The notes under the pieces were generated by a model. The model searched no databases. It had not been told where the DNA came from and worked only from the letters and a program-made list of their open reading frames with translations. From Isoptericola halotolerans (GTDB lineage Bacteria; Actinomycetota; Actinomycetes; Actinomycetales; Cellulomonadaceae), in assembly GCF_003003075.1 (NCBI RefSeq), contig NZ_PVTX01000008.1:1-64000 (forward strand): a stretch of DNA of 64,000 bases, given 5' to 3'. Made by a program: the position numbers and the translations under genes. Position 1 is the first letter of the stretch; every line of letters begins with the position of its first letter. Shown here piece by piece: positions 1 to 64,000 of the stretch.

Positions 1-1
1 C

Positions 2-910
2 GTCACCATCCCCGACGGCACCCCCGAAGGTGACTACACCGCCGCGGGCATCGACGACACCACCGGTCAGGAAGCAGACGCACCCCTGACCATCGATGGC
101 GGCCTGGGCGGTGAGGAGCCCGGCGAGGAGACCATCACCGTCGAGCCCGACACTGCCGGGCCCGGCGACGACGTGACGGTCGACGGCGAGCAGTGGCCGC
201 CGAACACGACCGTGACGGTCGAGCTCGTCGATCCGGACGGCGACGTCGTCGTCACGGTCGAGGTCGAGACCGACGAGAACGGGGACTTCACCACCCCGAT
301 CACGGTGCCGGACGACGCCGAGGCCGGCGACTACGTCGTGGAGGCCAGCGACGAGAACGAGAACTCGGCGGAGGACGACCTCGTCATCGAGACCGACGGC
401 GCCGGCGACGGGGCAGACCGCGAGCTGGCGGCGGAGTTCTCGAAGGACCAGGTCCAGCGTGGCGAGGAGCAGGTCTTCACCGCCTCGGGCTTCGAGCCCG
501 GCGAGGAGGTCCAGGCACGGATCAACTCCGAGCCGCTCAACCTCACGGTTCAGACCGCCGACGACGACGGCACCGTCAGCTGGACCTTCGTCGTCCCGGC
601 CGACTTCGAGGTGGGCCCGCACACCGGGACCGCCACGAGCGTCGACGTCGGCGACTCGGTCGTCGCCTCGTTCGAGGTCTACCTGACGACGACCGGCCAG
701 GTCGGCGGCAGTGACGGTGGCGGTGACGGCGGCGACGACGGCACCGCCACCGGCGGCTCGCCCACCATGAGCGGTGGCGGCGGCACGCTGCCCCGCACCG
801 GTTCGGAGATCGCGACGTACCTTGCGCTCGCCTTCCTCCTGACGGGTGCAGGCGCGGTCGCGCTGCGGGTGTCCCGACGGCGTCCGCAGTCGGTGATCAG
901 CGAGGTCTGA
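2..910 (+). CDS. LPXTG-anchored surface protein with Ig-like repeats (5' partial)
   Basis: The frame is open from the window edge, so the N-terminus is missing; 302 residues are visible. It reads as tandem Ig-like/bacterial adhesin repeats of about 85-100 residues, with recurring TVEPDTAGPGDDVTVDG- and ITVPDDAEAGDYVVEAS-type strands. A Gly/Asp-rich linker follows. The C-terminus is a classic cell-wall sorting signal: LPRTG at visible residues 263-267, a hydrophobic segment (TYLALAFLLTGAGAVAL) and an Arg-rich tail. A sortase should cleave after the Thr and link the protein to peptidoglycan. It is extremely acidic, which is common for exported actinobacterial proteins. A strong hairpin follows the stop. 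The ligand cannot be inferred. Confidence 0.9.
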   Translation, partial: VTIPDGTPEGDYTAAGIDDTTGQEADAPLTIDGGLGGEEPGEETITVEPDTAGPGDDVTVDGEQWPPNTTVTVELVDPDGDVVVTVEVETDENGDFTTPITVPDDAEAGDYVVEASDENENSAEDDLVIETDGAGDGADRELAAEFSKDQVQRGEEQVFTASGFEPGEEVQARINSEPLNLTVQTADDDGTVSWTFVVPADFEVGPHTGTATSVDVGDSVVASFEVYLTTTGQVGGSDGGGDGGDDGTATGGSPTMSGGGGTLPRTGSEIATYLALAFLLTGAGAVALRVSRRRPQSVISEV

Positions 911-922
911 TCGCTCGGCACG

Positions 923-970
923 ACGCACGAAGACCCGGCGCGAGACATCTCGCGCCGGGTCTTCGTGCGT
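923..970. terminator. Bidirectional hairpin terminator
   Basis: A 23-bp inverted repeat (923-945 with 948-970) is perfectly complementary and has an almost zero-length apex (CA). It lies between the convergent LPXTG gene and the DUF3145 gene, so it can end transcription from both sides. It lacks a U-run, as is usual in high-GC actinobacteria. Confidence 0.8.
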
Positions 971-990
971 GTGGCGGGATGGTCAACCCA

Positions 991-1491
991 TCAGCCGACG
1001 CGGTGCAACCAGCGAACCGGCGCCCCGGCGCCCGCGTAGCGGAAGGCCTCGAGCTCGTCGTCCCACGCACTGCCCAGCACCAGGTCCATCGCGGCGCGCA
1101 GGGCGTGGGGGTCGTGGATGGACTCCATCGCGTTCCGGACACGGTCTTCCGGTACGACGACGTTGCCGTGCACGTCCGTCATGGCGTGGAACAGGCCGAG
1201 GTCCGGTGTGTGCGACCACCGGGCGCCGTCGGCACCATGGCTGGCGTCCTCGGTCACCTCGTAGCGGAGGTGGTCCCACCCCCGCAGGGCAGAGGCCAGC
1301 CGGGCACCCGTCCCCTGAGTGCCCTGCCAGGGGTACTCAGCACGGTAGAGCCCCCTCGCCGCCGGCTGGGGTGACCAGTCGAGCGACACCTCTCCGCCCA
1401 GCACGTTGCCTGCCGCCCACTCGAGGTGGGGGCAGAGCGCGCGTGGCGCAGAGTGCACGAACAGCACGCCACGAGTGATTGCGCCAGCCAT
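991..1491 (-). CDS. DUF3145 family protein
   Basis: A 166-residue protein beginning MAGAITRGVLFVHSAPRALC, which I recognise as the actinobacteria-specific DUF3145 family. The function is unknown. The family length is about 165 residues, which supports the start at 1491; a GGAGG ribosome site sits 6-7 bases upstream. The frame stays open 26 codons further 5' but without family similarity. The protein is soluble, with many Trp and His residues and no membrane segment. It converges on the LPXTG gene. Confidence 0.85.
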   Translation of the reverse strand: MAGAITRGVLFVHSAPRALCPHLEWAAGNVLGGEVSLDWSPQPAARGLYRAEYPWQGTQGTGARLASALRGWDHLRYEVTEDASHGADGARWSHTPDLGLFHAMTDVHGNVVVPEDRVRNAMESIHDPHALRAAMDLVLGSAWDDELEAFRYAGAGAPVRWLHRVG

Positions 1492-1651
1492 CTTGTCCTC
1501 CCTGGGTTTCGAGGTCCGTCTTCCCCTACGTCCTCGACCACCATGAAGTTCCTGGTCAGCGCGTTGCACCGGCGTGTCGCATTGCGTTCTGGGTCACAGT
1601 CTGCCGGACGGTCCCCGTCGGTGCGAGGGGAATCCAGACATTTGAGGCACC

Positions 1652-2146
1652 TCAGAGGCGCTCGCGCAGCTCCCGCATGGCCTTCTTCCGCGTGCCGCGC
1701 TCGAGACGGTCCAGGTACAGCTTGCCGTCGAGGTGGTCGCACTCGTGCTGCAGGCAGCGGGCCATGAGCTCGGTCCCCTCGACCACGACAGGCTCACCGT
1801 CCAGGTCGATCCCCTCGACCCGGGCGTACCAGGCGCGCTCGGTCGGGTAGTACAGGCCAGGCACCGACAGGCAGCCTTCGTCGCCGTCCTGCGTCTCCTC
1901 CGACAGGGCGACGATCCGCGGGTTGAGCACATAACCGATCTCGTCGTCCACGTTCCAGGAGAACGCCCGCAGGTTCACACCGATCTGGTTGGCGGCCAAG
2001 CCGGCGCGCCCGTCGGCGTCGACGGTCTCGAGGAGGTCGTCGACGAGCCCACGGACCCGGTCGTCGATCGTCGTGATCTCGTCGCACGCCGTGCGCAGCA
2101 CGGGGTCGGGCACCACCCGGATCTCTCGCATCGCCATGGGCGCCAT
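1652..2146 (-). CDS. def: Peptide deformylase
   Basis: Removes the formyl group from the N-terminal formyl-Met of nascent proteins in the cytoplasm, as an Fe/Zn metalloenzyme. At 164 residues it has all three family motifs: GLAANQIG (motif 1), EGCLS with the metal Cys (motif 2) and QHECDHLDG with the two metal His and catalytic Glu (motif 3). Several in-frame ATGs lie close together at the start. ATG 2146 has GGAAGA abutting it, whereas the ATG nine bases further in has better spacing, so the true protein may be three residues shorter. Confidence 0.95.
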
Positions 2147-2241
2147 TCTTCCATGTCAACGCCGTGGCCCAGGGCACGCCGGCGCCCGACGGCGGCACCT
2201 CGCACCGGCGGGTCGGGCCCGTTCCGGTAGGCTCGCGCCGC

Positions 2242-2315
2242 GCCCTGTTAGCTCAGCTGGTCAGAGCAGTCGACTCATAATCGATCGGTCGCGGGTTCAA
2301 GTCCCGCACGGGGCA
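2242..2315 (+). tRNA. tRNA-Met (CAT)
   Basis: A 74-nt cloverleaf. The acceptor GCCCTGT pairs with ACGGGGC (one G-U), the D arm is GCTC/GAGC, the anticodon stem GTCGA/TCGAT encloses loop CTCATAA (anticodon CAT), and the T arm is GCGGG-TTCAAGT-CCCGC. The discriminator is A and no CCA is encoded. The layout fits elongator Met. A lysidine-modified Ile2 tRNA has the same anticodon loop and cannot be fully excluded; initiator tRNA is unlikely because position 1-72 is a normal G-C pair. Confidence 0.9.
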
Positions 2316-2366
2316 CGACGCCGCCACCGTGGTATCAGGAGCGCGCTGCTGAGGCTCCCTCGGGGT

Positions 2367-2783
2367 ATGGACATCGCACGCTCCGTGCTCGTCCTCGACG
2401 ACACCATCGACCTCGCCGAGCTGCGGGAGAACGCCCGCTGGTTGGGCCGGCAGCGCGTCGACGACGTCAAGGTCCACCTGCATGTGCTGACCGCTGACGA
2501 GGCGGCCGTGGCCGCGCACCGGATCCGGCGCACCACCAACGACTGCGGGTGCCGGTGGGGCGAGAGCCTGCTGGCCCTGACGGCCCTCGCGCTCTGGCTG
2601 GTGCCGGTCGCCACGGACGTCACCCGACCCGGCGTCCTCGGGTCGATCCTGCTCCTGCTCACCGCCGCCGTGGGCGGCAAGCTGGCCGGCCTCGCCGCGA
2701 GCCGGGCCCGACTCCGCTCCGAGCTGCGGCGGCTCGGCGCCCTGACCGGTCGAGGTGAGCTCGATGGCAGAGATCTGCCGTGA
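2367..2783 (+). CDS. Small two-helix membrane protein, coupled to the metzincin gene
   Basis: A 138-residue protein I do not recognise. Residues 1-55 form a charged soluble N-terminus (MDIARSVLVLDDTIDLAELR). Two hydrophobic segments follow, ESLLALTALALWLVPVATDV and GVLGSILLLLTAAVGGKLAG, then a basic helical tail. A short Cys-rich stretch (DCGCRW) precedes the first helix. Its 3' end overlaps the next gene by about 20 bases, so the two are probably translated together and may act together at the membrane. The start is chosen as the first ATG in frame after the tRNA; no strong ribosome site is visible. Confidence 0.7.
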   Translation: MDIARSVLVLDDTIDLAELRENARWLGRQRVDDVKVHLHVLTADEAAVAAHRIRRTTNDCGCRWGESLLALTALALWLVPVATDVTRPGVLGSILLLLTAAVGGKLAGLAASRARLRSELRRLGALTGRGELDGRDLP

Positions 2784-4152
2784 CATCGACGAGTGGATCG
2801 AGGAAGAGGTCTCCCGTCCGATCGAGGAGTGGGAGGAGCGGCAGGAGGAACGGTGCCGCGAGGAGGAGTGCAACTGGTGGACCCTCTGCCTGAACAAGCT
2901 CTTCTGCTGGCTGGTGACGGTGGTGGTCAAGGTCGTCCGCTGGGCCCTGGTCACCGTGGGGCGGTGGGTGACCCGCACCGTGTGCACCGTGATCGCCATC
3001 GTCGTCGACCTGGTGGTGGCGGTCCTGACCGGTCTGTGGGACGTCGTCGCGGGGATCTTCACCTGGGACTGGGAGCGCGTGTGGGACGGCCTGGTGTCGA
3101 TCGTGGGTGGCGTGATCGTGGCCGTCCTCGGGCTGCTGCGGGTGGTCTTCCTGGTGGACACCGTCGACTTCGTGCGCGAGGAGATCCAGGAGTCGCAGCT
3201 CCGTGACCACGTCCGCGGACTGCTGGCCCGCCGGTTCGCCCGGGACCCCGAGGCGCTCGCCGCGGCTCGCCGCGCCACGGGCGTCGACCACGGGGCGTTC
3301 GGGCTGCGCCTCCAGGGCCGCGCCACGCGGACCTTCGTCCGCTCCGACCGCATCGGACCCGACAGCGGCGTGCCGGAGCTGGTGCGCTGGCACGAGGACC
3401 CGTCGCTGGACATCGACGTCCGCGTGCTCGCCGGGTACGACAGCGAGGACTTCTGGAAGCGCGGGCGGCCGCAGGTCGTCGGGGCCGACGAGGGTCAGGT
3501 CGACGCCTACCTGCGGGATCGCGGTGGCCGCAGCTTCCGCATCTACCCGATGAGCGAGAGCACCCTGCGGCACAAGCTCTCCGTCTGCGCCGAACGGTCG
3601 CGCGAGCTGGGACTCATCTATCGCTTCACGGTGGACGAGCGCGAGGTCACCGACCCGGCCTACGTCGTCCTCACCGCCGGCCAGGACGACTACGACATCG
3701 ACGTGCTGGGCCGGGTCAACGAGCGCGTCGACCCGGTGGGTGCGCGTCAGGACCTGCCGACGCCGCACGCCGGGACGGTCTTCGCGTACGAGGGGTCGCT
3801 CATCGGGCTGAGTGCACACCTCGACGACGCCACCGGCGTCGACGGCACCCCGTTCCCCGGGAGCTTCACGTCGGGTGTTTCCGTCCGTGACCGGGTTCCC
3901 GATCTCATCTACGAGTACGTCCTCGCCCACGAGCTCGGGCACTACTTCGGGCTGACGCACGTCGACGGCTATCACCGGATCATGTACACGGCCAACCCTG
4001 CCGCCGGAACCAAGGCGATCCGCTGGTGGACGCTGCCCTCCCTGCTCGTCCTCGAGCAGCAGCCCAAGTTCGTGCTGGACGAGGCCAAGGCGGTGTGGGA
4101 CTACGTCGTCGCGGGCTTCCCGACGGAGGCGCTCACGACGCGTGCCCACTGA
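2764..4152 (+). CDS. Membrane-associated metzincin-like zinc metalloprotease
   Basis: A 462-residue protein. Residues 389-399 read HELGHYFGLTH, a full HExxHxxGxxH zinc site, followed by an IMYT Met-turn around residue 407. Together these define the metzincin clan of zinc peptidases. The N-terminal ~40 residues are acidic and Trp/Cys-rich (MAEICRDIDEWIEEEVSRPI). They are followed by a long hydrophobic/amphipathic region (about 44-125) with several possible membrane helices, then a soluble middle domain. The ATG at 2764 has a GAGG site 8 bases upstream; a GTG at 2755 is the alternative. It overlaps the upstream small membrane protein gene. No signal peptide cleavage site is evident, so the side on which the protease works is unclear. 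The substrate is unknown. Confidence 0.75.
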   Translation: MAEICRDIDEWIEEEVSRPIEEWEERQEERCREEECNWWTLCLNKLFCWLVTVVVKVVRWALVTVGRWVTRTVCTVIAIVVDLVVAVLTGLWDVVAGIFTWDWERVWDGLVSIVGGVIVAVLGLLRVVFLVDTVDFVREEIQESQLRDHVRGLLARRFARDPEALAAARRATGVDHGAFGLRLQGRATRTFVRSDRIGPDSGVPELVRWHEDPSLDIDVRVLAGYDSEDFWKRGRPQVVGADEGQVDAYLRDRGGRSFRIYPMSESTLRHKLSVCAERSRELGLIYRFTVDEREVTDPAYVVLTAGQDDYDIDVLGRVNERVDPVGARQDLPTPHAGTVFAYEGSLIGLSAHLDDATGVDGTPFPGSFTSGVSVRDRVPDLIYEYVLAHELGHYFGLTHVDGYHRIMYTANPAAGTKAIRWWTLPSLLVLEQQPKFVLDEAKAVWDYVVAGFPTEALTTRAH

Positions 4153-4179
4153 CACGCGTCATGAGCACTCCGGTCGCCA

Positions 4180-4353
4180 CTACTTCCTGAAGGCGTCCCG
4201 GACGTCGTCGCCGGCCTGCTTGAGGTTGGCCTTGGACTGGTCGGCCTCGCCCTCGGCCTGCAGCTGCTCGTCGTCCGACGCCTTGCCGGCGCCTTCCTTG
4301 ATCTTGCCGGCGGCTTCTTCCGCCGCGTGCTTGGCCTTGTCGCCGATTCCCAT
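4180..4353 (-). CDS. CsbD-like stress protein
   Basis: A 57-residue highly charged helical protein, MGIGDKAKHAAEEAAGKIKE onward, typical of the CsbD family (general-stress-induced small soluble proteins, biochemical role unknown). A perfect AAGGAGG ribosome site sits 7 bases before the ATG. It lies downstream of the YwqK-like gene on the same strand and converges on the metzincin gene. Confidence 0.9.
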   Translation of the reverse strand: MGIGDKAKHAAEEAAGKIKEGAGKASDDEQLQAEGEADQSKANLKQAGDDVRDAFRK

Positions 4354-4436
4354 GAGCGACCTCCTTCGTCGGGGGCTCCGACCATACGAGCGTGCGGCGC
4401 ACGACGCACCCGGGCCGGGCCGGGCCCGGCCCGGCC

Positions 4437-4685
4437 TTACGAGTTCATCGTCGTGACCTTGTAGACCTCGCCGCCGCGGTCGTAGGTGGTCCACTCCCCC
4501 ACCTTGCGGCCGTGGTCGAAGTGCCCGGAGCGCATCCGCGTCCCGTCCACGCGGAACCACTCCCAGTAGCCGTGGAGCTCGCCGTCCAGGAACTGGCCGG
4601 TGCCCCGGACGCTGCCGTCGCGGTGGTACTCGGTGTGCTCGACGAGTCCCGGCGCATCCTTGTCCCCGGAATGTTGCGGTGCCAT
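4437..4685 (-). CDS. YwqK/MORN-like repeat protein
   Basis: An 82-residue protein with two to three short repeats of the form G-x-F-x-x-G-x-x-x-G-x-W-x-x-Y (QFLDGELHGYWEWFRVDGTR, HFDHGRKVGEWTTYDRGG). This is the MORN-2-like pattern of YwqK-family proteins, often annotated as a toxin-antitoxin 'antitoxin' from the Bacillus case. No toxin partner is next to it, so I would not infer a toxin-antitoxin role. Start ATG 4685 is the only good candidate. Confidence 0.75.
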   Translation of the reverse strand: MAPQHSGDKDAPGLVEHTEYHRDGSVRGTGQFLDGELHGYWEWFRVDGTRMRSGHFDHGRKVGEWTTYDRGGEVYKVTTMNS

Positions 4686-4734
4686 GGGTCCATCGTGCCG
4701 CAGGTCGACCCCGCCCGAGCGCTAGCGTGGCCTC

Positions 4735-5250
4735 ATGTTCTCGCGCCGACGTCAGCTCACCCCCGCCGCCCGCCGCGCCGTCCCTCTCGCGGGCGGCGAA
4801 CGCCACCTGGCGGCGGCCGAGCTCGCCGACGGCGGACACGCCGTCGCCACGACGGCCGGCCTGGCGGTGCTCACGGACGACGTCGCACCCCGGCTGGCGC
4901 TGCGCCGCCCGTGGTGCGACGTCGACCGCGCGGCGTTCGACCCGGAGCGGTCGGTGCTGACGGTCGAGTGGGTCGACGCCGAACCCGACCTGCACCTGCG
5001 TCTGACCGACCCCACCGCGACGAACCTCCCCGCCGCGCTGCACGAGCGCGTCCTGTGGTCCGTGCTGCTGGCCGAGACGGTCGACGTGCCCGGCGGCCGC
5101 GTGCGGGTCGCGGTACGCCGTCGCCTCGACGGCTCGCTGTTCTCTCAGGCGCTCGCCGAGGAGGGCGTGGACCTGGCCCGTCCGGACGTCGCCGACGTGG
5201 TGAACGCCACCGAGTCCAACCTCCGCGGGGCGTGCGGACTACCCCTGTGA
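4735..5250 (+). CDS. Conserved hypothetical actinobacterial protein
   Basis: A 171-residue soluble protein starting MFSRRRQLTPAARRAV. It has a beta-rich middle (LTVEWVDAEPDLHLRLTDPT) and an ARG/VRVAVRRR segment. It is divergent from the YwqK-like gene with about 50 bases between starts, and just upstream of tRNA-Asn. This position before a tRNA-Asn gene is familiar for an uncharacterised actinobacterial family. I cannot assign a function. Confidence 0.75.
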   Translation: MFSRRRQLTPAARRAVPLAGGERHLAAAELADGGHAVATTAGLAVLTDDVAPRLALRRPWCDVDRAAFDPERSVLTVEWVDAEPDLHLRLTDPTATNLPAALHERVLWSVLLAETVDVPGGRVRVAVRRRLDGSLFSQALAEEGVDLARPDVADVVNATESNLRGACGLPL

Positions 5251-5326
5251 ACCTGGTATTGTTTTTTCCGGTTCGCCGGTCGGCAGGAACGTCCACCAGG
5301 ACGATCATCGACTCGGACCACGCGAT

Positions 5327-5398
<72 letters not shown>

Positions 5399-5405
5399 CA
5401 CGAAG

Positions 5406-5442
5406 AGAGGCCCTGTCACCCGCAACGGGTGACAGGGCCTCT
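5406..5442 (+). terminator. Terminator of tRNA-Asn
   Basis: A 17-bp perfect inverted repeat (5406-5422 with 5426-5442) with a 3-nt loop starts 8 bases after the tRNA. It is a probable intrinsic terminator without a clear U-run. Confidence 0.8.
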
Positions 5443-5516
5443 GCTGTGGGAGCACATCCCGGCGCCGACCTCTCCCCCGCGGAATACGGCACCACCGTCC
5501 GGCACTTGCCAGTGAC

Positions 5517-6980
5517 GTGGCCACCAACACCTCTGTCGGACTCCGTTCCGAGCGCGGACCGATCCTCCTCGCCCTCATGCTCTCCACGGCGCTGGTCGCC
5601 CTGGACGCGACGATCATCGCCACCGCGTCGGCGACCATCGCGCGGGACCTGGGCGGGTTCGAGCAGCTCCCGTGGCTCTTCTCCACCTATCTCCTCGCCC
5701 AGGCGGTCGGGACGCCGCTGTCCGGCCGCCTGGCGGACGTCCTCGGCCGCAAGCGCATGATGCTGGCCGGTGTCGCGCTGTTCTTCCTCGGCTCCGTCCT
5801 CTGTGGTGCGGCCTGGTCGATGGGCGCGCTCATCGTGGGACGCGTCCTCCAGGGGCTCGGTGCGGGTGCCGTCATGCCGGCGTCGCTCACCATCGCGTCG
5901 GACATCTACACGCTCGAGGAGCGGGCCAAGACCCAGGGATACCTCGCGTCGGTGTGGGCGATCTCGTCGGTCGTCGGTCCCACGCTCGGTGGGGTGTTCT
6001 CCGAGTTCGTGAGCTGGCGCTGGATCTTCTTCGTCAACATCCCGTTGTGCGCGTTCGCCGCCTGGATGCTGGTGCGTCGCTACCACGAGTCGCCTCGCGA
6101 GGGCGCCCGCGAACCCATCGACTACCTCGGTGCGGCACTGCTGGCGAGCGGCAGCACCCTCCTGCTCCTCGGCCTGCTCGAGGGCGGCAGCGCGTGGCCG
6201 TGGGACTCCCCCGCATCGGTGGCGATCTTCGCCGGTTCCGCCGGTCTGCTGACCGGGTTCGTCCTGCGGGTCCGCCGCGCGCGGCACCCCATCGTGGACC
6301 TGTCCATCCTGCGCCGGCGCGTCGTCGCCGTCCCGTCCGCCGTCTCGCTGATGGTCGGCGTCATCGTGCTGGCCCTGTCCACCTACATCCCGATCTACGC
6401 GCAGGGCGTGCTCGGCGTCGGACCGCTGGTCGCCGGCTTCACGCTGGCGGCGATGATGGTCGGGTGGCCGCTGGCCGCCACCAACGCGGGCAGCGTCTAC
6501 CTGCGCATCGGCTTCCGGCTGACGGCGATGATCGGCTCGTCGCTGGTGCTCACCGGGCTCGCGCTCGCCCTGCTGCTCGGTGCCTCGACGGCGGTCGTCG
6601 CCGTCGCCGGCGTGTGCTTCCTCGTCGGCGTGGGGATGGGGCTCACCGCCGTGCCGACGCTCATCGCCGCCCAGTCGTCGGCGTCGTTCTCCGAGCGTGG
6701 GGCGGTGACGGGGACCAACATGTTCGCCCGGTCCCTGGGCTCCGCCGTCGGCGTCGCGGTGTGCGGCGCGATCGTCAACTCCCGCACCACGGTGGGGGCC
6801 GACGGCGTCCCGGAGGGGCCCGGGCTCATGTCCGCGATGCACGTCGTCTTCATCCTGCTCGCGGTGTGCGCCGCGGTCCTCGTGGTCCTGGCCACCCTCA
6901 TGCCCACGGACCGCCGGCAGGCGCGCGAACGCCGCGCGGGTGCGGCGGCGGACGCGGCCGCTCCGACCCGCGCGGCGTAG
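5517..6980 (+). CDS. DHA2-family MFS multidrug efflux transporter
   Basis: A 487-residue integral membrane protein. The first helix carries LDATIIATASATIARDLGG, and loop 2-3 has GRLADVLGRKRMM, the MFS motif A. Motif C-like GPTLGGVF follows helix 4 (VGRVLQGLGAGAVMP). About 14 predicted helices match the DHA2 (14-TMS) drug:proton antiporter family, such as EmrB/QacA-type pumps. The GTG at 5517 is the first start that retains the N-terminal cytoplasmic tail; no strong ribosome site is visible. No adjacent TetR repressor is present. The substrate cannot be predicted. Confidence 0.9.
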   Translation: MATNTSVGLRSERGPILLALMLSTALVALDATIIATASATIARDLGGFEQLPWLFSTYLLAQAVGTPLSGRLADVLGRKRMMLAGVALFFLGSVLCGAAWSMGALIVGRVLQGLGAGAVMPASLTIASDIYTLEERAKTQGYLASVWAISSVVGPTLGGVFSEFVSWRWIFFVNIPLCAFAAWMLVRRYHESPREGAREPIDYLGAALLASGSTLLLLGLLEGGSAWPWDSPASVAIFAGSAGLLTGFVLRVRRARHPIVDLSILRRRVVAVPSAVSLMVGVIVLALSTYIPIYAQGVLGVGPLVAGFTLAAMMVGWPLAATNAGSVYLRIGFRLTAMIGSSLVLTGLALALLLGASTAVVAVAGVCFLVGVGMGLTAVPTLIAAQSSASFSERGAVTGTNMFARSLGSAVGVAVCGAIVNSRTTVGADGVPEGPGLMSAMHVVFILLAVCAAVLVVLATLMPTDRRQARERRAGAAADAAAPTRAA

Positions 6981-6992
6981 GGCGTCGGGAGG

Positions 6993-7559
6993 TCAGCCCG
7001 CCTCACGGGCGGCGCGCGCCGCACCGAGCTCGGAGGTCTCTCCCTCCGTCGACAGCTTGCCGGTGGCCGACTCGAGGTGCGCCCGCACGAACCAGTGGAA
7101 CTGCTCGAGCTCGCCCAGGTGGCCGATCAGCATGTCGTTGGTGACGTCGTCGAGCTCCTCGGTCGCCTTCGCGGCCTCTCGGTGGGCAGTGATGACGCCC
7201 TGGTACACCTCGTCGAGGGCGCCGAGGTGCTCGATGGCCGTCGCCCGGCCGAGGTGGTAGTCCTCCCAGGTCCGCGACGCCACGAGCGCTCCCGGCGTGC
7301 CCAGGGGCTCTGCGCCGAGCGTCGCGATCCGTTCCGCGGTGGCGTCCGTCATGAGGCGCACGGCGTCCACCTGCGGGTCGAGCATCTCGTGCACCGCGAT
7401 GAAGTGCGGCCCCACCACGTTCCAGTGGACGTGCTTGAGGGTCAGGTGCAGGTCGGTGAGCGAGTTCAACCGGTCCTGAAGGATCTCGGCGACCTTCGCG
7501 CCGTCCTCGGCCGTCAGCGACGGCACCGTGTAGGTGGGCACGTGCTTGGCAGCAGACAT
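6993..7559 (-). CDS. dps: Dps-family DNA-binding ferritin-like protein
   Basis: A 188-residue protein. The dinuclear ferroxidase signature is present: LKHVHWNVVGPHFIAVHEM with D-x(3)-D later (LDPQVDAVR, TDATAERI). Dps forms a 12-mer that oxidises and stores iron using peroxide and shields DNA. The ATG at 7559 follows an AAGGAG site by 7 bases; the frame is open further upstream into the dnaG terminus but without family similarity. The Ala/Arg-rich C-terminal tail could contact DNA. It ends 12 bases from the convergent MFS gene. Confidence 0.95.
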   Translation of the reverse strand: MSAAKHVPTYTVPSLTAEDGAKVAEILQDRLNSLTDLHLTLKHVHWNVVGPHFIAVHEMLDPQVDAVRLMTDATAERIATLGAEPLGTPGALVASRTWEDYHLGRATAIEHLGALDEVYQGVITAHREAAKATEELDDVTNDMLIGHLGELEQFHWFVRAHLESATGKLSTEGETSELGAARAAREAG

Positions 7560-7636
7560 CAGCAGCTCCTTCTGTCGGGCGGTGTCGGGTGCGCCCATCG
7601 TGCCCACGTGTCCCGGTCGCCGCGACCGCACGGGTC

Positions 7637-9595
7637 TCACGCGCTGTCGCGCAGCTCCCGACGCTCCTTCTCGATCGCGACGAGCCGCTCGAAGGCTGAC
7701 CGGTAGGCGTCGGCGTCCGCGGCGGGGTCGAGCCGCTGGACGCGGCTCTTGGCGTCGGCGATGCGGCGGGTCAGGCCCAGGTCGATGACCTTGCGCACGA
7801 CGTCGGCCACGTAGGCCGCGATGACGTTCTCCCGGTCCTCGGGCACGGGGGCCACGGAGAGCTCGGTGACGAGCGGGCCGACGGCGTCACCCGCCTCCTC
7901 CACCACCGTCTCGACCCAGCGGCTCCCCCCGAGACCTCGACCCGTCCCGACACCGCCGGCCGCCCGGATCGCCGCGTGCACGGCCCGCCAGGCGGGCGTG
8001 GCGAACGCGTCCTCGTCCAGCCCGTCGAACGTGCCGGGGACGTGCTGCGGGTACTGCAGCGCCACCACGAGGGCCAGTCGCTCGATGCGCGCCACGGGGT
8101 CGCGCGGGTCCGGCGCGGTCACCAGCGGTGCGGCCGGGCCCGGCGCCGTGCCCGACGCCGGCCCCCCGTCGCGGGAGCCCCGCACGTCGCGCTCGTCCCG
8201 CCGTCGGGCCGGTCCGGGCCGTCCGGAGGCGCTGGCCACCTCGCGGCGGACCTCGTCCGGGTCGAGACCGATCCAGCGCGCCAGCGACCGGCTGTAGCCG
8301 AGCTGCATCGAGCGGTCGCGGATGCCCGCCACGAGCGGTGCCGCGGCTCGCAGCGCGCCGACCCGGCCCTCGACCGTCTCCAGGTCGTAGCCGTCCAGCG
8401 TGGTACGGATGACGAACTCGAACAGCGGCACGCGGCCGTCCACGAGGGACTTGACCGCCTCGGGACCGCGGGCCATGCGCAGGTCGCAGGGGTCCATGCC
8501 GCTCGGCTCGACGGCGACGAACGTCTGGGCGTGGAAGCGCTGGTCCTCGCCGAAGGCTCGCATCGCCGCCTTCTGCCCGGCCGCGTCGCCGTCGAAGGTG
8601 AAGATGATCTCGCCGCCCAGGGAGGCGCCCGAGGCGAGCTGGAGCCCGCCGCCGGCCGTGGTGTCGCCCAGGAGGCGCCGCACCACCTTGGCGTGGTCGC
8701 CGCCGAACGCGGTGCCGCACGTGGCCACGGCGACCTCGACGCCGGACAGGTGGGCCGCCATGACGTCGGTGTACCCCTCCACGATGACCACGCGCTTGGA
8801 CTGCGCGATCGCGCGCTTGGCCAGGTCGATGCCGTACAGCACGTGCGCCTTCTTGTAGAGGCTGGTCTCCGGGGTGTTCAGGTACTTCGGGCCCTGGTCC
8901 TCGTCGAAGAGCTTGCGCGCTCCGAACCCGATGACCGCGCCGGTCACGTCGCGGATCGGCCAGACGAGCCGGCCGCGGAACCGGTCGTAGACGCCGCGCT
9001 GGCCCTGGCTCACGAGGCCGGACGCGATCAGCTCCGGCTGGGTGAAGCCGCGGCCCTGCAGGTGCCGCATCAGCGCGTCCCAGCCGGTGGGGGCGAACCC
9101 CAGGCCGAACGTCTCGGCGTCGGCGCGGCCGAAGCTGCGCTCGGCGAGGAACGCCCGTGCCGCCTGCGCGCCGGGGGCGAAGAGCTGGTCGGCGTAGAAC
9201 TCCGCGGCGACCCGGTGGGCCTCGATCAGTCGCTGCCGGCGGCCGGGCTCCTCCCGGGGGCCGCGCTGGGCGGCACCTCCCGTGCGCGAGTCCTCGTAGC
9301 GCAGCTGGACGCCGACCCGGTCGGCGAGGTGCTCGACGGCGTCGGTGAAGCCCATGCCGTCGATCTTCTGCACGAACGAGATGACGTCACCGCCCTCGCC
9401 GCACCCGAAGCAGTGCCAGCGTCCGACGCCGGGCCGCACGTGGAACGACGGCGTGCGCTCGTCGTGGAAGGGGCACAGGCCCTTCATCGAGCCGACGCCG
9501 GCGGACTTGAGGGTGACGTGCGCCGAGACGATCTCCTCGATCCGTGCGCGCTCGCGTACCGCCTCGACGTCCTCCCGCTTGATCAGCCCAGCCAC
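7637..9595 (-). CDS. dnaG: DNA primase
   Basis: Synthesises RNA primers for the replication fork. At 652 residues it has an N-terminal CHC2 zinc-binding domain (CPFH near residue 41, CFGC near 63), then the primase core with the Toprim acidic residues (VVIVEGYTDVMAAH and TFDGDAAGQKAA). A C-terminal helical region (after about residue 450) corresponds to the DnaB helicase-interaction domain. It lies directly downstream of dgt on the same strand, an arrangement common in actinobacteria. Confidence 0.97.
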   Translation of the reverse strand: MAGLIKREDVEAVRERARIEEIVSAHVTLKSAGVGSMKGLCPFHDERTPSFHVRPGVGRWHCFGCGEGGDVISFVQKIDGMGFTDAVEHLADRVGVQLRYEDSRTGGAAQRGPREEPGRRQRLIEAHRVAAEFYADQLFAPGAQAARAFLAERSFGRADAETFGLGFAPTGWDALMRHLQGRGFTQPELIASGLVSQGQRGVYDRFRGRLVWPIRDVTGAVIGFGARKLFDEDQGPKYLNTPETSLYKKAHVLYGIDLAKRAIAQSKRVVIVEGYTDVMAAHLSGVEVAVATCGTAFGGDHAKVVRRLLGDTTAGGGLQLASGASLGGEIIFTFDGDAAGQKAAMRAFGEDQRFHAQTFVAVEPSGMDPCDLRMARGPEAVKSLVDGRVPLFEFVIRTTLDGYDLETVEGRVGALRAAAPLVAGIRDRSMQLGYSRSLARWIGLDPDEVRREVASASGRPGPARRRDERDVRGSRDGGPASGTAPGPAAPLVTAPDPRDPVARIERLALVVALQYPQHVPGTFDGLDEDAFATPAWRAVHAAIRAAGGVGTGRGLGGSRWVETVVEEAGDAVGPLVTELSVAPVPEDRENVIAAYVADVVRKVIDLGLTRRIADAKSRVQRLDPAADADAYRSAFERLVAIEKERRELRDSA

Positions 9596-9662
9596 GCAGG
9601 GAGTCTATGCCCGCGGCAGGGCATCATCCTGCGGCCGTGCACAGAGGCGCCCCGTGCCGCCG

Positions 9663-10994
9663 TCAGGGCTTGCGGACCAGGCGGGCGTGCAGCTGCATCG
9701 CGGAGACGTCGGTGAGCGAGGCCACCTGGTCGACGACGACGCGCAGCCGGGCGTCGTCGTCGGCCGCCTCGGCCCAGTCCGCGGCGAAGGCCGGCTCAAG
9801 GGCGACCGGAGCCCGGTCCGCGAGCGCCGTGACGAGGTCGGCGACGATCTCGCGCTGCGCCCCGTAGACGGGCTCGGCCTCGCGCGGCGCCATGACGTAG
9901 GTGACGGCGACGCCCTTGAGGGCGAGGATCTCGTCGGCCGTCTCGTCCGGCACGACCAGCCGGGCGGAGTACCGGGTGAGCGGGCCGTCGCCGTAGACGT
10001 CTCGCGTGGCGCGCTGCGCCGCGCCGCTGAACCGGCCGATGAGCTGGCTGGTGGCGTCCTTCAGCGCGGCGAGCGACCCGCGCGACCCGTCGAAGTCGGT
10101 GACCAGGTAGCCGGTGTCCCGCAGCCGGCACAGGGCGGCGTCCAGCGCGTCGGGGTCGTGCCAACCGCCGTACCAGGAGCGCACGTGCTCGACGACGCGG
10201 GCACGCTCGGCCTCGTCGTCGAGCAGGCGCAGGTCCACCCGGCCGCCGACGACGGCGTCCTCGACGTCGTGCACCGAGTAGCTGATGTCGTCGGCCAGGT
10301 CCATCACCTGGGCCTCCATGCACCGCACTCCCCCGCGCGGCGCCCCTTGGCGCAGCCACGCGAACACCGGGGCGTCGTCCGGGTACACGCCGAACTTGTG
10401 GGTGGACCGCCCGTCGGGGCGCGGTGGCCCCTCGCCGAGCCGCCACGGGTACTTGACGCTGGCGTCCAGCGAGGCGCGGGTCAGGTTCAGGCCGCGCGGG
10501 GCGCCGTCGTCCGCGATGATCTTGGGCTCGAGCCGCGTCAGCAGGCGCAGCGTCTGCGCGTTGCCCTCGAACCCGCCGATGCCGGCCGCGATGTCCGCGA
10601 GCGCCCGCTCGCCGTTGTGGCCGAACGGCGGGTGGCCGAGGTCGTGCGTCAGGCAGGCGGTGTCCACGAGGTCCGGGTCGCAGCCCAGCGCGCGGCCCAT
10701 CTCGCGGCCCACCTGGGCGACCTCCAGGGAGTGCGTCAGCCGGGTGCGCACGAAGTCGTCGCTGCCGGGGGTGAGCACCTGGGTCTTGGCGCCGAGGCGG
10801 CGCAGCCCCGAGGAGTGCACCACCCGCGCCCGGTCCCGCTCGAAGGGTGTGCGGTGCTTGGACTTGGCCGGCTCGGCCGCCCACCGCTCGGTGTCGGCGT
10901 CGGTGTACGACGCCGTGCCCTCCTCGCCCGGGGCCGGGCGGGGCTCGGTCCCGACGACGGTCGGGTCGAACGCGTCCTGCGAGAACGTCTGCAC
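9663..10994 (-). CDS. dgt: Deoxyguanosinetriphosphate triphosphohydrolase-like protein
   Basis: HD-domain hydrolase that splits dNTPs (classically dGTP) into deoxynucleoside and triphosphate, so tuning dNTP pools. At 443 residues it shows RTRLTHSLEVAQVGRE (first metal His), THDLGHPPFGHNGE (the HD pair) and later D in MDLADDISYSVHD. The family C-terminal region is intact. The GTG at 10994 gives the usual length. It is immediately upstream of dnaG (67 bases). Confidence 0.95.
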   Translation of the reverse strand: MQTFSQDAFDPTVVGTEPRPAPGEEGTASYTDADTERWAAEPAKSKHRTPFERDRARVVHSSGLRRLGAKTQVLTPGSDDFVRTRLTHSLEVAQVGREMGRALGCDPDLVDTACLTHDLGHPPFGHNGERALADIAAGIGGFEGNAQTLRLLTRLEPKIIADDGAPRGLNLTRASLDASVKYPWRLGEGPPRPDGRSTHKFGVYPDDAPVFAWLRQGAPRGGVRCMEAQVMDLADDISYSVHDVEDAVVGGRVDLRLLDDEAERARVVEHVRSWYGGWHDPDALDAALCRLRDTGYLVTDFDGSRGSLAALKDATSQLIGRFSGAAQRATRDVYGDGPLTRYSARLVVPDETADEILALKGVAVTYVMAPREAEPVYGAQREIVADLVTALADRAPVALEPAFAADWAEAADDDARLRVVVDQVASLTDVSAMQLHARLVRKP

Positions 10995-11027
10995 GCAGGT
11001 CAGCCTACCGAGCGGGACCGACGGACC

Positions 11028-11771
11028 TCAGAGCGCCAGCTGGCGGTAGACGCCGGTGCGCAGCTCCCGCTCCCAGGCGTCGTACTGCGGCATGCCCACG
11101 TCGCGTGCGACGGCCAGCTCCGCGTCGACGTCGTAGGGCACGCGGACGTGCTGCAGCCCGAACGGTGCGGGGCCGTCGGCGTCGGGGTCGCCCTCGAGGA
11201 TCGCGTACGCCGGCGTGGGCTCGTCGAGCGGGTTGCCGACGCTGCCGGTGTTGAACAGCGTGCGCCCGCGCCGGGTCCGCTGGTAGGCCGCGTGCACGTC
11301 GCCGTAGCCGACCATGACGGGCTCCGGCCCCGGCCCGGTGAGCTCGGTGGCGGCGAACATGCCGTCGAACTCCTCCCGCGTGTGGTCCACGTGCACCCGG
11401 ACGTGGACGCTGGTCGCCGAGGCGTGGAACAACCGGATGCGGCGCCCGGAGAGCAGCAGGTCGTGGCACAGGGGCTTGGCGGCGATCCGTTCGCGCTGCG
11501 CGGGGCGCAGCTCGTCGCGCCACCACACCATCTCGGGCGCTCCGTCGTCGGCGGTCTGCGGCAGGAAGTCGTCCCAGTTGCCGCGGACGTCGGCCTCGCA
11601 CACCGCGGCGAGCCGGTCGACGACGGCGCTGCCACGCGGACCCTTGCCGGCGTCGTCCCCGAGGTTGACGATGCTCTCGATCCCTCGCGCCGCGATGTCC
11701 GTCAGGACCGCCTCGAGCGCGGTGAGGTTGCCGTGGACGTCGGAGATGATCGCGATCTGCTCGGTGGCCAC
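11028..11771 (-). CDS. YfcE-like metallophosphoesterase
   Basis: A 247-residue calcineurin-like phosphodiesterase. It has DVHGN (metal 1), NLGDD (bridging Asp), RGNWDD (Asn), GYGDVH in place of the usual GHTH, and NTGSVGNP. It probably hydrolyses phosphodiester substrates with Mn2+; the natural substrate of such proteins is unknown. The Thr-to-Asp variation in the last His motif is notable, but the metal His is kept. It lies 33 bases upstream of dgt in transcription order. Confidence 0.9.
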   Translation of the reverse strand: MATEQIAIISDVHGNLTALEAVLTDIAARGIESIVNLGDDAGKGPRGSAVVDRLAAVCEADVRGNWDDFLPQTADDGAPEMVWWRDELRPAQRERIAAKPLCHDLLLSGRRIRLFHASATSVHVRVHVDHTREEFDGMFAATELTGPGPEPVMVGYGDVHAAYQRTRRGRTLFNTGSVGNPLDEPTPAYAILEGDPDADGPAPFGLQHVRVPYDVDAELAVARDVGMPQYDAWERELRTGVYRQLAL

Positions 11772-11799
11772 GCCCCGATGCTGCCACAGACCGAGCCGG

Positions 11800-12315
11800 C
11801 TACGTCCGGTCGCCGCGCTCGAGCACGCCGCGCACGTAGGCGATCTGCGCGGCGTGCTCCAGGGAGTCGACCGCGACGCTGACCAGCCGGGCGCCGAGCG
11901 TCACCGGCGGGTCCCACGCCCGGTCGACCACCGTGTCCAGGTCTGCGTCGCTCAGGTCGGTGAGCACGTCGAGGGACTCGTTCTGCACGTCGTCGACGTA
12001 GCCCAGCAGCAGCGCCGCCGGCACCCGGACCTGCGCGACGTCGTCGGGCGTGTGCCCGTAGCCGGAGTCGTCCGCGGCGAAGGGGAGCCCGAACCGGTCG
12101 TCCCAACCCGCCGCGGTCCACACCTGCCCGCGGCCCACGGCGGCCGCCACCTGGAGGTCCTGGCCGCGGGCCAGGTGCCAGGCGAGCCAGGCGATCGAGT
12201 TCGCCCCGGGGTCGAGGCGCGTCGTCAGGGCGTCGTCGGAGAGCCTCTCGACGCCCCGGCGGACCGTCGGGCCGATCCGGGAGTACAGGTCCTGGAGCAC
12301 GGCGACGTCGTTCAT
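11800..12315 (-). CDS. DinB-family protein (DUF664-like)
   Basis: A 171-residue four-helix-bundle protein of the DinB/DUF664 superfamily. Members in mycothiol-producing actinobacteria are often thiol S-transferases or isomerases that bind a metal through three His. Candidate ligands are in WLAWHLARGQD and DSLEHAAQIAYVRG. The pattern ANSIAWLAWHLARGQD is characteristic. The substrate is unknown. It is transcribed with the phosphoesterase downstream (28-base gap). Confidence 0.85.
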   Translation of the reverse strand: MNDVAVLQDLYSRIGPTVRRGVERLSDDALTTRLDPGANSIAWLAWHLARGQDLQVAAAVGRGQVWTAAGWDDRFGLPFAADDSGYGHTPDDVAQVRVPAALLLGYVDDVQNESLDVLTDLSDADLDTVVDRAWDPPVTLGARLVSVAVDSLEHAAQIAYVRGVLERGDRT

Positions 12316-12378
12316 CGGTTCCTCCGTCCGGTGGTGCTGCTCGGGTGCTTCAGGTCGAGTGCATCAGGTCCGGCCGGA

Positions 12379-14259
12379 TCAGGCGAGCCGGTGGACGGCG
12401 ACCCCGGGCCCGTCGCCCGGCACCACGATGCCGTCGGTGGTGACACGCAGGCCGAGGCCGCCGTACAGCCGCTCGGGAGACGCGCCCGGCGCCAGGAGGT
12501 GGTGCGGCAGCACGGCGCCCTCCCACGGGCCGCGCGCCAGGACGACGAGCACGCGCTCGGTGGTCGACTCGCGCAGGAACACCACCGCGTCGTCGGCCAC
12601 CACGGCCCACCGCATGCCGCCGCCCCGCAGGGCGGACGAGCCCCGCCGCACGGCGGACAGCCGCCGGTAGACGTCCAGCGTGGCCGTGTCCCAGCGCGGC
12701 CCGCCGCCGCGAGCGCCCTGGTCCCAGGCCATGGTGGTCCGCGCGTGCTCGCCGTTGTCGCCGGTGGCGCCGACCTCGTCGCCGGCGAACACCACCGGGG
12801 TGCCCGGGTAGGTGAACAGCAGCGTCGCGGCCACCTCGGCCGCCTCCGCGGAGCCGACGACGGTGCGCAGCCGCGGCGTGTCGTGCGAGCCGAGCAGGTT
12901 CCACTGCCGAGCGGTCACGGTCCACGGCACCGCCGAGTCGAACTCGCGCATCGTGGCCACCATCGCGTGGCCGGGCCGGCGCACGGCACCGACGGGGAGC
13001 CCGTGGGCGCCGGCCGGCGAGCCGTCCACCGCCAGCCACGACCAGGCGGGGCGGGTGAAGCCGGTGTAGTTCATGTTGGCGTGCCAGCCGTCGCCCTGGA
13101 GGTCCGCGGTCGCGTCGTGGAAGTGCTCCGCCACGAGCGCGCCGTCGGGGCGTGCACCGACGACGGCGGCACGCAGCTCGCGCGCGACGGCGTGCGCCCG
13201 GTCCGCGCTCCCCCACCGGCCGGTCATGTTGGCCACGTCGACACGCCACCCGTCGAGCCCGAACGGCTCGCGCAGGTACCGGGTGATCGGCGCGCCGTCG
13301 CCCGTCACCATGCGCCGCCAGGTCTCCGGCGCGGACCAGTCGAGCTTGGGCAGGGACCCGAACCCGAGCCAGGCGGCGTACCCCGTCCCGTCCGGCGCCG
13401 TCGCCACGTCCGGCCCGCCCGGCGGCGCCCACACGTACATCTCGTGCTCCGGGGCGGAGGGGTCGGCGAGCGCCCGGGCGAACCACTCGTGGCCCTCGCC
13501 GGTGTGGTTGGTGGTGATGTCCCCCATCAACCGCATCCCCCGGGCGTGGACCGCACGCGCGAGCCGGGCGTAGGCCGCGTCCCCGCCGAGCAGCGGGTCC
13601 ACGCGGTCGAACGTCGAGGCGTCGTAACGGTGATTGGACCGGCCGGGGAACACCGGGGTGAGGTAGACGGTGCCGACCCCGAGGTCCGCCAGGTGGTCGA
13701 GGTGCGCCACGATGCCGTCGAGGTCGCCGCCGTAGAGCTGGGTGCCGGCCAGCACCCCGTCGCCCGCGGGCTCGTCGTCCCAGGCGGCCGGGACGGCCCA
13801 GTCCGGCACCGGACGGGACGACGCCTCGCCCGAGCGGGCGAACCGGTCGGGGAAGATCTGGTAGACCGGGCCGTCGGCCAGCCAGGCCGGCGCCGGGGCG
13901 TGCGTCGTGAGGCGGAAGCTGCCGGCGTCCGGGACGTCGCGGTCGTGCACGCCACGACCGTCCAGCCAGCGGTAGCCGCCCGGGGCGTCGAGGAGGAACC
14001 GGTAGGGCGTGACGGGGTTGTGCACCACGACGTCGGCGACGTAGTAGTCCTCGCCCGCCGTGCCGCCGTCGTGCCGCGCGGGCGTGAGGCGAGGCTCGCC
14101 GTCGCGCACGGACCGCAGCCAGACGTCCCGCACCCCCGATGCCTGGGGCACGCGGAGCCGGACGGGCACGGTGTCGCCGACGGCGGGGGTGCCCTCGGGC
14201 ACGTGCAGGGCCGACCCGTCGTGGTGCGGCAGGTCGAGCAGGTGGGAAGCGTGGGTCAT
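12379..14259 (-). CDS. GH13 neopullulanase/cyclomaltodextrinase-like alpha-glucanase
   Basis: A 626-residue glycoside hydrolase family 13 enzyme. An N-terminal beta-sandwich (about residues 1-125) of the CBM34 type found in neopullulanases precedes the (beta/alpha)8 barrel. The catalytic residues are visible: GWRVDVAN (nucleophile Asp), ALVAEHFHD (acid/base Glu) and LGSHDTPR (transition-state Asp). No signal peptide is seen, so it probably works in the cytoplasm on imported maltooligosaccharides. The ATG at 14259 has a GAGAGGA site; a longer frame overlaps the GerW-like gene. It belongs functionally with the Mal genes downstream in the map. Confidence 0.9.
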   Translation of the reverse strand: MTHASHLLDLPHHDGSALHVPEGTPAVGDTVPVRLRVPQASGVRDVWLRSVRDGEPRLTPARHDGGTAGEDYYVADVVVHNPVTPYRFLLDAPGGYRWLDGRGVHDRDVPDAGSFRLTTHAPAPAWLADGPVYQIFPDRFARSGEASSRPVPDWAVPAAWDDEPAGDGVLAGTQLYGGDLDGIVAHLDHLADLGVGTVYLTPVFPGRSNHRYDASTFDRVDPLLGGDAAYARLARAVHARGMRLMGDITTNHTGEGHEWFARALADPSAPEHEMYVWAPPGGPDVATAPDGTGYAAWLGFGSLPKLDWSAPETWRRMVTGDGAPITRYLREPFGLDGWRVDVANMTGRWGSADRAHAVARELRAAVVGARPDGALVAEHFHDATADLQGDGWHANMNYTGFTRPAWSWLAVDGSPAGAHGLPVGAVRRPGHAMVATMREFDSAVPWTVTARQWNLLGSHDTPRLRTVVGSAEAAEVAATLLFTYPGTPVVFAGDEVGATGDNGEHARTTMAWDQGARGGGPRWDTATLDVYRRLSAVRRGSSALRGGGMRWAVVADDAVVFLRESTTERVLVVLARGPWEGAVLPHHLLAPGASPERLYGGLGLRVTTDGIVVPGDGPGVAVHRLA

Positions 14260-14312
14260 GCCATCCTCTCGGTCGGGGCCTCGCCGCCGACCGAGCCGTT
14301 CGACCGCGACGC

Positions 14313-14879
14313 TCAGCGGCGGCGGCGGCCGATCGCCCACCCGGCGGCGAGCGCGATCGCGATCCCGACGGCCTGTCCGCCGAGGATCGCCTTGTTCAGG
14401 TCGAGCACGGGCTGCCAGCGGGCTCCCTCCGCCGAGACGACGTAGACGCCGAGCGGCTTGACCTGGAGACCGTAACCGCCGCCACCGCCACCGCCCTCGC
14501 CCGAGCCCTCGCCGTGGGTCTCGCCACGGATCTCGCCCTGGGCGTCACCCGAGGCGTCGCCGGCGTCGGAACCGTCGCCGTCGTCCCCCGCACCGGAGCT
14601 CTCGGGGCGGGTGCCACGCTGGAAGGAGCGGGACCATCCGGCGAGGTGGCCCGAGCCCTTGCCCGTGCCGGTCCCCTGCCCGGAGCCGTGACCGGCGCCC
14701 GTGCCGGCACCGCCCCCGGAGCCGGTGCCGATCCCGCCCCAGACCTTCGCGACGGGGATGATGAGGTGACCTTGGTGCTCGTAGGGCTCCCCGTACGCGC
14801 GGCGCACGGAGAACGAGTCGTCGGCGGCGTCGGTGAGCCGCCCGAGATCCGGGGTGAAGCTGCGCGTGTCATCCGTCAT
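14313..14879 (-). CDS. GerW/YtfJ-family protein
   Basis: A 188-residue protein. Residues 1-55 (SFSVRRAYGEPYEHQGHLII) and residues 135-170 (YGLQVKPLGVYVV, WQPVLDLNKAILGG) form the conserved GerW/YtfJ domain, named after a Bacillus spore-germination protein but widespread in non-spore-formers. Between them lies about 75 residues of Gly/Ser/Asp-rich low complexity. A short hydrophobic C-terminus (AVGIAIALAAGWAIGRRRR) may anchor it to the membrane. It lies between the GH13 gene and the mal operon; a role in sugar metabolism is not implied. Confidence 0.8.
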   Translation of the reverse strand: MTDDTRSFTPDLGRLTDAADDSFSVRRAYGEPYEHQGHLIIPVAKVWGGIGTGSGGGAGTGAGHGSGQGTGTGKGSGHLAGWSRSFQRGTRPESSGAGDDGDGSDAGDASGDAQGEIRGETHGEGSGEGGGGGGGYGLQVKPLGVYVVSAEGARWQPVLDLNKAILGGQAVGIAIALAAGWAIGRRRR

Positions 14880-14933
14880 GTGCTCAGGCTAGGGCCGGGG
14901 TGTGACCCACGCCATAGCCCGGCCCGATGTTCG

Positions 14934-15848
14934 TCAGCCCTTCACCGACCCGGCGGTCAGCCCGCCGACGATGTACTTCTGCAGGAACATGAACAGCGCG
15001 AGGATCGGGATCGTCGAGATCACCGCGCCTGCGGCGAAGAGTCCCCAGTTGGCCTCGAGCAGGCTGGACACCCACGAGTAGAGACCGACGGCGAGGGTCC
15101 AGTTCGACTCGGACTGCAGCAGCACGCGCGCGATGACGAACTCGCCGAAGGTGGCGATGATCGACAGCAGCGCCACGACGGCCAGGATCGGGGTGACCAG
15201 GCGCAGGATGATGGTCCAGTAGGTCTGGGCGTGCGTGGCGCCGTCGATCTTCGCGGCCTCGTCCAGCTCGCGCGGGATGGTGTTGAAGAACCCGTACATC
15301 AGGAACGTGTTCACGCCCAGCGCCCCGCCCAGGTACACGCAGACCAGCGCCACCTTCGAGTTGAGGCCGAGGGCAGGCACCACCTCGCCCAGGCTGATCA
15401 GCAGCAGGAAGATCGCCACGAAGGCGAGCATCTGCGGGAACATCTGCACGATCAGGAGCGTCGTCAGTCCGGCCCGGCGGCCCTGGAACCGGAACCGGCT
15501 GAACGCGTACGCCGCGGCGGCACCCATCAGCACGGTGCCGATCGCCGTCACCACGGCGACCTGCACCGAGTTGGCGAACCACGACCAGAACGCCGTGTCG
15601 GCCAGGGCGGCGTAGTTCGTCCCGGAGATCGTGTCGAAGAGCTGGTTCGAGCCGGTCAGCGTGCCGCCCGCGGACAGCGACGCCGAGAGGACGTAGACGA
15701 TCGGGAAGACGGCGTAGACGATGAACACGACGCCGACGACGTGCCGCCAGCCGGTGTCGGCGAACCAGCGGCCCGCGCTGCGACGGCGGGCGGGCGCGGG
15801 TGCGCGGCGATCGGCCGCGCGGCCCTCGGAGAGCGTGGTGGCGGTCAT
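14934..15848 (-). CDS. malG: Maltose/maltodextrin ABC transporter permease MalG
   Basis: A 304-residue inner-membrane permease with six helices. The EAA loop (EAAKIDGATHAQTYWTIILR) contacts the ATPase. The C-terminus FLQKYIVGGLTAGSVKG is characteristic of the MalG family. It starts two bases from the stop of malF, so they are co-translated. No ATPase gene is in the cluster; a shared MsiK-type ATPase elsewhere probably energises it, as in streptomycetes. Confidence 0.95.
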   Translation of the reverse strand: MTATTLSEGRAADRRAPAPARRRSAGRWFADTGWRHVVGVVFIVYAVFPIVYVLSASLSAGGTLTGSNQLFDTISGTNYAALADTAFWSWFANSVQVAVVTAIGTVLMGAAAAYAFSRFRFQGRRAGLTTLLIVQMFPQMLAFVAIFLLLISLGEVVPALGLNSKVALVCVYLGGALGVNTFLMYGFFNTIPRELDEAAKIDGATHAQTYWTIILRLVTPILAVVALLSIIATFGEFVIARVLLQSESNWTLAVGLYSWVSSLLEANWGLFAAGAVISTIPILALFMFLQKYIVGGLTAGSVKG

Positions 15849-15849
15849 G

Positions 15850-17508
15850 TCAGTTGATCTCCTCGAGCGAGCGGGTCCGCTTGAAGGCGATGGCCGAGAT
15901 CGTCGCGATGATCACGAAGATGACGATGGACAGCGCGCTGGCGAGACCGAAGTTCTTCGGTGCGGAGCCGTCGAGCCCGGCCACCGAGTAGACCATCGTG
16001 ATGAGGATGTCGGTGTGGCCCAACGGGACGGAGGCGTCGGCGAACCTCGGACCTCCCCCGGTGAGCATGTAGATCAGCGCGAAGTTGTTGAAGTTGAACG
16101 CAAAGCTCGAGATGAGCAGCGGCGTGGTCGAGACCAGCAGCAGCGGCATGGTCACCGACCGCCAGGTGCGCAGGCGCCCGGCACCGTCGATCTTCGCGGC
16201 CTCCAGCACGTCCGTGGGCAGCGACTGCAGCGCGCCGGTGCAGATGAGGAACATGTAGGGGAACCCGAGCCACAGGTTGACCGCGATGATCGAGAACTTC
16301 GCCAGCCACGGGTCGGTGAGCCACGGGACCGCGGCACCGCCCAGGAGCACCTGGTTGACGAACCCGAAGCTGCGGTTGAGCAGGCCGGACCACAGCAGCG
16401 GCGCCACGAAGCCCGGGATGGCGTACGGCAGGATCAGCAGCGTGCGGTAGATCTTGCGCCCGCGCAGGTGCGGGGCGTTGAACACCGTCGCCAGGAACAT
16501 GCCGAGCAGGAACGTGGTGGCCACGGACAGGAAGGCGAACACGAAGGTCCACACGACGACCTGGAAGAACGGGCCGGCGTACCGGGAGTCGCTGAACGCC
16601 GTCGTGAAGTTGTCGAACCCGACGAACACGCGCCAGCCCACCTGGAGCGTGGAGCCGTCGGCGGCCTCGAACTGTCCCTCGTCGTTGGGCGTGTAGACGG
16701 TCCCCGTCGTGGTGTCCGTCATCGTGTCGGCGGCCTCGTCGTAGACGAGCGTCGGGGTGAACACGTACCCCGTGCGGGCGTCCTGCGTCCGGACCGACCC
16801 GTCGTTCGGGTCGTCGGAGAGGGGTACCCGCAGGTTGGTGACCTCGCCCTGCCGCTCGAGGATCTCCTGGCGGTCCAGGACCTCCCAGCCGTCGACGGCG
16901 GCGATGCGCCCCTCGGTGACGGTCGCCTCGACGGGGGCGAGCGCGTCGTCGGCGTCGCCCACCGCCGTCGTGCCGTCGGGCCGGACGACGGCGAAACCGA
17001 GGGCGTCGCCGTCGGTGACGACCGTCAGGGGCAGGCTGGGCGAACCCTCGACGCGGCGCTCGTTCTGCGTCAGCAGCGCGCTGATCGCGTCGTCCTTGGT
17101 CGAGTTGTGGCCGTCGCCGTAGTTCGTGAAGGCCACCCACCCGGTGTACGCGATGGTGAAGATCTGGAAGGTGAACAGGAAGATCAGGCCGGGCAGCACG
17201 TACTTCAGCGGCACGGTGCGCCGGGAGAAGTACACCCAGTTGGCCACCGCGAGCATGGCGACCATCGCGCCGAGCACGACCCACGACTCGGCGACCCACG
17301 CCGACCAGACGACGTAGGCGCCGAAGGCGTCCACGACCGCCATGAGGGCCAGCTTGACGAGGAAGCCGGGGCCGTAGCGGCCGGCCGGGGACTCGTCGGG
17401 ACGGACCCGACGCTCCCTCGGAGCCTTCGGGGGGGTCGCGGCGTCGGCGCCCGGGTCCGGGCGGTCGACGGTGGCGCTCGTGGCGCCCGGGTGCTGCAGA
17501 TCGGTCAT
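15850..17508 (-). CDS. malF: Maltose/maltodextrin ABC transporter permease MalF
   Basis: A 552-residue permease. The N-terminal ~40 residues are a charged cytoplasmic tail, followed by three helices. A large extracytoplasmic insertion (about residues 135-275), the P2-type loop of MalF, contacts the binding protein. The remaining helices carry the EAA motif (EAAKIDGAGRLRTWRSVTMP). Long P2 loops are typical of MalF and support a maltose/maltodextrin substrate. It is preceded by a strong hairpin separating it from malE. Confidence 0.95.
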   Translation of the reverse strand: MTDLQHPGATSATVDRPDPGADAATPPKAPRERRVRPDESPAGRYGPGFLVKLALMAVVDAFGAYVVWSAWVAESWVVLGAMVAMLAVANWVYFSRRTVPLKYVLPGLIFLFTFQIFTIAYTGWVAFTNYGDGHNSTKDDAISALLTQNERRVEGSPSLPLTVVTDGDALGFAVVRPDGTTAVGDADDALAPVEATVTEGRIAAVDGWEVLDRQEILERQGEVTNLRVPLSDDPNDGSVRTQDARTGYVFTPTLVYDEAADTMTDTTTGTVYTPNDEGQFEAADGSTLQVGWRVFVGFDNFTTAFSDSRYAGPFFQVVVWTFVFAFLSVATTFLLGMFLATVFNAPHLRGRKIYRTLLILPYAIPGFVAPLLWSGLLNRSFGFVNQVLLGGAAVPWLTDPWLAKFSIIAVNLWLGFPYMFLICTGALQSLPTDVLEAAKIDGAGRLRTWRSVTMPLLLVSTTPLLISSFAFNFNNFALIYMLTGGGPRFADASVPLGHTDILITMVYSVAGLDGSAPKNFGLASALSIVIFVIIATISAIAFKRTRSLEEIN

Positions 17509-17530
17509 CGCTGTGCCTTCCGAGGTCGCA

Positions 17531-17563
17531 CGACGGGCCGTGGCGCGGTGCCACGGCCCGTCG
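17531..17563 (-). promoter_or_regulatory. Intercistronic hairpin between malE and malF
   Basis: A 14-bp perfect inverted repeat (17531-17544 with 17550-17563) lies in the 67-base gap after the malE stop. Such hairpins often partly terminate or protect the upstream message, so the binding protein is made in excess over the permeases. That role is inference. Confidence 0.65.
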
Positions 17564-17575
17564 GGTGCTGGTACG

Positions 17576-18823
17576 TCAGGAGCCGAGGGCTCCCTCGATG
17601 TCCGAGATCATCTTGTCCCAGGCCTCGGCCGGCTCGGCCTTGCCGGAGATGATGCTGGCCTCGGTGACACCCCAGAAGGCCCAGACCGAGCCCATCTCGG
17701 GGATGGAGGGCATCGGCACGGCCTCGGCACCGACCTCGCGGAAGCCCGCGACGATCGGGTCGGACGACGCGGCGTCGGCGGCAGCGGTCAGGGCCGGCGG
17801 GCGGCCACCCGCCTCGAAGAGCGCCGTCTGGGCCTCCTCGGTGGACAGGTAGTTGACCAGGAAGTCGTTGGCGAGCAGCGTGTTCTCGCTCTGGGAGCTG
17901 ACGTAGAAGCCCTGCACGCCCACGAACGGCTGGGCGGCCTCGTCACCGGGGGCCGGGACGGGGTCGATCGCCAGGTCGAGGTCGGCGAACTGCTCGAGCA
18001 TCCACGGCCCGCCCACGATGAAGGGCGACTCGCCGTTGGCGAACGCCTCGACCGCGATGTCGTAGGAGGTGTCGATGGTCAGGTTGCCGGCCTCGCCCTG
18101 GTCGGCGAGCCACTGGGCGTAGGCCTCGCCGGCGTCGCCACCCATGGCGAGCTCGGGCGAGTACGACCCGTCGGCGTTCTGCTCGAACACCGGGGCGCCG
18201 AACGACGTCTGGAACGGGTAGTAGGTGTACGGGTCACCGTTCTCGCCGTCCGACTGGATGAGGAACGGGAACTTCGTCCCGGCCTTCTCCCCGGCGGCGA
18301 TCGCGTCGTCCCACGTGGCCGGGGCGGAGTCGGCCAGCTCGGTGTTGCGGATCAGGGCGACGTTCTCGATCGCGTAGGGCAGGCCGTAGACCTGCTCGTC
18401 CGCGGTGAACGCCTGGACGGCGACCTCCTCGAACTCGGCGGCCTTGTCGCCGAGCTCGACGGGTGCGACGACGCCGTTGGTGATGAGCTCACCGAGCCAG
18501 TCGTGGGCGCCGACGGTGACGTCGGGGCCCTCGCCCGTGGGGACCTGCGCCACGAAGTCGGCGCGGATGTCCTCGAAGGGCTTCAGGACGAGCTCGACCT
18601 CGGCGCCCGTCTCGGCCTCGAAGTCCTCGGCGGCGGCCTCGACCGCTGCCTGGCGCGTCTCGTCGACCCAGACCGTCAGGGCACCGCCGGCTGCGGCGGT
18701 CTCCTCGGCGGCCGACTCCTCGGTGGTGCCCTCGGGCGCCTCGCCGGTGTCGTCGGTCCCGCCGCACGCCGACAGGGCGAGGGTGGTGACCAGGGCGGAG
18801 GCAAGAAGGATGCTCCGTCGCAT
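17576..18823 (-). CDS. malE: Maltose/maltodextrin-binding lipoprotein
   Basis: A 415-residue extracellular solute-binding protein (family 1). The signal peptide MRRSILLASALVTTLALSAC ends in the lipobox LSAC, so the mature protein starts with a lipidated Cys held on the outer membrane face. The mature N-terminus is acidic. The body has the family pattern TVWVDETRQAAVE and VTVGAHDWLGELITNG typical of maltose-binding proteins. It is the first gene of malEFG, divergent from the LacI-type regulator with operator repeats in between. Confidence 0.95.
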   Translation of the reverse strand: MRRSILLASALVTTLALSACGGTDDTGEAPEGTTEESAAEETAAAGGALTVWVDETRQAAVEAAAEDFEAETGAEVELVLKPFEDIRADFVAQVPTGEGPDVTVGAHDWLGELITNGVVAPVELGDKAAEFEEVAVQAFTADEQVYGLPYAIENVALIRNTELADSAPATWDDAIAAGEKAGTKFPFLIQSDGENGDPYTYYPFQTSFGAPVFEQNADGSYSPELAMGGDAGEAYAQWLADQGEAGNLTIDTSYDIAVEAFANGESPFIVGGPWMLEQFADLDLAIDPVPAPGDEAAQPFVGVQGFYVSSQSENTLLANDFLVNYLSTEEAQTALFEAGGRPPALTAAADAASSDPIVAGFREVGAEAVPMPSIPEMGSVWAFWGVTEASIISGKAEPAEAWDKMISDIEGALGS

Positions 18824-18912
18824 CGTGGTACTCCCAGCATCAGAAGGATGGCCCGACGGCTTGCATGCCGGTGGGCCCTGCTGGCGGAGAATCTAGGAGG
18901 TTCAGTCGCCTT

Positions 18913-18946
18913 TTGCAAGATCTTGCAATAACGTTCCTGCAACACA
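18913..18946. promoter_or_regulatory. MalR-type operator cluster
   Basis: TTGCAAGATCTTGCAA (18913-18928) is a perfect 16-bp palindrome in the malE/regulator divergent region. A further CTGCAA half-site follows at about 18937-18942. Together TTGCA-N10-TGCAA can also be read around a central AACGTT. Streptomyces MalR is known to bind CTTGCAG-type heptamers, so the divergent LacI-family protein probably binds here and controls both malE and itself. Confidence 0.7.
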
Positions 18947-18996
18947 ACGTACGAACTGGCGTCCACACGATGGTCGTCGAAGGACGAGGAGGTCCG

Positions 18997-20040
18997 TTGT
19001 CACTTACGATCGGCGGCGTGCGAACCCGACTGAGCGACCTGGCCGAGCAGGCCGGCGTCTCCACGGCAACGGTTTCGCGCGTGCTCAACGGCAAGCCGGG
19101 AGTCGCCAGCTCGACCCGGCAGGCGGTCCTGGCCGCCCTCGACGTGCTCGGCTACGAGCGGCCCACCGCCCTGCGCGGTCGCTCGGCCGGCCTCGTCGGC
19201 CTCGTCGTGCCCGAGCTCACCAACCCCGTCTTCCCCGCGTTCGCCCAGGCCGTCGAGTCGATCCTGGCACAACGCGGGTACACGCCGCTGCTCTGCACCC
19301 AGGCCCCCGGCGGCACCACGGAGGACGAGTACGTCTCCACGCTCGTGGACCACTCGGTCGACGGCATCGTCTTCATCTCCGGCCTGCACGCCGACACTCG
19401 GGCGGACCACACCCGCTACGAGCTGCTGCGCGGCCAGGGCATCCCCATCGTGCTCGTCAACGGCTACGCACCGGGGATCGACGCCCCGTTCGTCTCGCCC
19501 GACGACGCCGCCAGCATCGACGTCGCGGTCCAGCACCTGGTCTCGCTCGGCCACCGCCGGATCGGCCTGGCGATCGGACCCGAGCGGTACGTGCCCGCCC
19601 AGCGCAAGGTCGCAGCGTTCACGGCCGCGCTCGTGCGGCACGGGCTGGCCGACGACGAGACCGAGGCGCGCCGGCACGTCACCAGCACGCTCTACACCCT
19701 GGAAGGCGGCCAGGCCGCGGCCGCCGAGCTCTTCGCCTCCGACCACACCGCCGTCGTGTGCGGCTCGGACCTGATGGCGCTGGGCGTCGTCCGGGCCGCC
19801 CGGTCCCGCGGCCTGCGCGTCCCGCAGGACGTGTCGGTCGTCGGCTACGACGACGCCCCCCTGATCGCCTTCACCGACCCCCCGCTGACGACCGTGCGTC
19901 AGCCGGTCGAGGCGATGGCGCACGCCGCGGTCAGCGCCCTGCTCACCGAGATCGGTGGGGACCTGGCGCCACGCACCGAGCTGCTGTTCGCCCCCGAGCT
20001 GGTGGTGCGCGGCTCCACGGGCGTCGCCCCGCGCGCCTGA
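18997..20040 (+). CDS. malR: LacI-family transcriptional regulator (MalR-like)
   Basis: A 347-residue repressor. The N-terminal HTH is VRTRLSDLAEQAGVSTATVS with the hinge RVLNGKPGVASSTRQAV. The periplasmic-binding-like effector domain follows, with the family strand DVSVVGYDDAPLIAFTDPPL near the C-terminus. I chose TTG 18997 because GAGGAGG lies 4 bases upstream. ATG 18970 (no ribosome site) and GTG 19018 (directly at VRTRL) are alternatives. Its position between malE and an alpha-glucosidase, with CTTGCA operators on both sides, points to a maltose/maltodextrin-responsive repressor. Confidence 0.9.
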   Translation: MSLTIGGVRTRLSDLAEQAGVSTATVSRVLNGKPGVASSTRQAVLAALDVLGYERPTALRGRSAGLVGLVVPELTNPVFPAFAQAVESILAQRGYTPLLCTQAPGGTTEDEYVSTLVDHSVDGIVFISGLHADTRADHTRYELLRGQGIPIVLVNGYAPGIDAPFVSPDDAASIDVAVQHLVSLGHRRIGLAIGPERYVPAQRKVAAFTAALVRHGLADDETEARRHVTSTLYTLEGGQAAAAELFASDHTAVVCGSDLMALGVVRAARSRGLRVPQDVSVVGYDDAPLIAFTDPPLTTVRQPVEAMAHAAVSALLTEIGGDLAPRTELLFAPELVVRGSTGVAPRA

Positions 20041-20120
20041 GTTTGCGGCCCTCGCAGCCACCACGCAGGCTGGTCTGCGAGCGCGACACGCCCGGGCGTG
20101 CTCCCGGCCAGCGTTGAAAA

Positions 20121-20133
20121 CCTTGCAGCAAGG
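20121..20133. promoter_or_regulatory. Putative MalR operator before alpha-glucosidase
   Basis: CCTTGCAGCAAGG is palindromic except for its central base and contains the CTTGCAG heptamer. It lies 47 bases before the alpha-glucosidase start, just after the regulator's stop. This suggests that the glucosidase is in the same regulon and has its own promoter. Confidence 0.6.
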
Positions 20134-20179
20134 CATACACTCGACCGCCGTACCTACCGCCGACTCCTCGAGGACCCCC

Positions 20180-21928
20180 ATGGCCACCACCGAGCCGACC
20201 ACTCCGACACCTGCGCCGCTCGCCGCCGACGGCACCGTGCACGTCGGTTCCGACGCCGCCCGCGAGTGGTGGCGTGACGCCGTGATCTACCAGGTCTACC
20301 CGCGCTCGTTCGCCGACGGCGACGGCGACGGCATCGGTGACATCCCCGGCATCACGTCCCGGCTCGACCACCTGAAGACCCTCGGCGTCGACGCCGTGTG
20401 GCTCTCGCCGTTCTACCGGTCGCCGCAGAAGGACGCGGGGTACGACGTCGCCGACTACCGCGACGTCGACCCGCTGTTCGGCACCCTCGCCGACTTCGAC
20501 GCGATGCTCGCCGGCGCCCACGACCGCGGCATGCGGGTCATCGTGGACCTCGTCCCGAACCACACCTCGGACCAGCACGCCTGGTTCCAGGAGGCGCTGG
20601 CCGCCGGTCCCGGCTCGGCGGCGCGCGAACGCTACATGTTCCGTGACGGCCGCGGGCCGGACGGCACCGAGCCCCCCAACAACTGGCAGTCGATCTTCGG
20701 CGGCGCCGCCTGGACGCGGGTCGACGACGGCCAGTGGTACCTGCACCTGTTCGACGCGTCCCAGCCCGACCTCGACTGGAACCACCCCGAGGTCCGTGCC
20801 GAGTTCGAGGACGTGCTGCGGTTCTGGCTCGACAAGGGCGTGGACGGCTTCCGCATCGACGTCGCCCACGGCATGGTCAAGGCCGACGGCCTGCCGGACT
20901 GGCACGGCCACGTCTCCATGGTCGAGGGCAGCGCCACCGAGGACGACCAGCCGGTCGACCCCGGCGCACCCGAGGACGGCTCCACCGGCGCCGGCAACCA
21001 GGGCCCGATGTTCGACCAGGACGGTGTCCACGAGATCTACCGGTCCTGGCACCGCGTGCTGGCCGAGTACGACGGCGACCGCTGCCTCGTGGCCGAGGCC
21101 TGGGTGGAGCCGCTCTCCCGCCTCGCCCGCTACGTGCGCCCGGACGAGATGCACCAGGCGTTCAACTTCTCCTTCCTGACCACCGCGTGGGACGCCGCCG
21201 CGCTGCGCCGGGTGATCGCGGCGTCGTACCGCGCCAACGACGAGGTGGGCGCGCCCACCACGTGGGTGCTGTCGAACCACGACGTGGTGCGCCACGCCAC
21301 CCGCCTCGGGCTCCCGGAGGTGGGCGTGCGGCCCAACGGCGTCTTCGCGACCGACCCGCAGCCCGACGAGGCGCTGGGCCTGCGCCGTGCACGCGCCGCC
21401 TCGCTGCTCATGCTCGGCATGCCGGGCTCGGCGTACCTCTACCAGGGCGAGGAGCTCGGGCTGCCCGAGCACACGACCCTGCCGAACGAGGTGCGGCAGG
21501 ACCCCGGACACTTCCGCACGGGAGGCGCCGAGGCCGGCCGTGACGGCTGCCGCGTGCCGCTGCCGTGGGAGGCCGACGCCCCGGGGTACGGGTTCGGGCC
21601 GACCGGCAAGACGTGGCTGCCCCAGCCGGAGTCCTACGAGCGCTACGCCGCCGACGTCCAGTACGGCGTGGCCGGCTCCACGTTTGAGCTGTACCGGGCG
21701 GCGCTGGCGACCCGCAGCACCGAGGGTCTCGGTCACGGCGGGCTGACCTGGCTCGAGGCCTGGTCCGACGCCCCGGACGTCGTGGCGTTCGTCAACCGCG
21801 GCGTCGCCGTCGTCGCCAACCTGGGCTCGACCCCGGTCCCGCTGCCGGGCACCGAGGTGCTCCTGGCGTCCGGCGACCTGGACGACGGCGCGATCCCGGC
21901 CGACACGACGGTCTGGCTGCGCGCCTGA
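20180..21928 (+). CDS. GH13 alpha-glucosidase (oligo-1,6-glucosidase type)
   Basis: A 582-residue cytoplasmic GH13 enzyme releasing glucose from maltooligosaccharides. It has YQVYPRSFADGDGDGIGD near the N-terminus (typical of oligo-1,6-/alpha-1,4-glucosidases), DLVPNHTS, DGFRIDVAHGM (nucleophile Asp), LVAEAWVEP (acid/base Glu) and LSNHDVVRH (third acid). ATG 20180 has GAGGA five bases upstream. It is next to the LacI-type regulator and operators, so it completes the uptake-and-degradation pathway with MalEFG and the neopullulanase-like enzyme. Confidence 0.95.
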   Translation: MATTEPTTPTPAPLAADGTVHVGSDAAREWWRDAVIYQVYPRSFADGDGDGIGDIPGITSRLDHLKTLGVDAVWLSPFYRSPQKDAGYDVADYRDVDPLFGTLADFDAMLAGAHDRGMRVIVDLVPNHTSDQHAWFQEALAAGPGSAARERYMFRDGRGPDGTEPPNNWQSIFGGAAWTRVDDGQWYLHLFDASQPDLDWNHPEVRAEFEDVLRFWLDKGVDGFRIDVAHGMVKADGLPDWHGHVSMVEGSATEDDQPVDPGAPEDGSTGAGNQGPMFDQDGVHEIYRSWHRVLAEYDGDRCLVAEAWVEPLSRLARYVRPDEMHQAFNFSFLTTAWDAAALRRVIAASYRANDEVGAPTTWVLSNHDVVRHATRLGLPEVGVRPNGVFATDPQPDEALGLRRARAASLLMLGMPGSAYLYQGEELGLPEHTTLPNEVRQDPGHFRTGGAEAGRDGCRVPLPWEADAPGYGFGPTGKTWLPQPESYERYAADVQYGVAGSTFELYRAALATRSTEGLGHGGLTWLEAWSDAPDVVAFVNRGVAVVANLGSTPVPLPGTEVLLASGDLDDGAIPADTTVWLRA

Positions 21929-21940
21929 CGCTTCGCCCCG

Positions 21941-22027
21941 CGAGGTAGTGGCCCGCCCGGCGAGGTAGTGGCCCGTCCGCCGAGGTAGTGGTGCGCCACT
22001 ACCTCGGCGGGCGGGCCACTACCTCGC
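21941..22027. repeat. Triple CGAGGTAGTGG repeat forming a 32-bp hairpin
   Basis: CGAGGTAGTGG occurs three times at a 20-base period (21941, 21961, 21981) and twice inverted (21996, 22016). Positions 21960-21991 pair with 21996-22027 over 32 bp with a single G-U and a 4-base loop. The first copy (from 21940) can replace the second as a pairing partner. It sits between the convergent alpha-glucosidase and dusB genes, so it may terminate both. The extra repeat structure looks like a dispersed palindromic element. Confidence 0.85.
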
Positions 22028-22034
22028 GTGGGCT

Positions 22035-23288
22035 TCAGCCGCCGGAGACGCTCAGCTCGGCCTCGCGCAGCTTCGCCTCGAACTCGGCGTCGAGCTCCCG
22101 GGAGTCCAGCCAGCCGTACGGCAGGTGCGGCTTCTTGGGCGAGCCGGCGCGACCGCGCGGCCCCTCGGCGTCGGCCCCCGGATACCCGATCGTGAGGTCG
22201 AGCGCGTCGAGGTGCGCCCGCAGCTCCTCGAGCGAGGAGACCATCGCCAGCGCGCGACGCGTCTCGCCACCGACGGCGTAGCCCTTGAGGTACCAGGCCA
22301 TGTGCTTGCGCAGGTCGCGCATGCCCTTGGACTCGTCACCGTCGTAGTAGTCGATCATCAGCTCGCCGTGGCGGTAGATCGTCTCGGCGACCTCGCGCAG
22401 ACCGGGGCGCACGCGCTGGTCGGACCCGTTGAAGGCGGCGGCGAGGTCGGCGAACAGCCACGGGCGGCCCTGGCAGCCCCGGCCGACCACGACGCCGTCG
22501 GCACCGGTCTCGCGGACCATGCGCAGCGCGTCCTCGGCGGCCCAGATGTCGCCGTTGCCGAGCACGGGGACCGTGGTCACGGCCTCCTTGAGGCGGGCGA
22601 TGGCCGACCAGTCGGCCGTGCCGGAGTAGTGCTCGGCGGCCGTGCGGGCGTGCAGCGCGACGGCGGCCACCCCGAGGGACTCGGCCGTCCGGCCGGCGTC
22701 CAGGTACGTCAGGTGGTCGTCGTCGATCCCCTTGCGCATCTTGACCGTCACCGGGACGCCGTACGGTTCGGCGGCGTCGACGGCGGCGCGGACGATGTCG
22801 GTGAAGAGCTGCTTCTTCCAGGGCAGCGCGGACCCGCCGCCCTTGCGGGTGACCTTGGGCACCGGGCAGCCGAAGTTGAGGTCGACGTGGTCCGCACGGT
22901 CCTCGCCGGCGATGATCTTCACCGCGGCGCCGACGGTCGCGGGGTCGACCCCGTAGACCTGCGCCGAGCGGGGGGTCTCGTCCTCGCCGAAGGTCACGAT
23001 CCGCAGCGCCTCGGTGTTGCGCTCCACGAGCGCGCGGCTCGTGACCATCTCGGCGACGTACAGGCCCGGGTCGAAGCCCGTGGAGCGCCCGGCCTCGCGG
23101 CACAGCGTGCGGAAGGCACGGTTGGTGACGCCGGCCATCGGTGCCAGCACCACGGGCGTGCCCACGGTGATCGGCCCGATCTGCAGCGGGGGCAGCACGC
23201 GCGTGCCCGACGACGGAGCCTCGGTCGCGGAGGTGGGCTGCGGCGTCGTCGTGCTGACAGGTTCGAGCGTGGAAGTCACATCCGCCAT
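22035..23288 (-). CDS. dusB: tRNA-dihydrouridine synthase
   Basis: FMN-dependent NADPH enzyme that reduces uridines in the tRNA D-loop. At 417 residues it has PVVLAPMAGVTNRAFR at the barrel start, DLNFGCPVPKVTRKGGGSAL with the catalytic Cys, VTVKMRKGIDDD, LHARTAAEHYSG and GNGDIWAAEDAL. Together these define the DusB group. A C-terminal four-helix tRNA-binding domain follows. The N-terminal ~35 residues are a low-complexity Thr/Pro extension, so translation may start further in. Confidence 0.95.
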   Translation of the reverse strand: MADVTSTLEPVSTTTPQPTSATEAPSSGTRVLPPLQIGPITVGTPVVLAPMAGVTNRAFRTLCREAGRSTGFDPGLYVAEMVTSRALVERNTEALRIVTFGEDETPRSAQVYGVDPATVGAAVKIIAGEDRADHVDLNFGCPVPKVTRKGGGSALPWKKQLFTDIVRAAVDAAEPYGVPVTVKMRKGIDDDHLTYLDAGRTAESLGVAAVALHARTAAEHYSGTADWSAIARLKEAVTTVPVLGNGDIWAAEDALRMVRETGADGVVVGRGCQGRPWLFADLAAAFNGSDQRVRPGLREVAETIYRHGELMIDYYDGDESKGMRDLRKHMAWYLKGYAVGGETRRALAMVSSLEELRAHLDALDLTIGYPGADAEGPRGRAGSPKKPHLPYGWLDSRELDAEFEAKLREAELSVSGG

Positions 23289-23319
23289 TGTCGCAAACGC
23301 CCCGGGCCGGTACCGAGGG

Positions 23320-24777
23320 CTACAGCTTCACGACCGGCGTGACTCCGGTCACCGTGCGTTCGTCCTCCCAGCACTCGATGCCCACGACGCCCGGCAGCCG
23401 GTCGCGCGTGAAGACCGGGTCGATCCCCGAGCGGCGCTGCTCGAGGTAGTCCCCCAGCAGCTTCCACACCAGCCCGGACAGCAGGGCGATGGCCACGAGG
23501 TTCACCAGCGCCATGAGGCCCATGATGCCGTCGGCGGTGTTCCAGATCAGGTCCGACGAGGCGACCGAGCCGCCGAGGATCGCCAGCACCACCAGGGTGC
23601 GGTAGCCCTGCAGCACGCGGCGGGACCCGGTGATGAACTCGATGTTGGACTCGCCGTAGTAGTAGTTGCCGAGGATCGAGCTGAACGCGAGCAGGAAGAT
23701 GATCACGGTCAGCAGGCCGTTGGCCCAGGTACCGAGGCTGGCCACGAGCGCCTCCTGCGTCAGCGTGATGCCCGGGGCGGCGTTCGCCAGGTCCGGGTTG
23801 GTGACGAGGATGATGAACGCCGTCACCGAGCACACGACGAAGGTGTCGAAGTAGACGCCCAACGACTGCACCAGGCCCTGCTTCACCGGGTGGGTGACCG
23901 CCGCCGTCGCGCCGGCGTTCGGGGCGGAGCCGAGGCCCGCCTCGTTGGAGAACATGCCGCGCTTGACGCCCTGCATGATCACGGTGCCCAACGTGGCCCC
24001 GAGCACCTCGTTGAACCCGAACGCGTCGCTGACGATGGTCGCGACGACGTCCGGGACGCGATCGGCGTTCAGCGCGACCACCACCAGACCCGTGAGGAGG
24101 TAGAGCAGCGCCATCGCCGGCACCACCGCCTGCGTGACGTGCGCGATCCGGCGCACACCGCCGAAGATCACCAGGCCCGTGAGGATCGCCAGCACGATGC
24201 CGACGCCCCACGCGAGCGTGCCCCCGGACTCGACCCCGGCGGTGGAGGCCACCGTGGCGGTGATGGTGTTGGCCTGCAGGGACGAGAAGGCGAAGGGGAA
24301 GCAGAGGATCAGGATGACCGCGAACAGGATGCCCATCCAGCGGGCCCGGAGCCCGCGCTGCATGTAGTACGCCGGGCCGCCGCGGAAGCCGTCCGCGTCG
24401 CGCGTCTTGAAGAGCTGGGCCAGCGAGGACTCGACGAACGCCGACGCACCACCCATGAAGGCCATCAGCCACATCCAGAACACCGCGCCGGCACCACCCA
24501 CGGCGATCGCCGTCCCGACGCCGGCGATGTTGCCGACCCCGACGCGGGAGGCCGCGGAGATCGTGAACGCGCCGAACGCGGAGACCGACTGCGACCGGCC
24601 GCTCTCGTCCTTCGGCGCCGGGTCCGTCAGGGTCCGGAACATCTCGGGCAGCAGGCGGACCTGCACCACCCCGCTGCGCACCGTGAAGTAGACACCGAGC
24701 ACCGCCACGACGGGCAGCACGATCCAGGTCCAGAGCACGTCCCCGCCGGCGAGGATCCAGTCGTTGAGCACGTTCAT
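23320..24777 (-). CDS. Alanine/glycine:cation symporter (AGCS family)
   Basis: A 485-residue membrane transporter importing alanine or glycine with Na+ or H+. Signature stretches are SRVGVGNIAGVGTAIAVGG, GGPAYYMQRGL, FSNEAGLGSAPNAGA and a C-terminal GNYYYGESN. The family length (about 480) and the MNVLNDWILAGG start support ATG 24777; upstream frame extends another 49 codons but is not family-like. The 5' leader carries two tandem hairpins. Confidence 0.92.
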   Translation of the reverse strand: MNVLNDWILAGGDVLWTWIVLPVVAVLGVYFTVRSGVVQVRLLPEMFRTLTDPAPKDESGRSQSVSAFGAFTISAASRVGVGNIAGVGTAIAVGGAGAVFWMWLMAFMGGASAFVESSLAQLFKTRDADGFRGGPAYYMQRGLRARWMGILFAVILILCFPFAFSSLQANTITATVASTAGVESGGTLAWGVGIVLAILTGLVIFGGVRRIAHVTQAVVPAMALLYLLTGLVVVALNADRVPDVVATIVSDAFGFNEVLGATLGTVIMQGVKRGMFSNEAGLGSAPNAGATAAVTHPVKQGLVQSLGVYFDTFVVCSVTAFIILVTNPDLANAAPGITLTQEALVASLGTWANGLLTVIIFLLAFSSILGNYYYGESNIEFITGSRRVLQGYRTLVVLAILGGSVASSDLIWNTADGIMGLMALVNLVAIALLSGLVWKLLGDYLEQRRSGIDPVFTRDRLPGVVGIECWEDERTVTGVTPVVKL

Positions 24778-24800
24778 CCGGACAGTCTGAGGTGTCGACG

Positions 24801-24868
24801 GACGGCTGACGAATCGAGGGCAGCCGTCAGACGGCGGCGGTCCCGGGGTGCCCGAGCGTGCCGCCGTC
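24801..24868 (-). promoter_or_regulatory. Tandem hairpins in the symporter 5' leader
   Basis: Two stem-loops lie between the symporter start and the divergent gene: 24801-24808 with 24821-24828 (8 bp), and 24830-24838 with 24860-24868 (9 bp). They could be a leader structure or terminators of upstream transcription. I do not recognise a known riboswitch fold. Confidence 0.35.
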
Positions 24869-24913
24869 CGTCTCGACATGCCTGCACACCGATCCTGTGG
24901 CAGGTTCGGAACA

Positions 24914-24936
24914 TGTCGCGACAAAACTGTCGCGAC
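24914..24936 (+). promoter_or_regulatory. TGTCGCGAC direct repeat upstream of small membrane protein
   Basis: TGTCGCGAC occurs at 24914-24922 and 24928-24936, 14 bases apart; each copy is itself near-palindromic (TGTCGCGACA). It lies 18 bases before the start codon of the 49-residue protein, where a promoter or operator would be. A GGAAC at 24908-24912 followed 16 bases later by GTC resembles an ECF-sigma promoter, which is only suggestive. Confidence 0.4.
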
Positions 24937-24953
24937 GGACGAAGGAGGTCGAC

Positions 24954-25103
24954 ATGCCCCTGTGGCTGATTCTGATCTTGATCGGCGTGGTGCTGGTCGT
25001 CCTCGGTGTTGCCACCGAGATCGGACAGTTCCTGCTCTGGATCGGCGTCATTGTCCTGGTGGTCAGCCTGGTGCTGGCACTGATGAGGCGCGCCAAGACC
25101 TGA
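24954..25103 (+). CDS. 49-residue two-helix membrane protein
   Basis: A tiny hydrophobic protein, MPLWLILILIGVVLVVLGVA then TEIGQFLLWIGVIVLVVSLV, ending in the basic tail MRRAKT. A perfect AAGGAGG lies 6 bases before the ATG, which makes translation very likely. Two membrane helices are separated by a short TEIGQ turn. The function is unknown. Small stress-related membrane proteins of this form are frequent in actinobacteria. Confidence 0.8.
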   Translation: MPLWLILILIGVVLVVLGVATEIGQFLLWIGVIVLVVSLVLALMRRAKT

Positions 25104-25137
25104 TCGTCGTCTCGACGTGACCCCGCCGACGAGCGGG

Positions 25138-25179
25138 AGCAGAACGGGGGCCGCCCTGCGGGGCGGCCCCCGTTCTGCT
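25138..25179. terminator. Bidirectional hairpin terminator
   Basis: A 19-bp perfect stem (25138-25156 with 25161-25179) with a 4-base loop lies between the convergent small membrane protein gene and glyS. Confidence 0.85.
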
Positions 25180-25196
25180 GCTCCGGCTGGTCGAGG

Positions 25197-26585
25197 TCAG
25201 ACGCCGGGCATCCGCTGGGCGAGGTAGCCCGCGACCTGGTCCAGGGCGACGCGCTCCTGGGCCATGGTGTCGCGGTCCCGGATCGTGACGGCCTGGTCCT
25301 CGAGGGTGTCGAAGTCGACCGTCACGCAGTACGGCGTGCCGATCTCGTCCTGTCGGCGGTACCGCTTGCCGATGGCCTGGGTCACGTCGTGGTCCACGTT
25401 CCAGTGCTGGCGCAGCTCGGCGGCGAGCATGTCCGCGGTGGGCAGCAGGTCGGCGCTCTTCGACAGCGGCAGCACGGCGGCCTTGACCGGCGCGATCCGC
25501 TTGTCGAGGCGCAGCACGGTGCGCTTGTCGACGCCGCCCTTGGTGTTGGGTGCCTCGTCCTCGGCGTAGGCCTCGATGAGGAACGCCATGAGGGAGCGCG
25601 TCAGGCCGGCGGCCGGCTCGATGACGTACGGGAAGTACTTCTCGTTCGTCACCGGGTCGCGGTACATCAGGTCCTTGCCGGAGTGCTCCGCGTGCGTGCT
25701 GAGGTCGAAGTCGGTGCGGTTCGCGATGCCCTCGAGCTCGCCCCACTCGCTGCCGGTGAACCCGAAGCGGTACTCGATGTCCACGGTCCGGGTCGAGTAG
25801 TGCGAGAGCTTGTCCTCCGGGTGCTCGTACAGGCGCAGGTTCTCCGGGTCGATGCCCAGGTCGGTGTACCAGGCCATGCGGGTGTCGATCCAGTACTGGT
25901 GCCACTCGGCGTCCGAGCCGGGCTCGACGAAGAACTCCATCTCCATCTGCTCGAACTCGCGGGTGCGGAAGATGAAGTTGCCGGGCGTGATCTCGTTGCG
26001 GAACGACTTGCCGATCTGCGCGATGCCGAACGGCGGCTTCTGACGGGACGCGGCGGCCACGTTGGCGAAGTTCACGAAGATGCCCTGCGCCGTCTCCGGG
26101 CGCAGGTAGTGGCGGCCGGACTCGTCCTCGACCGGGCCGAGGTACGTCGAGAGCATCATGTTGAAGTCGCGCGGCTCGGTCCACTCACCGCGGGTGCCGC
26201 AGTTCGGGCAGGCGATCTCGGCGAGGCCGCCCTCGGGTGCACGGCCCTTGCGCTCGGTGAACTCCTCGATCATCTGGTCCTCGCGGTACCGCTTGTGGCA
26301 GCTCAGGCACTCGGTCAGCGGGTCCGTGAAGGCGCCGAGGTGACCGGAGGCCTTCCACACGGGCGTGGGCAGGATGACGGACGAGTCCAGGCCGACGACG
26401 TCGGGCCGGCGGGTCATCGCCTTCCACCACTGGCGCTTGATGTTGTCCTTGAGCTCCACGCCCAAGGGGCCGTAGTCCCACGCGGAGCGGGTCCCGCCGT
26501 AGATCTCGCCGGACTGGAAGACGAACCCCCGGCGCTTGGCGAGGGAGACGACGGCGTCGAGCTGGGCGGTCGCGGATGCAGCCAC
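25197..26585 (-). CDS. glyS: Glycyl-tRNA synthetase (single-chain type)
   Basis: Charges tRNA-Gly. At 462 residues it is the alpha2-type class II enzyme of actinobacteria. It has [24 protein letters not shown] at the N-terminus, a zinc-binding CLSCHKRY and CPNCGTRG pair, motif 2 [21 protein letters not shown], and motif 3 in the C-terminal part, followed by an anticodon-binding domain. The start at 26585 matches the family. It is divergent from znuA over about 210 bases. Confidence 0.97.
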
Positions 26586-26760
26586 GGATCACTCCTGAGG
26601 TCGACCCCGCAGGTGGCTCCGGCGGGGCGGGTGTGCACGGTAGGACGGCGTCCGTCGAGGGACGGCGGGCGCCGGTCTGCCAGCCTACCGGGCGGGGCGA
26701 GGGCGCCCCGGGGAGACGGACACCGGATCAGGAGCGTGACCAACGCCGCAGCCTCGCTCT

Positions 26761-26798
26761 TTGACATCGGTTCTCACCAGGCCTGAGAATCGTTCTCA
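26761..26798 (+). promoter_or_regulatory. znuA promoter with Zur box on the start codon
   Basis: TTGACA (26761-26766) and GAGAAT (26785-26790) with 18-base spacing form a sigma-70-type promoter. The 15-bp palindrome TGAGAATCGTTCTCA (26784-26798) matches the actinobacterial Zur box pattern (TGAAAATGATTTTCA type) and overlaps the -10. It ends on the A of the znuA ATG. A start site 7-8 bases after the -10 coincides with the ATG, implying a leaderless transcript blocked by zinc-loaded Zur. Confidence 0.75.
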
Positions 26799-27808
26799 TG
26801 ACCCGACGCCTCGCACTGCCCGTCGCAGCCGCCCTCCCGCTCGCCCTCGTCCTGGCCGCCTGCGGCACCGATGGCGGCGGGGCCGGCGGGGCCGGCGACG
26901 ACGACGGCACCGTCCAGGTGCTCGCCTCCTTCTACCCGCTGCAGTACGTGGCCGAGCAGGTCGGCGGCGACCTGGTGAGCGTCGACAACCTCACTCCCCC
27001 GGCCGCCGAGCCGCACGACCTCGAGCTCGCCCCGTCCCAGGTGCGCGAGGTCGGCGACGCCGACCTGGTCGTCTTCCAGTCCGGCTTCCAGCCGGCCGTC
27101 GACGAGGCGGTCGAGGCTCGTGCACCCGAGCACGTGGTCGACGCCGCCGAGATCGTCACGCTGGAGGAGAACCCCGGTTCCGCCGAGCACGCCGACGAGC
27201 ACGAGGGCGAGACCGCCGAGGAGCACGCGGCGCACGCCGACGAGGACGAGGAGGCGGCCGGCGAGGGGCACGATCACGGCAACCTCGACCCGCACTTCTG
27301 GCTCGACCCCACCCTGCTGATCCCGGTCGCCGACGAGGTCGCCACCGAGCTCGGCGCCGCCGACCCGGACAACGCCGCCACCTACACGGCCAACGCCGAG
27401 GCGCTCACGGCGACCCTGGAGGACCTCGACGCCGAGTACGCCGCGGCGCTGGAGCCCTGCCAGGGTGAGACCCTCGTGACGAGCCACGCCGCGTTCGGCT
27501 ACCTCGCCGAGCGGTACGGCCTGTCGCAGGTCGGCATCTCCGCCCTCGACCCCGAGGCCGAGCCGTCCCCGGCCCGTCTCCGCGAGATCGGCGCCGTCGT
27601 CGAGGACAACGACGTGCAGACCATCTTCACCGAGACACTCACCAGCCCGAAGGTCGCCGAGACCCTCGCAGCCGACCTCGGCGTGTCCACCGCCGTCCTC
27701 GACCCGCTGGAAGGCCTGTCCACCGACGCCGCGGAGAGCGGGTCGGACTACATTTCAGTCATGGATGCCAACCTCGCCGCCATCACCGAAGGACTGGGCT
27801 GCGCGTGA
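26798..27808 (+). CDS. znuA: Zinc ABC transporter substrate-binding lipoprotein
   Basis: A 336-residue cluster A-I metal-binding protein. Signal peptide with lipobox LAAC (about residues 20-23), then mature domain LASFYPLQYVAEQVGGD. A His/Glu/Asp-rich loop lies around residues 127-165 (EHADEHEGETAEEHAAHADE), typical of zinc-specific members, followed by the conserved DPHFWLDP. Together with the Zur box and adjacent zur this identifies zinc uptake. It is the first gene of znuACB-zur. Confidence 0.95.
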   Translation: MTRRLALPVAAALPLALVLAACGTDGGGAGGAGDDDGTVQVLASFYPLQYVAEQVGGDLVSVDNLTPPAAEPHDLELAPSQVREVGDADLVVFQSGFQPAVDEAVEARAPEHVVDAAEIVTLEENPGSAEHADEHEGETAEEHAAHADEDEEAAGEGHDHGNLDPHFWLDPTLLIPVADEVATELGAADPDNAATYTANAEALTATLEDLDAEYAAALEPCQGETLVTSHAAFGYLAERYGLSQVGISALDPEAEPSPARLREIGAVVEDNDVQTIFTETLTSPKVAETLAADLGVSTAVLDPLEGLSTDAAESGSDYISVMDANLAAITEGLGCA

Positions 27809-28608
27809 CCTCCCCCGTCATCGACGCGCGCGGCGTGCACGTCCGCCTGGGCGCCAGCCACGTGCTGCGCGGCGTGGACCTGCGCGTCGACCCCGGCGAG
27901 GTCGTCGCTCTCCTGGGTGCCAACGGGTCCGGCAAGTCGACCCTCGTGCGCACCGTGGTCGGCGTGCTGACCCCGTCCCAGGGCGAGGTCAGCCTGCTCG
28001 GTCACCCGCTCGGCAACGGCGTGCCGTGGCACCGCGTCGGCTACGTCCCCCAGCGGGTCAGCGCTGCGGCAGGCGTCCCGTCGACCGCGGCCGAGGTGGT
28101 CGCCTCCGGCCTGCTGCACGGCCGCCGCCTCGCCCTCCCGCGGGGCTGGCGCGACCGGGCGCGCGAGGCGCTCGACCAGGTCGGGCTCGCCGACCGCGCC
28201 GACGACGCCACCAGCCAGCTCTCCGGCGGTCAGCAGCAGCGCGTCCTCATCGCCCGGGCACTGGTGCGCGAGCCCGAGGTGCTCGTCCTCGACGAGCCCG
28301 TGGCCGGCGTCGACCGTCCCAGCCAGGAAGCGTTCGCCGCGACCATGACACGACTGATCGGCAGCGGCCTGACGGTGCTCGTCGTCCTGCACGAGCTCGG
28401 CGAGCTCGCCGGCCTCGTCACCCGCGCCGTCGTGCTGCGGCACGGCAAGGTGGTGCACGACGGCGCCCCGCCCCGCCCGCACGGCGGCCACGACGCGACG
28501 GGTCACGAGCACGTGCACCCGCACACCTCGGAGCTCCCCGTGCTGACGACGGAGGTCGGCCTCACCGACGGCCCCCTCGGGACCGGCTCGACGGAGGTGG
28601 GACCGTGA
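27805..28608 (+). CDS. znuC: Zinc ABC transporter ATP-binding protein
   Basis: A 267-residue ATPase. It has Walker A GANGSGKST, Q-loop YVPQRVS, signature LSGGQQQRVLIARAL, Walker B VLVLDEP and switch His LHELGEL. A His-rich stretch (HGGHDATGHEHVHPH) precedes the C-terminus and may bind zinc. The GTG start overlaps the znuA stop by 4 bases, so they are translationally coupled. Confidence 0.95.
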   Translation: MTSPVIDARGVHVRLGASHVLRGVDLRVDPGEVVALLGANGSGKSTLVRTVVGVLTPSQGEVSLLGHPLGNGVPWHRVGYVPQRVSAAAGVPSTAAEVVASGLLHGRRLALPRGWRDRAREALDQVGLADRADDATSQLSGGQQQRVLIARALVREPEVLVLDEPVAGVDRPSQEAFAATMTRLIGSGLTVLVVLHELGELAGLVTRAVVLRHGKVVHDGAPPRPHGGHDATGHEHVHPHTSELPVLTTEVGLTDGPLGTGSTEVGP

Positions 28609-29543
28609 GCGAGATCGGCTACATGCTCACCGACCCGCTCATGCAGCGGGCGCTCCTGGCGGCGCTCCTCGTCGGGGTGAGCGCCCCGGTGGTCGGCACC
28701 TACCTGGTCCAGCGCCGCCTCGCGCTGCTCGGCGACGGGATCGGGCACGTCGCCCTCACGGGCGTGGCGCTCGGCTGGCTGGTGGGCGCCGCCCTGGGCC
28801 TGGTGCCCGACGACGTCCTGGCCGTCCCGGGCGCGGTCGTGGCCGCCGTCGTCGGCTCCGTCCTCATCGAGGTGGTCCGGCGGCGCGGACGCACCTCCGG
28901 CGACCTGGCCCTGGCCATCATGTTCTACGGCGGCATCGCCGGCGGCGTGCTCATCATCGGTATCGCCGGCGGCTCCTCCGGCAACCTGATGGCCTACCTG
29001 TTCGGGTCGATCTCGACGGTGACCTCGACGGACCTCGTGCTCACCATCGTGCTGTGCACGCTCATCCTGATGGTCGGCGTCGGGCTGCGACCCGCACTGT
29101 TCTCCGTGAGCCACGACGAGGAGTTCGCGATCTCCTCCGGGCTGCCCGTCTGGGCGCTGAACATGGCCGTCGCCGTCCTGGCCGCCCTGACCGTCACCGT
29201 GGCGATGCGCGTCGTCGGGCTGCTGCTCGTCTCCGCCCTGATGATCGTGCCGGTGGCGATCGGCCAGCTCGTCACCCACTCGTTCCGGCGCACCATGGCG
29301 GTCGGCTCGGTGGTCGGGGTCGTCGTGTGCGTGGTCGGGCTGAGCATCACCTACTGGTACCCGGTCTCCCCCGGGGCCCTCATCGTGGTCCTCGCCATCG
29401 CCGTGTACGCCGTCGTGGCAGGCTTGCACCCGCTGCTGGCCCGCCGTCGGCCGGCGCGAGACCCGCACCCCGACATCCCCGACGACGTCGAGGTCGAGGT
29501 CGCCGCCACCAACACCGGCCCCGAAGGAGAGTGCGAGAGATGA
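28605..29543 (+). CDS. znuB: Zinc ABC transporter permease
   Basis: A 312-residue ABC-3 family permease with about eight helices. It shows MQRALLAALLVGVSAPVVGT, RRLALLGDGIGHVALTGVAL and MRVVGLLLVSALMIVPVAIG, the family hallmarks. GTG 28605 overlaps the znuC stop (GTGA). The C-terminal tail is acidic and cytoplasmic. Its stop overlaps the zur start. Confidence 0.95.
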   Translation: MSEIGYMLTDPLMQRALLAALLVGVSAPVVGTYLVQRRLALLGDGIGHVALTGVALGWLVGAALGLVPDDVLAVPGAVVAAVVGSVLIEVVRRRGRTSGDLALAIMFYGGIAGGVLIIGIAGGSSGNLMAYLFGSISTVTSTDLVLTIVLCTLILMVGVGLRPALFSVSHDEEFAISSGLPVWALNMAVAVLAALTVTVAMRVVGLLLVSALMIVPVAIGQLVTHSFRRTMAVGSVVGVVVCVVGLSITYWYPVSPGALIVVLAIAVYAVVAGLHPLLARRRPARDPHPDIPDDVEVEVAATNTGPEGECER

Positions 29544-29947
29544 ACCAGCAGCTGCGCATGACCAAGCAGCGAGCCGCCGTGGCCGGCGCGCTGGACGCCA
29601 CCGACGAGTTCCGCAGCGCCCAGCAGCTCCACGAGCAGCTCCGCGACCGCGGGGACGCCGTCGGGCTCGCCACCGTCTACCGGACGCTGCAGGCGCTCGC
29701 CGCCGGCGGTGAGGTCGACGTGCTGCGCACCGACGACGGCGAGGCCCTGTACCGCCGGTGCGCCCGGACCGAGCACCACCACCACCTGGTGTGCCGCTCG
29801 TGCGGCCGCGCGGTCGAGATCGACGGCCCCACCGTCGAGTCCTGGGCGGCGAGCGTCGGCGCGTCGCAGGGGTTCACGGAGATCGAGCACACCGTCGAGC
29901 TCTGGGGCACGTGCGCGGACTGCCGCGCGTCCGCGACGGCAGGTTAG
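29540..29947 (+). CDS. zur: Zinc-uptake regulator, Fur family
   Basis: A 135-residue Fur-family repressor. The winged-helix N-terminus includes QRAAVAGALDATDEFRSAQQ and ATVYRTLQALAAGGEVDVLR. The metal centre is HHHHLVCRSCGRAVEI plus a C-terminal CADC that completes the structural zinc site. Being last in the znu operon and matched by a Zur-type palindrome at znuA, it should repress the operon, including itself, when zinc is sufficient. ATG overlaps the znuB stop (ATGA). Confidence 0.93.
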   Translation: MNQQLRMTKQRAAVAGALDATDEFRSAQQLHEQLRDRGDAVGLATVYRTLQALAAGGEVDVLRTDDGEALYRRCARTEHHHHLVCRSCGRAVEIDGPTVESWAASVGASQGFTEIEHTVELWGTCADCRASATAG

Positions 29948-29962
29948 GCCAGCCATACCTCA
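29944..29962 (+). promoter_or_regulatory. DtxR/IdeR-type iron box before the VTT-like gene
   Basis: TTAGGCCAGCCATACCTCA agrees at about 14 of 19 positions with the consensus TTAGGTTAGCCTAACCTAA. It begins one base before the zur stop codon and lies 18 bases before the next start codon. It resembles the box at 30598 (both TTAGGC...TACCTCA). It may make the downstream membrane protein iron-responsive. Confidence 0.5.
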
Positions 29963-29980
29963 GCGAGGCATGATGGAGCC

Positions 29981-30547
29981 ATGCTCGTCGCCCTGACCGT
30001 CGCCGCTGCGGCCGACGACGCCGGGCGCCACGGTGTCTTCACGCTCGACGGTTTCCCCTTCTGGGCCGTCTACGTCGTCGCGTTCTGCATCGTCATGGCG
30101 CGCGCCCAGGCGACCTACTGGCTCGGCCGCGGCGTCGCCCGCGGCATGGGGGGCACCCGTGTGGCCCGTCTGCTCACCTCCCCGCGCGCGGTCGAGGTGA
30201 TCGACCGCATCCACCGGTGGGGGCCGCCGGCGGTGACGGTGTCGTTCCTCACCGTCGGCGTGCAGACGGTCGTCAACCTGGCGGCCGGCTACCTGCGCAT
30301 GCCGTTCGGGCGCTACCTGGTGGCACTGACCTTCGGCTGCCTGATCTGGGCGGCCGTGTGGACCACCGTCGGCACCGCCGTCGTGTACGGCGCGATCCTG
30401 CTCTTCCTGCTCCACCCGGCCGCTCTGGCGGCCGCCGCCGCGCTCGTCGCCGGCCTCGCCGCCTGGCTGGTGCGACGCCGTCGGGCCCGGGTCCGCGCCG
30501 CGGAGTCCGCCGCCGACGCCGCCGAGGCGGCGACCGAGCAGGCCTGA
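29981..30547 (+). CDS. DedA/VTT-domain-like membrane protein
   Basis: A 188-residue membrane protein. The VTT/DedA (SNARE-associated) pattern is seen as FCIVMARAQATYWLGRGVAR, GPPAVTVSFLTVGVQTVVNL and AAGYLRMPFGRYLVALTFGC. Four or more helices precede an Ala/Arg-rich cytoplasmic tail. Such proteins move lipids or affect membrane homeostasis. It lies between the zinc and iron uptake operons with an iron-box-like sequence upstream. No direct role in metal transport can be claimed. Confidence 0.8.
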   Translation: MLVALTVAAAADDAGRHGVFTLDGFPFWAVYVVAFCIVMARAQATYWLGRGVARGMGGTRVARLLTSPRAVEVIDRIHRWGPPAVTVSFLTVGVQTVVNLAAGYLRMPFGRYLVALTFGCLIWAAVWTTVGTAVVYGAILLFLLHPAALAAAAALVAGLAAWLVRRRRARVRAAESAADAAEAATEQA

Positions 30548-30597
30548 CCTCCCGCGGACCGGACGGTTGCGGAAGCACCCCGGGCCCTGTGTCAGAC

Positions 30598-30616
30598 TTA
30601 GGCAATGCTTACCTCA
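30598..30616 (+). promoter_or_regulatory. DtxR/IdeR-type iron box over the fepD start codon
   Basis: TTAGGCAATGCTTACCTCA matches 13 of 19 consensus positions of the DtxR/IdeR box. It contains the ATG of fepD (30605-30607). Binding here would block RNA polymerase on a leaderless or very short-leader transcript. Confidence 0.6.
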
Positions 30617-31642
30617 CCGCAGGTCACGTCCTCGGACGCGGCCCGTCAGGTGGGACAGCGGACCCGGCGCAAGATCGCGGCCTGCGCGATCGCCCTCGGG
30701 GCGCTGGCCCTCATCGTGGTCGCGAGCCTGGTGCTCGGCGTCCGCGACGTCTCGCTGCCCGTCGTCTGGGAGGCGCTCACCGCCCCCGTGGCCGGCGACG
30801 TGGACCACCAGGTCATCGTGGGGCAGCGCGTGCCGCGCGCACTCGTCGGGCTCGCCGCAGGCCTCGCCCTCGGCGTCGCCGGCGCGGTCATCCAGGGGAT
30901 CACCCGCAACCCGATCGCCGACCCCGGGCTGCTCGGGCTCAACTCCGGCGCGTCGCTCGCCGTCGTCTGCGCGGTCTGGCTGCTCGGGCTGACGGCGCCC
31001 TCGCAGTTCGTGTGGTTCGCGTTCCTGGGGGCGGCCGCCGCAGCCGCCCTCGTGTTCTCCATCGGCTCCGGCCAACCGGTCCGGCTCGCCCTCGTCGGTG
31101 CCACCGTCACGGCGCTCATCACGCCGCTCATCACCCTCGTGCTGCTGCGCGACCCCCAGGCCTTCAACCTCTACCGGTTCTGGGCCGTCGGCTCGCTCAC
31201 CGGCCGTGGCCTCGAGACCCTGACGGTCGTCGTCCCGTTCGTCGCCGTCGGGGCCGTGCTCGCCGCCGGGCTGGCGCAGCGCCTCAACATGCTCGCCCTC
31301 GGGGACGACGTCGCCCGCGGGCTCGGCCAACGCGTCGGCGTCACCCGGGCCGTCGCCGGGCTGACGATCGTGCTCCTCGCCGGCGCTGCGACGGCGCTCG
31401 CCGGACCTGTCGCACTGGTGGGCCTCGCCGTCCCGCACGCCGCCCGGCGCCTCGTCGGGACGGACTATCGCTGGGTCCTCGCGCTCTCCGCGCTGCTCGG
31501 CCCCGTCATGCTGCTCGGCGCCGACGTCATCGGCCGCCTGCTCCTGCCCGGCACGGAGCTGGAGGCCGGTGTGGTGGCGGCAGCCATCGGCGCCCCGGTC
31601 CTCGTCGCGGTCGCGCGCGGCCGCAAGGTCGCGGGGGTGTGA
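30605..31642 (+). CDS. fepD: Ferric-siderophore ABC transporter permease (FecCD family)
   Basis: A 345-residue BtuC/FecCD-type permease with about ten helices. It has RVPRALVGLAAGLALGVAGA, GITRNPIADPGLLGLNSGAS and VGLAVPHAARRLVGTDYRWV. It pairs with the next gene to form the channel for ferric siderophores. It starts within an iron box; an upstream leader is apparently missing. The stop is one base from the fepG ATG (TGAGATG). Confidence 0.93.
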   Translation: MLTSPQVTSSDAARQVGQRTRRKIAACAIALGALALIVVASLVLGVRDVSLPVVWEALTAPVAGDVDHQVIVGQRVPRALVGLAAGLALGVAGAVIQGITRNPIADPGLLGLNSGASLAVVCAVWLLGLTAPSQFVWFAFLGAAAAAALVFSIGSGQPVRLALVGATVTALITPLITLVLLRDPQAFNLYRFWAVGSLTGRGLETLTVVVPFVAVGAVLAAGLAQRLNMLALGDDVARGLGQRVGVTRAVAGLTIVLLAGAATALAGPVALVGLAVPHAARRLVGTDYRWVLALSALLGPVMLLGADVIGRLLLPGTELEAGVVAAAIGAPVLVAVARGRKVAGV

Positions 31643-31643
31643 G

Positions 31644-32672
31644 ATGACGACGCTGACAGCCGTGCAGTCCGTGCGCGCCCGCCGCAGCCGCCGCCGGGCC
31701 GCCGTGCTCGCCTCCCTCGCCGTGCTCGTCGTCGTGCTGGCCACCTTCGCCCTCACGATCGGCGCCGCGCCCCTTCCCCCCGGGCGCGCACTGCTCGCGC
31801 TGTTCGGGGTCGGCGACGCCGGTGACCTCTTCATCGTCCAGCGCCTGCGGCTCCCCCGGCTCGTCACCGCGCTGCTCGCCGGTGCCGCGTTCGGCCTCGC
31901 CGGTGCCCTGTTCCAGTCCACGCTGCGCAACCCGCTCGCCAGCCCGGACATCCTCGGGATCGCCAGCGGGGCCTCCGTCGGCGCCGTGACGGTGCTCCTC
32001 GTCCTCGGCATGACGGGGATGGCCGTCTCCGTGGGGGCCTTCCTCGGCGCCGGCACCATCGCCCTGCTCATCTGGTTCTTCGCCTGGCGCCAGGGTCTGC
32101 ACTCGATCCGGTTCGTCCTGGTCGGCGTCGGGTTCGCGTACCTGGCGTCGTCGGTGCTGGCCTGGATGCTGGCGAGCGCCGACCAGCGCGACGCGGCCTC
32201 GGCCCTGGTCTGGACGGTGGGCAGCGTCGCGGACGTCCGGGGCGCCGAGCTGGCGGTCCTCTGCGGGGGGCTCGCCGTGCTGGCCCTCGCTGCCGCCGTC
32301 GTGTCCCGCTGGCAGCACCCCCTGGCCCTGGGGGACGACCACGCACGAGGCCTGGGCGTCGCCACCGACTCCGCCCGCGTCGTCACGCTCCTCGTGGCCG
32401 TCGCCCTCGTCGCCCTCGCCACCGCGACCGTCGGGCCGCTGGCCTTCGTCGCCCTCGTCGCACCGGCCATCGCCCGCCGCCTCACCGACGACGGCGGTGC
32501 CGCCCTGTCGGTCTCCGTCGGCACCGGTGCCACCCTGGTCCTGGCCGCCGACATCGTGGCCCAGCACGGCCTGCTCGGGGTCGCCGCCCCGACCGGCATC
32601 GTGACGGGACTCGTCGGCGCCCCCTACCTGCTGTGGCTGCTCGCCACCCACGAGAGAAGATCCCGCGCATGA
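31644..32672 (+). CDS. fepG: Ferric-siderophore ABC transporter permease (FecCD family)
   Basis: A 342-residue second FecCD permease. It has RLRLPRLVTALLAGAAFGLA, STLRNPLASPDILGIASGAS and LAFVALVAPAIARRLTDDGG. It is less similar to FepD than a duplicate would be, as expected for a heterodimer. The ATG lies one base after the fepD stop. Its own stop overlaps the ATPase start (ATGA). Confidence 0.93.
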   Translation: MTTLTAVQSVRARRSRRRAAVLASLAVLVVVLATFALTIGAAPLPPGRALLALFGVGDAGDLFIVQRLRLPRLVTALLAGAAFGLAGALFQSTLRNPLASPDILGIASGASVGAVTVLLVLGMTGMAVSVGAFLGAGTIALLIWFFAWRQGLHSIRFVLVGVGFAYLASSVLAWMLASADQRDAASALVWTVGSVADVRGAELAVLCGGLAVLALAAAVVSRWQHPLALGDDHARGLGVATDSARVVTLLVAVALVALATATVGPLAFVALVAPAIARRLTDDGGAALSVSVGTGATLVLAADIVAQHGLLGVAAPTGIVTGLVGAPYLLWLLATHERRSRA

Positions 32673-33550
32673 TCGACACACCGCACGCCCTCGACACGCC
32701 CCGCTCGGCCACGGGTGCCGGCGACCTCACGGCCCACGGTGTGGCCATCGGGTACGACGGTCGCCCGGTGATCGACGGCCTCGACCTCACCCTGCCGCAG
32801 GGCCGGATCACCGCCATCGTCGGGCCGAACGCCTGCGGCAAGTCCACGCTGCTGCGCGGGCTGGCGAGGCTGCACCCGCTGACGGCGGGGCGCGTCACGC
32901 TCGGGGACCGCGACGTGACGGGGATGCCCCGCAAGGAGCTGGCACGCCTCGTCGGGGTGCTGCCCCAGTCGTCGGTCGCCCCCGACGGCGTGCGGGTGGC
33001 CGAGCTCGTCGGCCGCGGCCGCTACCCGCACCAGGGATGGTTCGGGCGGCACACCAGCGACGACGACGTCGTGGTGCAGCGCTCGCTCGAGGCGACCGGC
33101 GTGGCGGACCTCGCCGACCGGCCGGTGGCCGAGCTGTCCGGCGGCCAGCGCCAGCGCGTCTGGATCGCGATGGTGCTCGCCCAGGAGACCGACGTGGTGC
33201 TGCTGGACGAGCCGACCACGTTCCTCGACGTCACCCACCAGGTCGAGCTGCTCGACCTGCTGCACGACCTCAACCGTGAGCGGGGCACCACGGTGGTCAT
33301 GGTGCTCCACGAGCTCAACCTCGCCGCCCGCTACGCGGACCACCTCGTGGTCATGAGCGCGGGCCGCGTGGTGGCGCAGGGCGCTCCGGCGGACGTGCTG
33401 GACGAGGCGACGGTGCTGTCCGCGTTCGGCCTCGACGCCCGGGTGGTGCCCGATCCGGTGGCCGGCAGCCCGATGATCGTGCCCGTCGGTCGCCACCACC
33501 GACCGGACGGCACGCCGGCGCCCGACGGGTCCGCCGAGCCGTCGCCGTGA
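32669..33550 (+). CDS. fepC: Ferric-siderophore ABC transporter ATP-binding protein
   Basis: A 293-residue ATPase of the FecE/FepC group. It has Walker A GPNACGKST, signature LSGGQRQRVWIAMVLAQ, Walker B VVLLDEPTTFLDVTHQ (the TFLD form typical of siderophore ATPases), and switch His MVLHELNLAARYADHLV. An extra Pro/Gly-rich C-terminal tail of about 25 residues is present. Start ATG 32669 is coupled to fepG. Confidence 0.95.
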   Translation: MIDTPHALDTPRSATGAGDLTAHGVAIGYDGRPVIDGLDLTLPQGRITAIVGPNACGKSTLLRGLARLHPLTAGRVTLGDRDVTGMPRKELARLVGVLPQSSVAPDGVRVAELVGRGRYPHQGWFGRHTSDDDVVVQRSLEATGVADLADRPVAELSGGQRQRVWIAMVLAQETDVVLLDEPTTFLDVTHQVELLDLLHDLNRERGTTVVMVLHELNLAARYADHLVVMSAGRVVAQGAPADVLDEATVLSAFGLDARVVPDPVAGSPMIVPVGRHHRPDGTPAPDGSAEPSP

Positions 33551-33609
33551 GCGACCTCACACCGCCGGGCGCTCACGGAGTGGTCACGGGGTTCCGCCGG
33601 GCCTCCGAG

Positions 33610-33628
33610 TGAGGTTAGCCTTGCCTCA
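33610..33628 (+). promoter_or_regulatory. DtxR/IdeR-type iron box before fepB
   Basis: TGAGGTTAGCCTTGCCTCA agrees at 15 of 19 positions with TTAGGTTAGCCTAACCTAA, the best of the three boxes here. It lies 43 bases upstream of the fepB start, so fepB should have its own iron-repressed promoter separate from fepDGC. Confidence 0.75.
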
Positions 33629-33671
33629 TTAGTCGTCCCGCGCTCCGAGCGCGTGCAACCGAGGAGTACCC

Positions 33672-34733
33672 GTGCGCCTTCCCCGTTCCCTGACCACCGC
33701 CGTCGGCCTCGCCGTCGTCAGCGCGCTCGCCCTGACCGCCTGTGCGCCCGAGACGACCGACGACGCGGGCACGGCCGAGGACACGGCCGCCACCGAGAGC
33801 GCCGACGGTGCCACCGACGAGTTCCCCGTCACGATCACCCACGCGCTGGGCGAGACCGTGATCGAGTCCGCGCCCGAGCGGGTGGCCACCTGGGGCTGGG
33901 GTTCCACCGAGGCCGCCCTCGCCGTCGGCGTCGAGCCGATCGGTGTGAGCGAGCAGATCTTCACCGTCGGCGAGCAGGCGCTGCTGCCGTGGGTCGAGGA
34001 GGAGTACGACGCGCTCGGCGCCGAGCACCCGGTCATCTTCACCGACGCCGAGGGCGGCGCCAGCGTCCCGTACGAGGAGTTCGTCGAGGCCGACCCGGAC
34101 CTCATCCTCGCCCCGTACTCGGGCCTGACCCAGGAGCAGTACGACGTGCTCTCCGACATCGCACCGGTGGTGGCCTACCCCGAGTCCCCCTGGGTCACCC
34201 CCTGGGACGAGATCGTCACCATCACCGCGCAGGCCCTCGGCCGCTCGGAGGCCGGCGAGCAGGTCCTCGCCGACATCGACACCTACCTCACCGACCTCGC
34301 CGCCGAGATCCCCGAGGCCGAGGGCAAGACGTTCGCCGCCATCGTGGACTCGCCGTCCGAGGGCCTGGTGTACGTCTACACCCCGGCCGACCCGCGCGTG
34401 GCCGTCCTGGAGAACCTCGGCATCGCGTCGGCACCCTCCGTGGCCGAGCTCGACACCTCCGACGGCGGGTTCTTCTACACGCTGTCCTACGAGGAGCTGG
34501 ACAAGCTCGAGTCGGACTTCGTCATCGCCTACACGTACACCGAGGAGGAGGCCGCGACCTTCGGCGAGAGCGACGAGCTCCAGGCGATCCCCGCCGTGGC
34601 CGCGGGCGACGTCGTCAAGGTCGTCGGCAACGTCGCGGTGTCGTCCGTGTCGCCTCCCACGGCGCTCTCGTACGACTGGCCCGACGGCGTACCGGCGATC
34701 GCCGACCAGCTCGCCGCGATCTACGGCGGCTGA
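33672..34733 (+). CDS. fepB: Ferric-siderophore-binding lipoprotein
   Basis: A 353-residue cluster A-II (FepB/FhuD-like) binding protein. Signal peptide MRLPRSLTTAVGLAVVSALA then lipobox LTAC. The mature N-terminus is Thr/Ala/Asp-rich. Core motifs are ERVATWGWGSTEAALAVGVE, ADPDLILAPYSGLTQEQYD and a C-terminal DWPDGVPAIADQLAAIYGG. GTG 33672 is preceded by GAGGAG. It delivers the iron complex to FepDG. No siderophore synthesis genes are in the window, so imported xenosiderophores are possible. Confidence 0.93.
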   Translation: MRLPRSLTTAVGLAVVSALALTACAPETTDDAGTAEDTAATESADGATDEFPVTITHALGETVIESAPERVATWGWGSTEAALAVGVEPIGVSEQIFTVGEQALLPWVEEEYDALGAEHPVIFTDAEGGASVPYEEFVEADPDLILAPYSGLTQEQYDVLSDIAPVVAYPESPWVTPWDEIVTITAQALGRSEAGEQVLADIDTYLTDLAAEIPEAEGKTFAAIVDSPSEGLVYVYTPADPRVAVLENLGIASAPSVAELDTSDGGFFYTLSYEELDKLESDFVIAYTYTEEEAATFGESDELQAIPAVAAGDVVKVVGNVAVSSVSPPTALSYDWPDGVPAIADQLAAIYGG

Positions 34734-34746
34734 CCAGCGATCCCGT

Positions 34747-34808
34747 GCCGAATGTCCCAGTTCGGACCGGATAGCGACGTCTATCCGGTCCGAACCGGGA
34801 CATTCGGC
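34747..34808. repeat. 28-bp near-perfect hairpin between fepB and uppS
   Basis: Positions 34747-34774 pair with 34781-34808 over 28 bp with a single mismatch/wobble position and a 6-base loop (CGACGT). It lies between convergent fepB and uppS. A bidirectional terminator is the simple reading, although the stem is much longer than a terminator needs. Confidence 0.8.
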
Positions 34809-34810
34809 GT

Positions 34811-35602
34811 CTACGAGGTGGCGACGTCGACGGCTCCCCCGTACCGGCGGTCGCGCCGGGCGTACTCCTCGACCGCGCGCCACAGGTGCCGGCGGTCCAC
34901 GTCCGGCCACGGCTCCGGCAGGAACACCATCTCGGCGTAGGCGGCCTGCCAGATCATGAAGTTGCTCGTGCGCTGCTCGCCCGAGGACCGCAGGAACAGG
35001 TCGACGTCGGGCAGGTCGGGCTCGTCGAGGTACTTCTGCACCGTCTTCTCGCTCACGCGGTCGGGGTTGAGCCGACCGGCGGCCGCCTCCCGCGCGATCG
35101 CGGCAGCGGCGTCCGCGATCTCGGCCCGCCCGCCGTAGTTGACGCACATCGTCAGCGTGCAGCGGTCGTTGGCACGGGTCATCTCCTCGGCGACCTGGAG
35201 CTCCTTGATCACGGACCCCCACAGCCTGGGCCGGCGCCCCGCCCAGCGGATCCGCACCCCCCACGACGACATCTCGTCCCGGCGTCGGCGGATGACGTCG
35301 CGGTTGAAGTTCATCAGGAACCGCACCTCGTCGGGCGACCGCTTCCAGTTCTCCGTGCTGAACGCGTACGCCGAGACGTGCTTGACGCCGATCTGCACGG
35401 CGCCCGCGACGACGTCGAGCAGCGACTTCTCCCCCTCCTTGTGCCCCTCGACGCGCGGCAGGCCGCGCGCGTTCGCCCACCGCCCGTTGCCGTCCATCAC
35501 CACGGCGACGTGGTTCGGGACGAACTCGGCCGGGATGGCCGGCGGGGTCGCTCCGGACGGGTGCGGGTACGGCTCGGCGTACTGCTGCGGGGCGCGGGGC
35601 AT
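34811..35602 (-). CDS. uppS: Isoprenyl transferase (undecaprenyl/decaprenyl diphosphate synthase)
   Basis: Cis-prenyltransferase making the polyprenyl diphosphate carrier for peptidoglycan and arabinogalactan-type glycans. At 263 residues it has [20 protein letters not shown] (catalytic Asp), [18 protein letters not shown] and the [17 protein letters not shown] end region. ATG 35602 shares one base with the recO stop (TGATG), so recO-uppS are coupled, as in many actinobacteria. Confidence 0.95.
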
Positions 35603-36336
35603 CAGGCCTCTCTCTCGATCATGCGCAGGGAGCGCAGGGTGCGCTCGAGGTAGAACTGCGAGTAGGCGGCCACCAGCCCGGCCGCCTCGGAACGGTGCCG
35701 CCGGTCCGCGGCGTCGGCGACCTCCCAGTCCCCGGCGAGGAGGGCGGCCAGGAGCGTGAAGGTCTCGGGCGCGGGCGACGGCGAGCCGGGCGGGCGGCAG
35801 CGCAGGCAGACCGCCCCGCCCTGGGCGACGGCGAATGCGTGGTGCGGCCCCGGCTCGCCGCACCGGGCACAGTCCGCGAACGACGGCGCCCAACCGGCCA
35901 CGGACAGCGCCCGCAGCAGGTAGGAGTCCAGCACGAGGCCCGGCGCGTGGGCGCGTCCGGCGAGGGCGCGCAGCCCGCCGGCCAGCAGCCAGTACTGCTG
36001 GACGGCGGGCTCGTGCTCGGCAGCCACCAGCCGGTCCGCAGCCTCGAGCATCGCGGCGCCCGCGGTGTACATCCCGTAGTCCGCGCTGATCTGGCCGGCG
36101 TACGCCCCGAGGGTCTCGACCTGGGTGACCGAGTCGAGGTTGCGGCCCGTGTGGAGCTGGACGTCGACCGCCATGAAGGGCTCGAGGCGCGCGCCGAACC
36201 GCGAGGACGTACGGCGCACCCCCCGGCCGACGGCCCGCACCTTGCCGTGCTCCCGCGTCAGGAGCGTGATGATGCGGTCGGCCTCACCCAGCTTGTGGGT
36301 GCGCAGCACGATCGCGTCGTCTCGGTACAGGGGCAC
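35602..36336 (-). CDS. recO: DNA repair protein RecO
   Basis: A 244-residue protein that loads RecA with RecR and anneals SSB-coated DNA. An N-terminal OB fold starts [20 protein letters not shown]. Helical middle and a zinc-binding CARCG ... CLRC pair around residues 157-182. The length matches the family. It lies between leuA and uppS on the minus strand. Confidence 0.95.
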
Positions 36337-36372
36337 CGTGCCATTGTCCCAGGTGCGGCCGACACGCAGGGC

Positions 36373-38178
<1,806 letters not shown>

Positions 38179-38206
38179 TCACGATCGGCCGGCGCACCAG
38201 GATCCA

Positions 38207-38246
38207 CCGCGGCGAGGATCCGGCCTCTTAGTAGGCCTCGCCGCGG
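38207..38246 (-). promoter_or_regulatory. Putative leuA attenuator stem
   Basis: In the transcript, CCGCGGCGAGG (38246 down to 38236) pairs perfectly with CCTCGCCGCGG (38217 down to 38207). The 5' arm lies inside the leader peptide's last codons. A ribosome stalled at the Leu codons or stopped at the TAA would cover or free this arm differently. There is no U-run, so the switch could act on translation or Rho-like termination. Confidence 0.6.
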
Positions 38247-38269
38247 CACCGAAGGAGGAGGCTCACCAC
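38228..38269 (-). CDS. leuL: leuA leader peptide (Leu-rich)
   Basis: A 13-residue ORF, VVSLLLRCRGEAY, with three successive Leu codons (CTC CTC CTT), about 75 bases before leuA. The stop TAA is followed by the stem described at 38207-38246. Leucine leader peptides before leuA are established in actinobacteria. Either of two adjacent GTG codons could start it; no strong ribosome site is visible. Confidence 0.65.
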   Translation of the reverse strand: MVSLLLRCRGEAY

Positions 38270-38338
38270 GTGCTGCACAGACACACCGTACACCGTGCGT
38301 GCGATACGTCACGTCGGCGCCCGCCGACCGCGGAGCGG

Positions 38339-40117
38339 TCACCGACGGGTGCGCAGCGCGGCGTCGACGGCCGGGTCGCCCAGGGCGCCGAGCCAGTCCA
38401 GGAGCGCCGGGTACGTCGACGGGTTCGCCGCCACGTGGGGACGCAGGTGGGGCGCCTCCTGGACGATCTGGGCAAGGTCCGCCAACGGCGTCGTGGGGTC
38501 GAGCGCCTGCTCCGGCGTCCACCGGGAGCCCGGCACGTCCGCCACCGGCTGGAGCACCTGGGTCTGGTCCGGGCGCTGGGCCGGCCGGTCGTCGGCAGCC
38601 GCCGGCGCGGCCTCGACGGGCGCCATCTGCTGGGTCGCGTCGGTCCCTGCCGCCCAGGTGCCGCGCCAGCGCGAACCCGCCTCGGCCGCCGGCGCGACGA
38701 CCGGCTGCTGCACCGCCGTCTCCTCGACGGCGGCGCGGTCGTCCACGGGCTGCGCGGAGCTCGGCCGCTGGTACGTCTCCTGCTCGTACGTCTCCTGCTG
38801 GTACGCCGGCTCCTGGGCGCCGGCGGGCCGCTGGGTGGGCGCCGCCACCTGGCCGACGGAGACGGGCGACGTCGAGGGATCGGCCGCCGGCCATCCTCCC
38901 GTCGGGGTACCGCCGGCCGGTGTGGTCGCGGTCGTGCTGCCGGAGCCGACGAGCGCGCGCACCGACGGCGGCACGAGCAGCGCGACGAGCACCACGCCGG
39001 GCAGCGCGAGAGCCAGCAGCAGCTCCTCGACGTGGGACCGGGTCCCGACGCCGGCGCGCGCCACCAGGATCACGAGGCCCAGCACCACGATCACGCAGGC
39101 GGCGCCGACGGCGGTGGCGTGCGCCGTGCGCGCGTCGCGCACCAGGGCACGTCGCGCCAGGAACGCCATGACGATCACGAGCACGCCGACGATCAGTCGC
39201 AGGACGGGCTCCACACCGAACCCGAAGCCCGGGAGATCGGCCGTCGCCGCGGCGACGAGCCGCACGACGGCCACCAGCGCGACGAACGCGGCCACGACGA
39301 TCACCAGGTCCAGCGCCCGCACCGCGACGCGGACCCAGCGGGCCGCACCCACCTCCGCCGGCTCGCCGACCCACGTCGACGCCCGCTCGAGCACGGCCGG
39401 CACCGCGAAGGCCGCGACCACCGGCAGCAGGAGCAGGCCGTAGCGGTCGGCGTGCAGCGACTCCACCCAGCCGTGCTGCGCGCCGCCGCCCAGCAGCGCG
39501 AGCTCGAGCGCCACCGCGCCGCCGACCGCGAGGAGCACCATGCCCGCGGCGTCGTCGTGGCGGCGCAGGAACGCCCCGGCGGTCAGCCACAGGATGCCGA
39601 TCACGAGCAACGCCGCCAGGATCGCCCCGACGACGACCGGCCAGGGCAGCCCCGCCACGGCCGTGGTCAACGGGGTCGCCACCGCGACCACGGCCACCAG
39701 CACCGACGACGCGACCATGCCGCGCGTCGTCGGCAGCGCCGCGGCCAGGACCGCACCCGACATGCCCAGGGCGAGGCCCGCACCGATCCCGCCGTCACCC
39801 ACCGCGAGCAGGTCGAGCACGACGTAGAGGAGCGCCACGAGCGCATAGGGTGCGAGGCCGACCAGGCGTGCGCGCGGTGTCGCGACCCGCGCCCAGCCCT
39901 CCGGCACGAGGCCGGCGCGCTGCGCGTACGGCGCGGCGACGGTCAGGAGGGCGACGACGGTCGTCAGCACCACCCACAGCAGGTCGCTCCCGCGCAGCGT
40001 CGCGTCCCAGGGCAGCGGGAGCGCCACGAGGAGCGCGACGGCGCCGACGACGTCACGCACGATGTCGCGGGTCGGGACGCCCGCGAACGGGGACCGGTGA
40101 TGAGCGACGTCGGACAT
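38339..40117 (-). CDS. Polytopic membrane protein with C-terminal variant leucine-rich repeat motif (DUF7937-like)
   Basis: A 592-residue protein. Residues 1-390 contain about 11-12 hydrophobic helices separated by short loops. Residues 390-540 are Pro/Thr/Gln-rich low complexity with YQQETYEQETYQ. The last ~50 residues (PLADLAQIVQEAPHLRPHVA) match the short variant leucine-rich repeat motif seen in many actinobacterial membrane proteins. The role is unknown. It lies between the era-hydrolase genes and leuA on the same strand. ATG 40117 has a weak GGGAG. Confidence 0.75.
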   Translation of the reverse strand: MSDVAHHRSPFAGVPTRDIVRDVVGAVALLVALPLPWDATLRGSDLLWVVLTTVVALLTVAAPYAQRAGLVPEGWARVATPRARLVGLAPYALVALLYVVLDLLAVGDGGIGAGLALGMSGAVLAAALPTTRGMVASSVLVAVVAVATPLTTAVAGLPWPVVVGAILAALLVIGILWLTAGAFLRRHDDAAGMVLLAVGGAVALELALLGGGAQHGWVESLHADRYGLLLLPVVAAFAVPAVLERASTWVGEPAEVGAARWVRVAVRALDLVIVVAAFVALVAVVRLVAAATADLPGFGFGVEPVLRLIVGVLVIVMAFLARRALVRDARTAHATAVGAACVIVVLGLVILVARAGVGTRSHVEELLLALALPGVVLVALLVPPSVRALVGSGSTTATTPAGGTPTGGWPAADPSTSPVSVGQVAAPTQRPAGAQEPAYQQETYEQETYQRPSSAQPVDDRAAVEETAVQQPVVAPAAEAGSRWRGTWAAGTDATQQMAPVEAAPAAADDRPAQRPDQTQVLQPVADVPGSRWTPEQALDPTTPLADLAQIVQEAPHLRPHVAANPSTYPALLDWLGALGDPAVDAALRTRR

Positions 40118-40215
40118 GGGTGCTGACTCCCTGCATGAGTGGACGACCGAAAGGACCGGTCGGGTCGTTTCTACCCGACGCGACCCCCTCGCGTCAGGTC
40201 GGGCGCGGCGGCGCG

Positions 40216-41805
40216 TCAGATGCCGAGCTGGTAGACGCCCCAGTACGCGAGCGTGAGCAGCAGCGACACCGACCCGGCGACGACGCACCACAGCACGATG
40301 CCGGCCGGTACGCCACGGGCCACGACGACGTCGCCACCCGCCCGCCGTGCCGAGCGTACGTCGGCGACACGCTGCAGCAGAACCGCCGCCGCCACGGCGG
40401 TGAGGACACCCAGCAGCCGGACGGTCACCCAGCCGCCCTGGACGATCACGTCGTTGCGCTGGTAGTCGAACGCCAGGCGCGCGACGAGCAGCAGGTACAC
40501 GGCGAGCGCCCCGGTCGTGGCGACCGCGCCGGCTCCGAGCGCCACGAGCGCGGGGCCCACCCCCGGCGCGAACGGCGGTGCCGGGCCGTCGCGGCGCCGT
40601 CGGACCAGCGGCACCACCAGCGCCACGACGCCCCATGCCACGAGAGCCAGCAGGACCAGGCCCGTCCCGCCGAGCACCGCGGCGACGACCACGTCGCCGT
40701 TCCCCCACCAGCGGGGCTGCGGCACGGGGACGGCGAGGAAGAGCTGTTCGGGGGTGGCCCCCGCGACCTGCGGCGCCGCGTCCGCCGTGCCCGGCTGGCC
40801 CTGGACCCACGCCGCGAGGTCGGGCACGAAGTCGGGGTGCAGCGGAGCCGTGGCCCCCTCGGGCGTGCCCTCGCGCACCCGGATCCCGTGGTCGGCACCC
40901 GCGTAGTAGCGGACGGTGACGGGAGCCTCGCCGGGCGCGGCGCCGGTCTCCGTCAGGATGATCCGGGCGCCCTGCTCGATGGGCATCGAGGCGTCGGCGG
41001 TGCCGTACACCACCAGCACCGGCGCCGTCTGGGCCGCGAGCCACGGCCGCACGTCGAAGTCGGCGTAGGTGAATCCGCCACCGGGGAACTGCATCCCGAC
41101 CGCGCGCGGGATGGCACGGAACACCTGGTCGGGCACGCCCGTGTGCCGCAGGTAGCTGTCGGCGGCGAACGCCGCCTGCTCGCGCGGCGGCACCACCGGT
41201 GCCGACGTCAGGATCGTGAACGCGATCGTGGGGTCGTCGGCCTGCAGGACGGGGACGATCCAGGTGCCCTCCGACTCGCCGTAGAGCCCCACCCGCGCAG
41301 GGTCCACCCCGTCGACGGTGCGGAGCAGGTCGACCGACCGGTCGTAGTCGAGCGCCATGGCCTCGTAGTCCCGCTCGCGCAGGGAGTAGGTGTCCAGCCG
41401 CTTGTCCGGCACGAGGGTCACCACCCCGGCGCTGGCCAGGTCCGCCGCGGTGCGCGCGAAGGCCTCCACGGCCTTGCCGGTGCCCGCCCCGTGGACGAAC
41501 ACGACGCCCGGCCGCCCCGTCATCAGGCTGCCGTCGGCCTCCAGGGGCCGGCGCAGCAGGCCGCCGATCGTGGCCCCCTCCAGCTGGATGGTCACCGGCT
41601 CGGCGAGCACCTCGTGGTCGCCCACCTCGCCGATCTCGCCGGCGGCGACGGCGGCCGGGTCCACCCCGCCGATCGTCGTGTCCTGCGTGGCAGGCACGAC
41701 GTGCTCGGTGACCGGCTGCGGGTGCCACTGCGGCCCGGCGACGGCACCGGCGACGGCCAGGCCGACCAGCAGTGCCGCGCTCGTCGCGATCGTCCGGAAC
41801 ACCAC
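40216..41805 (-). CDS. Membrane-anchored alpha/beta hydrolase
   Basis: A 529-residue protein. A signal/anchor (TIATSAALLVGLAVAGAVAG) leads into an extracytoplasmic alpha/beta-hydrolase domain with GVVFVHGAGTGK (oxyanion region), nucleophile elbow GLYGESEG, acid in YGTADASMP and catalytic His in AGADHGIR. Residues ~380-529 form four hydrophobic helices. The fusion of a secreted serine hydrolase to a C-terminal membrane domain is unusual. Dienelactone-hydrolase/acyl-peptidase-like folds are closest by motif. The substrate is unknown. It lies 57 bases after era. Confidence 0.8.
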   Translation of the reverse strand: MVFRTIATSAALLVGLAVAGAVAGPQWHPQPVTEHVVPATQDTTIGGVDPAAVAAGEIGEVGDHEVLAEPVTIQLEGATIGGLLRRPLEADGSLMTGRPGVVFVHGAGTGKAVEAFARTAADLASAGVVTLVPDKRLDTYSLRERDYEAMALDYDRSVDLLRTVDGVDPARVGLYGESEGTWIVPVLQADDPTIAFTILTSAPVVPPREQAAFAADSYLRHTGVPDQVFRAIPRAVGMQFPGGGFTYADFDVRPWLAAQTAPVLVVYGTADASMPIEQGARIILTETGAAPGEAPVTVRYYAGADHGIRVREGTPEGATAPLHPDFVPDLAAWVQGQPGTADAAPQVAGATPEQLFLAVPVPQPRWWGNGDVVVAAVLGGTGLVLLALVAWGVVALVVPLVRRRRDGPAPPFAPGVGPALVALGAGAVATTGALAVYLLLVARLAFDYQRNDVIVQGGWVTVRLLGVLTAVAAAVLLQRVADVRSARRAGGDVVVARGVPAGIVLWCVVAGSVSLLLTLAYWGVYQLGI

Positions 41806-41862
41806 TCGTCGGATGCTACTCGCCGGACCTGCGCGGCGGGCGGTCCCCGCCCGCCGGCGAGG

Positions 41863-42813
41863 TCAGAAGCCCATGCGCTGGAGCTGCTTCGGGTCCCGCT
41901 GCCAGTCCTTCGCCACCTTGACGTGCAGGTCGAGGTAGATGCGCGCACCCAGCAGCTTCTCGATGCCCTCGCGCGCCGCCGTGCCGACCTCCCGCAGGCG
42001 TGCGCCCCCGCGACCGATGATGATGCCCTTCTGGCTCTGGCGCTCCACGAACAGCGTGACACGCACGTCCAGCAACGGCGGACGACCGGACGTGTCGTTC
42101 CCGCTGCCCTCGCGCGCGACGATCTCCTCGACCGAGACGGCCAGGGAGTGCGGCAGCTCGTCGCGCACGCCCTCCAGGGCGGCCTCGCGCACGAGCTCGG
42201 CGATCATCACCTCCTCGGGCTCGTCCGTGAGCTCACCGTCCGGGTACAGGTCCGGACCCTCCGGCAGGTGGGCGGCCAGGACCTCGGTGAGCTCCTCCAC
42301 CTGGAACCCGCCCCGGGCGGACACCGGCACGATCGCCGACCAGTCGAGGTCCATCGACCGGGCGAGCTGGTCGACCGCCATCAGGTGCTCGGCCAACCGG
42401 GCCCGGTCGACCAGGTCCGACTTGGTGACGACGGCGACGACGGGCACGGGCCGGCGCCCCTGCATCAGCGGAGCGAGCTTGCCGGCGATGTACTTGTCGC
42501 CCGGCCCGATCTTCTGGTCCGCCGGCAGGCAGAACGCCACGACGTCGACCTCGCTCAGCGTGTCCTGCACCAGGGTGTTGAGCCGCTCGCCCAGCAGGGT
42601 GCGCGGCCGGTGCAGGCCGGGGGTGTCGACCAGCACCAGCTGGAAGTCCTCGCGGTGGACGATCCCGCGGATGGTGTGCCGCGTCGTCTGCGGCCGCGCC
42701 GACATGATCGCGACCTTCTCCCCCACCAACGCGTTGGTGAGGGTCGACTTGCCGACGTTGGGCCGGCCGACCAGGCAGGCGAAGCCTGACCGGTGGGGTG
42801 TCTCGTGCGTCAT
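41863..42813 (-). CDS. era: GTPase Era
   Basis: A 316-residue GTPase needed for 16S rRNA 3' end maturation and 30S assembly. G1 GRPNVGKST, G2 TTRHTIRGI, G3 DTPGLHRP, G4 TKSD, G5 VSA. The C-terminal KH domain has KGIIIGRGGARLREVGTAAR and ends KVAKDWQRDPKQLQRMGF. ATG overlaps the stop of the CBS/CorC gene (ATGA). Its operon partners ybeY and rsmE also act on 16S rRNA. Confidence 0.97.
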   Translation of the reverse strand: MTHETPHRSGFACLVGRPNVGKSTLTNALVGEKVAIMSARPQTTRHTIRGIVHREDFQLVLVDTPGLHRPRTLLGERLNTLVQDTLSEVDVVAFCLPADQKIGPGDKYIAGKLAPLMQGRRPVPVVAVVTKSDLVDRARLAEHLMAVDQLARSMDLDWSAIVPVSARGGFQVEELTEVLAAHLPEGPDLYPDGELTDEPEEVMIAELVREAALEGVRDELPHSLAVSVEEIVAREGSGNDTSGRPPLLDVRVTLFVERQSQKGIIIGRGGARLREVGTAAREGIEKLLGARIYLDLHVKVAKDWQRDPKQLQRMGF

Positions 42814-44144
42814 GCGGGGACGTCCTTCTGATCGTGCGGCACGACGTCGTCGTCCGCTGCTTCGGGGGTGCTCCTGCGCACCAGGATGCTGGCGAGCTGC
42901 TTGCGGCGCCCCTCGACCCGCTCGGCCTCGAGCCGCAGGGGGCCGACCTCGGCACGGGCCCCGGCGAGGGGCACCTTGCCGAGCGCCTTGGCGAGCAGAC
43001 CGCCCGCGGTGTCCACGTCGTCGTCGTCGAGCCGCAGGTCGAACAGGTCGCCGAGCTCGTCGACGGGCAGCCGTGCGGGGACCCGCCACAGCCCGTCGCC
43101 GAGGTCCTCCGGCTCCGGCTCCGGTGCGGTGTCGTGCTCGTCGGTGAGCTCGCCGACGAGCTCCTCGATGACGTCCTCGACCGTGACGAGACCGGCCACG
43201 CCGCCGTACTCGTCGACGACGATCGCGATGTGCGACCGACGCGCCTGCATCTCTCGCAGCAGGTCGTCCGCCGGCTTGGACTCGGGGACGAACACCGGCG
43301 CGCGGACGTGGTCGATGACCCGTCGCTCCTCGGCCGACGGGTCGGCGTCCAGCAGCCGGGCGACGTCCTTGAGGTAGACGACGCCGAGCAGGTCGTCGAC
43401 GGTGCGCCCCACCACGGGCACCCGGGAGAATCCGGACCGCAGGAACAGGCGCATCGCCTTGCGCAGCGACGTGTCCTCGCTCGTCGTCACCATGTCGGTG
43501 CGCGGCACCATCACCTCGCGTGCCAGCGTGCCACCGAGCTCCAGGGCGGAGCGGAGCAGCTCGCGCTCCTCGGCCTCGATGGCCTCGTTCTCGCGCACCC
43601 GGTCGGCCATGTCGCGCAGCTCGTCGGCCTCGGGGACGGACGCCTCGCCCGGGGCGCGGCGCCGCGGGACCCACGCCACGGCGTTGTGCACCGTGCCGAG
43701 CAGGGCGGACAGCGCGATGAGCGCCCGTGCCGGGTGGTGGTGCGCCCACGTCCGTGGGCTGAAGCGCAGCAGCAGCACACCGGCCGCCAGGCCGGCGACC
43801 GCGACGCCCAGGAGCGCCTCCCACCAGCCGCCGAGCCAGTCGGACAGCAGGAGGGTGAGCGAACCCACCGCGACGGCCTCCGCGAGGACCCCGACCAGGG
43901 CCAGCGACACCGGCACCCCCGGGTCCGCGGCGAGCTGCTGAGCACGCCGGATCCGGCGGGTGCGGGCCGGTGGCGCCGCACCGTCCTCGTCCCCCGCGAG
44001 CGCCTCGGCGAGGGCGTCGCCGAGCGACGCCCTGGTCACCCGCTGCACGGCCGTGCGCCCGGCGCTGAGCAGGGCGGAGAGCGTCAGCGCGACGGCCAGG
44101 ATCGTCCCAAGAACGACGTCGGGGGCGTCCACCGCGCCCGTCAC
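42810..44144 (-). CDS. Hemolysin-family/CNNM-like transporter with CBS pair and CorC domain
   Basis: A 444-residue protein. An N-terminal DUF21-like membrane region is followed by [20 protein letters not shown], the start of two CBS domains, with [20 protein letters not shown] at their end. The C-terminal CorC/HlyC domain contains [18 protein letters not shown]. Members export Mg2+/Co2+ or sense adenine nucleotides; 'hemolysin' is a historical label. GTG 44144 overlaps the ybeY stop (GTGA), and its own stop overlaps era. Confidence 0.92.
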
Positions 44145-44593
44145 CGTCCGGCGAGGAAGGTGAGCAGGAGGCGCCGCTGCAGCGCGAACATCTCCTTCTC
44201 CTCCTCCGGCTCGGCGTGGTCGTACCCCAGCAGGTGCAGGATGCCGTGGGTGGTGAGCAGGAGCAGCTCCTCCACCGTGGAGTGGCCCGCCGCCTTCGCC
44301 TGCTGCACCGCGACGTCCGGGCACAGCACGATGTCACCGAGCGTGCCCGGCGGGGTCTCCTCGTCCTGGCGTCCCGGACGCAGCTCGTCCATCGGGAAGG
44401 AGAGGACGTCGGTGGGGCCCGGCTCGTCCATCCACTGCACATGGAGGTCCGTCATGGTGGCCGTGTCGACGAACAGGATCGACAGCTCGCTGGCGGGGTG
44501 CACGTGCAGGCTGTCGAGAGCGAACCGGGCCAGCGCGGCGAACTCGGCCTCGTCGACCTCGTGCCCCGACTCGTTGTTGACCTCGATGCTCAC
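44141..44593 (-). CDS. ybeY: Endoribonuclease YbeY (rRNA maturation factor)
   Basis: A 150-residue zinc RNase involved in 16S rRNA 3' processing and ribosome quality control. The zinc site [11 protein letters not shown] (H-x3-H-x5-H) is intact, and the family start [10 protein letters not shown] fits. It overlaps phoH upstream and the CBS gene downstream by 4 bases each, making a tightly coupled unit. Confidence 0.97.
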
Positions 44594-45666
44594 CGGCGTC
44601 CCCCTCGGTCGTGACGGTTACCGCGGCCGGGGCCGTCGTCCTGCGGCCGGGCCGTGTCCCACCGCGCGTAGGCGTCGATGATGTCGCTCACGAGGCGGTG
44701 CCGCACGACGTCGGAGCTGGTCAGCCGGCAGAACTCGACGTCGTCGACGCCGGTGAGGATGTCCTCGACGACCCGGAGTCCCGACGTCGTGCCGCCCGGC
44801 AGGTCGACCTGGGTGGCGTCACCGGTGATGACCATGGTGGAGCCGAACCCGAGCCGGGTGAGGAACATCTTCATCTGCTCGGCCGAGGTGTTCTGCGCCT
44901 CGTCGAGCACGATGAACGAGTCGTTGAGCGAGCGCCCCCGCATGTAGGCGAGCGGGGCGACCTCGATCGTCGCGGACTCGATGAGCTTGGGGATCGAGTC
45001 GGGGTCGACCATGTCGTGCAGCGCGTCGTACAGCGGGCGCAGGTACGGGTCGATCTTCTCGCTGAGCGAGCCGGGCAGGTAGCCCAGCTTCTCCCCGGCC
45101 TCCACGGCCGGTCGCGTCAGGATGATCCGGTTGACCTGCTTCGCCTGCAGGGCCTGGACCGCCTTGGCCATCGCGAGGTACGTCTTGCCGGTGCCGGCCG
45201 GCCCGATGCCGAACGTGATCGTGTTCGCGTCGATGGCCTCGACGTAGCGCTTCTGCCCGACGGTCTTGGGCCGGATCGTCCGGCCCCGGCTGGACAGGAT
45301 GTCGAAGGTCAGCACCTCGGACGGCAGCTGGACGGTCTGGGCGGTGAGCATCGCCACCGACCGCGAGACCACCTCCGGCGTGAGCGGCGTCCCGGACTCC
45401 ACCACCTCGACGAGCTCGTCGAGCAGGCGGGAGACGACGGCGACCTCGGCCGCCGGGCCGTGCACCGAGATCTCGTTGCCCCGCGCGTGGACGTCGACGC
45501 CGGGGAACCCGTCCTCGACCGCCCGCAGGACGGAGTCACGGCTGCCCAGCAGGGCGACCATCGGCACGTGGGTGGGGACGACGACGCGGTGCTCGGCGGT
45601 GTGCCCGGCGTTGCGCCCGGCGGGGTGCCGGCCCACGGGCCGGTCGGAGGCAGCAGAGGTCGACAT
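44590..45666 (-). CDS. phoH: PhoH-family ATPase
   Basis: A 358-residue PhoH-like P-loop protein. An N-terminal KH-like region ([20 protein letters not shown]) precedes the ATPase with GPAGTGKT (Walker A) and FIVLDEAQN (Walker B), then [13 protein letters not shown]. It is probably an RNA-related helicase or nuclease partner of YbeY. The ATG lies two bases after the HIT gene's stop; an upstream in-frame ATG at 45684 is less likely. Confidence 0.93.
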
Positions 45667-45668
45667 GC

Positions 45669-46022
45669 TCAGGCGGGGCTCCATCCGAGCTGGGTTCCGG
45701 CGATGACGTGCCCGTGCACGTGGAAGACGCTCTGACCCGCGCGCGGGCCGGAGTTGAAGATGAACCGGTACTGCCCGTCCGCGAGGTCGTGCGCCACGGT
45801 GTCGGCGACCTCGACCACCTCCGCGAGCAGTCCCGGGTCGGCGGCCGCGAGCACGGAGACGTCCCCGTGGTGCTCCTTGGGGACGACGAGGACGTGCACG
45901 GGGGCCTGCGGGTCGATGTCCCGGAACGCGACGACGCGCTCGGTGGTCTCCACGACGTCGGCAGGCAGCTCCCCGGCGACGATCCTGCAGAACAGGCACT
46001 CGGGGTCGGTGGTGTCGTTCAT
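45669..46022 (-). CDS. HIT-family nucleotide-binding hydrolase
   Basis: A 117-residue HINT-type protein hydrolysing nucleoside phosphoramidates or dinucleotides. The His triad FHVHGHVI is intact, and CLFCRIVAGELPADVV forms the N-terminal zinc-binding CxxC. ATG 46022 matches the family N-terminus; a GTG three codons upstream is possible. The gene begins about ten bases after the rsmE stop. Confidence 0.95.
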   Translation of the reverse strand: MNDTTDPECLFCRIVAGELPADVVETTERVVAFRDIDPQAPVHVLVVPKEHHGDVSVLAAADPGLLAEVVEVADTVAHDLADGQYRFIFNSGPRAGQSVFHVHGHVIAGTQLGWSPA

Positions 46023-46032
46023 ACCGTCCACG

Positions 46033-46812
46033 CTACCGCCACCGGCCCAGACGTTCGCTCAGGAGCGCCACGGCGACCGGCCCGGCGGTCGAGGTGCGCA
46101 GCACGTGCGGCCCGAGGCGCGCCGCCGTCACCCCCGCGTCGGCGAGGGACGCGAGCTCGGCCTCGCCGATGCCGCCCTCCGGCCCCACGACCACGAGCAG
46201 CTCCGGTGCGGCAGCCGGCGAGCCCGCCTCCGGGGCGGGCAGCGCGACCTCCGCGAGCGCCGTCGTCGCCTCCTCGTGGAGGACGACGACGACTCCCCCG
46301 GCCCCGACGACCTCCCGAGTCCGTGCCGCGAGCTGCTTGGTGGTGACGTGCTCGGACACGGCGGGCAGCCAGGCCCGGCGCGCCTGCTTCACGGCGGAGC
46401 GCACGGTCGACTCCCACCGCGCCCGGGACTTCGCGGCCCGCGGCCCGCGCCAGACGACGACGGACCGGTCCGCCTGCCACGGCACGACGGCGTCCACCCC
46501 GACCTCCACGGCGGCCTCGACCGCGAGGTGGTCGCGGTCGCCCTTGGCGAGCGCCTGCACGAGGGTGAGCACGACGGCGGGCGCGGGCTCGGTGACGCGC
46601 TCGGCGACCCGCAGCCGGACGTCGGTGCCCTCGACGGAGTCGACGACGGCGCGCAGCCGGGTGCCGGCGCCGTCGACCACGTCGAGGCTCTCGCCGGGGC
46701 CCCGCCGCTGGACGACCCCGGCGTGGCGGCCCTCGTCGCCGCCCAGCACGAAGACCTCGCCCGGGGCGACCCGGCTCAGGTCGTCCGCCGAGAGGAAGAC
46801 GGGCGCGCTCAC
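46033..46812 (-). CDS. rsmE: 16S rRNA (uracil1498-N3)-methyltransferase
   Basis: A 259-residue SPOUT methyltransferase modifying U1498 of 16S rRNA with S-adenosylmethionine. It has an N-terminal PUA-like domain (APVFLSADDLSRVAPGEVFV), AKGDRDHLAVEAAVEVGVDA, VGPEGGIGEAEL and the knot motif LGPHVLRTSTAGPVAVALLS. I chose GTG 46812 because it overlaps the stop of the preceding 30-residue mini-ORF (GTGA) and has GAGAGG 8 bases before it. Three more codons upstream are open but less likely. Confidence 0.93.
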   Translation of the reverse strand: MSAPVFLSADDLSRVAPGEVFVLGGDEGRHAGVVQRRGPGESLDVVDGAGTRLRAVVDSVEGTDVRLRVAERVTEPAPAVVLTLVQALAKGDRDHLAVEAAVEVGVDAVVPWQADRSVVVWRGPRAAKSRARWESTVRSAVKQARRAWLPAVSEHVTTKQLAARTREVVGAGGVVVVLHEEATTALAEVALPAPEAGSPAAAPELLVVVGPEGGIGEAELASLADAGVTAARLGPHVLRTSTAGPVAVALLSERLGRWR

Positions 46813-46901
46813 GCCGCACACCTCTCACGTGACCACTGCGGTGCCTCGCTCCGCCACACCTCGTACCTCGGCGTACCTCCGCGGGGGCTCCTCGCGCTCA
46901 C
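46809..46901 (-). CDS. Mini-ORF B, coupled to rsmE
   Basis: A 30-residue ORF starting VSARSPRGGTPRYEVWRSEA and ending ...WSRERCAA. Its GTG overlaps the TGA of mini-ORF A and its TGA overlaps the rsmE GTG. It is preceded by GAGAGG in the upstream unit. It is Arg/Trp-rich and has no recognisable domain. It may be a translational coupler more than a functional peptide. Expression is not proven by sequence alone. Confidence 0.55.
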   Translation of the reverse strand: MSARSPRGGTPRYEVWRSEAPQWSRERCAA

Positions 46902-46990
46902 GTCGCACACCTCTCAAGTGACCACTGCGGTGCCTCGCTCCGCCACACCTCGTACCTCGGCGTACCTCCGCGGGGGCTCCTCGCGCTCAC
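46898..46990 (-). CDS. Mini-ORF A, coupled to dnaJ and mini-ORF B
   Basis: A 30-residue ORF, near-identical to mini-ORF B (ends ...WSLERCAT; two residues differ). Its GTG lies one base after the dnaJ stop (TGACGTG), so re-initiation by terminating ribosomes is plausible even without a separate ribosome site. Its TGA overlaps the GTG of mini-ORF B. Confidence 0.55.
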   Translation of the reverse strand: MSARSPRGGTPRYEVWRSEAPQWSLERCAT

Positions 46991-46991
46991 G

Positions 46992-48113
46992 TCAGCGGCC
47001 GCTCAGCTTGTCCTTGAGGCGCGAGAAGACGCCGGGGTGCGCTGCCACGAGCCGCGGCTCGGGCCGCTCCTCCCCCCGCAGGCCGGCGAGCTGGTGCAGC
47101 AGGGTGGTCTGCTCCTCGTCCAGCTCGGTGGGCACCTGCACCTCGACGTGGATGTTCAGGTCGCCGCGACCGTTGCCGTGCAGGTGCCCGACGCCGAGGC
47201 CCTTGAGGGTGAGGATCTGGCCCGGCTGGGTGCCGGGGCGCAGGTCGATCTCCTCGACGCCGTCGAGGGTGTCCAGCTCGAGCACGGTCCCGAGCGCCGC
47301 GGCCGTCATGGGCACCGGGAGGGTGCAGTGCAGGTCGTCGCCGCGGCGCACGAAGACGTCGTGGGCCTTCTCGCGGATCTCGACGTACAGGTCCCCGGCG
47401 GGGCCGCCGCCCGGGCCGACCTCGCCCTGCGAGGTCAGCTTGATCCGGGTGCCGGTGTCGACGCCGGCCGGGACGTTGACCGTCAGGCTCCGGCGGGAGC
47501 GGACGCGGCCGTCGCCGGAGCACTCCGCGCACGGCTCCGGGATGACCGTGCCGAAGCCCTGGCACGCGGCGCACGGGGCCGTCGTCATGACCTGTCCGAG
47601 GAACGAGCGGGCGACGCGCTGGACGTTGCCGCGGCCGTGGCAGACGTCGCAGGTGCGCACGTCGGTGCCGGGCCGGCACCCGTTGCCGCCGCAGGTGCCG
47701 CACACCACCGCGGTGTCGACCTGCAGCTCGCGCTTGGCGCCGAACGTGGCCTCGACGAGGTCGATGTCCATGCGCACGAGCGCGTCCTGGCCCCGTCGGG
47801 CGCGCGGCACGGGCCCGGAGGCCTGGCCGCCGCCGAAGAACGTCTCGAAGATGTCCTGGAAGCCGAAGCCCTGGCCGAAGCCGCCGCCGGCGCCCCCGCC
47901 CGGTGCCGTCGGGTCGACACCGTGGTCGTACTGCTCGCGCTTCTCGCGGTTCGACAGCACCTCGTAGGCGCGGGCGACGTCCTTGAACTTCTCCTCACCG
48001 GCAGCCCCGGCGACGTCCGGGTGCAGCTCGCGGGCGAGCTTGCGGTATGCCTTCTTGATCTGCTCGGGCGAGGCGTCGCGCTGGACGCCCAGGGTCTCGT
48101 AGTAGTCGGTCAC
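46992..48113 (-). CDS. dnaJ: Chaperone protein DnaJ
   Basis: A 373-residue Hsp40 that stimulates DnaK. J domain residues 1-65 with the HPD in [10 protein letters not shown], Gly/Phe-rich linker ([20 protein letters not shown]), four zinc-centre CxxCxGxG repeats ([32 protein letters not shown]) and the C-terminal peptide-binding domain. GTG 48113 gives the family start [10 protein letters not shown]. It is directly downstream of hrcA and shares its CIRCE-controlled promoter. It is probably the DnaJ2 paralogue. Confidence 0.96.
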
Positions 48114-48162
48114 AGTTCTCTCTTCGGTGACGTACGCAGTCTGGTCAGGGTTTCCGCGTGGC

Positions 48163-49194
48163 TCAGCTCGGCAGCACGCGGGAGAGGTAGCGGGCCACGG
48201 CATGCACCGAGGCGATGGTGCCGGGGTAGTCCATCCGGGTGGGCCCGATCGAGCCGAGGGTCGCGACGGGGTCGCCGCCGGACCCGTAGTCGGAGACGAC
48301 GACCGAGGCCTCGGTGAGGCCGTCGAGCCGGTTCTCGTGACCGATCCGCACGCCCACGCCGTCGCTCGACATCTCGGTCAGCAGACCCAGCAGGATGACC
48401 TGTTCCTCGAGCGCCTCCAGCACCGGGCTGAGCCCCTGCTCGAAGGTGGACTCGGAACGGGCGAGGTTGGCCGTGCCCGCGAGCACGATCCGTTCCTCGT
48501 TCTCCTGGCCGAGGGTGTCGACCACCAGGTCCGCCACGGCGCCGGCGACACCCGCCAGGTCCGGGCCGACGGCCTCCACCACGGCGGCGAAGGCGACGGG
48601 CAGCTCCGCGAGCCGCTTGCCGGCGGCGGCGGCGTTGAAGCGGGCACGCAGCTCGGCCAGGGTGACCTCGTCGAGAGCGCTGACGCCGTCGGCGGTGCCG
48701 GGCAGCTCGCAGAAGCGCTGCTCGACCCGCCCCGTGTCGGTGATGACGACGACGAGCAGGCGGTCGCGGGCCACCGGGACGATCTCGAGGTGGCGCAGCC
48801 CGGACCGTCGCAGCGACGGGTACTGCACCACGGCCACCTGGCCGGTGAGCTGGGCGATCAGCCGGCCCGCCCGGACCAGGACGTCGTCCAGGTCGACGGC
48901 CTCGGACAGGAACGTCTCGATGGCCCGCTTCTGCGGGATCGTCAGGGGCCGCACCTCGGCGAGACGGTCGACGAAGAGCCGGTAGCCGGCGTCGGTGGGC
49001 ACCCGCCCGGCCGACGTGTGCGGCTGGGCGATGTATCCCTCCTCCTCGAGCGCCGCCATGTCGTTGCGGATCGTGGCGGGCGAGACACCGAGGCGGTGCC
49101 GCTCGGTCAGGACGCGCGAGCCCACGGGCTCCCGGGTGGTGACGTAGTCCTCCACGATGGCGCGCAGCACCTCGAGACGACGTTCCTCGCTCAC
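48163..49194 (-). CDS. hrcA: Heat-inducible transcription repressor HrcA
   Basis: A 343-residue repressor of heat-shock genes. Winged-helix N-terminus with [20 protein letters not shown] and [18 protein letters not shown], followed by the dimerisation/GAF-like domain. GTG 49194 fits the family. It starts the long minus-strand operon and is preceded by a CIRCE element, so it autoregulates. GroE folding status usually modulates HrcA activity. Confidence 0.97.
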
Positions 49195-49248
49195 TCCTGC
49201 GCCTCCCTCCACCGAGCACATCTGGCTGTCGTTCGCGCGGCCGTACCT

Positions 49249-49275
49249 TTAGCACTCTCGATCGCTGAGTGCCAT
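49249..49275. promoter_or_regulatory. CIRCE operator
   Basis: TTAGCACTC-N9-GAGTGCCAT, near-identical to the CIRCE consensus TTAGCACTC-N9-GAGTGCTAA with two changes at the outer right end. It lies 55 bases upstream of hrcA and is the binding site for HrcA. Confidence 0.92.
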
Positions 49276-49462
49276 CCTACGCGTCTCCACGGACACCGAC
49301 ACGGACCCGGCCCCCGTGCCGGCGTGAGGTACCTCAGGGGCAGCGACGGCCCGGCAGGTCGCGAGAGACGAGGCGGCTGCCCGATGCCGACGCCTGCCTC
49401 AGACGCCCAGGCTCGTCGTACGGAGGGCCGAGCGGCGGCCCGCCTTGACCACGGAGGCGACC

Positions 49463-49642
49463 ATGCACCCCCTCGAGCACCACACGCTCCACCGTCTGCA
49501 GGAGTCGGAGCAGGTCCGGCGCGCTGAGCGGGTGCGGCAGGCCAGGGAGCGCGATGCAGCCGGTCCCCGTGTCCCGGCGACGGCAGGCCCGTCGTGGCTC
49601 CGGCTCCCCCGCCTCGCCGTGCGGGGGCGCCGGCCGGCATGA
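49463..49642 (+). CDS. Small basic protein coupled to LuxR-type regulator
   Basis: A 59-residue ORF starting MHPLEHHTLHRLQESEQVRR, with GGAGG 7 bases before the ATG and its TGA overlapping the start of the next gene (ATGA). It has an Arg/Glu-rich helical part, then a Pro/Trp stretch. No family is recognised. The good ribosome site and coupling suggest it is real, either as a protein or as a translational leader controlling the regulator. Confidence 0.6.
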   Translation: MHPLEHHTLHRLQESEQVRRAERVRQARERDAAGPRVPATAGPSWLRLPRLAVRGRRPA

Positions 49643-52560
49643 GCACGACCCTGCGACCGGACCTGCGCCCGGACCTGCGCCCGGACCTCCGCGGCAGGAT
49701 CACCTGGCACGATGGCAGTGTGCCACTCGATGCCTCCCCGCTGGTCGGGCGCGCCGGCCAGCTCACGACCCTCCGCGACACCCTGGCGGCGGCCGTGCAC
49801 GGCCACGGCGACACCGTGCTGCTGTCCGGCGAGGCCGGGATCGGCAAGACCCGGCTCGTCACCGAGCTCCTCGCCGCGGTCGACGACGACGTCCTCGTCG
49901 TCCGCGGCCAGTGCGCGGACTCGGGGTCCGGCCCCGTGCCGTACGCCGGGGTGGAGGGGGTGCTGCGCGACGTCGTCGCAGCCCTCGGCACCGCCGACGC
50001 CCTCGCGGCCGCGGGGCCCGCCGCGGACGCGCTCGGCGCCGTCGTGCCCGGGCTCGTCGACGTCCGGCCCGACGTCGGCGCCGGCCGCGCCCCCGACGTC
50101 CTGGCCGACCTCCTCGCCACGCTCGCCACCGAGCGGCCGCTCCTGGTGGTGATCGAGGACCTGCACTGGTCCGACGACGTCGCCCGCGCCGTCCTGGCGC
50201 GCCTCGCCCGCGCAGCACGCACCACCGCCCTGTGCGTCGTGGCCACCTACCGCAGCGACGACGTCGGTCGGCGGCACCCGCTGCGCGCGACGCTCGCCGA
50301 GCTCGACCGCGCCCGGCTCGTCACCCGCGTCGAGGTGCCGCGCCTCGGCGAGGCCGAGGTCGCCGAGCTCGCCCGCGCCGTGCTCGACGACGGGGACGCC
50401 GAGATCCTCGACGGCACGGACCTGGCCGACCTCGTCGAACGCTCCGAAGGGGTGCCGTTCTACGTCGAGGAGCTCGCGTCGTGCCTGGACGAGGACATGC
50501 CGACCTCGCTGCGTGACGTGCTGCTCCTGCGCTACTCCCAGCTCTCGGCCGACGCCCAGACGTTCTGCCGCCTCGTGGCCGCCGGGGGCGCCCGCGCCAC
50601 CCACGACGTGCTCGAGGCCGTGCTGGGCGGAGACGCGCTCGCCGCCGCCGAGCCGGCCGCCCGCGAGGCCGTCGACGCCCTCGTGCTCGTCGTCGAGCCG
50701 GACGGCTACCGGTTCCGGCACGCCCTGATGCAGGAGGCGGTCGACGCCGAGCTGCTGCCCACGGAGAGCCGCCGCCTGCACACGGCGTACGCCGAGGCGC
50801 TCTCGACCGGCCCGGCCACGGTGGCCCGGCTGGCCGAGGTCGCCGACCACTGGTGGCGGGCGCGCGTGCTCGACCGGGCGCTGGCCACGGCCGTCGCGGC
50901 CCAGGCGGCGGCCGGCGACGACGCGGCGGTGTCCACGGCCGTGGCGCTCGGCGAGCGCGCCCTCGAGCTGTGGGAGACCGTCGACGACGCCGCCTCGGTG
51001 GCGGGGACCACGCACCACGAGCTGCTCCTGCGCGTCGCCGACGCGCAGAAGGACGCGACGCGGATGGACCGAGCGCGGACGTTGGCCCGCCAGGCCCACG
51101 CCGAGTGGCCGGCCGACGACCCCGCCGGCCGCGCGTGGTCGCTGGCGGTCGCCGCGACGTACGCGCTGCGCACGGGCGACGTGGCCGGCGAGGAGATGCT
51201 GCGCGACGCGTTGGCCATCGCGCCGACGGACGACCCGGCGGCGCTGGCGGCGATGCTCCGCCTCCAGGCCCGGGCGGCGATGCTCGCCGGTCGGACCGAC
51301 GAGGCGGTGCGCGCGGCCACGGCCGGCATCGAGGCCGCGACGGCGGCCGGGGACACCTCGACGCTCTCCGCGCTCGTCAACGCCCGCGCCCTGGCCCGGA
51401 TCAACGCCGGCGACCTCGACGCCGTCGGCGACCTCCAGGAGAGCCGGCGGCTGGCCGGCGACGACTGGCCCTCGCTCGCCCGGTACTTCACCAACGCCTC
51501 GGACACGCGGATCAAGCTCGGGCACTTCGACGAGGCACGCCGCATCGCCCAGGAGGGCGCCGACCGGGCCCGGGCGCGCGGGGCCGGCCGGGTGAGCTTC
51601 GCCATGCTCGAGGGCAACGTCACCGAGGCGCTGATCTCCCTGGGCCGCTGGGACGAGGCGGCCGCCTGGTACGAACGCGCCACGACGCTCGTCGAGCCCA
51701 GCACCTATGCGGTCTACCTCGCGGAACGGTGGACCTGGCTCACGCTGTGGCGTGGCGACGTCGACCGCGCCGTGACGATGGCCCGGCGGCACCGCGCCGT
51801 GTGGCTGAAGCACGAACGCCTGGAGTTGCAGGTGCGGTCGCGCGTGCGCAGCACGCTCGCCGAGATCGCGCTGGCCCGTGACGACCTCGACGACGCCCTC
51901 GAGCTGGTCTCCCCGGTCACCGCACCCGCGTGGCTCTCCGGTGCGTACGCCCTGCCGGTCCTCGCCGTCGCCGCCCGCGCCGTCGCCCGGGCCAGGGAGG
52001 CCGGTCGCGAGACCAACACCGCGCCGTTCCGTGCCGCCCTGGAGCGCGCGTCGTTCTGGCCCACCCACCCCGTGTGGTCGGCGGTGTTCGACGCCGAGCT
52101 CGGCGAGGGGCCATGGGCCGCCGTCGCGCGCCTGAGCCCCGACGACGGCGCGCCGGCACACCTGCGGCCCTACGCCCTGTGGCGCGACGGCCGGCAGCGG
52201 CTCGAGACCGGCGACAAGGCCGAGGCCCGCACCCTGCTGACCCGCGCCGTCGAGGCGGCCGGAGCCATCGGCGCGGGTTACGTGCGGGACCGTGCGGCAG
52301 CCCTCCTCGACGACGCCGGTCCCGCGGTCCCCCGCCGGGCCCCGCACCAGGACGTCCGGACGGGGATCGGCGGGCTCACCGACCGCGAGCGCCAGGTGCT
52401 CGAGCTCGTGGCCGCGGGCCTGACGAACGGCCAGATCGCCGAGCGGCTGTACATCTCGCGCAAGACGGCGTCCGTGCACGTCTCGGCGATCCTGCGCAAG
52501 CTCGGCGTCGCCTCCCGCACCGAGGCGGCCGTGGTCGCCCGCACGGCGGTCGGCGGGTAG
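49639..52560 (+). CDS. Large ATP-binding LuxR-family regulator (LAL type)
   Basis: A 973-residue STAND-type regulator. Residues 1-25 include a RPDLRPDLRPDLR repeat. The AAA/P-loop domain begins SPLVGRAGQLTTLRDT with Walker A GEAGIGKT at 64-71 and Walker B-like LLVVIEDLHWSD. Residues ~330-880 are helical TPR-like repeats. The C-terminal HTH (LTDRERQVLELVAAGLTNGQ and IAERLYISRKTASVHVSAIL) is LuxR-type. Inducer binding to the repeat region normally drives ATP-dependent activation. The target genes are unknown. A GTG at 49720 is an alternative start, but the coupling with the small upstream ORF favours 49639. Confidence 0.88.
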   Translation: MSTTLRPDLRPDLRPDLRGRITWHDGSVPLDASPLVGRAGQLTTLRDTLAAAVHGHGDTVLLSGEAGIGKTRLVTELLAAVDDDVLVVRGQCADSGSGPVPYAGVEGVLRDVVAALGTADALAAAGPAADALGAVVPGLVDVRPDVGAGRAPDVLADLLATLATERPLLVVIEDLHWSDDVARAVLARLARAARTTALCVVATYRSDDVGRRHPLRATLAELDRARLVTRVEVPRLGEAEVAELARAVLDDGDAEILDGTDLADLVERSEGVPFYVEELASCLDEDMPTSLRDVLLLRYSQLSADAQTFCRLVAAGGARATHDVLEAVLGGDALAAAEPAAREAVDALVLVVEPDGYRFRHALMQEAVDAELLPTESRRLHTAYAEALSTGPATVARLAEVADHWWRARVLDRALATAVAAQAAAGDDAAVSTAVALGERALELWETVDDAASVAGTTHHELLLRVADAQKDATRMDRARTLARQAHAEWPADDPAGRAWSLAVAATYALRTGDVAGEEMLRDALAIAPTDDPAALAAMLRLQARAAMLAGRTDEAVRAATAGIEAATAAGDTSTLSALVNARALARINAGDLDAVGDLQESRRLAGDDWPSLARYFTNASDTRIKLGHFDEARRIAQEGADRARARGAGRVSFAMLEGNVTEALISLGRWDEAAAWYERATTLVEPSTYAVYLAERWTWLTLWRGDVDRAVTMARRHRAVWLKHERLELQVRSRVRSTLAEIALARDDLDDALELVSPVTAPAWLSGAYALPVLAVAARAVARAREAGRETNTAPFRAALERASFWPTHPVWSAVFDAELGEGPWAAVARLSPDDGAPAHLRPYALWRDGRQRLETGDKAEARTLLTRAVEAAGAIGAGYVRDRAAALLDDAGPAVPRRAPHQDVRTGIGGLTDRERQVLELVAAGLTNGQIAERLYISRKTASVHVSAILRKLGVASRTEAAVVARTAVGG

Positions 52561-52632
52561 CCCGCCGGCCCGCCGCGGTGGCGAGCGTGTCGGTCACCGC
52601 GGTCCGCGCCGTCGCTGCCTAGGCTCACCCGC

Positions 52633-53514
52633 GTGCACGACCGCTACGGATCCGACGTCCTCGCCGCCGCCTCGAACCGCGCCCCGGGCGCCCCGGACGG
52701 GTCGGCGCACCACCGCCGTCGCCCCTCGTCCCGGCCGCAGCCCGCCGAGCACGGCCTCGTGGTCGAGGAGGTGCAGACCGGCTGGGTGGGCGCCGTCGTC
52801 CGCGTGGAGAAGTCGGGCGGGATGCACCTGGTGGTGCTCGAGGACCGGCGCGGCAGGACGCGCTCGTTCCCCCTGGGCCCGGGCTTCTGGGTCGACGGGC
52901 AGCCGGTCGAGCTCACCGCACCCGTGACGTCGCGTGCCCCCGCGGCGCCGACCCGGACCGCCTCCGGCTCGGTCGCCGTCCACGGCGCGCGCGCCCGGGT
53001 GGCCCGCGGCTCGCGCATCTGGGTGGAGGGCAAGCACGACGCGGAGCTCGTCGAGAAGGTGTGGGGCGACGACCTGCGCGTCGAGGGCGTGGTCGTGGAG
53101 ATGCTGGACGGGGTCGACAACCTCGCCGACGCCCTGGCGGACTTCGCCCCCACGCCCGAGCGTCGGGTCGGGGTGCTGGTGGACCACCTGGTGCCCGGGG
53201 CCAAGGAGCAGCGCCTGGCCGACGCCGCGCTGCGCACCGTCCCCGCCGGCACGGTGCTCGTGCTGGGTCATCCCTACGTCGACGTCTGGCAGGCGGTGCG
53301 GCCGGCCCGGGTCGGGCTGCCGGCGTGGCCCACGATCGACCGCGGCACCGAGTGGAAGATCGGCATCCTGCGTGAGCTCGGGTGGCCGGCGTCCGGCCCC
53401 GCGGACGTGGGCCGGGCCTGGCAGCGGATCCTCGCCTCGGTCCGGGACTTCCGAGACCTCGACCCGGCCCTGCTGGGCCGGGTCGAGGAGCTCATCGACT
53501 TCGTGACGGCGTGA
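52633..53514 (+). CDS. DUF3097 family protein
   Basis: A 293-residue actinobacterial protein of the DUF3097 family. The C-terminal half contains RIWVEGKHDAELVEKVWGDD and VLVDHLVPGAKEQRLA, reminiscent of a Toprim-like fold with acidic residues. The function is unknown. GTG 52633 is preceded by no clear ribosome site. The stop is directly adjacent to the stop of the convergent DUF4282 gene. Confidence 0.85.
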   Translation: MHDRYGSDVLAAASNRAPGAPDGSAHHRRRPSSRPQPAEHGLVVEEVQTGWVGAVVRVEKSGGMHLVVLEDRRGRTRSFPLGPGFWVDGQPVELTAPVTSRAPAAPTRTASGSVAVHGARARVARGSRIWVEGKHDAELVEKVWGDDLRVEGVVVEMLDGVDNLADALADFAPTPERRVGVLVDHLVPGAKEQRLADAALRTVPAGTVLVLGHPYVDVWQAVRPARVGLPAWPTIDRGTEWKIGILRELGWPASGPADVGRAWQRILASVRDFRDLDPALLGRVEELIDFVTA

Positions 53515-54051
53515 TCAGAGCATCCCGTCGCGACGGGCGTAGTGGTTGACCTTCTCGGAGATCGACACCACGGCGAGGTAGAACTCGAGCGTGATGCGGG
53601 CGATCGCCAGGTAGACGAGCGCGATGATCCAGCCGAAGAGCAGGAACCCGATACCGGCCCAGACGCTGTTGGAGAACGCCGCGACGAGGGCCACCAACCA
53701 GCCCAGGGCGATGAGCACCGTGACGATGACGTAGACGATCTTGACGACCTTGGGCGTCACGTAGTTCAGGAACGAGTAGTCGAACAGCGCACCGAAGAAG
53801 CCCTTGGTGTCGTTGCGCGCCACGTCCGCCGCCGACGACGCCGCCCCCGCGTAGAACGACGGCTCGCCTGCGGGCGGCTCGCCCACCGGTCGCTCGCCGA
53901 TCGGCTGCTGGTACGGCTGGGCGGGCTGCTGGGAGGGCTCCCGCTGGTACGGCTGCTGGGGGTAGGGCTCCTGCGGCGGCGGTCCTGGGGACGGCGGCGG
54001 GTTGTAGGGGTCCTCCGGCTCGCCCGGCGGCCTCGGCGTGCTCTCGCTCAT
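53515..54051 (-). CDS. DUF4282 membrane protein
   Basis: A 178-residue protein. The first ~75 residues are Pro/Gln-rich (EPYPQQPYQREPSQQPAQPY), followed by a DUF4282 domain with two membrane helices (VKIVYVIVTVLIALGWLVAL and AGIGFLLFGWIIALVYLAIA) and the terminal EFYLAVVSISEKVNHYARRD. The role is unknown. It is divergent from the first DUF4870 gene. Confidence 0.85.
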   Translation of the reverse strand: MSESTPRPPGEPEDPYNPPPSPGPPPQEPYPQQPYQREPSQQPAQPYQQPIGERPVGEPPAGEPSFYAGAASSAADVARNDTKGFFGALFDYSFLNYVTPKVVKIVYVIVTVLIALGWLVALVAAFSNSVWAGIGFLLFGWIIALVYLAIARITLEFYLAVVSISEKVNHYARRDGML

Positions 54052-54169
54052 GATTCCTCCTCATCGGTGGGCCGAGACCACTCTCCGGTGCTCCGCCAGG
54101 ACGCGCCACCGGAGCGCCCGAATCGTCCGACATCTGGGAACGCGCACCGTCCTCTGCCAGGATGGATGC

Positions 54170-54568
54170 ATGACCCACACACCGCCGCCGCCGCCCGAGC
54201 AGCCCTACGGGCCCAGGCCGCTGTCGCAGTCCGACGAGCGCACGTGGGCGATCCTCGCCCACATCGGCCCCCTCCTGGTGGCGGCCGTGACCGGCGGGAC
54301 GCTCGGGCTGCTGGCCCCGCTGATCATCTGGCTCGTGCTGCGCGACCGCAGCGCCTTCGTCGCCGACCAGGCCAAGGAGGCGCTGAACTTCCAGATCACG
54401 CTGCTCATCGTGGTCATCGTCGGATGGATCACCACCCTGATCCTCATCGGCTGGCTGATCCTCGTCGCCGCCTGGATCACCGGACTGGTCCTGGCCATCA
54501 TCGCGGCCATCACCGTCAACCGGTACGAGGCCTACCGCTACCCGCTCACCCTGCGTCTCGTGAAGTGA
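54170..54568 (+). CDS. DUF4870 membrane protein
   Basis: A 132-residue protein with a short Pro-rich N-terminus, then SDERTWAILAHIGPLLVAAV, LRDRSAFVADQAKEALNFQI and three helices, matching the DUF4870 (Tic20-like) family. The start has AGGA 5 bases upstream. A second copy of the same family lies 120 bases downstream, implying tandem duplication. Confidence 0.85.
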   Translation: MTHTPPPPPEQPYGPRPLSQSDERTWAILAHIGPLLVAAVTGGTLGLLAPLIIWLVLRDRSAFVADQAKEALNFQITLLIVVIVGWITTLILIGWLILVAAWITGLVLAIIAAITVNRYEAYRYPLTLRLVK

Positions 54569-54688
54569 CGGCCCGCCGAGCGGGTGAAATGACCTCAACT
54601 CCGGGTCAAGTCACCCCTCGGCCTCGCTGCGCCCGGCTAGCGTGCCTGCGGACATTCCACGCATGACGACGCACGACGGAGGATCTCG

Positions 54689-55147
54689 TTGACCGAGCCG
54701 ACACCGCCCCAGCAGCCTCAGCAGCCCCATCCCCACCCCCATTCCCACCAGCCGCCCCCTGCCCAGTACGCCGCCGTCCCGCCGGCCCCGGTCGCACCGG
54801 CCGACGAGCGGACCTGGTCGGTCGTCGCGCACGCCGGCGGGATCGTCACGTCGTTCGTCGTCCCGCTCGTCGTGTGGCTGATCTACAAGGACCGCAGCCG
54901 GCGCCTGGACGACCAGGGCAAGGAAGCACTCAACTTCCAGCTCACCCTGCTGCTCGCCTACGTCGGCATCCCGATCGTGTCCACCGTGATCGCGGTCATC
55001 CCGATCATCGGGCTGCTCAGCGTCTTCGGGATGTTCCTGGTGTTCGTCGCGTGGGTCGGCGCGGTCGTCTTCGGGATCCTCGGAGCGATGGCCGCCTCGC
55101 GGGACGAGTGGTACCGCTACCCGTTGACCATCCGCTTCATCAGGTAG
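54689..55147 (+). CDS. DUF4870 membrane protein
   Basis: A 152-residue paralogue of the preceding gene: Pro/His-rich N-terminus (QQPHPHPHSHQPPP), ADERTWSVVAHAGGIVTSFV, DRSRRLDDQGKEALNFQLTL and three helices ending RYPLTIRFIR. The start is a TTG with GGAGGA 5 bases upstream. It ends just before the convergent hemW gene. Confidence 0.85.
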   Translation: MTEPTPPQQPQQPHPHPHSHQPPPAQYAAVPPAPVAPADERTWSVVAHAGGIVTSFVVPLVVWLIYKDRSRRLDDQGKEALNFQLTLLLAYVGIPIVSTVIAVIPIIGLLSVFGMFLVFVAWVGAVVFGILGAMAASRDEWYRYPLTIRFIR

Positions 55148-55150
55148 CGG

Positions 55151-56434
55151 TCAGCCGACGCCGGCGGTCAGCTCGCGCACCACGGTGTCGGCGAGCAGCC
55201 GCCCCCGGCGCGTGAGCACCGCGCGCCCCCGCACGGCCGCCGTACCGTCCAGCAGCTCCCGGGCCACGAGCCCGGCGACGGCGCGGCGGCCGCCCGCGTC
55301 CAGGACCGTGAGGTCCAGCCCCTCGGCCAGCCGCACCCCGAGCATGACACGTTCCAGGTGCGCCTCGTCCCGGCTGAGCAGCTCGCGTCCGGCACCCGGC
55401 GACCCGCCGGCCTCGAGCGCGGCGGCGTAGCGCCGCGGGTGCTTGACGTTCCACCAGCGCACGCCGGCGTGCTCCCCGGCCGCGGCACCGCCGTCGGGCC
55501 CGGCACGTCCGCCGACGTAGGAGTGCGCCCCCGGGCCGATGCCCCACCAGTCGTCGCCCCGCCAGTAGGCGAGGTTGTGCCGGCAGGCATGCTCGGGCCC
55601 GCGGGACCAGTTGCTCACCTCGTACCAGCCGAGACCCGCCGCGGTGAGCAGGTCGTCCGCGATCTCGTACTTGACGGCCTGGTCGTCCTCGTCCGGCAGG
55701 CGGACCTCGCCGCGGCGTACCTGAGCGGCCATCTTGGTGCCCGCCTCGACCACGAGCGCGTACGCCGAGACGTGGTCGACGCCCGTGGCCAGCGCGGCCT
55801 CCACCGAGGTCCGCCAGTCGTCGGTGGACTCCCCCGGCGTGCCGTAGATGAGGTCGAGCGAGACGTCCAGGCCCGCCTCCCGCGCCCAGCGCACCACGTC
55901 GGGGACGCGGGCGGGATCGTGCGTGCGCTCGAGCGTGGCCAGCACGTGCGGCACCGCGGACTGCATCCCGAACGAGACGCGCGTGAACCCCGCCTCGGCA
56001 AGCACGGCCAGGGACTCCGGGGTCACGGAGTCGGGGTTGGCCTCCGTCGAGACCTCGGCGTCCGGCGCCAGGCCCCACGCGTCGCGCACGCCGGTCAGGA
56101 CGCGGGCGAGATCCGTGGCCGGCAGCATGGTCGGGGTACCCCCGCCGAAGAACACGGTCGACACCGGCCGGTCACCCAGGCCCGCGCGGTCCAGGACGCG
56201 AGCGGCCAGGTCGACCTCCCGCAACGCCGTCGTCGCGTAGGCGAGCTGCGAGGCGCCACCACCCAGCTCCGAGGCCGTGTAGGTGTTGAAGTCGCAGTAC
56301 CCGCACCGCACCGAGCAGAACGGCACGTGCACGTACACGCCGAACCGGCCGGCGTCGTGCGCCCCGTGCCGAGCCACGAAGGAGGGCAGCGCGCCGTCGG
56401 CCGGGACGGCCTCGCCGTCGGGAAGGGCCGGCAC
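55151..56434 (-). CDS. hemW: Radical SAM protein HemW
   Basis: A 427-residue radical SAM protein, formerly called coproporphyrinogen III oxidase-like, now thought to be a heme chaperone. The [4Fe-4S]/SAM motif is CSVRCGYCDF (CxxxCxxC), with TVFFGGGTPTML and ISFG-like RVSFGMQSAV. The C-terminal winged-helix domain is present. The GTG is one base after the lepA stop (TAGCGTG), so the two are coupled. Confidence 0.95.
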   Translation of the reverse strand: MPALPDGEAVPADGALPSFVARHGAHDAGRFGVYVHVPFCSVRCGYCDFNTYTASELGGGASQLAYATTALREVDLAARVLDRAGLGDRPVSTVFFGGGTPTMLPATDLARVLTGVRDAWGLAPDAEVSTEANPDSVTPESLAVLAEAGFTRVSFGMQSAVPHVLATLERTHDPARVPDVVRWAREAGLDVSLDLIYGTPGESTDDWRTSVEAALATGVDHVSAYALVVEAGTKMAAQVRRGEVRLPDEDDQAVKYEIADDLLTAAGLGWYEVSNWSRGPEHACRHNLAYWRGDDWWGIGPGAHSYVGGRAGPDGGAAAGEHAGVRWWNVKHPRRYAAALEAGGSPGAGRELLSRDEAHLERVMLGVRLAEGLDLTVLDAGGRRAVAGLVARELLDGTAAVRGRAVLTRRGRLLADTVVRELTAGVG

Positions 56435-56435
56435 G

Positions 56436-58310
<1,875 letters not shown>

Positions 58311-58453
58311 CGCGTCTCGCTCCGTCGGGTCGGGCCGGTCGGGATGGGCCTGGTCATTCTCCCATGCCACCGGCGGTCCGGTTGGCAGCACCTCGACGCC
58401 ACGTGGCAGGCGCCGGCCTTCAGCACCGTCCCGCCGCCCTCTACCGTGACGGC

Positions 58454-59221
58454 ATGACCACGCCCGCCCCCGCCGTCGACCCGTCCTCCGGCCGCCGCAC
58501 CGACGGTGCGGCCGACCTCGACCGGCTGGCGCTGCTGGGACGGCTGCAAGAGGCCTTCGCCGCGGACGTCGACGGCGCAGACCCTGCCGCCCCGGTCCCG
58601 GCGTGCGGGCGCTGGCGGGTCCGGAACCTCGTGACTCACCTGGGCCGCATCCACCACTGGGCCGCCGGTCAGGCGCGCCGGGTCCAGGAGACCCCGCTCG
58701 GGCGCGGCCCGTTCGACCTCGCCCCGTTCTACGCCGAGCAGGCGGCGGAGGTCCGGGACACGCTGGCCGCGCTCGGTCCCGACGCGACCTCGTGGACGCT
58801 GCTCGGCAACGGCCCCGCCTCGTTCTGGCGGCGTCGGCAGGCCCACGAGACGCTCGTGCACCTGCACGACCTGCGGGCCGCACGCCTGGGCTCGGCCACC
58901 GCCGTCGGCCGCGAGGAACCCGTCGACGTCCCGGCGCCGGTCTGGGCCGACGCCGTGGACGAGGTCGTGCACCTGTTCGCGCCACGACAGGTCCGGCTGG
59001 GGCGGATGGACCCGCTGACCGCCGCCGTCGGGCTGGAGGCCACGGACCTGGGCTGGTCGTGGACCCTCGGCGACGGCGACCCTGCCGTCGTCGCCCGTGG
59101 GCCGTCGCGCGAGCTCGCCCTGGTCCTCTGGCGGCGCCTCACGCCGTCCGAGGCGGAGGTCGAGGTACTGGGTGACGCCGCGACGCTGCACACCACCCTG
59201 GCCGCACCGATCGTGCCCTGA
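58454..59221 (+). CDS. Mycothiol-dependent maleylpyruvate-isomerase-family protein
   Basis: A 255-residue MDMPI/DinB-superfamily protein (TIGR03083 type). The N-terminal metal-binding helix bundle has [19 protein letters not shown] and [17 protein letters not shown] with three candidate metal His. A C-terminal domain follows. Family members use mycothiol as a cofactor. The reaction cannot be predicted. It is divergent from lepA. Confidence 0.88.
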
Positions 59222-59326
59222 GACACGGTCTCCCTCGCCAGCGGACCGCGGCCCCTGGTTGACTGACGGCCGACCGGACCGCCCGCCACCTCCACCCGCC
59301 GCGTCCCGCCCGTGAGGAGCACCCCC

Positions 59327-60115
59327 GTGCCGCACACCGTCACCGTCGAGCGCGACGACGCCGTCGCCGTCGTCACCCTGCAGCGGCCCGAGGCCCGTAA
59401 CGCGCTCGACCTGGCACTCAAGGAGGACCTGCTCGCCGCGCTCGAGGAGGTGGGGGCGGACACCACGGTCCGGGCGGTGGTCCTGACCGGGGCGGGCCCG
59501 GCCTTCTGCGTCGGCCAGGACCTGCGCGAGCACGTCGCGTCGCTGGAGTCGGGAGCCTGGGCCACCCAGCGCACGGTCGAACGCCACTACGGCCCCCTCG
59601 CCGAGGCGCTGACCACGATGCCCAAGCCCGTGATCGCCGCCGTGCGGGGCGCGTGCGTCGGAGCCGGCCTCGGGATCGCGCTGGCGTGCGACCTGCGGGT
59701 GCTCGCCGACGACGCGGTGCTCGGCACCGCGTTCGGCGGCGTCGGCCTGACGTTCGACACGGGGCTGTCGGCCACGCTCACCTGGGCCGTGGGCGCGGCT
59801 CGCGCTCGCGAGCTCGTCCTGCTCGGGGAGACGTTCGACGCCGAGAGCGCCGTCGGGTGGGGCATCGGCGGCCGCGTCGTACCGGCCGCGGACGTCCTGC
59901 CGACGGCCCGCGAGCTCGCCCGCCGTCTCGCCGCCGGCCCGACGCTCGCCCACGCGGCCTCCAAGCGCCTCGTCGCGGCCGCGACGACCCGGCCGCTGAC
60001 GGAGACGCTGGCCGCGGAGGCCGCGGAGCAGGACGCGCTCGGGCGCAGCGCGGACCACCGTGAAGCCGTCGACGCGTTCCTCGCCCGGCGCAGCCCGACG
60101 TTCACCGCACGGTGA
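59327..60115 (+). CDS. Enoyl-CoA hydratase/isomerase-family protein (PaaG-like)
   Basis: A 262-residue crotonase-fold protein. CoA-site residues are visible in RPEARNALDLALKEDLLAAL and GAGPAFCVGQDLRE. The second oxyanion region is PVIAAVRGACVGAGLGIALA. The active-site stretch is TAFGGVGLTFDTGLSATLTW. The usual hydratase Glu pair is not conserved there; the GLTFDTG form resembles isomerases such as PaaG. GTG 59327 has GAGGAG 6-7 bases upstream. An isomerase or other crotonase role is more likely than classical hydratase. Confidence 0.85.
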   Translation: MPHTVTVERDDAVAVVTLQRPEARNALDLALKEDLLAALEEVGADTTVRAVVLTGAGPAFCVGQDLREHVASLESGAWATQRTVERHYGPLAEALTTMPKPVIAAVRGACVGAGLGIALACDLRVLADDAVLGTAFGGVGLTFDTGLSATLTWAVGAARARELVLLGETFDAESAVGWGIGGRVVPAADVLPTARELARRLAAGPTLAHAASKRLVAAATTRPLTETLAAEAAEQDALGRSADHREAVDAFLARRSPTFTAR

Positions 60116-60158
60116 GCTCGCGGGCGCACGGGTCCGCCACCGCCGTACGCTGACACCC

Positions 60159-60701
60159 GTGAGAACGCCTCGCTGGACGACGACGCTGCTGCGCGCCGCA
60201 CGAGCCCTCGGCTCCCTGACCGGCGCCCGGCCACGGGGCGGGCGCCCCAAGGTCGGCACCTCGACCCGGACGCCCGGGGCTCCGCCGCCCCGCGCGACGA
60301 CGTACCCGGGCGACTTCGTCGGGACGGTCCGCACGAGGTACTCCCCGCGCCCCGACGGCGCCCCGGACCCGGGCGAGATCGTCTGGACGTGGGTGCCGTT
60401 CGAGGAGGACGCCACGCGGGGCAAGGACCGGCCGGTCCTCCTGGTGGGGCGCGACGGGCCGTGGCTGCTCGGCCTGCAGCTCACGAGCCGGGACCACGAC
60501 CTCGACGCCGAACGGGAGGCGCGGTACGGCCGGTACTGGATGGACATCGGCAGCGGTCCCTGGGACCGGCAGGGCCGGGCGAGCGAGGTCCGTCTGGACC
60601 GCGTGATCCGCGTGGACCCGGGTGCCGTCCGGCGGGAGGGCGCGGTGCTCGAGCGTCGCGCCTTCGACCGCGTGGCCGAGGCGATGGCGCGAAGGGTCTG
60701 A
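60159..60701 (+). CDS. PemK/MazF-like domain protein (orphan)
   Basis: A 180-residue protein. Residues 1-60 are a basic tail ([20 protein letters not shown]). The MazF/PemK-like fold is seen in [20 protein letters not shown] and [20 protein letters not shown]. MazF toxins cut mRNA. There is no adjacent antitoxin, and this form is widespread in actinobacteria next to rpsT/lepA, so it may serve a housekeeping function. GTG 60159 is the family-like start. Confidence 0.75.
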
Positions 60702-60707
60702 GGCTGG

Positions 60708-60713
60708 TAATCT
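60708..60713 (+). promoter_or_regulatory. Putative rpsT -10 element
   Basis: TAATCT lies 140 bases upstream of rpsT and fits the actinobacterial -10 pattern TANNNT. No good -35 is visible. The 150-base gap to rpsT otherwise holds only a leader with no ORF that I can support. Confidence 0.35.
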
Positions 60714-60852
60714 AGTGCGCTGCGTGTCCGCCCAGGTCGGCGGGCACAGTCACAGCTCCTCTCCACGGGTTCCCCACCCCAGTCCCGGAGCTGCGGCCGC
60801 CCTCTACGACCTATCCGCTCGCCGACAGGCGAACACACCAGGAAGTACTCCA

Positions 60853-61113
60853 GTGGCAAACATCAAGTCCCAGATCAAGCGCATCAAGACGAACGAGAAG
60901 GCTCGTCTGCGCAACAAGACCGTCAAGTCGGAGCTGAAGACGCACATCCGCAAGGTTCGTGCCGCCGTCGCCGCCGGTGACAAGGAGGCCGCCACGGCTG
61001 CCCTGCAGACCGCGACGCGCAAGCTCGACAAGGCCGCGTCGAAGGGCGTCATCCACGCCAACCAGGCGGCCAACCGCAAGTCGGCCATCGCGAAGGCCGT
61101 CGACTCGCTCTGA
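60853..61113 (+). CDS. rpsT: 30S ribosomal protein S20
   Basis: An 86-residue, very basic ribosomal protein that binds 16S rRNA. The start [20 protein letters not shown] and the end [18 protein letters not shown] are typical. GTG start at 60853. It has a long leader and a strong terminator. Confidence 0.98.
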
Positions 61114-61134
61114 GCTGACGCACAGCTGGTGCCG

Positions 61135-61168
61135 GAGGGCGCCGTTCCCCGTCGGGAACGGCGCCCTC
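61135..61168. terminator. rpsT/holA bidirectional terminator
   Basis: A 15-bp perfect stem (61135-61149 with 61154-61168) with a 4-base loop follows rpsT by 21 bases. holA ends about 60 bases further on the other strand. Confidence 0.85.
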
Positions 61169-61226
61169 TCGCTCGTGCGGCGCGGTCCGGGGCGAGCTGC
61201 CCGAGCCGAACGAGCGGCCCGAGCCG

Positions 61227-62252
61227 TCAGCGCACGCTGCGCGCGCGGGCGATCGTCAGGACGGCCTTCTCGACCGCATAGACCGGGTCGCGGCCACCAC
61301 CCTTGACGTCGGCGTCGGCCTGGGCGACAGCCCCGATCGCCGCGGCCAGCCCCTCCGGCGTCCACCGGGCGAGGTCGCGGTTCGCGTTGCGCACCTGCCA
61401 GTCCTGGAGCCCCTGCTCCCGTGCGGTCGTCGCCCCGCCCCGGATGGCAGCGACCCGCGCCAGGGTGCGCAGCCGCAGGGCGAGGGCGGCCACGACGGGT
61501 ACCGGGTCCGCACCGGTGTCCAACGCGTGCCGCAGGAGCGCCACCGCCGAGCCGGCATCCCCGGCGACGGCGGCATCGGCCACCTTGAACCCTGTCGCCT
61601 CGACGCGCCCGCCGTAGTAGCGGTCGACGGTCGCCTCCCCGATCGTGCCCGTGGTGTCGGCGACGAGCTGGGCGCACGCCGAGGCGAGCTCGCGCAGGTC
61701 GTTGCCCAGCGCGTCCACCAGCGCGCGCACCGCGGCAGGCTCGGCCCGGCGCCGGGCCGCCCGCAGCTCGCCGGAGACGAACGCCACCTTGTCGGCGTCG
61801 CGGCCGATGGCGTCGCACTGCAGCACCGGCGCTCCCGACGCCAGGATCGCGTCGAGCATCCGCTTGCCACGGTTGCCGCCGGCGTGCACGACGACGACCA
61901 CGCCCTCCGGGTCCGGGGCCGCGACGTAGTCGACCACGTCGGCGACCAGGTCCTCCGTGCACGCCTCCGCACCGCGGACGACCACGACCTTGGCCTCGCC
62001 GAACAACGACGGGCTCGCGGCGACCGTCAGCTCGCCACCCACGTACGCGGCGGCCTCGAGCTCGACCTTCTCGACCTCCGGGTCGCGTGCCCGCGCCAGC
62101 TCCACCACGCCGTCGACGGCCCGCTCCGCGAGAAGCCCCTCGGGGCCGCGCACGAGCACGACCGGGGCGAGGGTCGGGTCGTCCCAGGGCCGGGCGTTCG
62201 CCGGGGCCTTCGGGCGACGCGCGGAGCGGGAGCGCGAGGAGGTCGGTGGCAC
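61227..62252 (-). CDS. holA: DNA polymerase III delta subunit
   Basis: A 341-residue clamp-loader subunit. AAA-fold start APVVLVRGPEGLLAERAVDG, VVVVRGAEACTEDLVADVVD, helical collar region and C-terminal ARWTPEGLAAAIGAVAQADA, DVKGGG. GTG 62252 gives the normal family length; the frame extends 69 codons more without similarity, into the divergent gene. It is convergent with rpsT, a familiar arrangement. Confidence 0.95.
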   Translation of the reverse strand: MPPTSSRSRSARRPKAPANARPWDDPTLAPVVLVRGPEGLLAERAVDGVVELARARDPEVEKVELEAAAYVGGELTVAASPSLFGEAKVVVVRGAEACTEDLVADVVDYVAAPDPEGVVVVVHAGGNRGKRMLDAILASGAPVLQCDAIGRDADKVAFVSGELRAARRRAEPAAVRALVDALGNDLRELASACAQLVADTTGTIGEATVDRYYGGRVEATGFKVADAAVAGDAGSAVALLRHALDTGADPVPVVAALALRLRTLARVAAIRGGATTAREQGLQDWQVRNANRDLARWTPEGLAAAIGAVAQADADVKGGGRDPVYAVEKAVLTIARARSVR

Positions 62253-62310
62253 GGGTCCAGCCTGCCAGACCGCACCGACACCTCGCGGCCGCCCCCGGTA
62301 GCCTGAGCCG

Positions 62311-63450
62311 GTGCCTCGGACCCTCGTCGTCACGAACGACTTCCCACCCCGGCAGGGCGGCATCGAGACGTTCGTCCATGCGATGACCTCCCGGTTCGAC
62401 CCTGCCGAGGTCATCGTCCACACCTCCTCGACGCCCGGGCAGGAGGCGTTCGACCGCAACCTGCCCTACCCGGTGGTGCGCGCCGACACCCGCATGCTCC
62501 TGCCGACGCCGGCCCGCACGCGGCAGGTCGTGCGGCTCGTCGAGGAGCACGGCTGCGACAGCGTGTGGTTCGGAGCCGCCGCGCCGCTGGGCCTGATGGC
62601 CGCCGCGCTGCGCCGCCGCACCTCCGTGCGTCGCATCGTCGCCACCACCCACGGGCACGAGCTGTGGTGGGCGCGCGTGCCGGGCACCCGCGCAGCGCTG
62701 CGACGCATCGGCCGGGACGTGGACCACCTCACCTACCTCTCCGACCGCACGGTCGGCACGCTGGCGGACGCCGTCGGTCCCGAAGCCGCGGCCCGAGCGG
62801 TGCGCCTCTCCCCCGGCGTCGATCCCGAGACGTTCGCGGGCACCGACCCGGCCGGCGGCCGGGAGGTGCGCGCGCGCTACGGGATCCCGCCGGACGCCCC
62901 GGTCGTGCTGTGCGCCGCCCGGCTCGTGGAGCGCAAGGGGCAGGACACGCTCGTCCGCGCGCTGCCCGCGGTCCTGCGGGACGTGCCCGACGCGCGGCTG
63001 CTGATCGTCGGCGACGGGCCCGACGCCGGTCGGCTGCGCCGCCTGGTCTCCGACCGCGACCTGGCCGACCGCGTGGTGCTGGCCGGCGGGCACCCCCACA
63101 CCGCGATGCCGGCGTTCTACGCGGCGGCCGACGTCTTCGCCATGCCGTCGCGCAGCCGGCGCGGCGGGCTCGAGGTCGAAGGGCTCGGGATCGTCTACCT
63201 CGAGGCCCAGGCCGCGGGGCTCCCCGTGGTCGTGGGCAGCTCCGGCGGCGCGCCCGACGCGGTGCGCGACGGCGGTACCGGGTTCGTCGTGGACGGCACC
63301 GACCCGGACGACGTCGCCCGACGCCTGGTCGAGCTGCTCGCCGATCCTGCCCGGTGCCGCCGCATGGGGGCCGACGGGCCGGCCTGGGTACGAGGCGCCT
63401 GGACGTGGGACCAGCGGTTCGACACCCTGCGCCGGCTGCTCGCCGGCTGA
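62311..63450 (+). CDS. pimB: GT4 mannosyltransferase (PimB'-like)
   Basis: A 379-residue GT-B glycosyltransferase. N-terminal RTLVVTNDFPPRQGGIETFV is the typical PimB' start. The nucleotide-sugar domain has VLCAARLVERKGQDTLVRAL and the GLEVEGLGIVYLEAQAAGLP motif with the GT4 EGLGIVYLEA. It probably adds a mannose from GDP-mannose to phosphatidyl-myo-inositol mannoside in cell-envelope synthesis. It is divergent from holA over 58 bases. Confidence 0.9.
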   Translation: MPRTLVVTNDFPPRQGGIETFVHAMTSRFDPAEVIVHTSSTPGQEAFDRNLPYPVVRADTRMLLPTPARTRQVVRLVEEHGCDSVWFGAAAPLGLMAAALRRRTSVRRIVATTHGHELWWARVPGTRAALRRIGRDVDHLTYLSDRTVGTLADAVGPEAAARAVRLSPGVDPETFAGTDPAGGREVRARYGIPPDAPVVLCAARLVERKGQDTLVRALPAVLRDVPDARLLIVGDGPDAGRLRRLVSDRDLADRVVLAGGHPHTAMPAFYAAADVFAMPSRSRRGGLEVEGLGIVYLEAQAAGLPVVVGSSGGAPDAVRDGGTGFVVDGTDPDDVARRLVELLADPARCRRMGADGPAWVRGAWTWDQRFDTLRRLLAG

Positions 63451-63526
63451 CGCCGTGGACCACTGTGCGCCCGAGCCCTTGCCGGCTCCCGCTGCTGCTG
63501 CCCGGCGCACGTGGTTGCATGAACCG

Positions 63527-64000
63527 GTGGACCGCAGCCCGACCGACGCGCCGACCTTCGCCGCACGCCGCACGCGACTGCTGGGCCGCGAGCAGGAGGT
63601 CCAGGCGGTCCTCGACGCCGTCGACGCGGCCAGCCAGTCCGTCGTGACCATCACGGGCGTGGGCGGGTCCGGCAAGACGTCGCTCGCCGTAGAGGTCGGT
63701 CACCGCCTCGTCGGTCAGTTCGGGCGCCGCTGGTTCGTGGACCTCACCGTCGTCGACCATCCCGAGGACGTGGTGGTGCACGTGCTGCACGAGGTCGGCC
63801 TGCGTTCCTCCCTGGGCGACCCGCACGACGTCCTCGCCGCGGAGCTCCGCCGCGGGCCGGCCCTGATCGTCCTCGACAACTGCGAGCACGTCCTCGACGC
63901 CGCTGCCCACCTGGTGGCCGTCGTCGCGGCGGCCTGCCCCGAGCTGACGCTCGTCGCGACGAGCCGACGCCCCCTGGACGTCCCCGGCGAGCGCCGTCTC
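63527..64000 (+). CDS. NTPase-domain transcriptional regulator, N-terminal part (3' partial)
   Basis: A frame open from GTG 63527 to the window end (158 residues). Residues 17-40 (TRLLGREQEVQAVLDAVDA) and Walker A GVGGSGKTS are followed by VLDNCEHVLDA (Walker B) and LVATSRRPLDVPGERRL. This is the NB-ARC/STAND ATPase seen in LuxR- and AfsR-type regulators. The DNA-binding region must lie beyond the window. Confidence 0.85.
   Translation, partial: MDRSPTDAPTFAARRTRLLGREQEVQAVLDAVDAASQSVVTITGVGGSGKTSLAVEVGHRLVGQFGRRWFVDLTVVDHPEDVVVHVLHEVGLRSSLGDPHDVLAAELRRGPALIVLDNCEHVLDAAAHLVAVVAAACPELTLVATSRRPLDVPGERRL

Follow-up and report, generated by a model that had tools for sequence, protein, structure and literature searches.

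A probable MIRU-like mobile cassette with a conserved reading frame at gene junctions of Isoptericola and other actinobacteria

Between dnaJ and rsmE of Isoptericola halotolerans lie two tandem 89-bp units that belong to a dispersed family of short repeats, found at many different gene junctions. Very probably the unit is a small mobile cassette, similar to the MIRU of mycobacteria, that is tolerated at such junctions because ribosomes are relayed across it; the relay part of this reading is drawn from the conservation of the element's reading frame. Ribosomes ending the upstream gene would re-initiate on a 30-codon mini-ORF, and the terminal overlap of that mini-ORF would hand them to the downstream start. 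Such a relay would make insertion within an operon tolerable and nearly silent, and tandem duplication equally so. At the junction described here, the element would have landed on the GTGA start of rsmE and then duplicated there. The peptide itself would be dispensable, and the mobilising machinery is presumed to act in trans. As far as searches of the open-access literature show, a MIRU-like coupling cassette is new for these genera: that literature, subscription papers lying outside the search, held no report of such elements outside mycobacteria.

The window, by which we mean the whole 64,000-nucleotide stretch analysed (contig NZ_PVTX01000008.1, positions 1 to 64,000), carries hrcA, dnaJ, rsmE, a HIT protein gene and phoH in that order by profile matches, and the features of the dnaJ–rsmE junction are collected in Table 1. 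Tandem Repeats Finder (TRF) reports the junction with a period of 89, 2.1 copies, a 98% match and a score of 366, the top of the window's 25 rows. Most of what a preliminary description had reported of this layout holds: two 89-bp units with two differences (by sequence and TRF), both of which alter an amino acid on translation; a 30-codon GTG..TGA frame in each, with 4-nt stop/start overlaps running onward to rsmE by coordinates; a first mini-ORF whose GTG (from 46990) stands one base past the dnaJ stop (TGA at 46994-46992); and a GAGAGG ahead of the next start in each unit (46915-46910 and 46826-46821). The ten bases that it took for the beginning of a third unit are instead the pre-existing native start of rsmE (GTG at 46812-46810, minus strand), as the empty junctions of relatives reveal. 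The GTG start of dnaJ at 48113 is our choice, and a longer ORF, 46992-48203, is also open. In the ORF list the frame of mini-ORF 2 is given from an earlier GTG at 46910.

Table 1. Features of the dnaJ–rsmE junction, in window coordinates
Feature	Coordinates	Strand	Evidence
dnaJ (chaperone), upstream gene	46992..48113	-	NCBIfam NF010871, 527.5 bits (cut-off 502) on 46992-48116
Element unit 1, 89 bp, from DTGA to next DTGA	46902..46990	-	Member of dispersed family
Mini-ORF 1, GTG..TGA, 30 aa; its TGA overlaps the next GTG by 4 nt	46898..46990	-	ORF list, translation
Shine-Dalgarno-like GAGAGG of unit 1, 8 nt 5′ of the unit 2 GTG	46910..46915	-	Sequence
Element unit 2, 89 bp, 2 differences from unit 1	46813..46901	-	Tandem-repeat comparison
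Mini-ORF 2, GTG..TGA, 30 aa; its TGA overlaps the rsmE GTG by 4 nt	46809..46901	-	Translation
Shine-Dalgarno-like GAGAGG of unit 2, 8 nt 5′ of the rsmE GTG	46821..46826	-	Sequence
Native target, the rsmE start GTGAGCGCG; empty sites of relatives carry GTGAGCGCG or GTGAGCGCA	46804..46812	-	Junctions of relatives
rsmE (16S rRNA m3U1498 methyltransferase), downstream gene	46033..46812	-	NCBIfam NF008693, 283 bits (cut-off 210); Pfam PF04452, 145.1 bits

The preliminary description had proposed looking for the unit in its own genome and in relatives, and dispersed copies were found in both. Another copy in the same genome, 80% identical, lies between a geranylgeranyl-reductase-like gene (GGR) and nuoA (these names, like "MaoC-type" below, are ours from translations, with no family search behind them). 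A sequence-only model for profile searches, built from 24 copies, gave 50 matches in the window's genus (the Isoptericola group; E up to 0.01), spread over 11 of 18 genomes, and 116 matches in a second genus (g48, the Ruania group; E up to 1e-4), where all eight genomes carried between 2 and 24 each. Among 394 genomes drawn from the class, five had a match at E 0.001, two of them from the window's genus, one strong in family f45 (G857) and two weak. Within the family of the window's genus, 27 of 221 genomes had any match at E 0.01, the strong ones being confined to that genus. Weak matches elsewhere in the family or order (below 25 bits) appeared by eye to be mostly unrelated and were excluded; the exceptions, at loci L062, L063 and L066, look like diverged relatives, and L063 and L066, in g19, also measure 89 bp from DTGA to DTGA with the frame open. 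A pattern scan of named genomes found 20 stretches, in Isoptericola, Krasilnikoviella, Ruania and, for a few of them, Nocardioides; Isoptericola, Ruania and Nocardioides represent three families and two orders. Neither viral contigs, in an exact pattern scan, nor plasmids gave a match.

For quantitative analysis we assembled a census of 156 distinct copies at 125 loci (43 Isoptericola-group, 108 Ruania-group and 5 Nocardioides-like copies). It derives from 260 nhmmer hits, reduced to 158 distinct ones, from which two low-scoring partial hits (in L201 and L032) were dropped; the weak-hit loci L064-L077 and L106-L110 had been left out beforehand, and a few weak matches from the Isoptericola- and Ruania-group searches are absent. 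The copies form 128 arrays (101 single, 26 double and one triple) with 127 leading copies, one of which is the second dnaJ–rsmE unit of genome G007, because identical copies were merged and the first G007 unit was merged with that of G000. Gene frames come from a codon-composition script rather than from annotation. P-values from the census are optimistic, since the copies share ancestry and near-identical upstream flanks occur in 12 pairs of leading copies.

The element lies mostly between co-directional genes, oriented with transcription and usually placed exactly on a DTGA. The upstream coding strand agrees with that of the element in 118 of 127 leading copies (frames by the composition script), and in 100 of them the upstream gene terminates exactly at the TGA of the first DTGA in the element (Isoptericola 26/35, Ruania 70/88, Nocardioides-like 4/4), or in 93 of the 113 with a clear coding frame. 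As a background control, the same scoring was applied to 978 other DTGA sites from 86 fetched loci, and 29 of them qualified. The upstream stop falls off the element in the remaining 27 leading copies, and the window's own site is one of these exceptions, the dnaJ stop lying one base ahead of the GTGA.

Empty sites at three junctions hold one DTGA, and filled sites hold the element plus two; they show that insertion takes place exactly at DTGA. At dnaJ–rsmE the number of full units, a comparison that the preliminary description had also suggested, varies from none to two among the 18 genomes of the genus. Five genomes are filled (two units each in G000, G007 and G002, one each in G004 and G006) and 13 lack a full unit: seven of the latter read TGACGTGAGCGC(G/A)CC, G012 and G011 are one base off that sequence, and G001, G010, G013 and G014 have other short spacers. 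At the junction of a MaoC-type gene G001 is filled and G000 reads ...GCCTCATGAGGGACGAG, while at GGR–nuoA G002 is filled and G009 is empty with the identical flank ATGAGTCACGACGAGCACAAGGAAGTGGTCGGAATGCGAGCGCAG. By eye, the GGR–nuoA copy of G012 appears internally deleted and that of G008 decayed. Mapped onto a 19-row DnaJ tree, filled junctions at dnaJ–rsmE call for at least five changes, of which supported branches force three, and they cluster no more than shuffled labels do, which implies that insertion, loss or both have recurred at this junction.

Comparison of the flanks suggests a target duplication of about 8 bp, NNNNDTGA. In the 81 of 119 arrays that have the upstream stop at the element and no element-like host start, the flank is identical to the element's 3′ end more often than in shuffles at positions -4 to -1 (z 3.3, 4.9, 5.3 and 7.8), and the D of the first DTGA is correlated with that of the terminal one (p 0.002). 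We had also considered the bases after DTGA as part of the duplication; that signal weakened once the 15 of 119 arrays with an element-like 5′ end in the host, along with the arrays lacking a stop at the element, were removed, which left just +1 and +4 above shuffles on the 3′ side. An isolated excess of identity at -9 (22 of 2000 shuffles) is unexplained. No terminal inverted repeats or transposase were found in the consensus, inspected by eye, or in a repeat scan of one single-copy locus.

These flanks also bear on whether the units were spread by homologous recombination or gene conversion at existing ATGAGCGC-like gene starts instead of by transposition, which we consider unlikely. The element and the host share TGAGCGC at the dnaJ–rsmE target, in those 15 arrays at least 9 of the 10 host bases after the terminal DTGA are those found at the 5′ end of the element, and it is without them that the 3′ side of the duplication is weak, all of which fits exchange between similar starts. 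The targets ATGAGTCACGAC (GGR–nuoA) and ATGAGGGACGAG, however, share little with the element beyond ATGAG, and the four bases preceding the D, variable as they are among copies, agree with the target more often than in shuffles; moreover, copies precede 67 clusters of downstream genes. The dispersed family, the empty sites and the target duplication strongly support the preliminary description's suggestion of a mobile micro-repeat.

The mobile cassette also keeps a definite phase with its neighbours. Counted from the DTGA to whichever follows, a gene start or another unit, the length is 2, 0 or 1 mod 3 in 89, 40 and 7 of the 136 units, out of 156, that enter the count; of the other 20, 15 are ended by a DTGA alone (8, 3 and 4, respectively) and five have no end. 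A length of 2 mod 3 yields a stop/start overlap, and at 0 mod 3 the mini-ORF and the gene after it form an in-frame fusion, as in a second length class of mostly 87 and 90 bp. Of 108 gene-flanked units, 75 have a mini-ORF that ends at the terminal TGA, as do 10 of 28 units that precede another unit, and 40 of the 51 units without that stop are in-frame fusions. The terminal 4-mer is DTGA in 105 of 108, a count biased upward because the script favoured in-frame starts followed by A; the mod-3 counts are unaffected by this preference. The phase signal survives clustering by downstream gene: with 105 arrays grouped by single linkage of their downstream proteins and the majority length taken for each cluster, 52 of 67 clusters have the overlap, 12 the in-frame fusion and 3 neither (chi-square p 6e-14, optimistic as noted above). 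The GGR–nuoA copies lie farther from the gene, nuoA starting 53-65 bases past the element; three of these copies are 89 bp long and two, in G000 and G007, are 88 bp and have lost the phase.

The preliminary description had argued from the length of the unit that every duplication keeps the coupling. This is true, but it is true of any exact copy, so the phase-locking of the second unit alone adds no evidence; because an exact duplication of any coupled unit stays coupled, the evidence for coupling comes from copies at other loci. With those copies in hand, a translational coupler is supported as a property that the element preserves, through its phase and its open frame, whereas an attenuator, its companion proposal, finds no support. 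The Shine-Dalgarno strength at the element's 3′ end is only slightly above that of the old junction (Wilcoxon p 0.026, 81 arrays, a census value to be read as optimistic), and for this reason we do not claim that the element brings a better Shine-Dalgarno sequence.

A special role at this locus, in which an expandable coupler or attenuator is selected for setting the ratio of DnaJ to RsmE protein, has a small chance of being right. Unit number does vary among genomes at dnaJ–rsmE, and the consecutive hrcA, dnaJ, rsmE, HIT gene and phoH make a plausible stress operon. Against this stand the 13 of 18 genomes of the genus that have no full unit there, including G012, the nearest sampled relative, whose junction is empty, and the 67 clusters of differing downstream genes that the element precedes; thus neither a specific chaperone-to-methyltransferase link nor a special dnaJ–rsmE role is supported. 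The word "expandable" is apt in part: the tandem pairs of G000 and G007 are near-identical (two and one differences), but the pair in G002 differs by eight and is older. Units of G000 and G007 differ by four to seven between the two genomes; being alike within a genome and less alike between genomes, they point to turnover of these arrays.

Nor did the unit behave as a structured RNA regulator might: six copies fold no better than shuffles (z -1.28 to 0.51). Rfam gave nothing above the gathering score over 45900-48200, with two sub-threshold matches. An alignment fold of 24 copies predicted 22 pairs, six of them with at least one change on both sides, and a covariation term of -0.73 kcal/mol, which is little and comes without a control.

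Retention of the unit for a promoter or another transcription signal serving the downstream gene seems to us very improbable. All that speaks for it is the published precedent of a MIRU credited with promoter activity at senX3–regX3 (PMC4213456). Scanning 46700-47100 for consensus signals turned up neither a sigma-70-like promoter nor a terminator-like site, which is a poor test in GC-rich actinobacteria; a transcription signal would also leave the phase rule and the open frame unexplained.

The open frame is striking in its own right. None of 74 copies of 89 bp has an internal stop in the element frame, whereas stops interrupt the other two frames in 31 and 29 copies; with the observed substitutions placed at random 17.2 copies (sd 3.6) should be broken, and with columns shuffled 8.0 (sd 2.3), 0 of 1000 trials being as low in either case. 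An alternative count reaching one codon further gives 2 of 74 rather than 0 of 74 in the element frame. One might read this openness as the mark of a functional small protein kept for its sequence, but that is barely credible given how the peptide changes: substitutions fall on the three codon positions without bias (404, 310 and 359), close pairs differ by 72 non-synonymous and 15 synonymous changes (the pairs are not independent), and neither 30-residue peptide of the window matches Pfam at E up to 1. The preliminary description had likewise seen no support for a peptide function, a view that these counts bear out. Open in phase yet substituted without regard to codon position, the frame persists and the peptide does not, and it was this clean separation of frame conservation from peptide drift that surprised us. 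A chance local tandem duplication without relatives, the outcome named in the preliminary description as telling against it, could appeal to there being no more than two units here, nearly identical to each other, and is refuted by the precise empty sites and by dispersed copies in the same genome and in other genera.

Among known systems the closest to this cassette is the MIRU, which underlies a standard tuberculosis typing method. MIRUs reportedly insert at DTGA coupling sites, as Supply and colleagues are said to have described in 1997, and the element follows the same stop/start rule in 100 of 127 leading copies versus 29 of 978 background sites. How MIRUs move is, to our knowledge, not well understood. 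One paper describes their function as not well understood, with effects on polycistronic translation proposed, and gives units of 40-100 bp at 41 places in H37Rv (PMC2734929). Another places many MIRU loci in 5′ UTRs (PMC4128351), and a further one presents MIRUs as apparently mobile, inserting at start codons and carrying an internal ORF coupled with a -4 nt spacing (PMC12548453). The 89-bp unit resembles them in being a short interspersed repeat, within about 40-100 bp, that occurs at many loci, sometimes in tandem, co-directional with its neighbours and with a small ORF that overlaps and is coupled to the next gene. The MIRU units between senX3 and regX3 are 77 and 53 bp long (PMC2453075; PMC4213456), which differs from 89 bp, although all three lengths are 2 mod 3. 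Two further differences are the second length class found here (mostly 87 and 90 bp), which produces in-frame fusion instead of overlap, and the hosts: MIRUs are stated to be restricted to M. leprae and the M. tuberculosis complex (PMC4213456), whereas the element occurs in Isoptericola, Krasilnikoviella, Ruania and Nocardioides. The likeness is one of published descriptions, and we therefore write "MIRU-like" rather than "MIRU". Among 396 genomes of the PE-rich genus g124, none matched a senX3 primer pattern exactly (17 matched with a single mismatch), and the element model had no match in at least 24 g124 genomes of the class draw, with 10 candidates scored per genome; MIRU are said to be missing from most of these species.

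Translationally coupled upstream ORFs, like leader peptides, similarly use a short ORF to deliver ribosomes to a nearby start (PMC12548453). They are fixed parts of a single operon, whereas the element is dispersed, mobile and variable in copy number, with a drifting peptide. Rickettsia palindromic elements (RPEs) and REP/ERIC sequences are also small non-autonomous repeats scattered in bacterial genomes, and some RPEs insert in frame into genes. The element differs from them in having no fold beyond shuffles and in targeting stop/start junctions rather than the interiors or ends of genes.

We would advance a broader scheme only tentatively: MIRUs may belong, as a single branch, to a class of mobile "coupling cassettes" widespread among actinobacteria, which are non-autonomous, target the DTGA of stop/start junctions and carry a translated frame selected for openness rather than for its peptide. 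Such cassettes might have two working phases, a relay (2 mod 3) and an N-terminal extension (0 mod 3), with the frame making the element invisible to operons. Independently of that scheme, other actinobacteria now offer a family parallel to MIRU in which copies are numerous, empty sites are clean and the phase rule can be measured, so that both the function and the movement of MIRU become testable outside pathogens. The 67 downstream-gene clusters offer natural evidence that translation through the stop/start overlap matters, with the frame kept while the peptide drifts.

The family also carries a warning for annotation, as 30-residue ORFs and MSARSP-type N-termini can be mobile-element sequence rather than proteins or native starts. 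In the I. halotolerans genome itself, a 32-base fragment of the element stands at the start of an ORF beginning MSARSPRAGTPRRR.

The element's own 5′ end (MSARSP...) opens a host coding sequence in 15 of the 119 arrays, single or tandem, that were compared in the census, and also an ORF of the window's own genome (see table). Partial units at such positions apparently serve as in-frame N-terminal extensions of host genes.

An older ORF may have occupied one of the junctions where the element is found: the empty site between the geranylgeranyl-reductase-like gene and nuoA in G009, a member of the window's genus, contains a 20-codon ORF (MSHDEHKEVVGMRAQGRERR*) that runs from the stop codon of the reductase gene to the start of nuoA, as if it were an earlier coupling ORF. 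The dnaJ–rsmE spacers of two further congeners, G014 (L221) and G010 (L225), are short. By eye, that of G014 is similar to the 3′ tail of the element (..GGGGAGCACGGCGTGAGCGCG), a likeness from which it could possibly be the leftover of a deleted unit.

Diverged relatives of the element were seen in another genus, g19 (L063 and L066), and in genome G210 (L062). In both g19 loci the DTGA-to-DTGA distance is 89 bp and the frame is open, and in L066 the unit is followed by the beginning of a second one at the contig end; this type would constitute a second subfamily. A related core also occurs in family f45 (G924 and G857), immediately 3′ of a stop codon and not at a start (L117 reads GAGGAGTGAGGCGGAGGTACGCCGAG...), and is perhaps a 3′-end relative of the element family.

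Coordinates of the features discussed and of other tandem repeats in the window
Feature	Location	Detail
Element 5′ end at the start of an ORF, window's own genome	L003:1501-1532 = G000:C2:262095-262126	MSARSPRAGTPRRR...
Other host genes beginning with element 5′ end	L103, L145, L156, L157, L158	
20-codon ORF, empty site in G009	L262:1442-1504	
f45 core	L117 and L119, around 1501	
Tandem repeat	window 27187-27272	TRF period 45, score 123
Tandem repeat	window 21934-21991	TRF period 20, score 95
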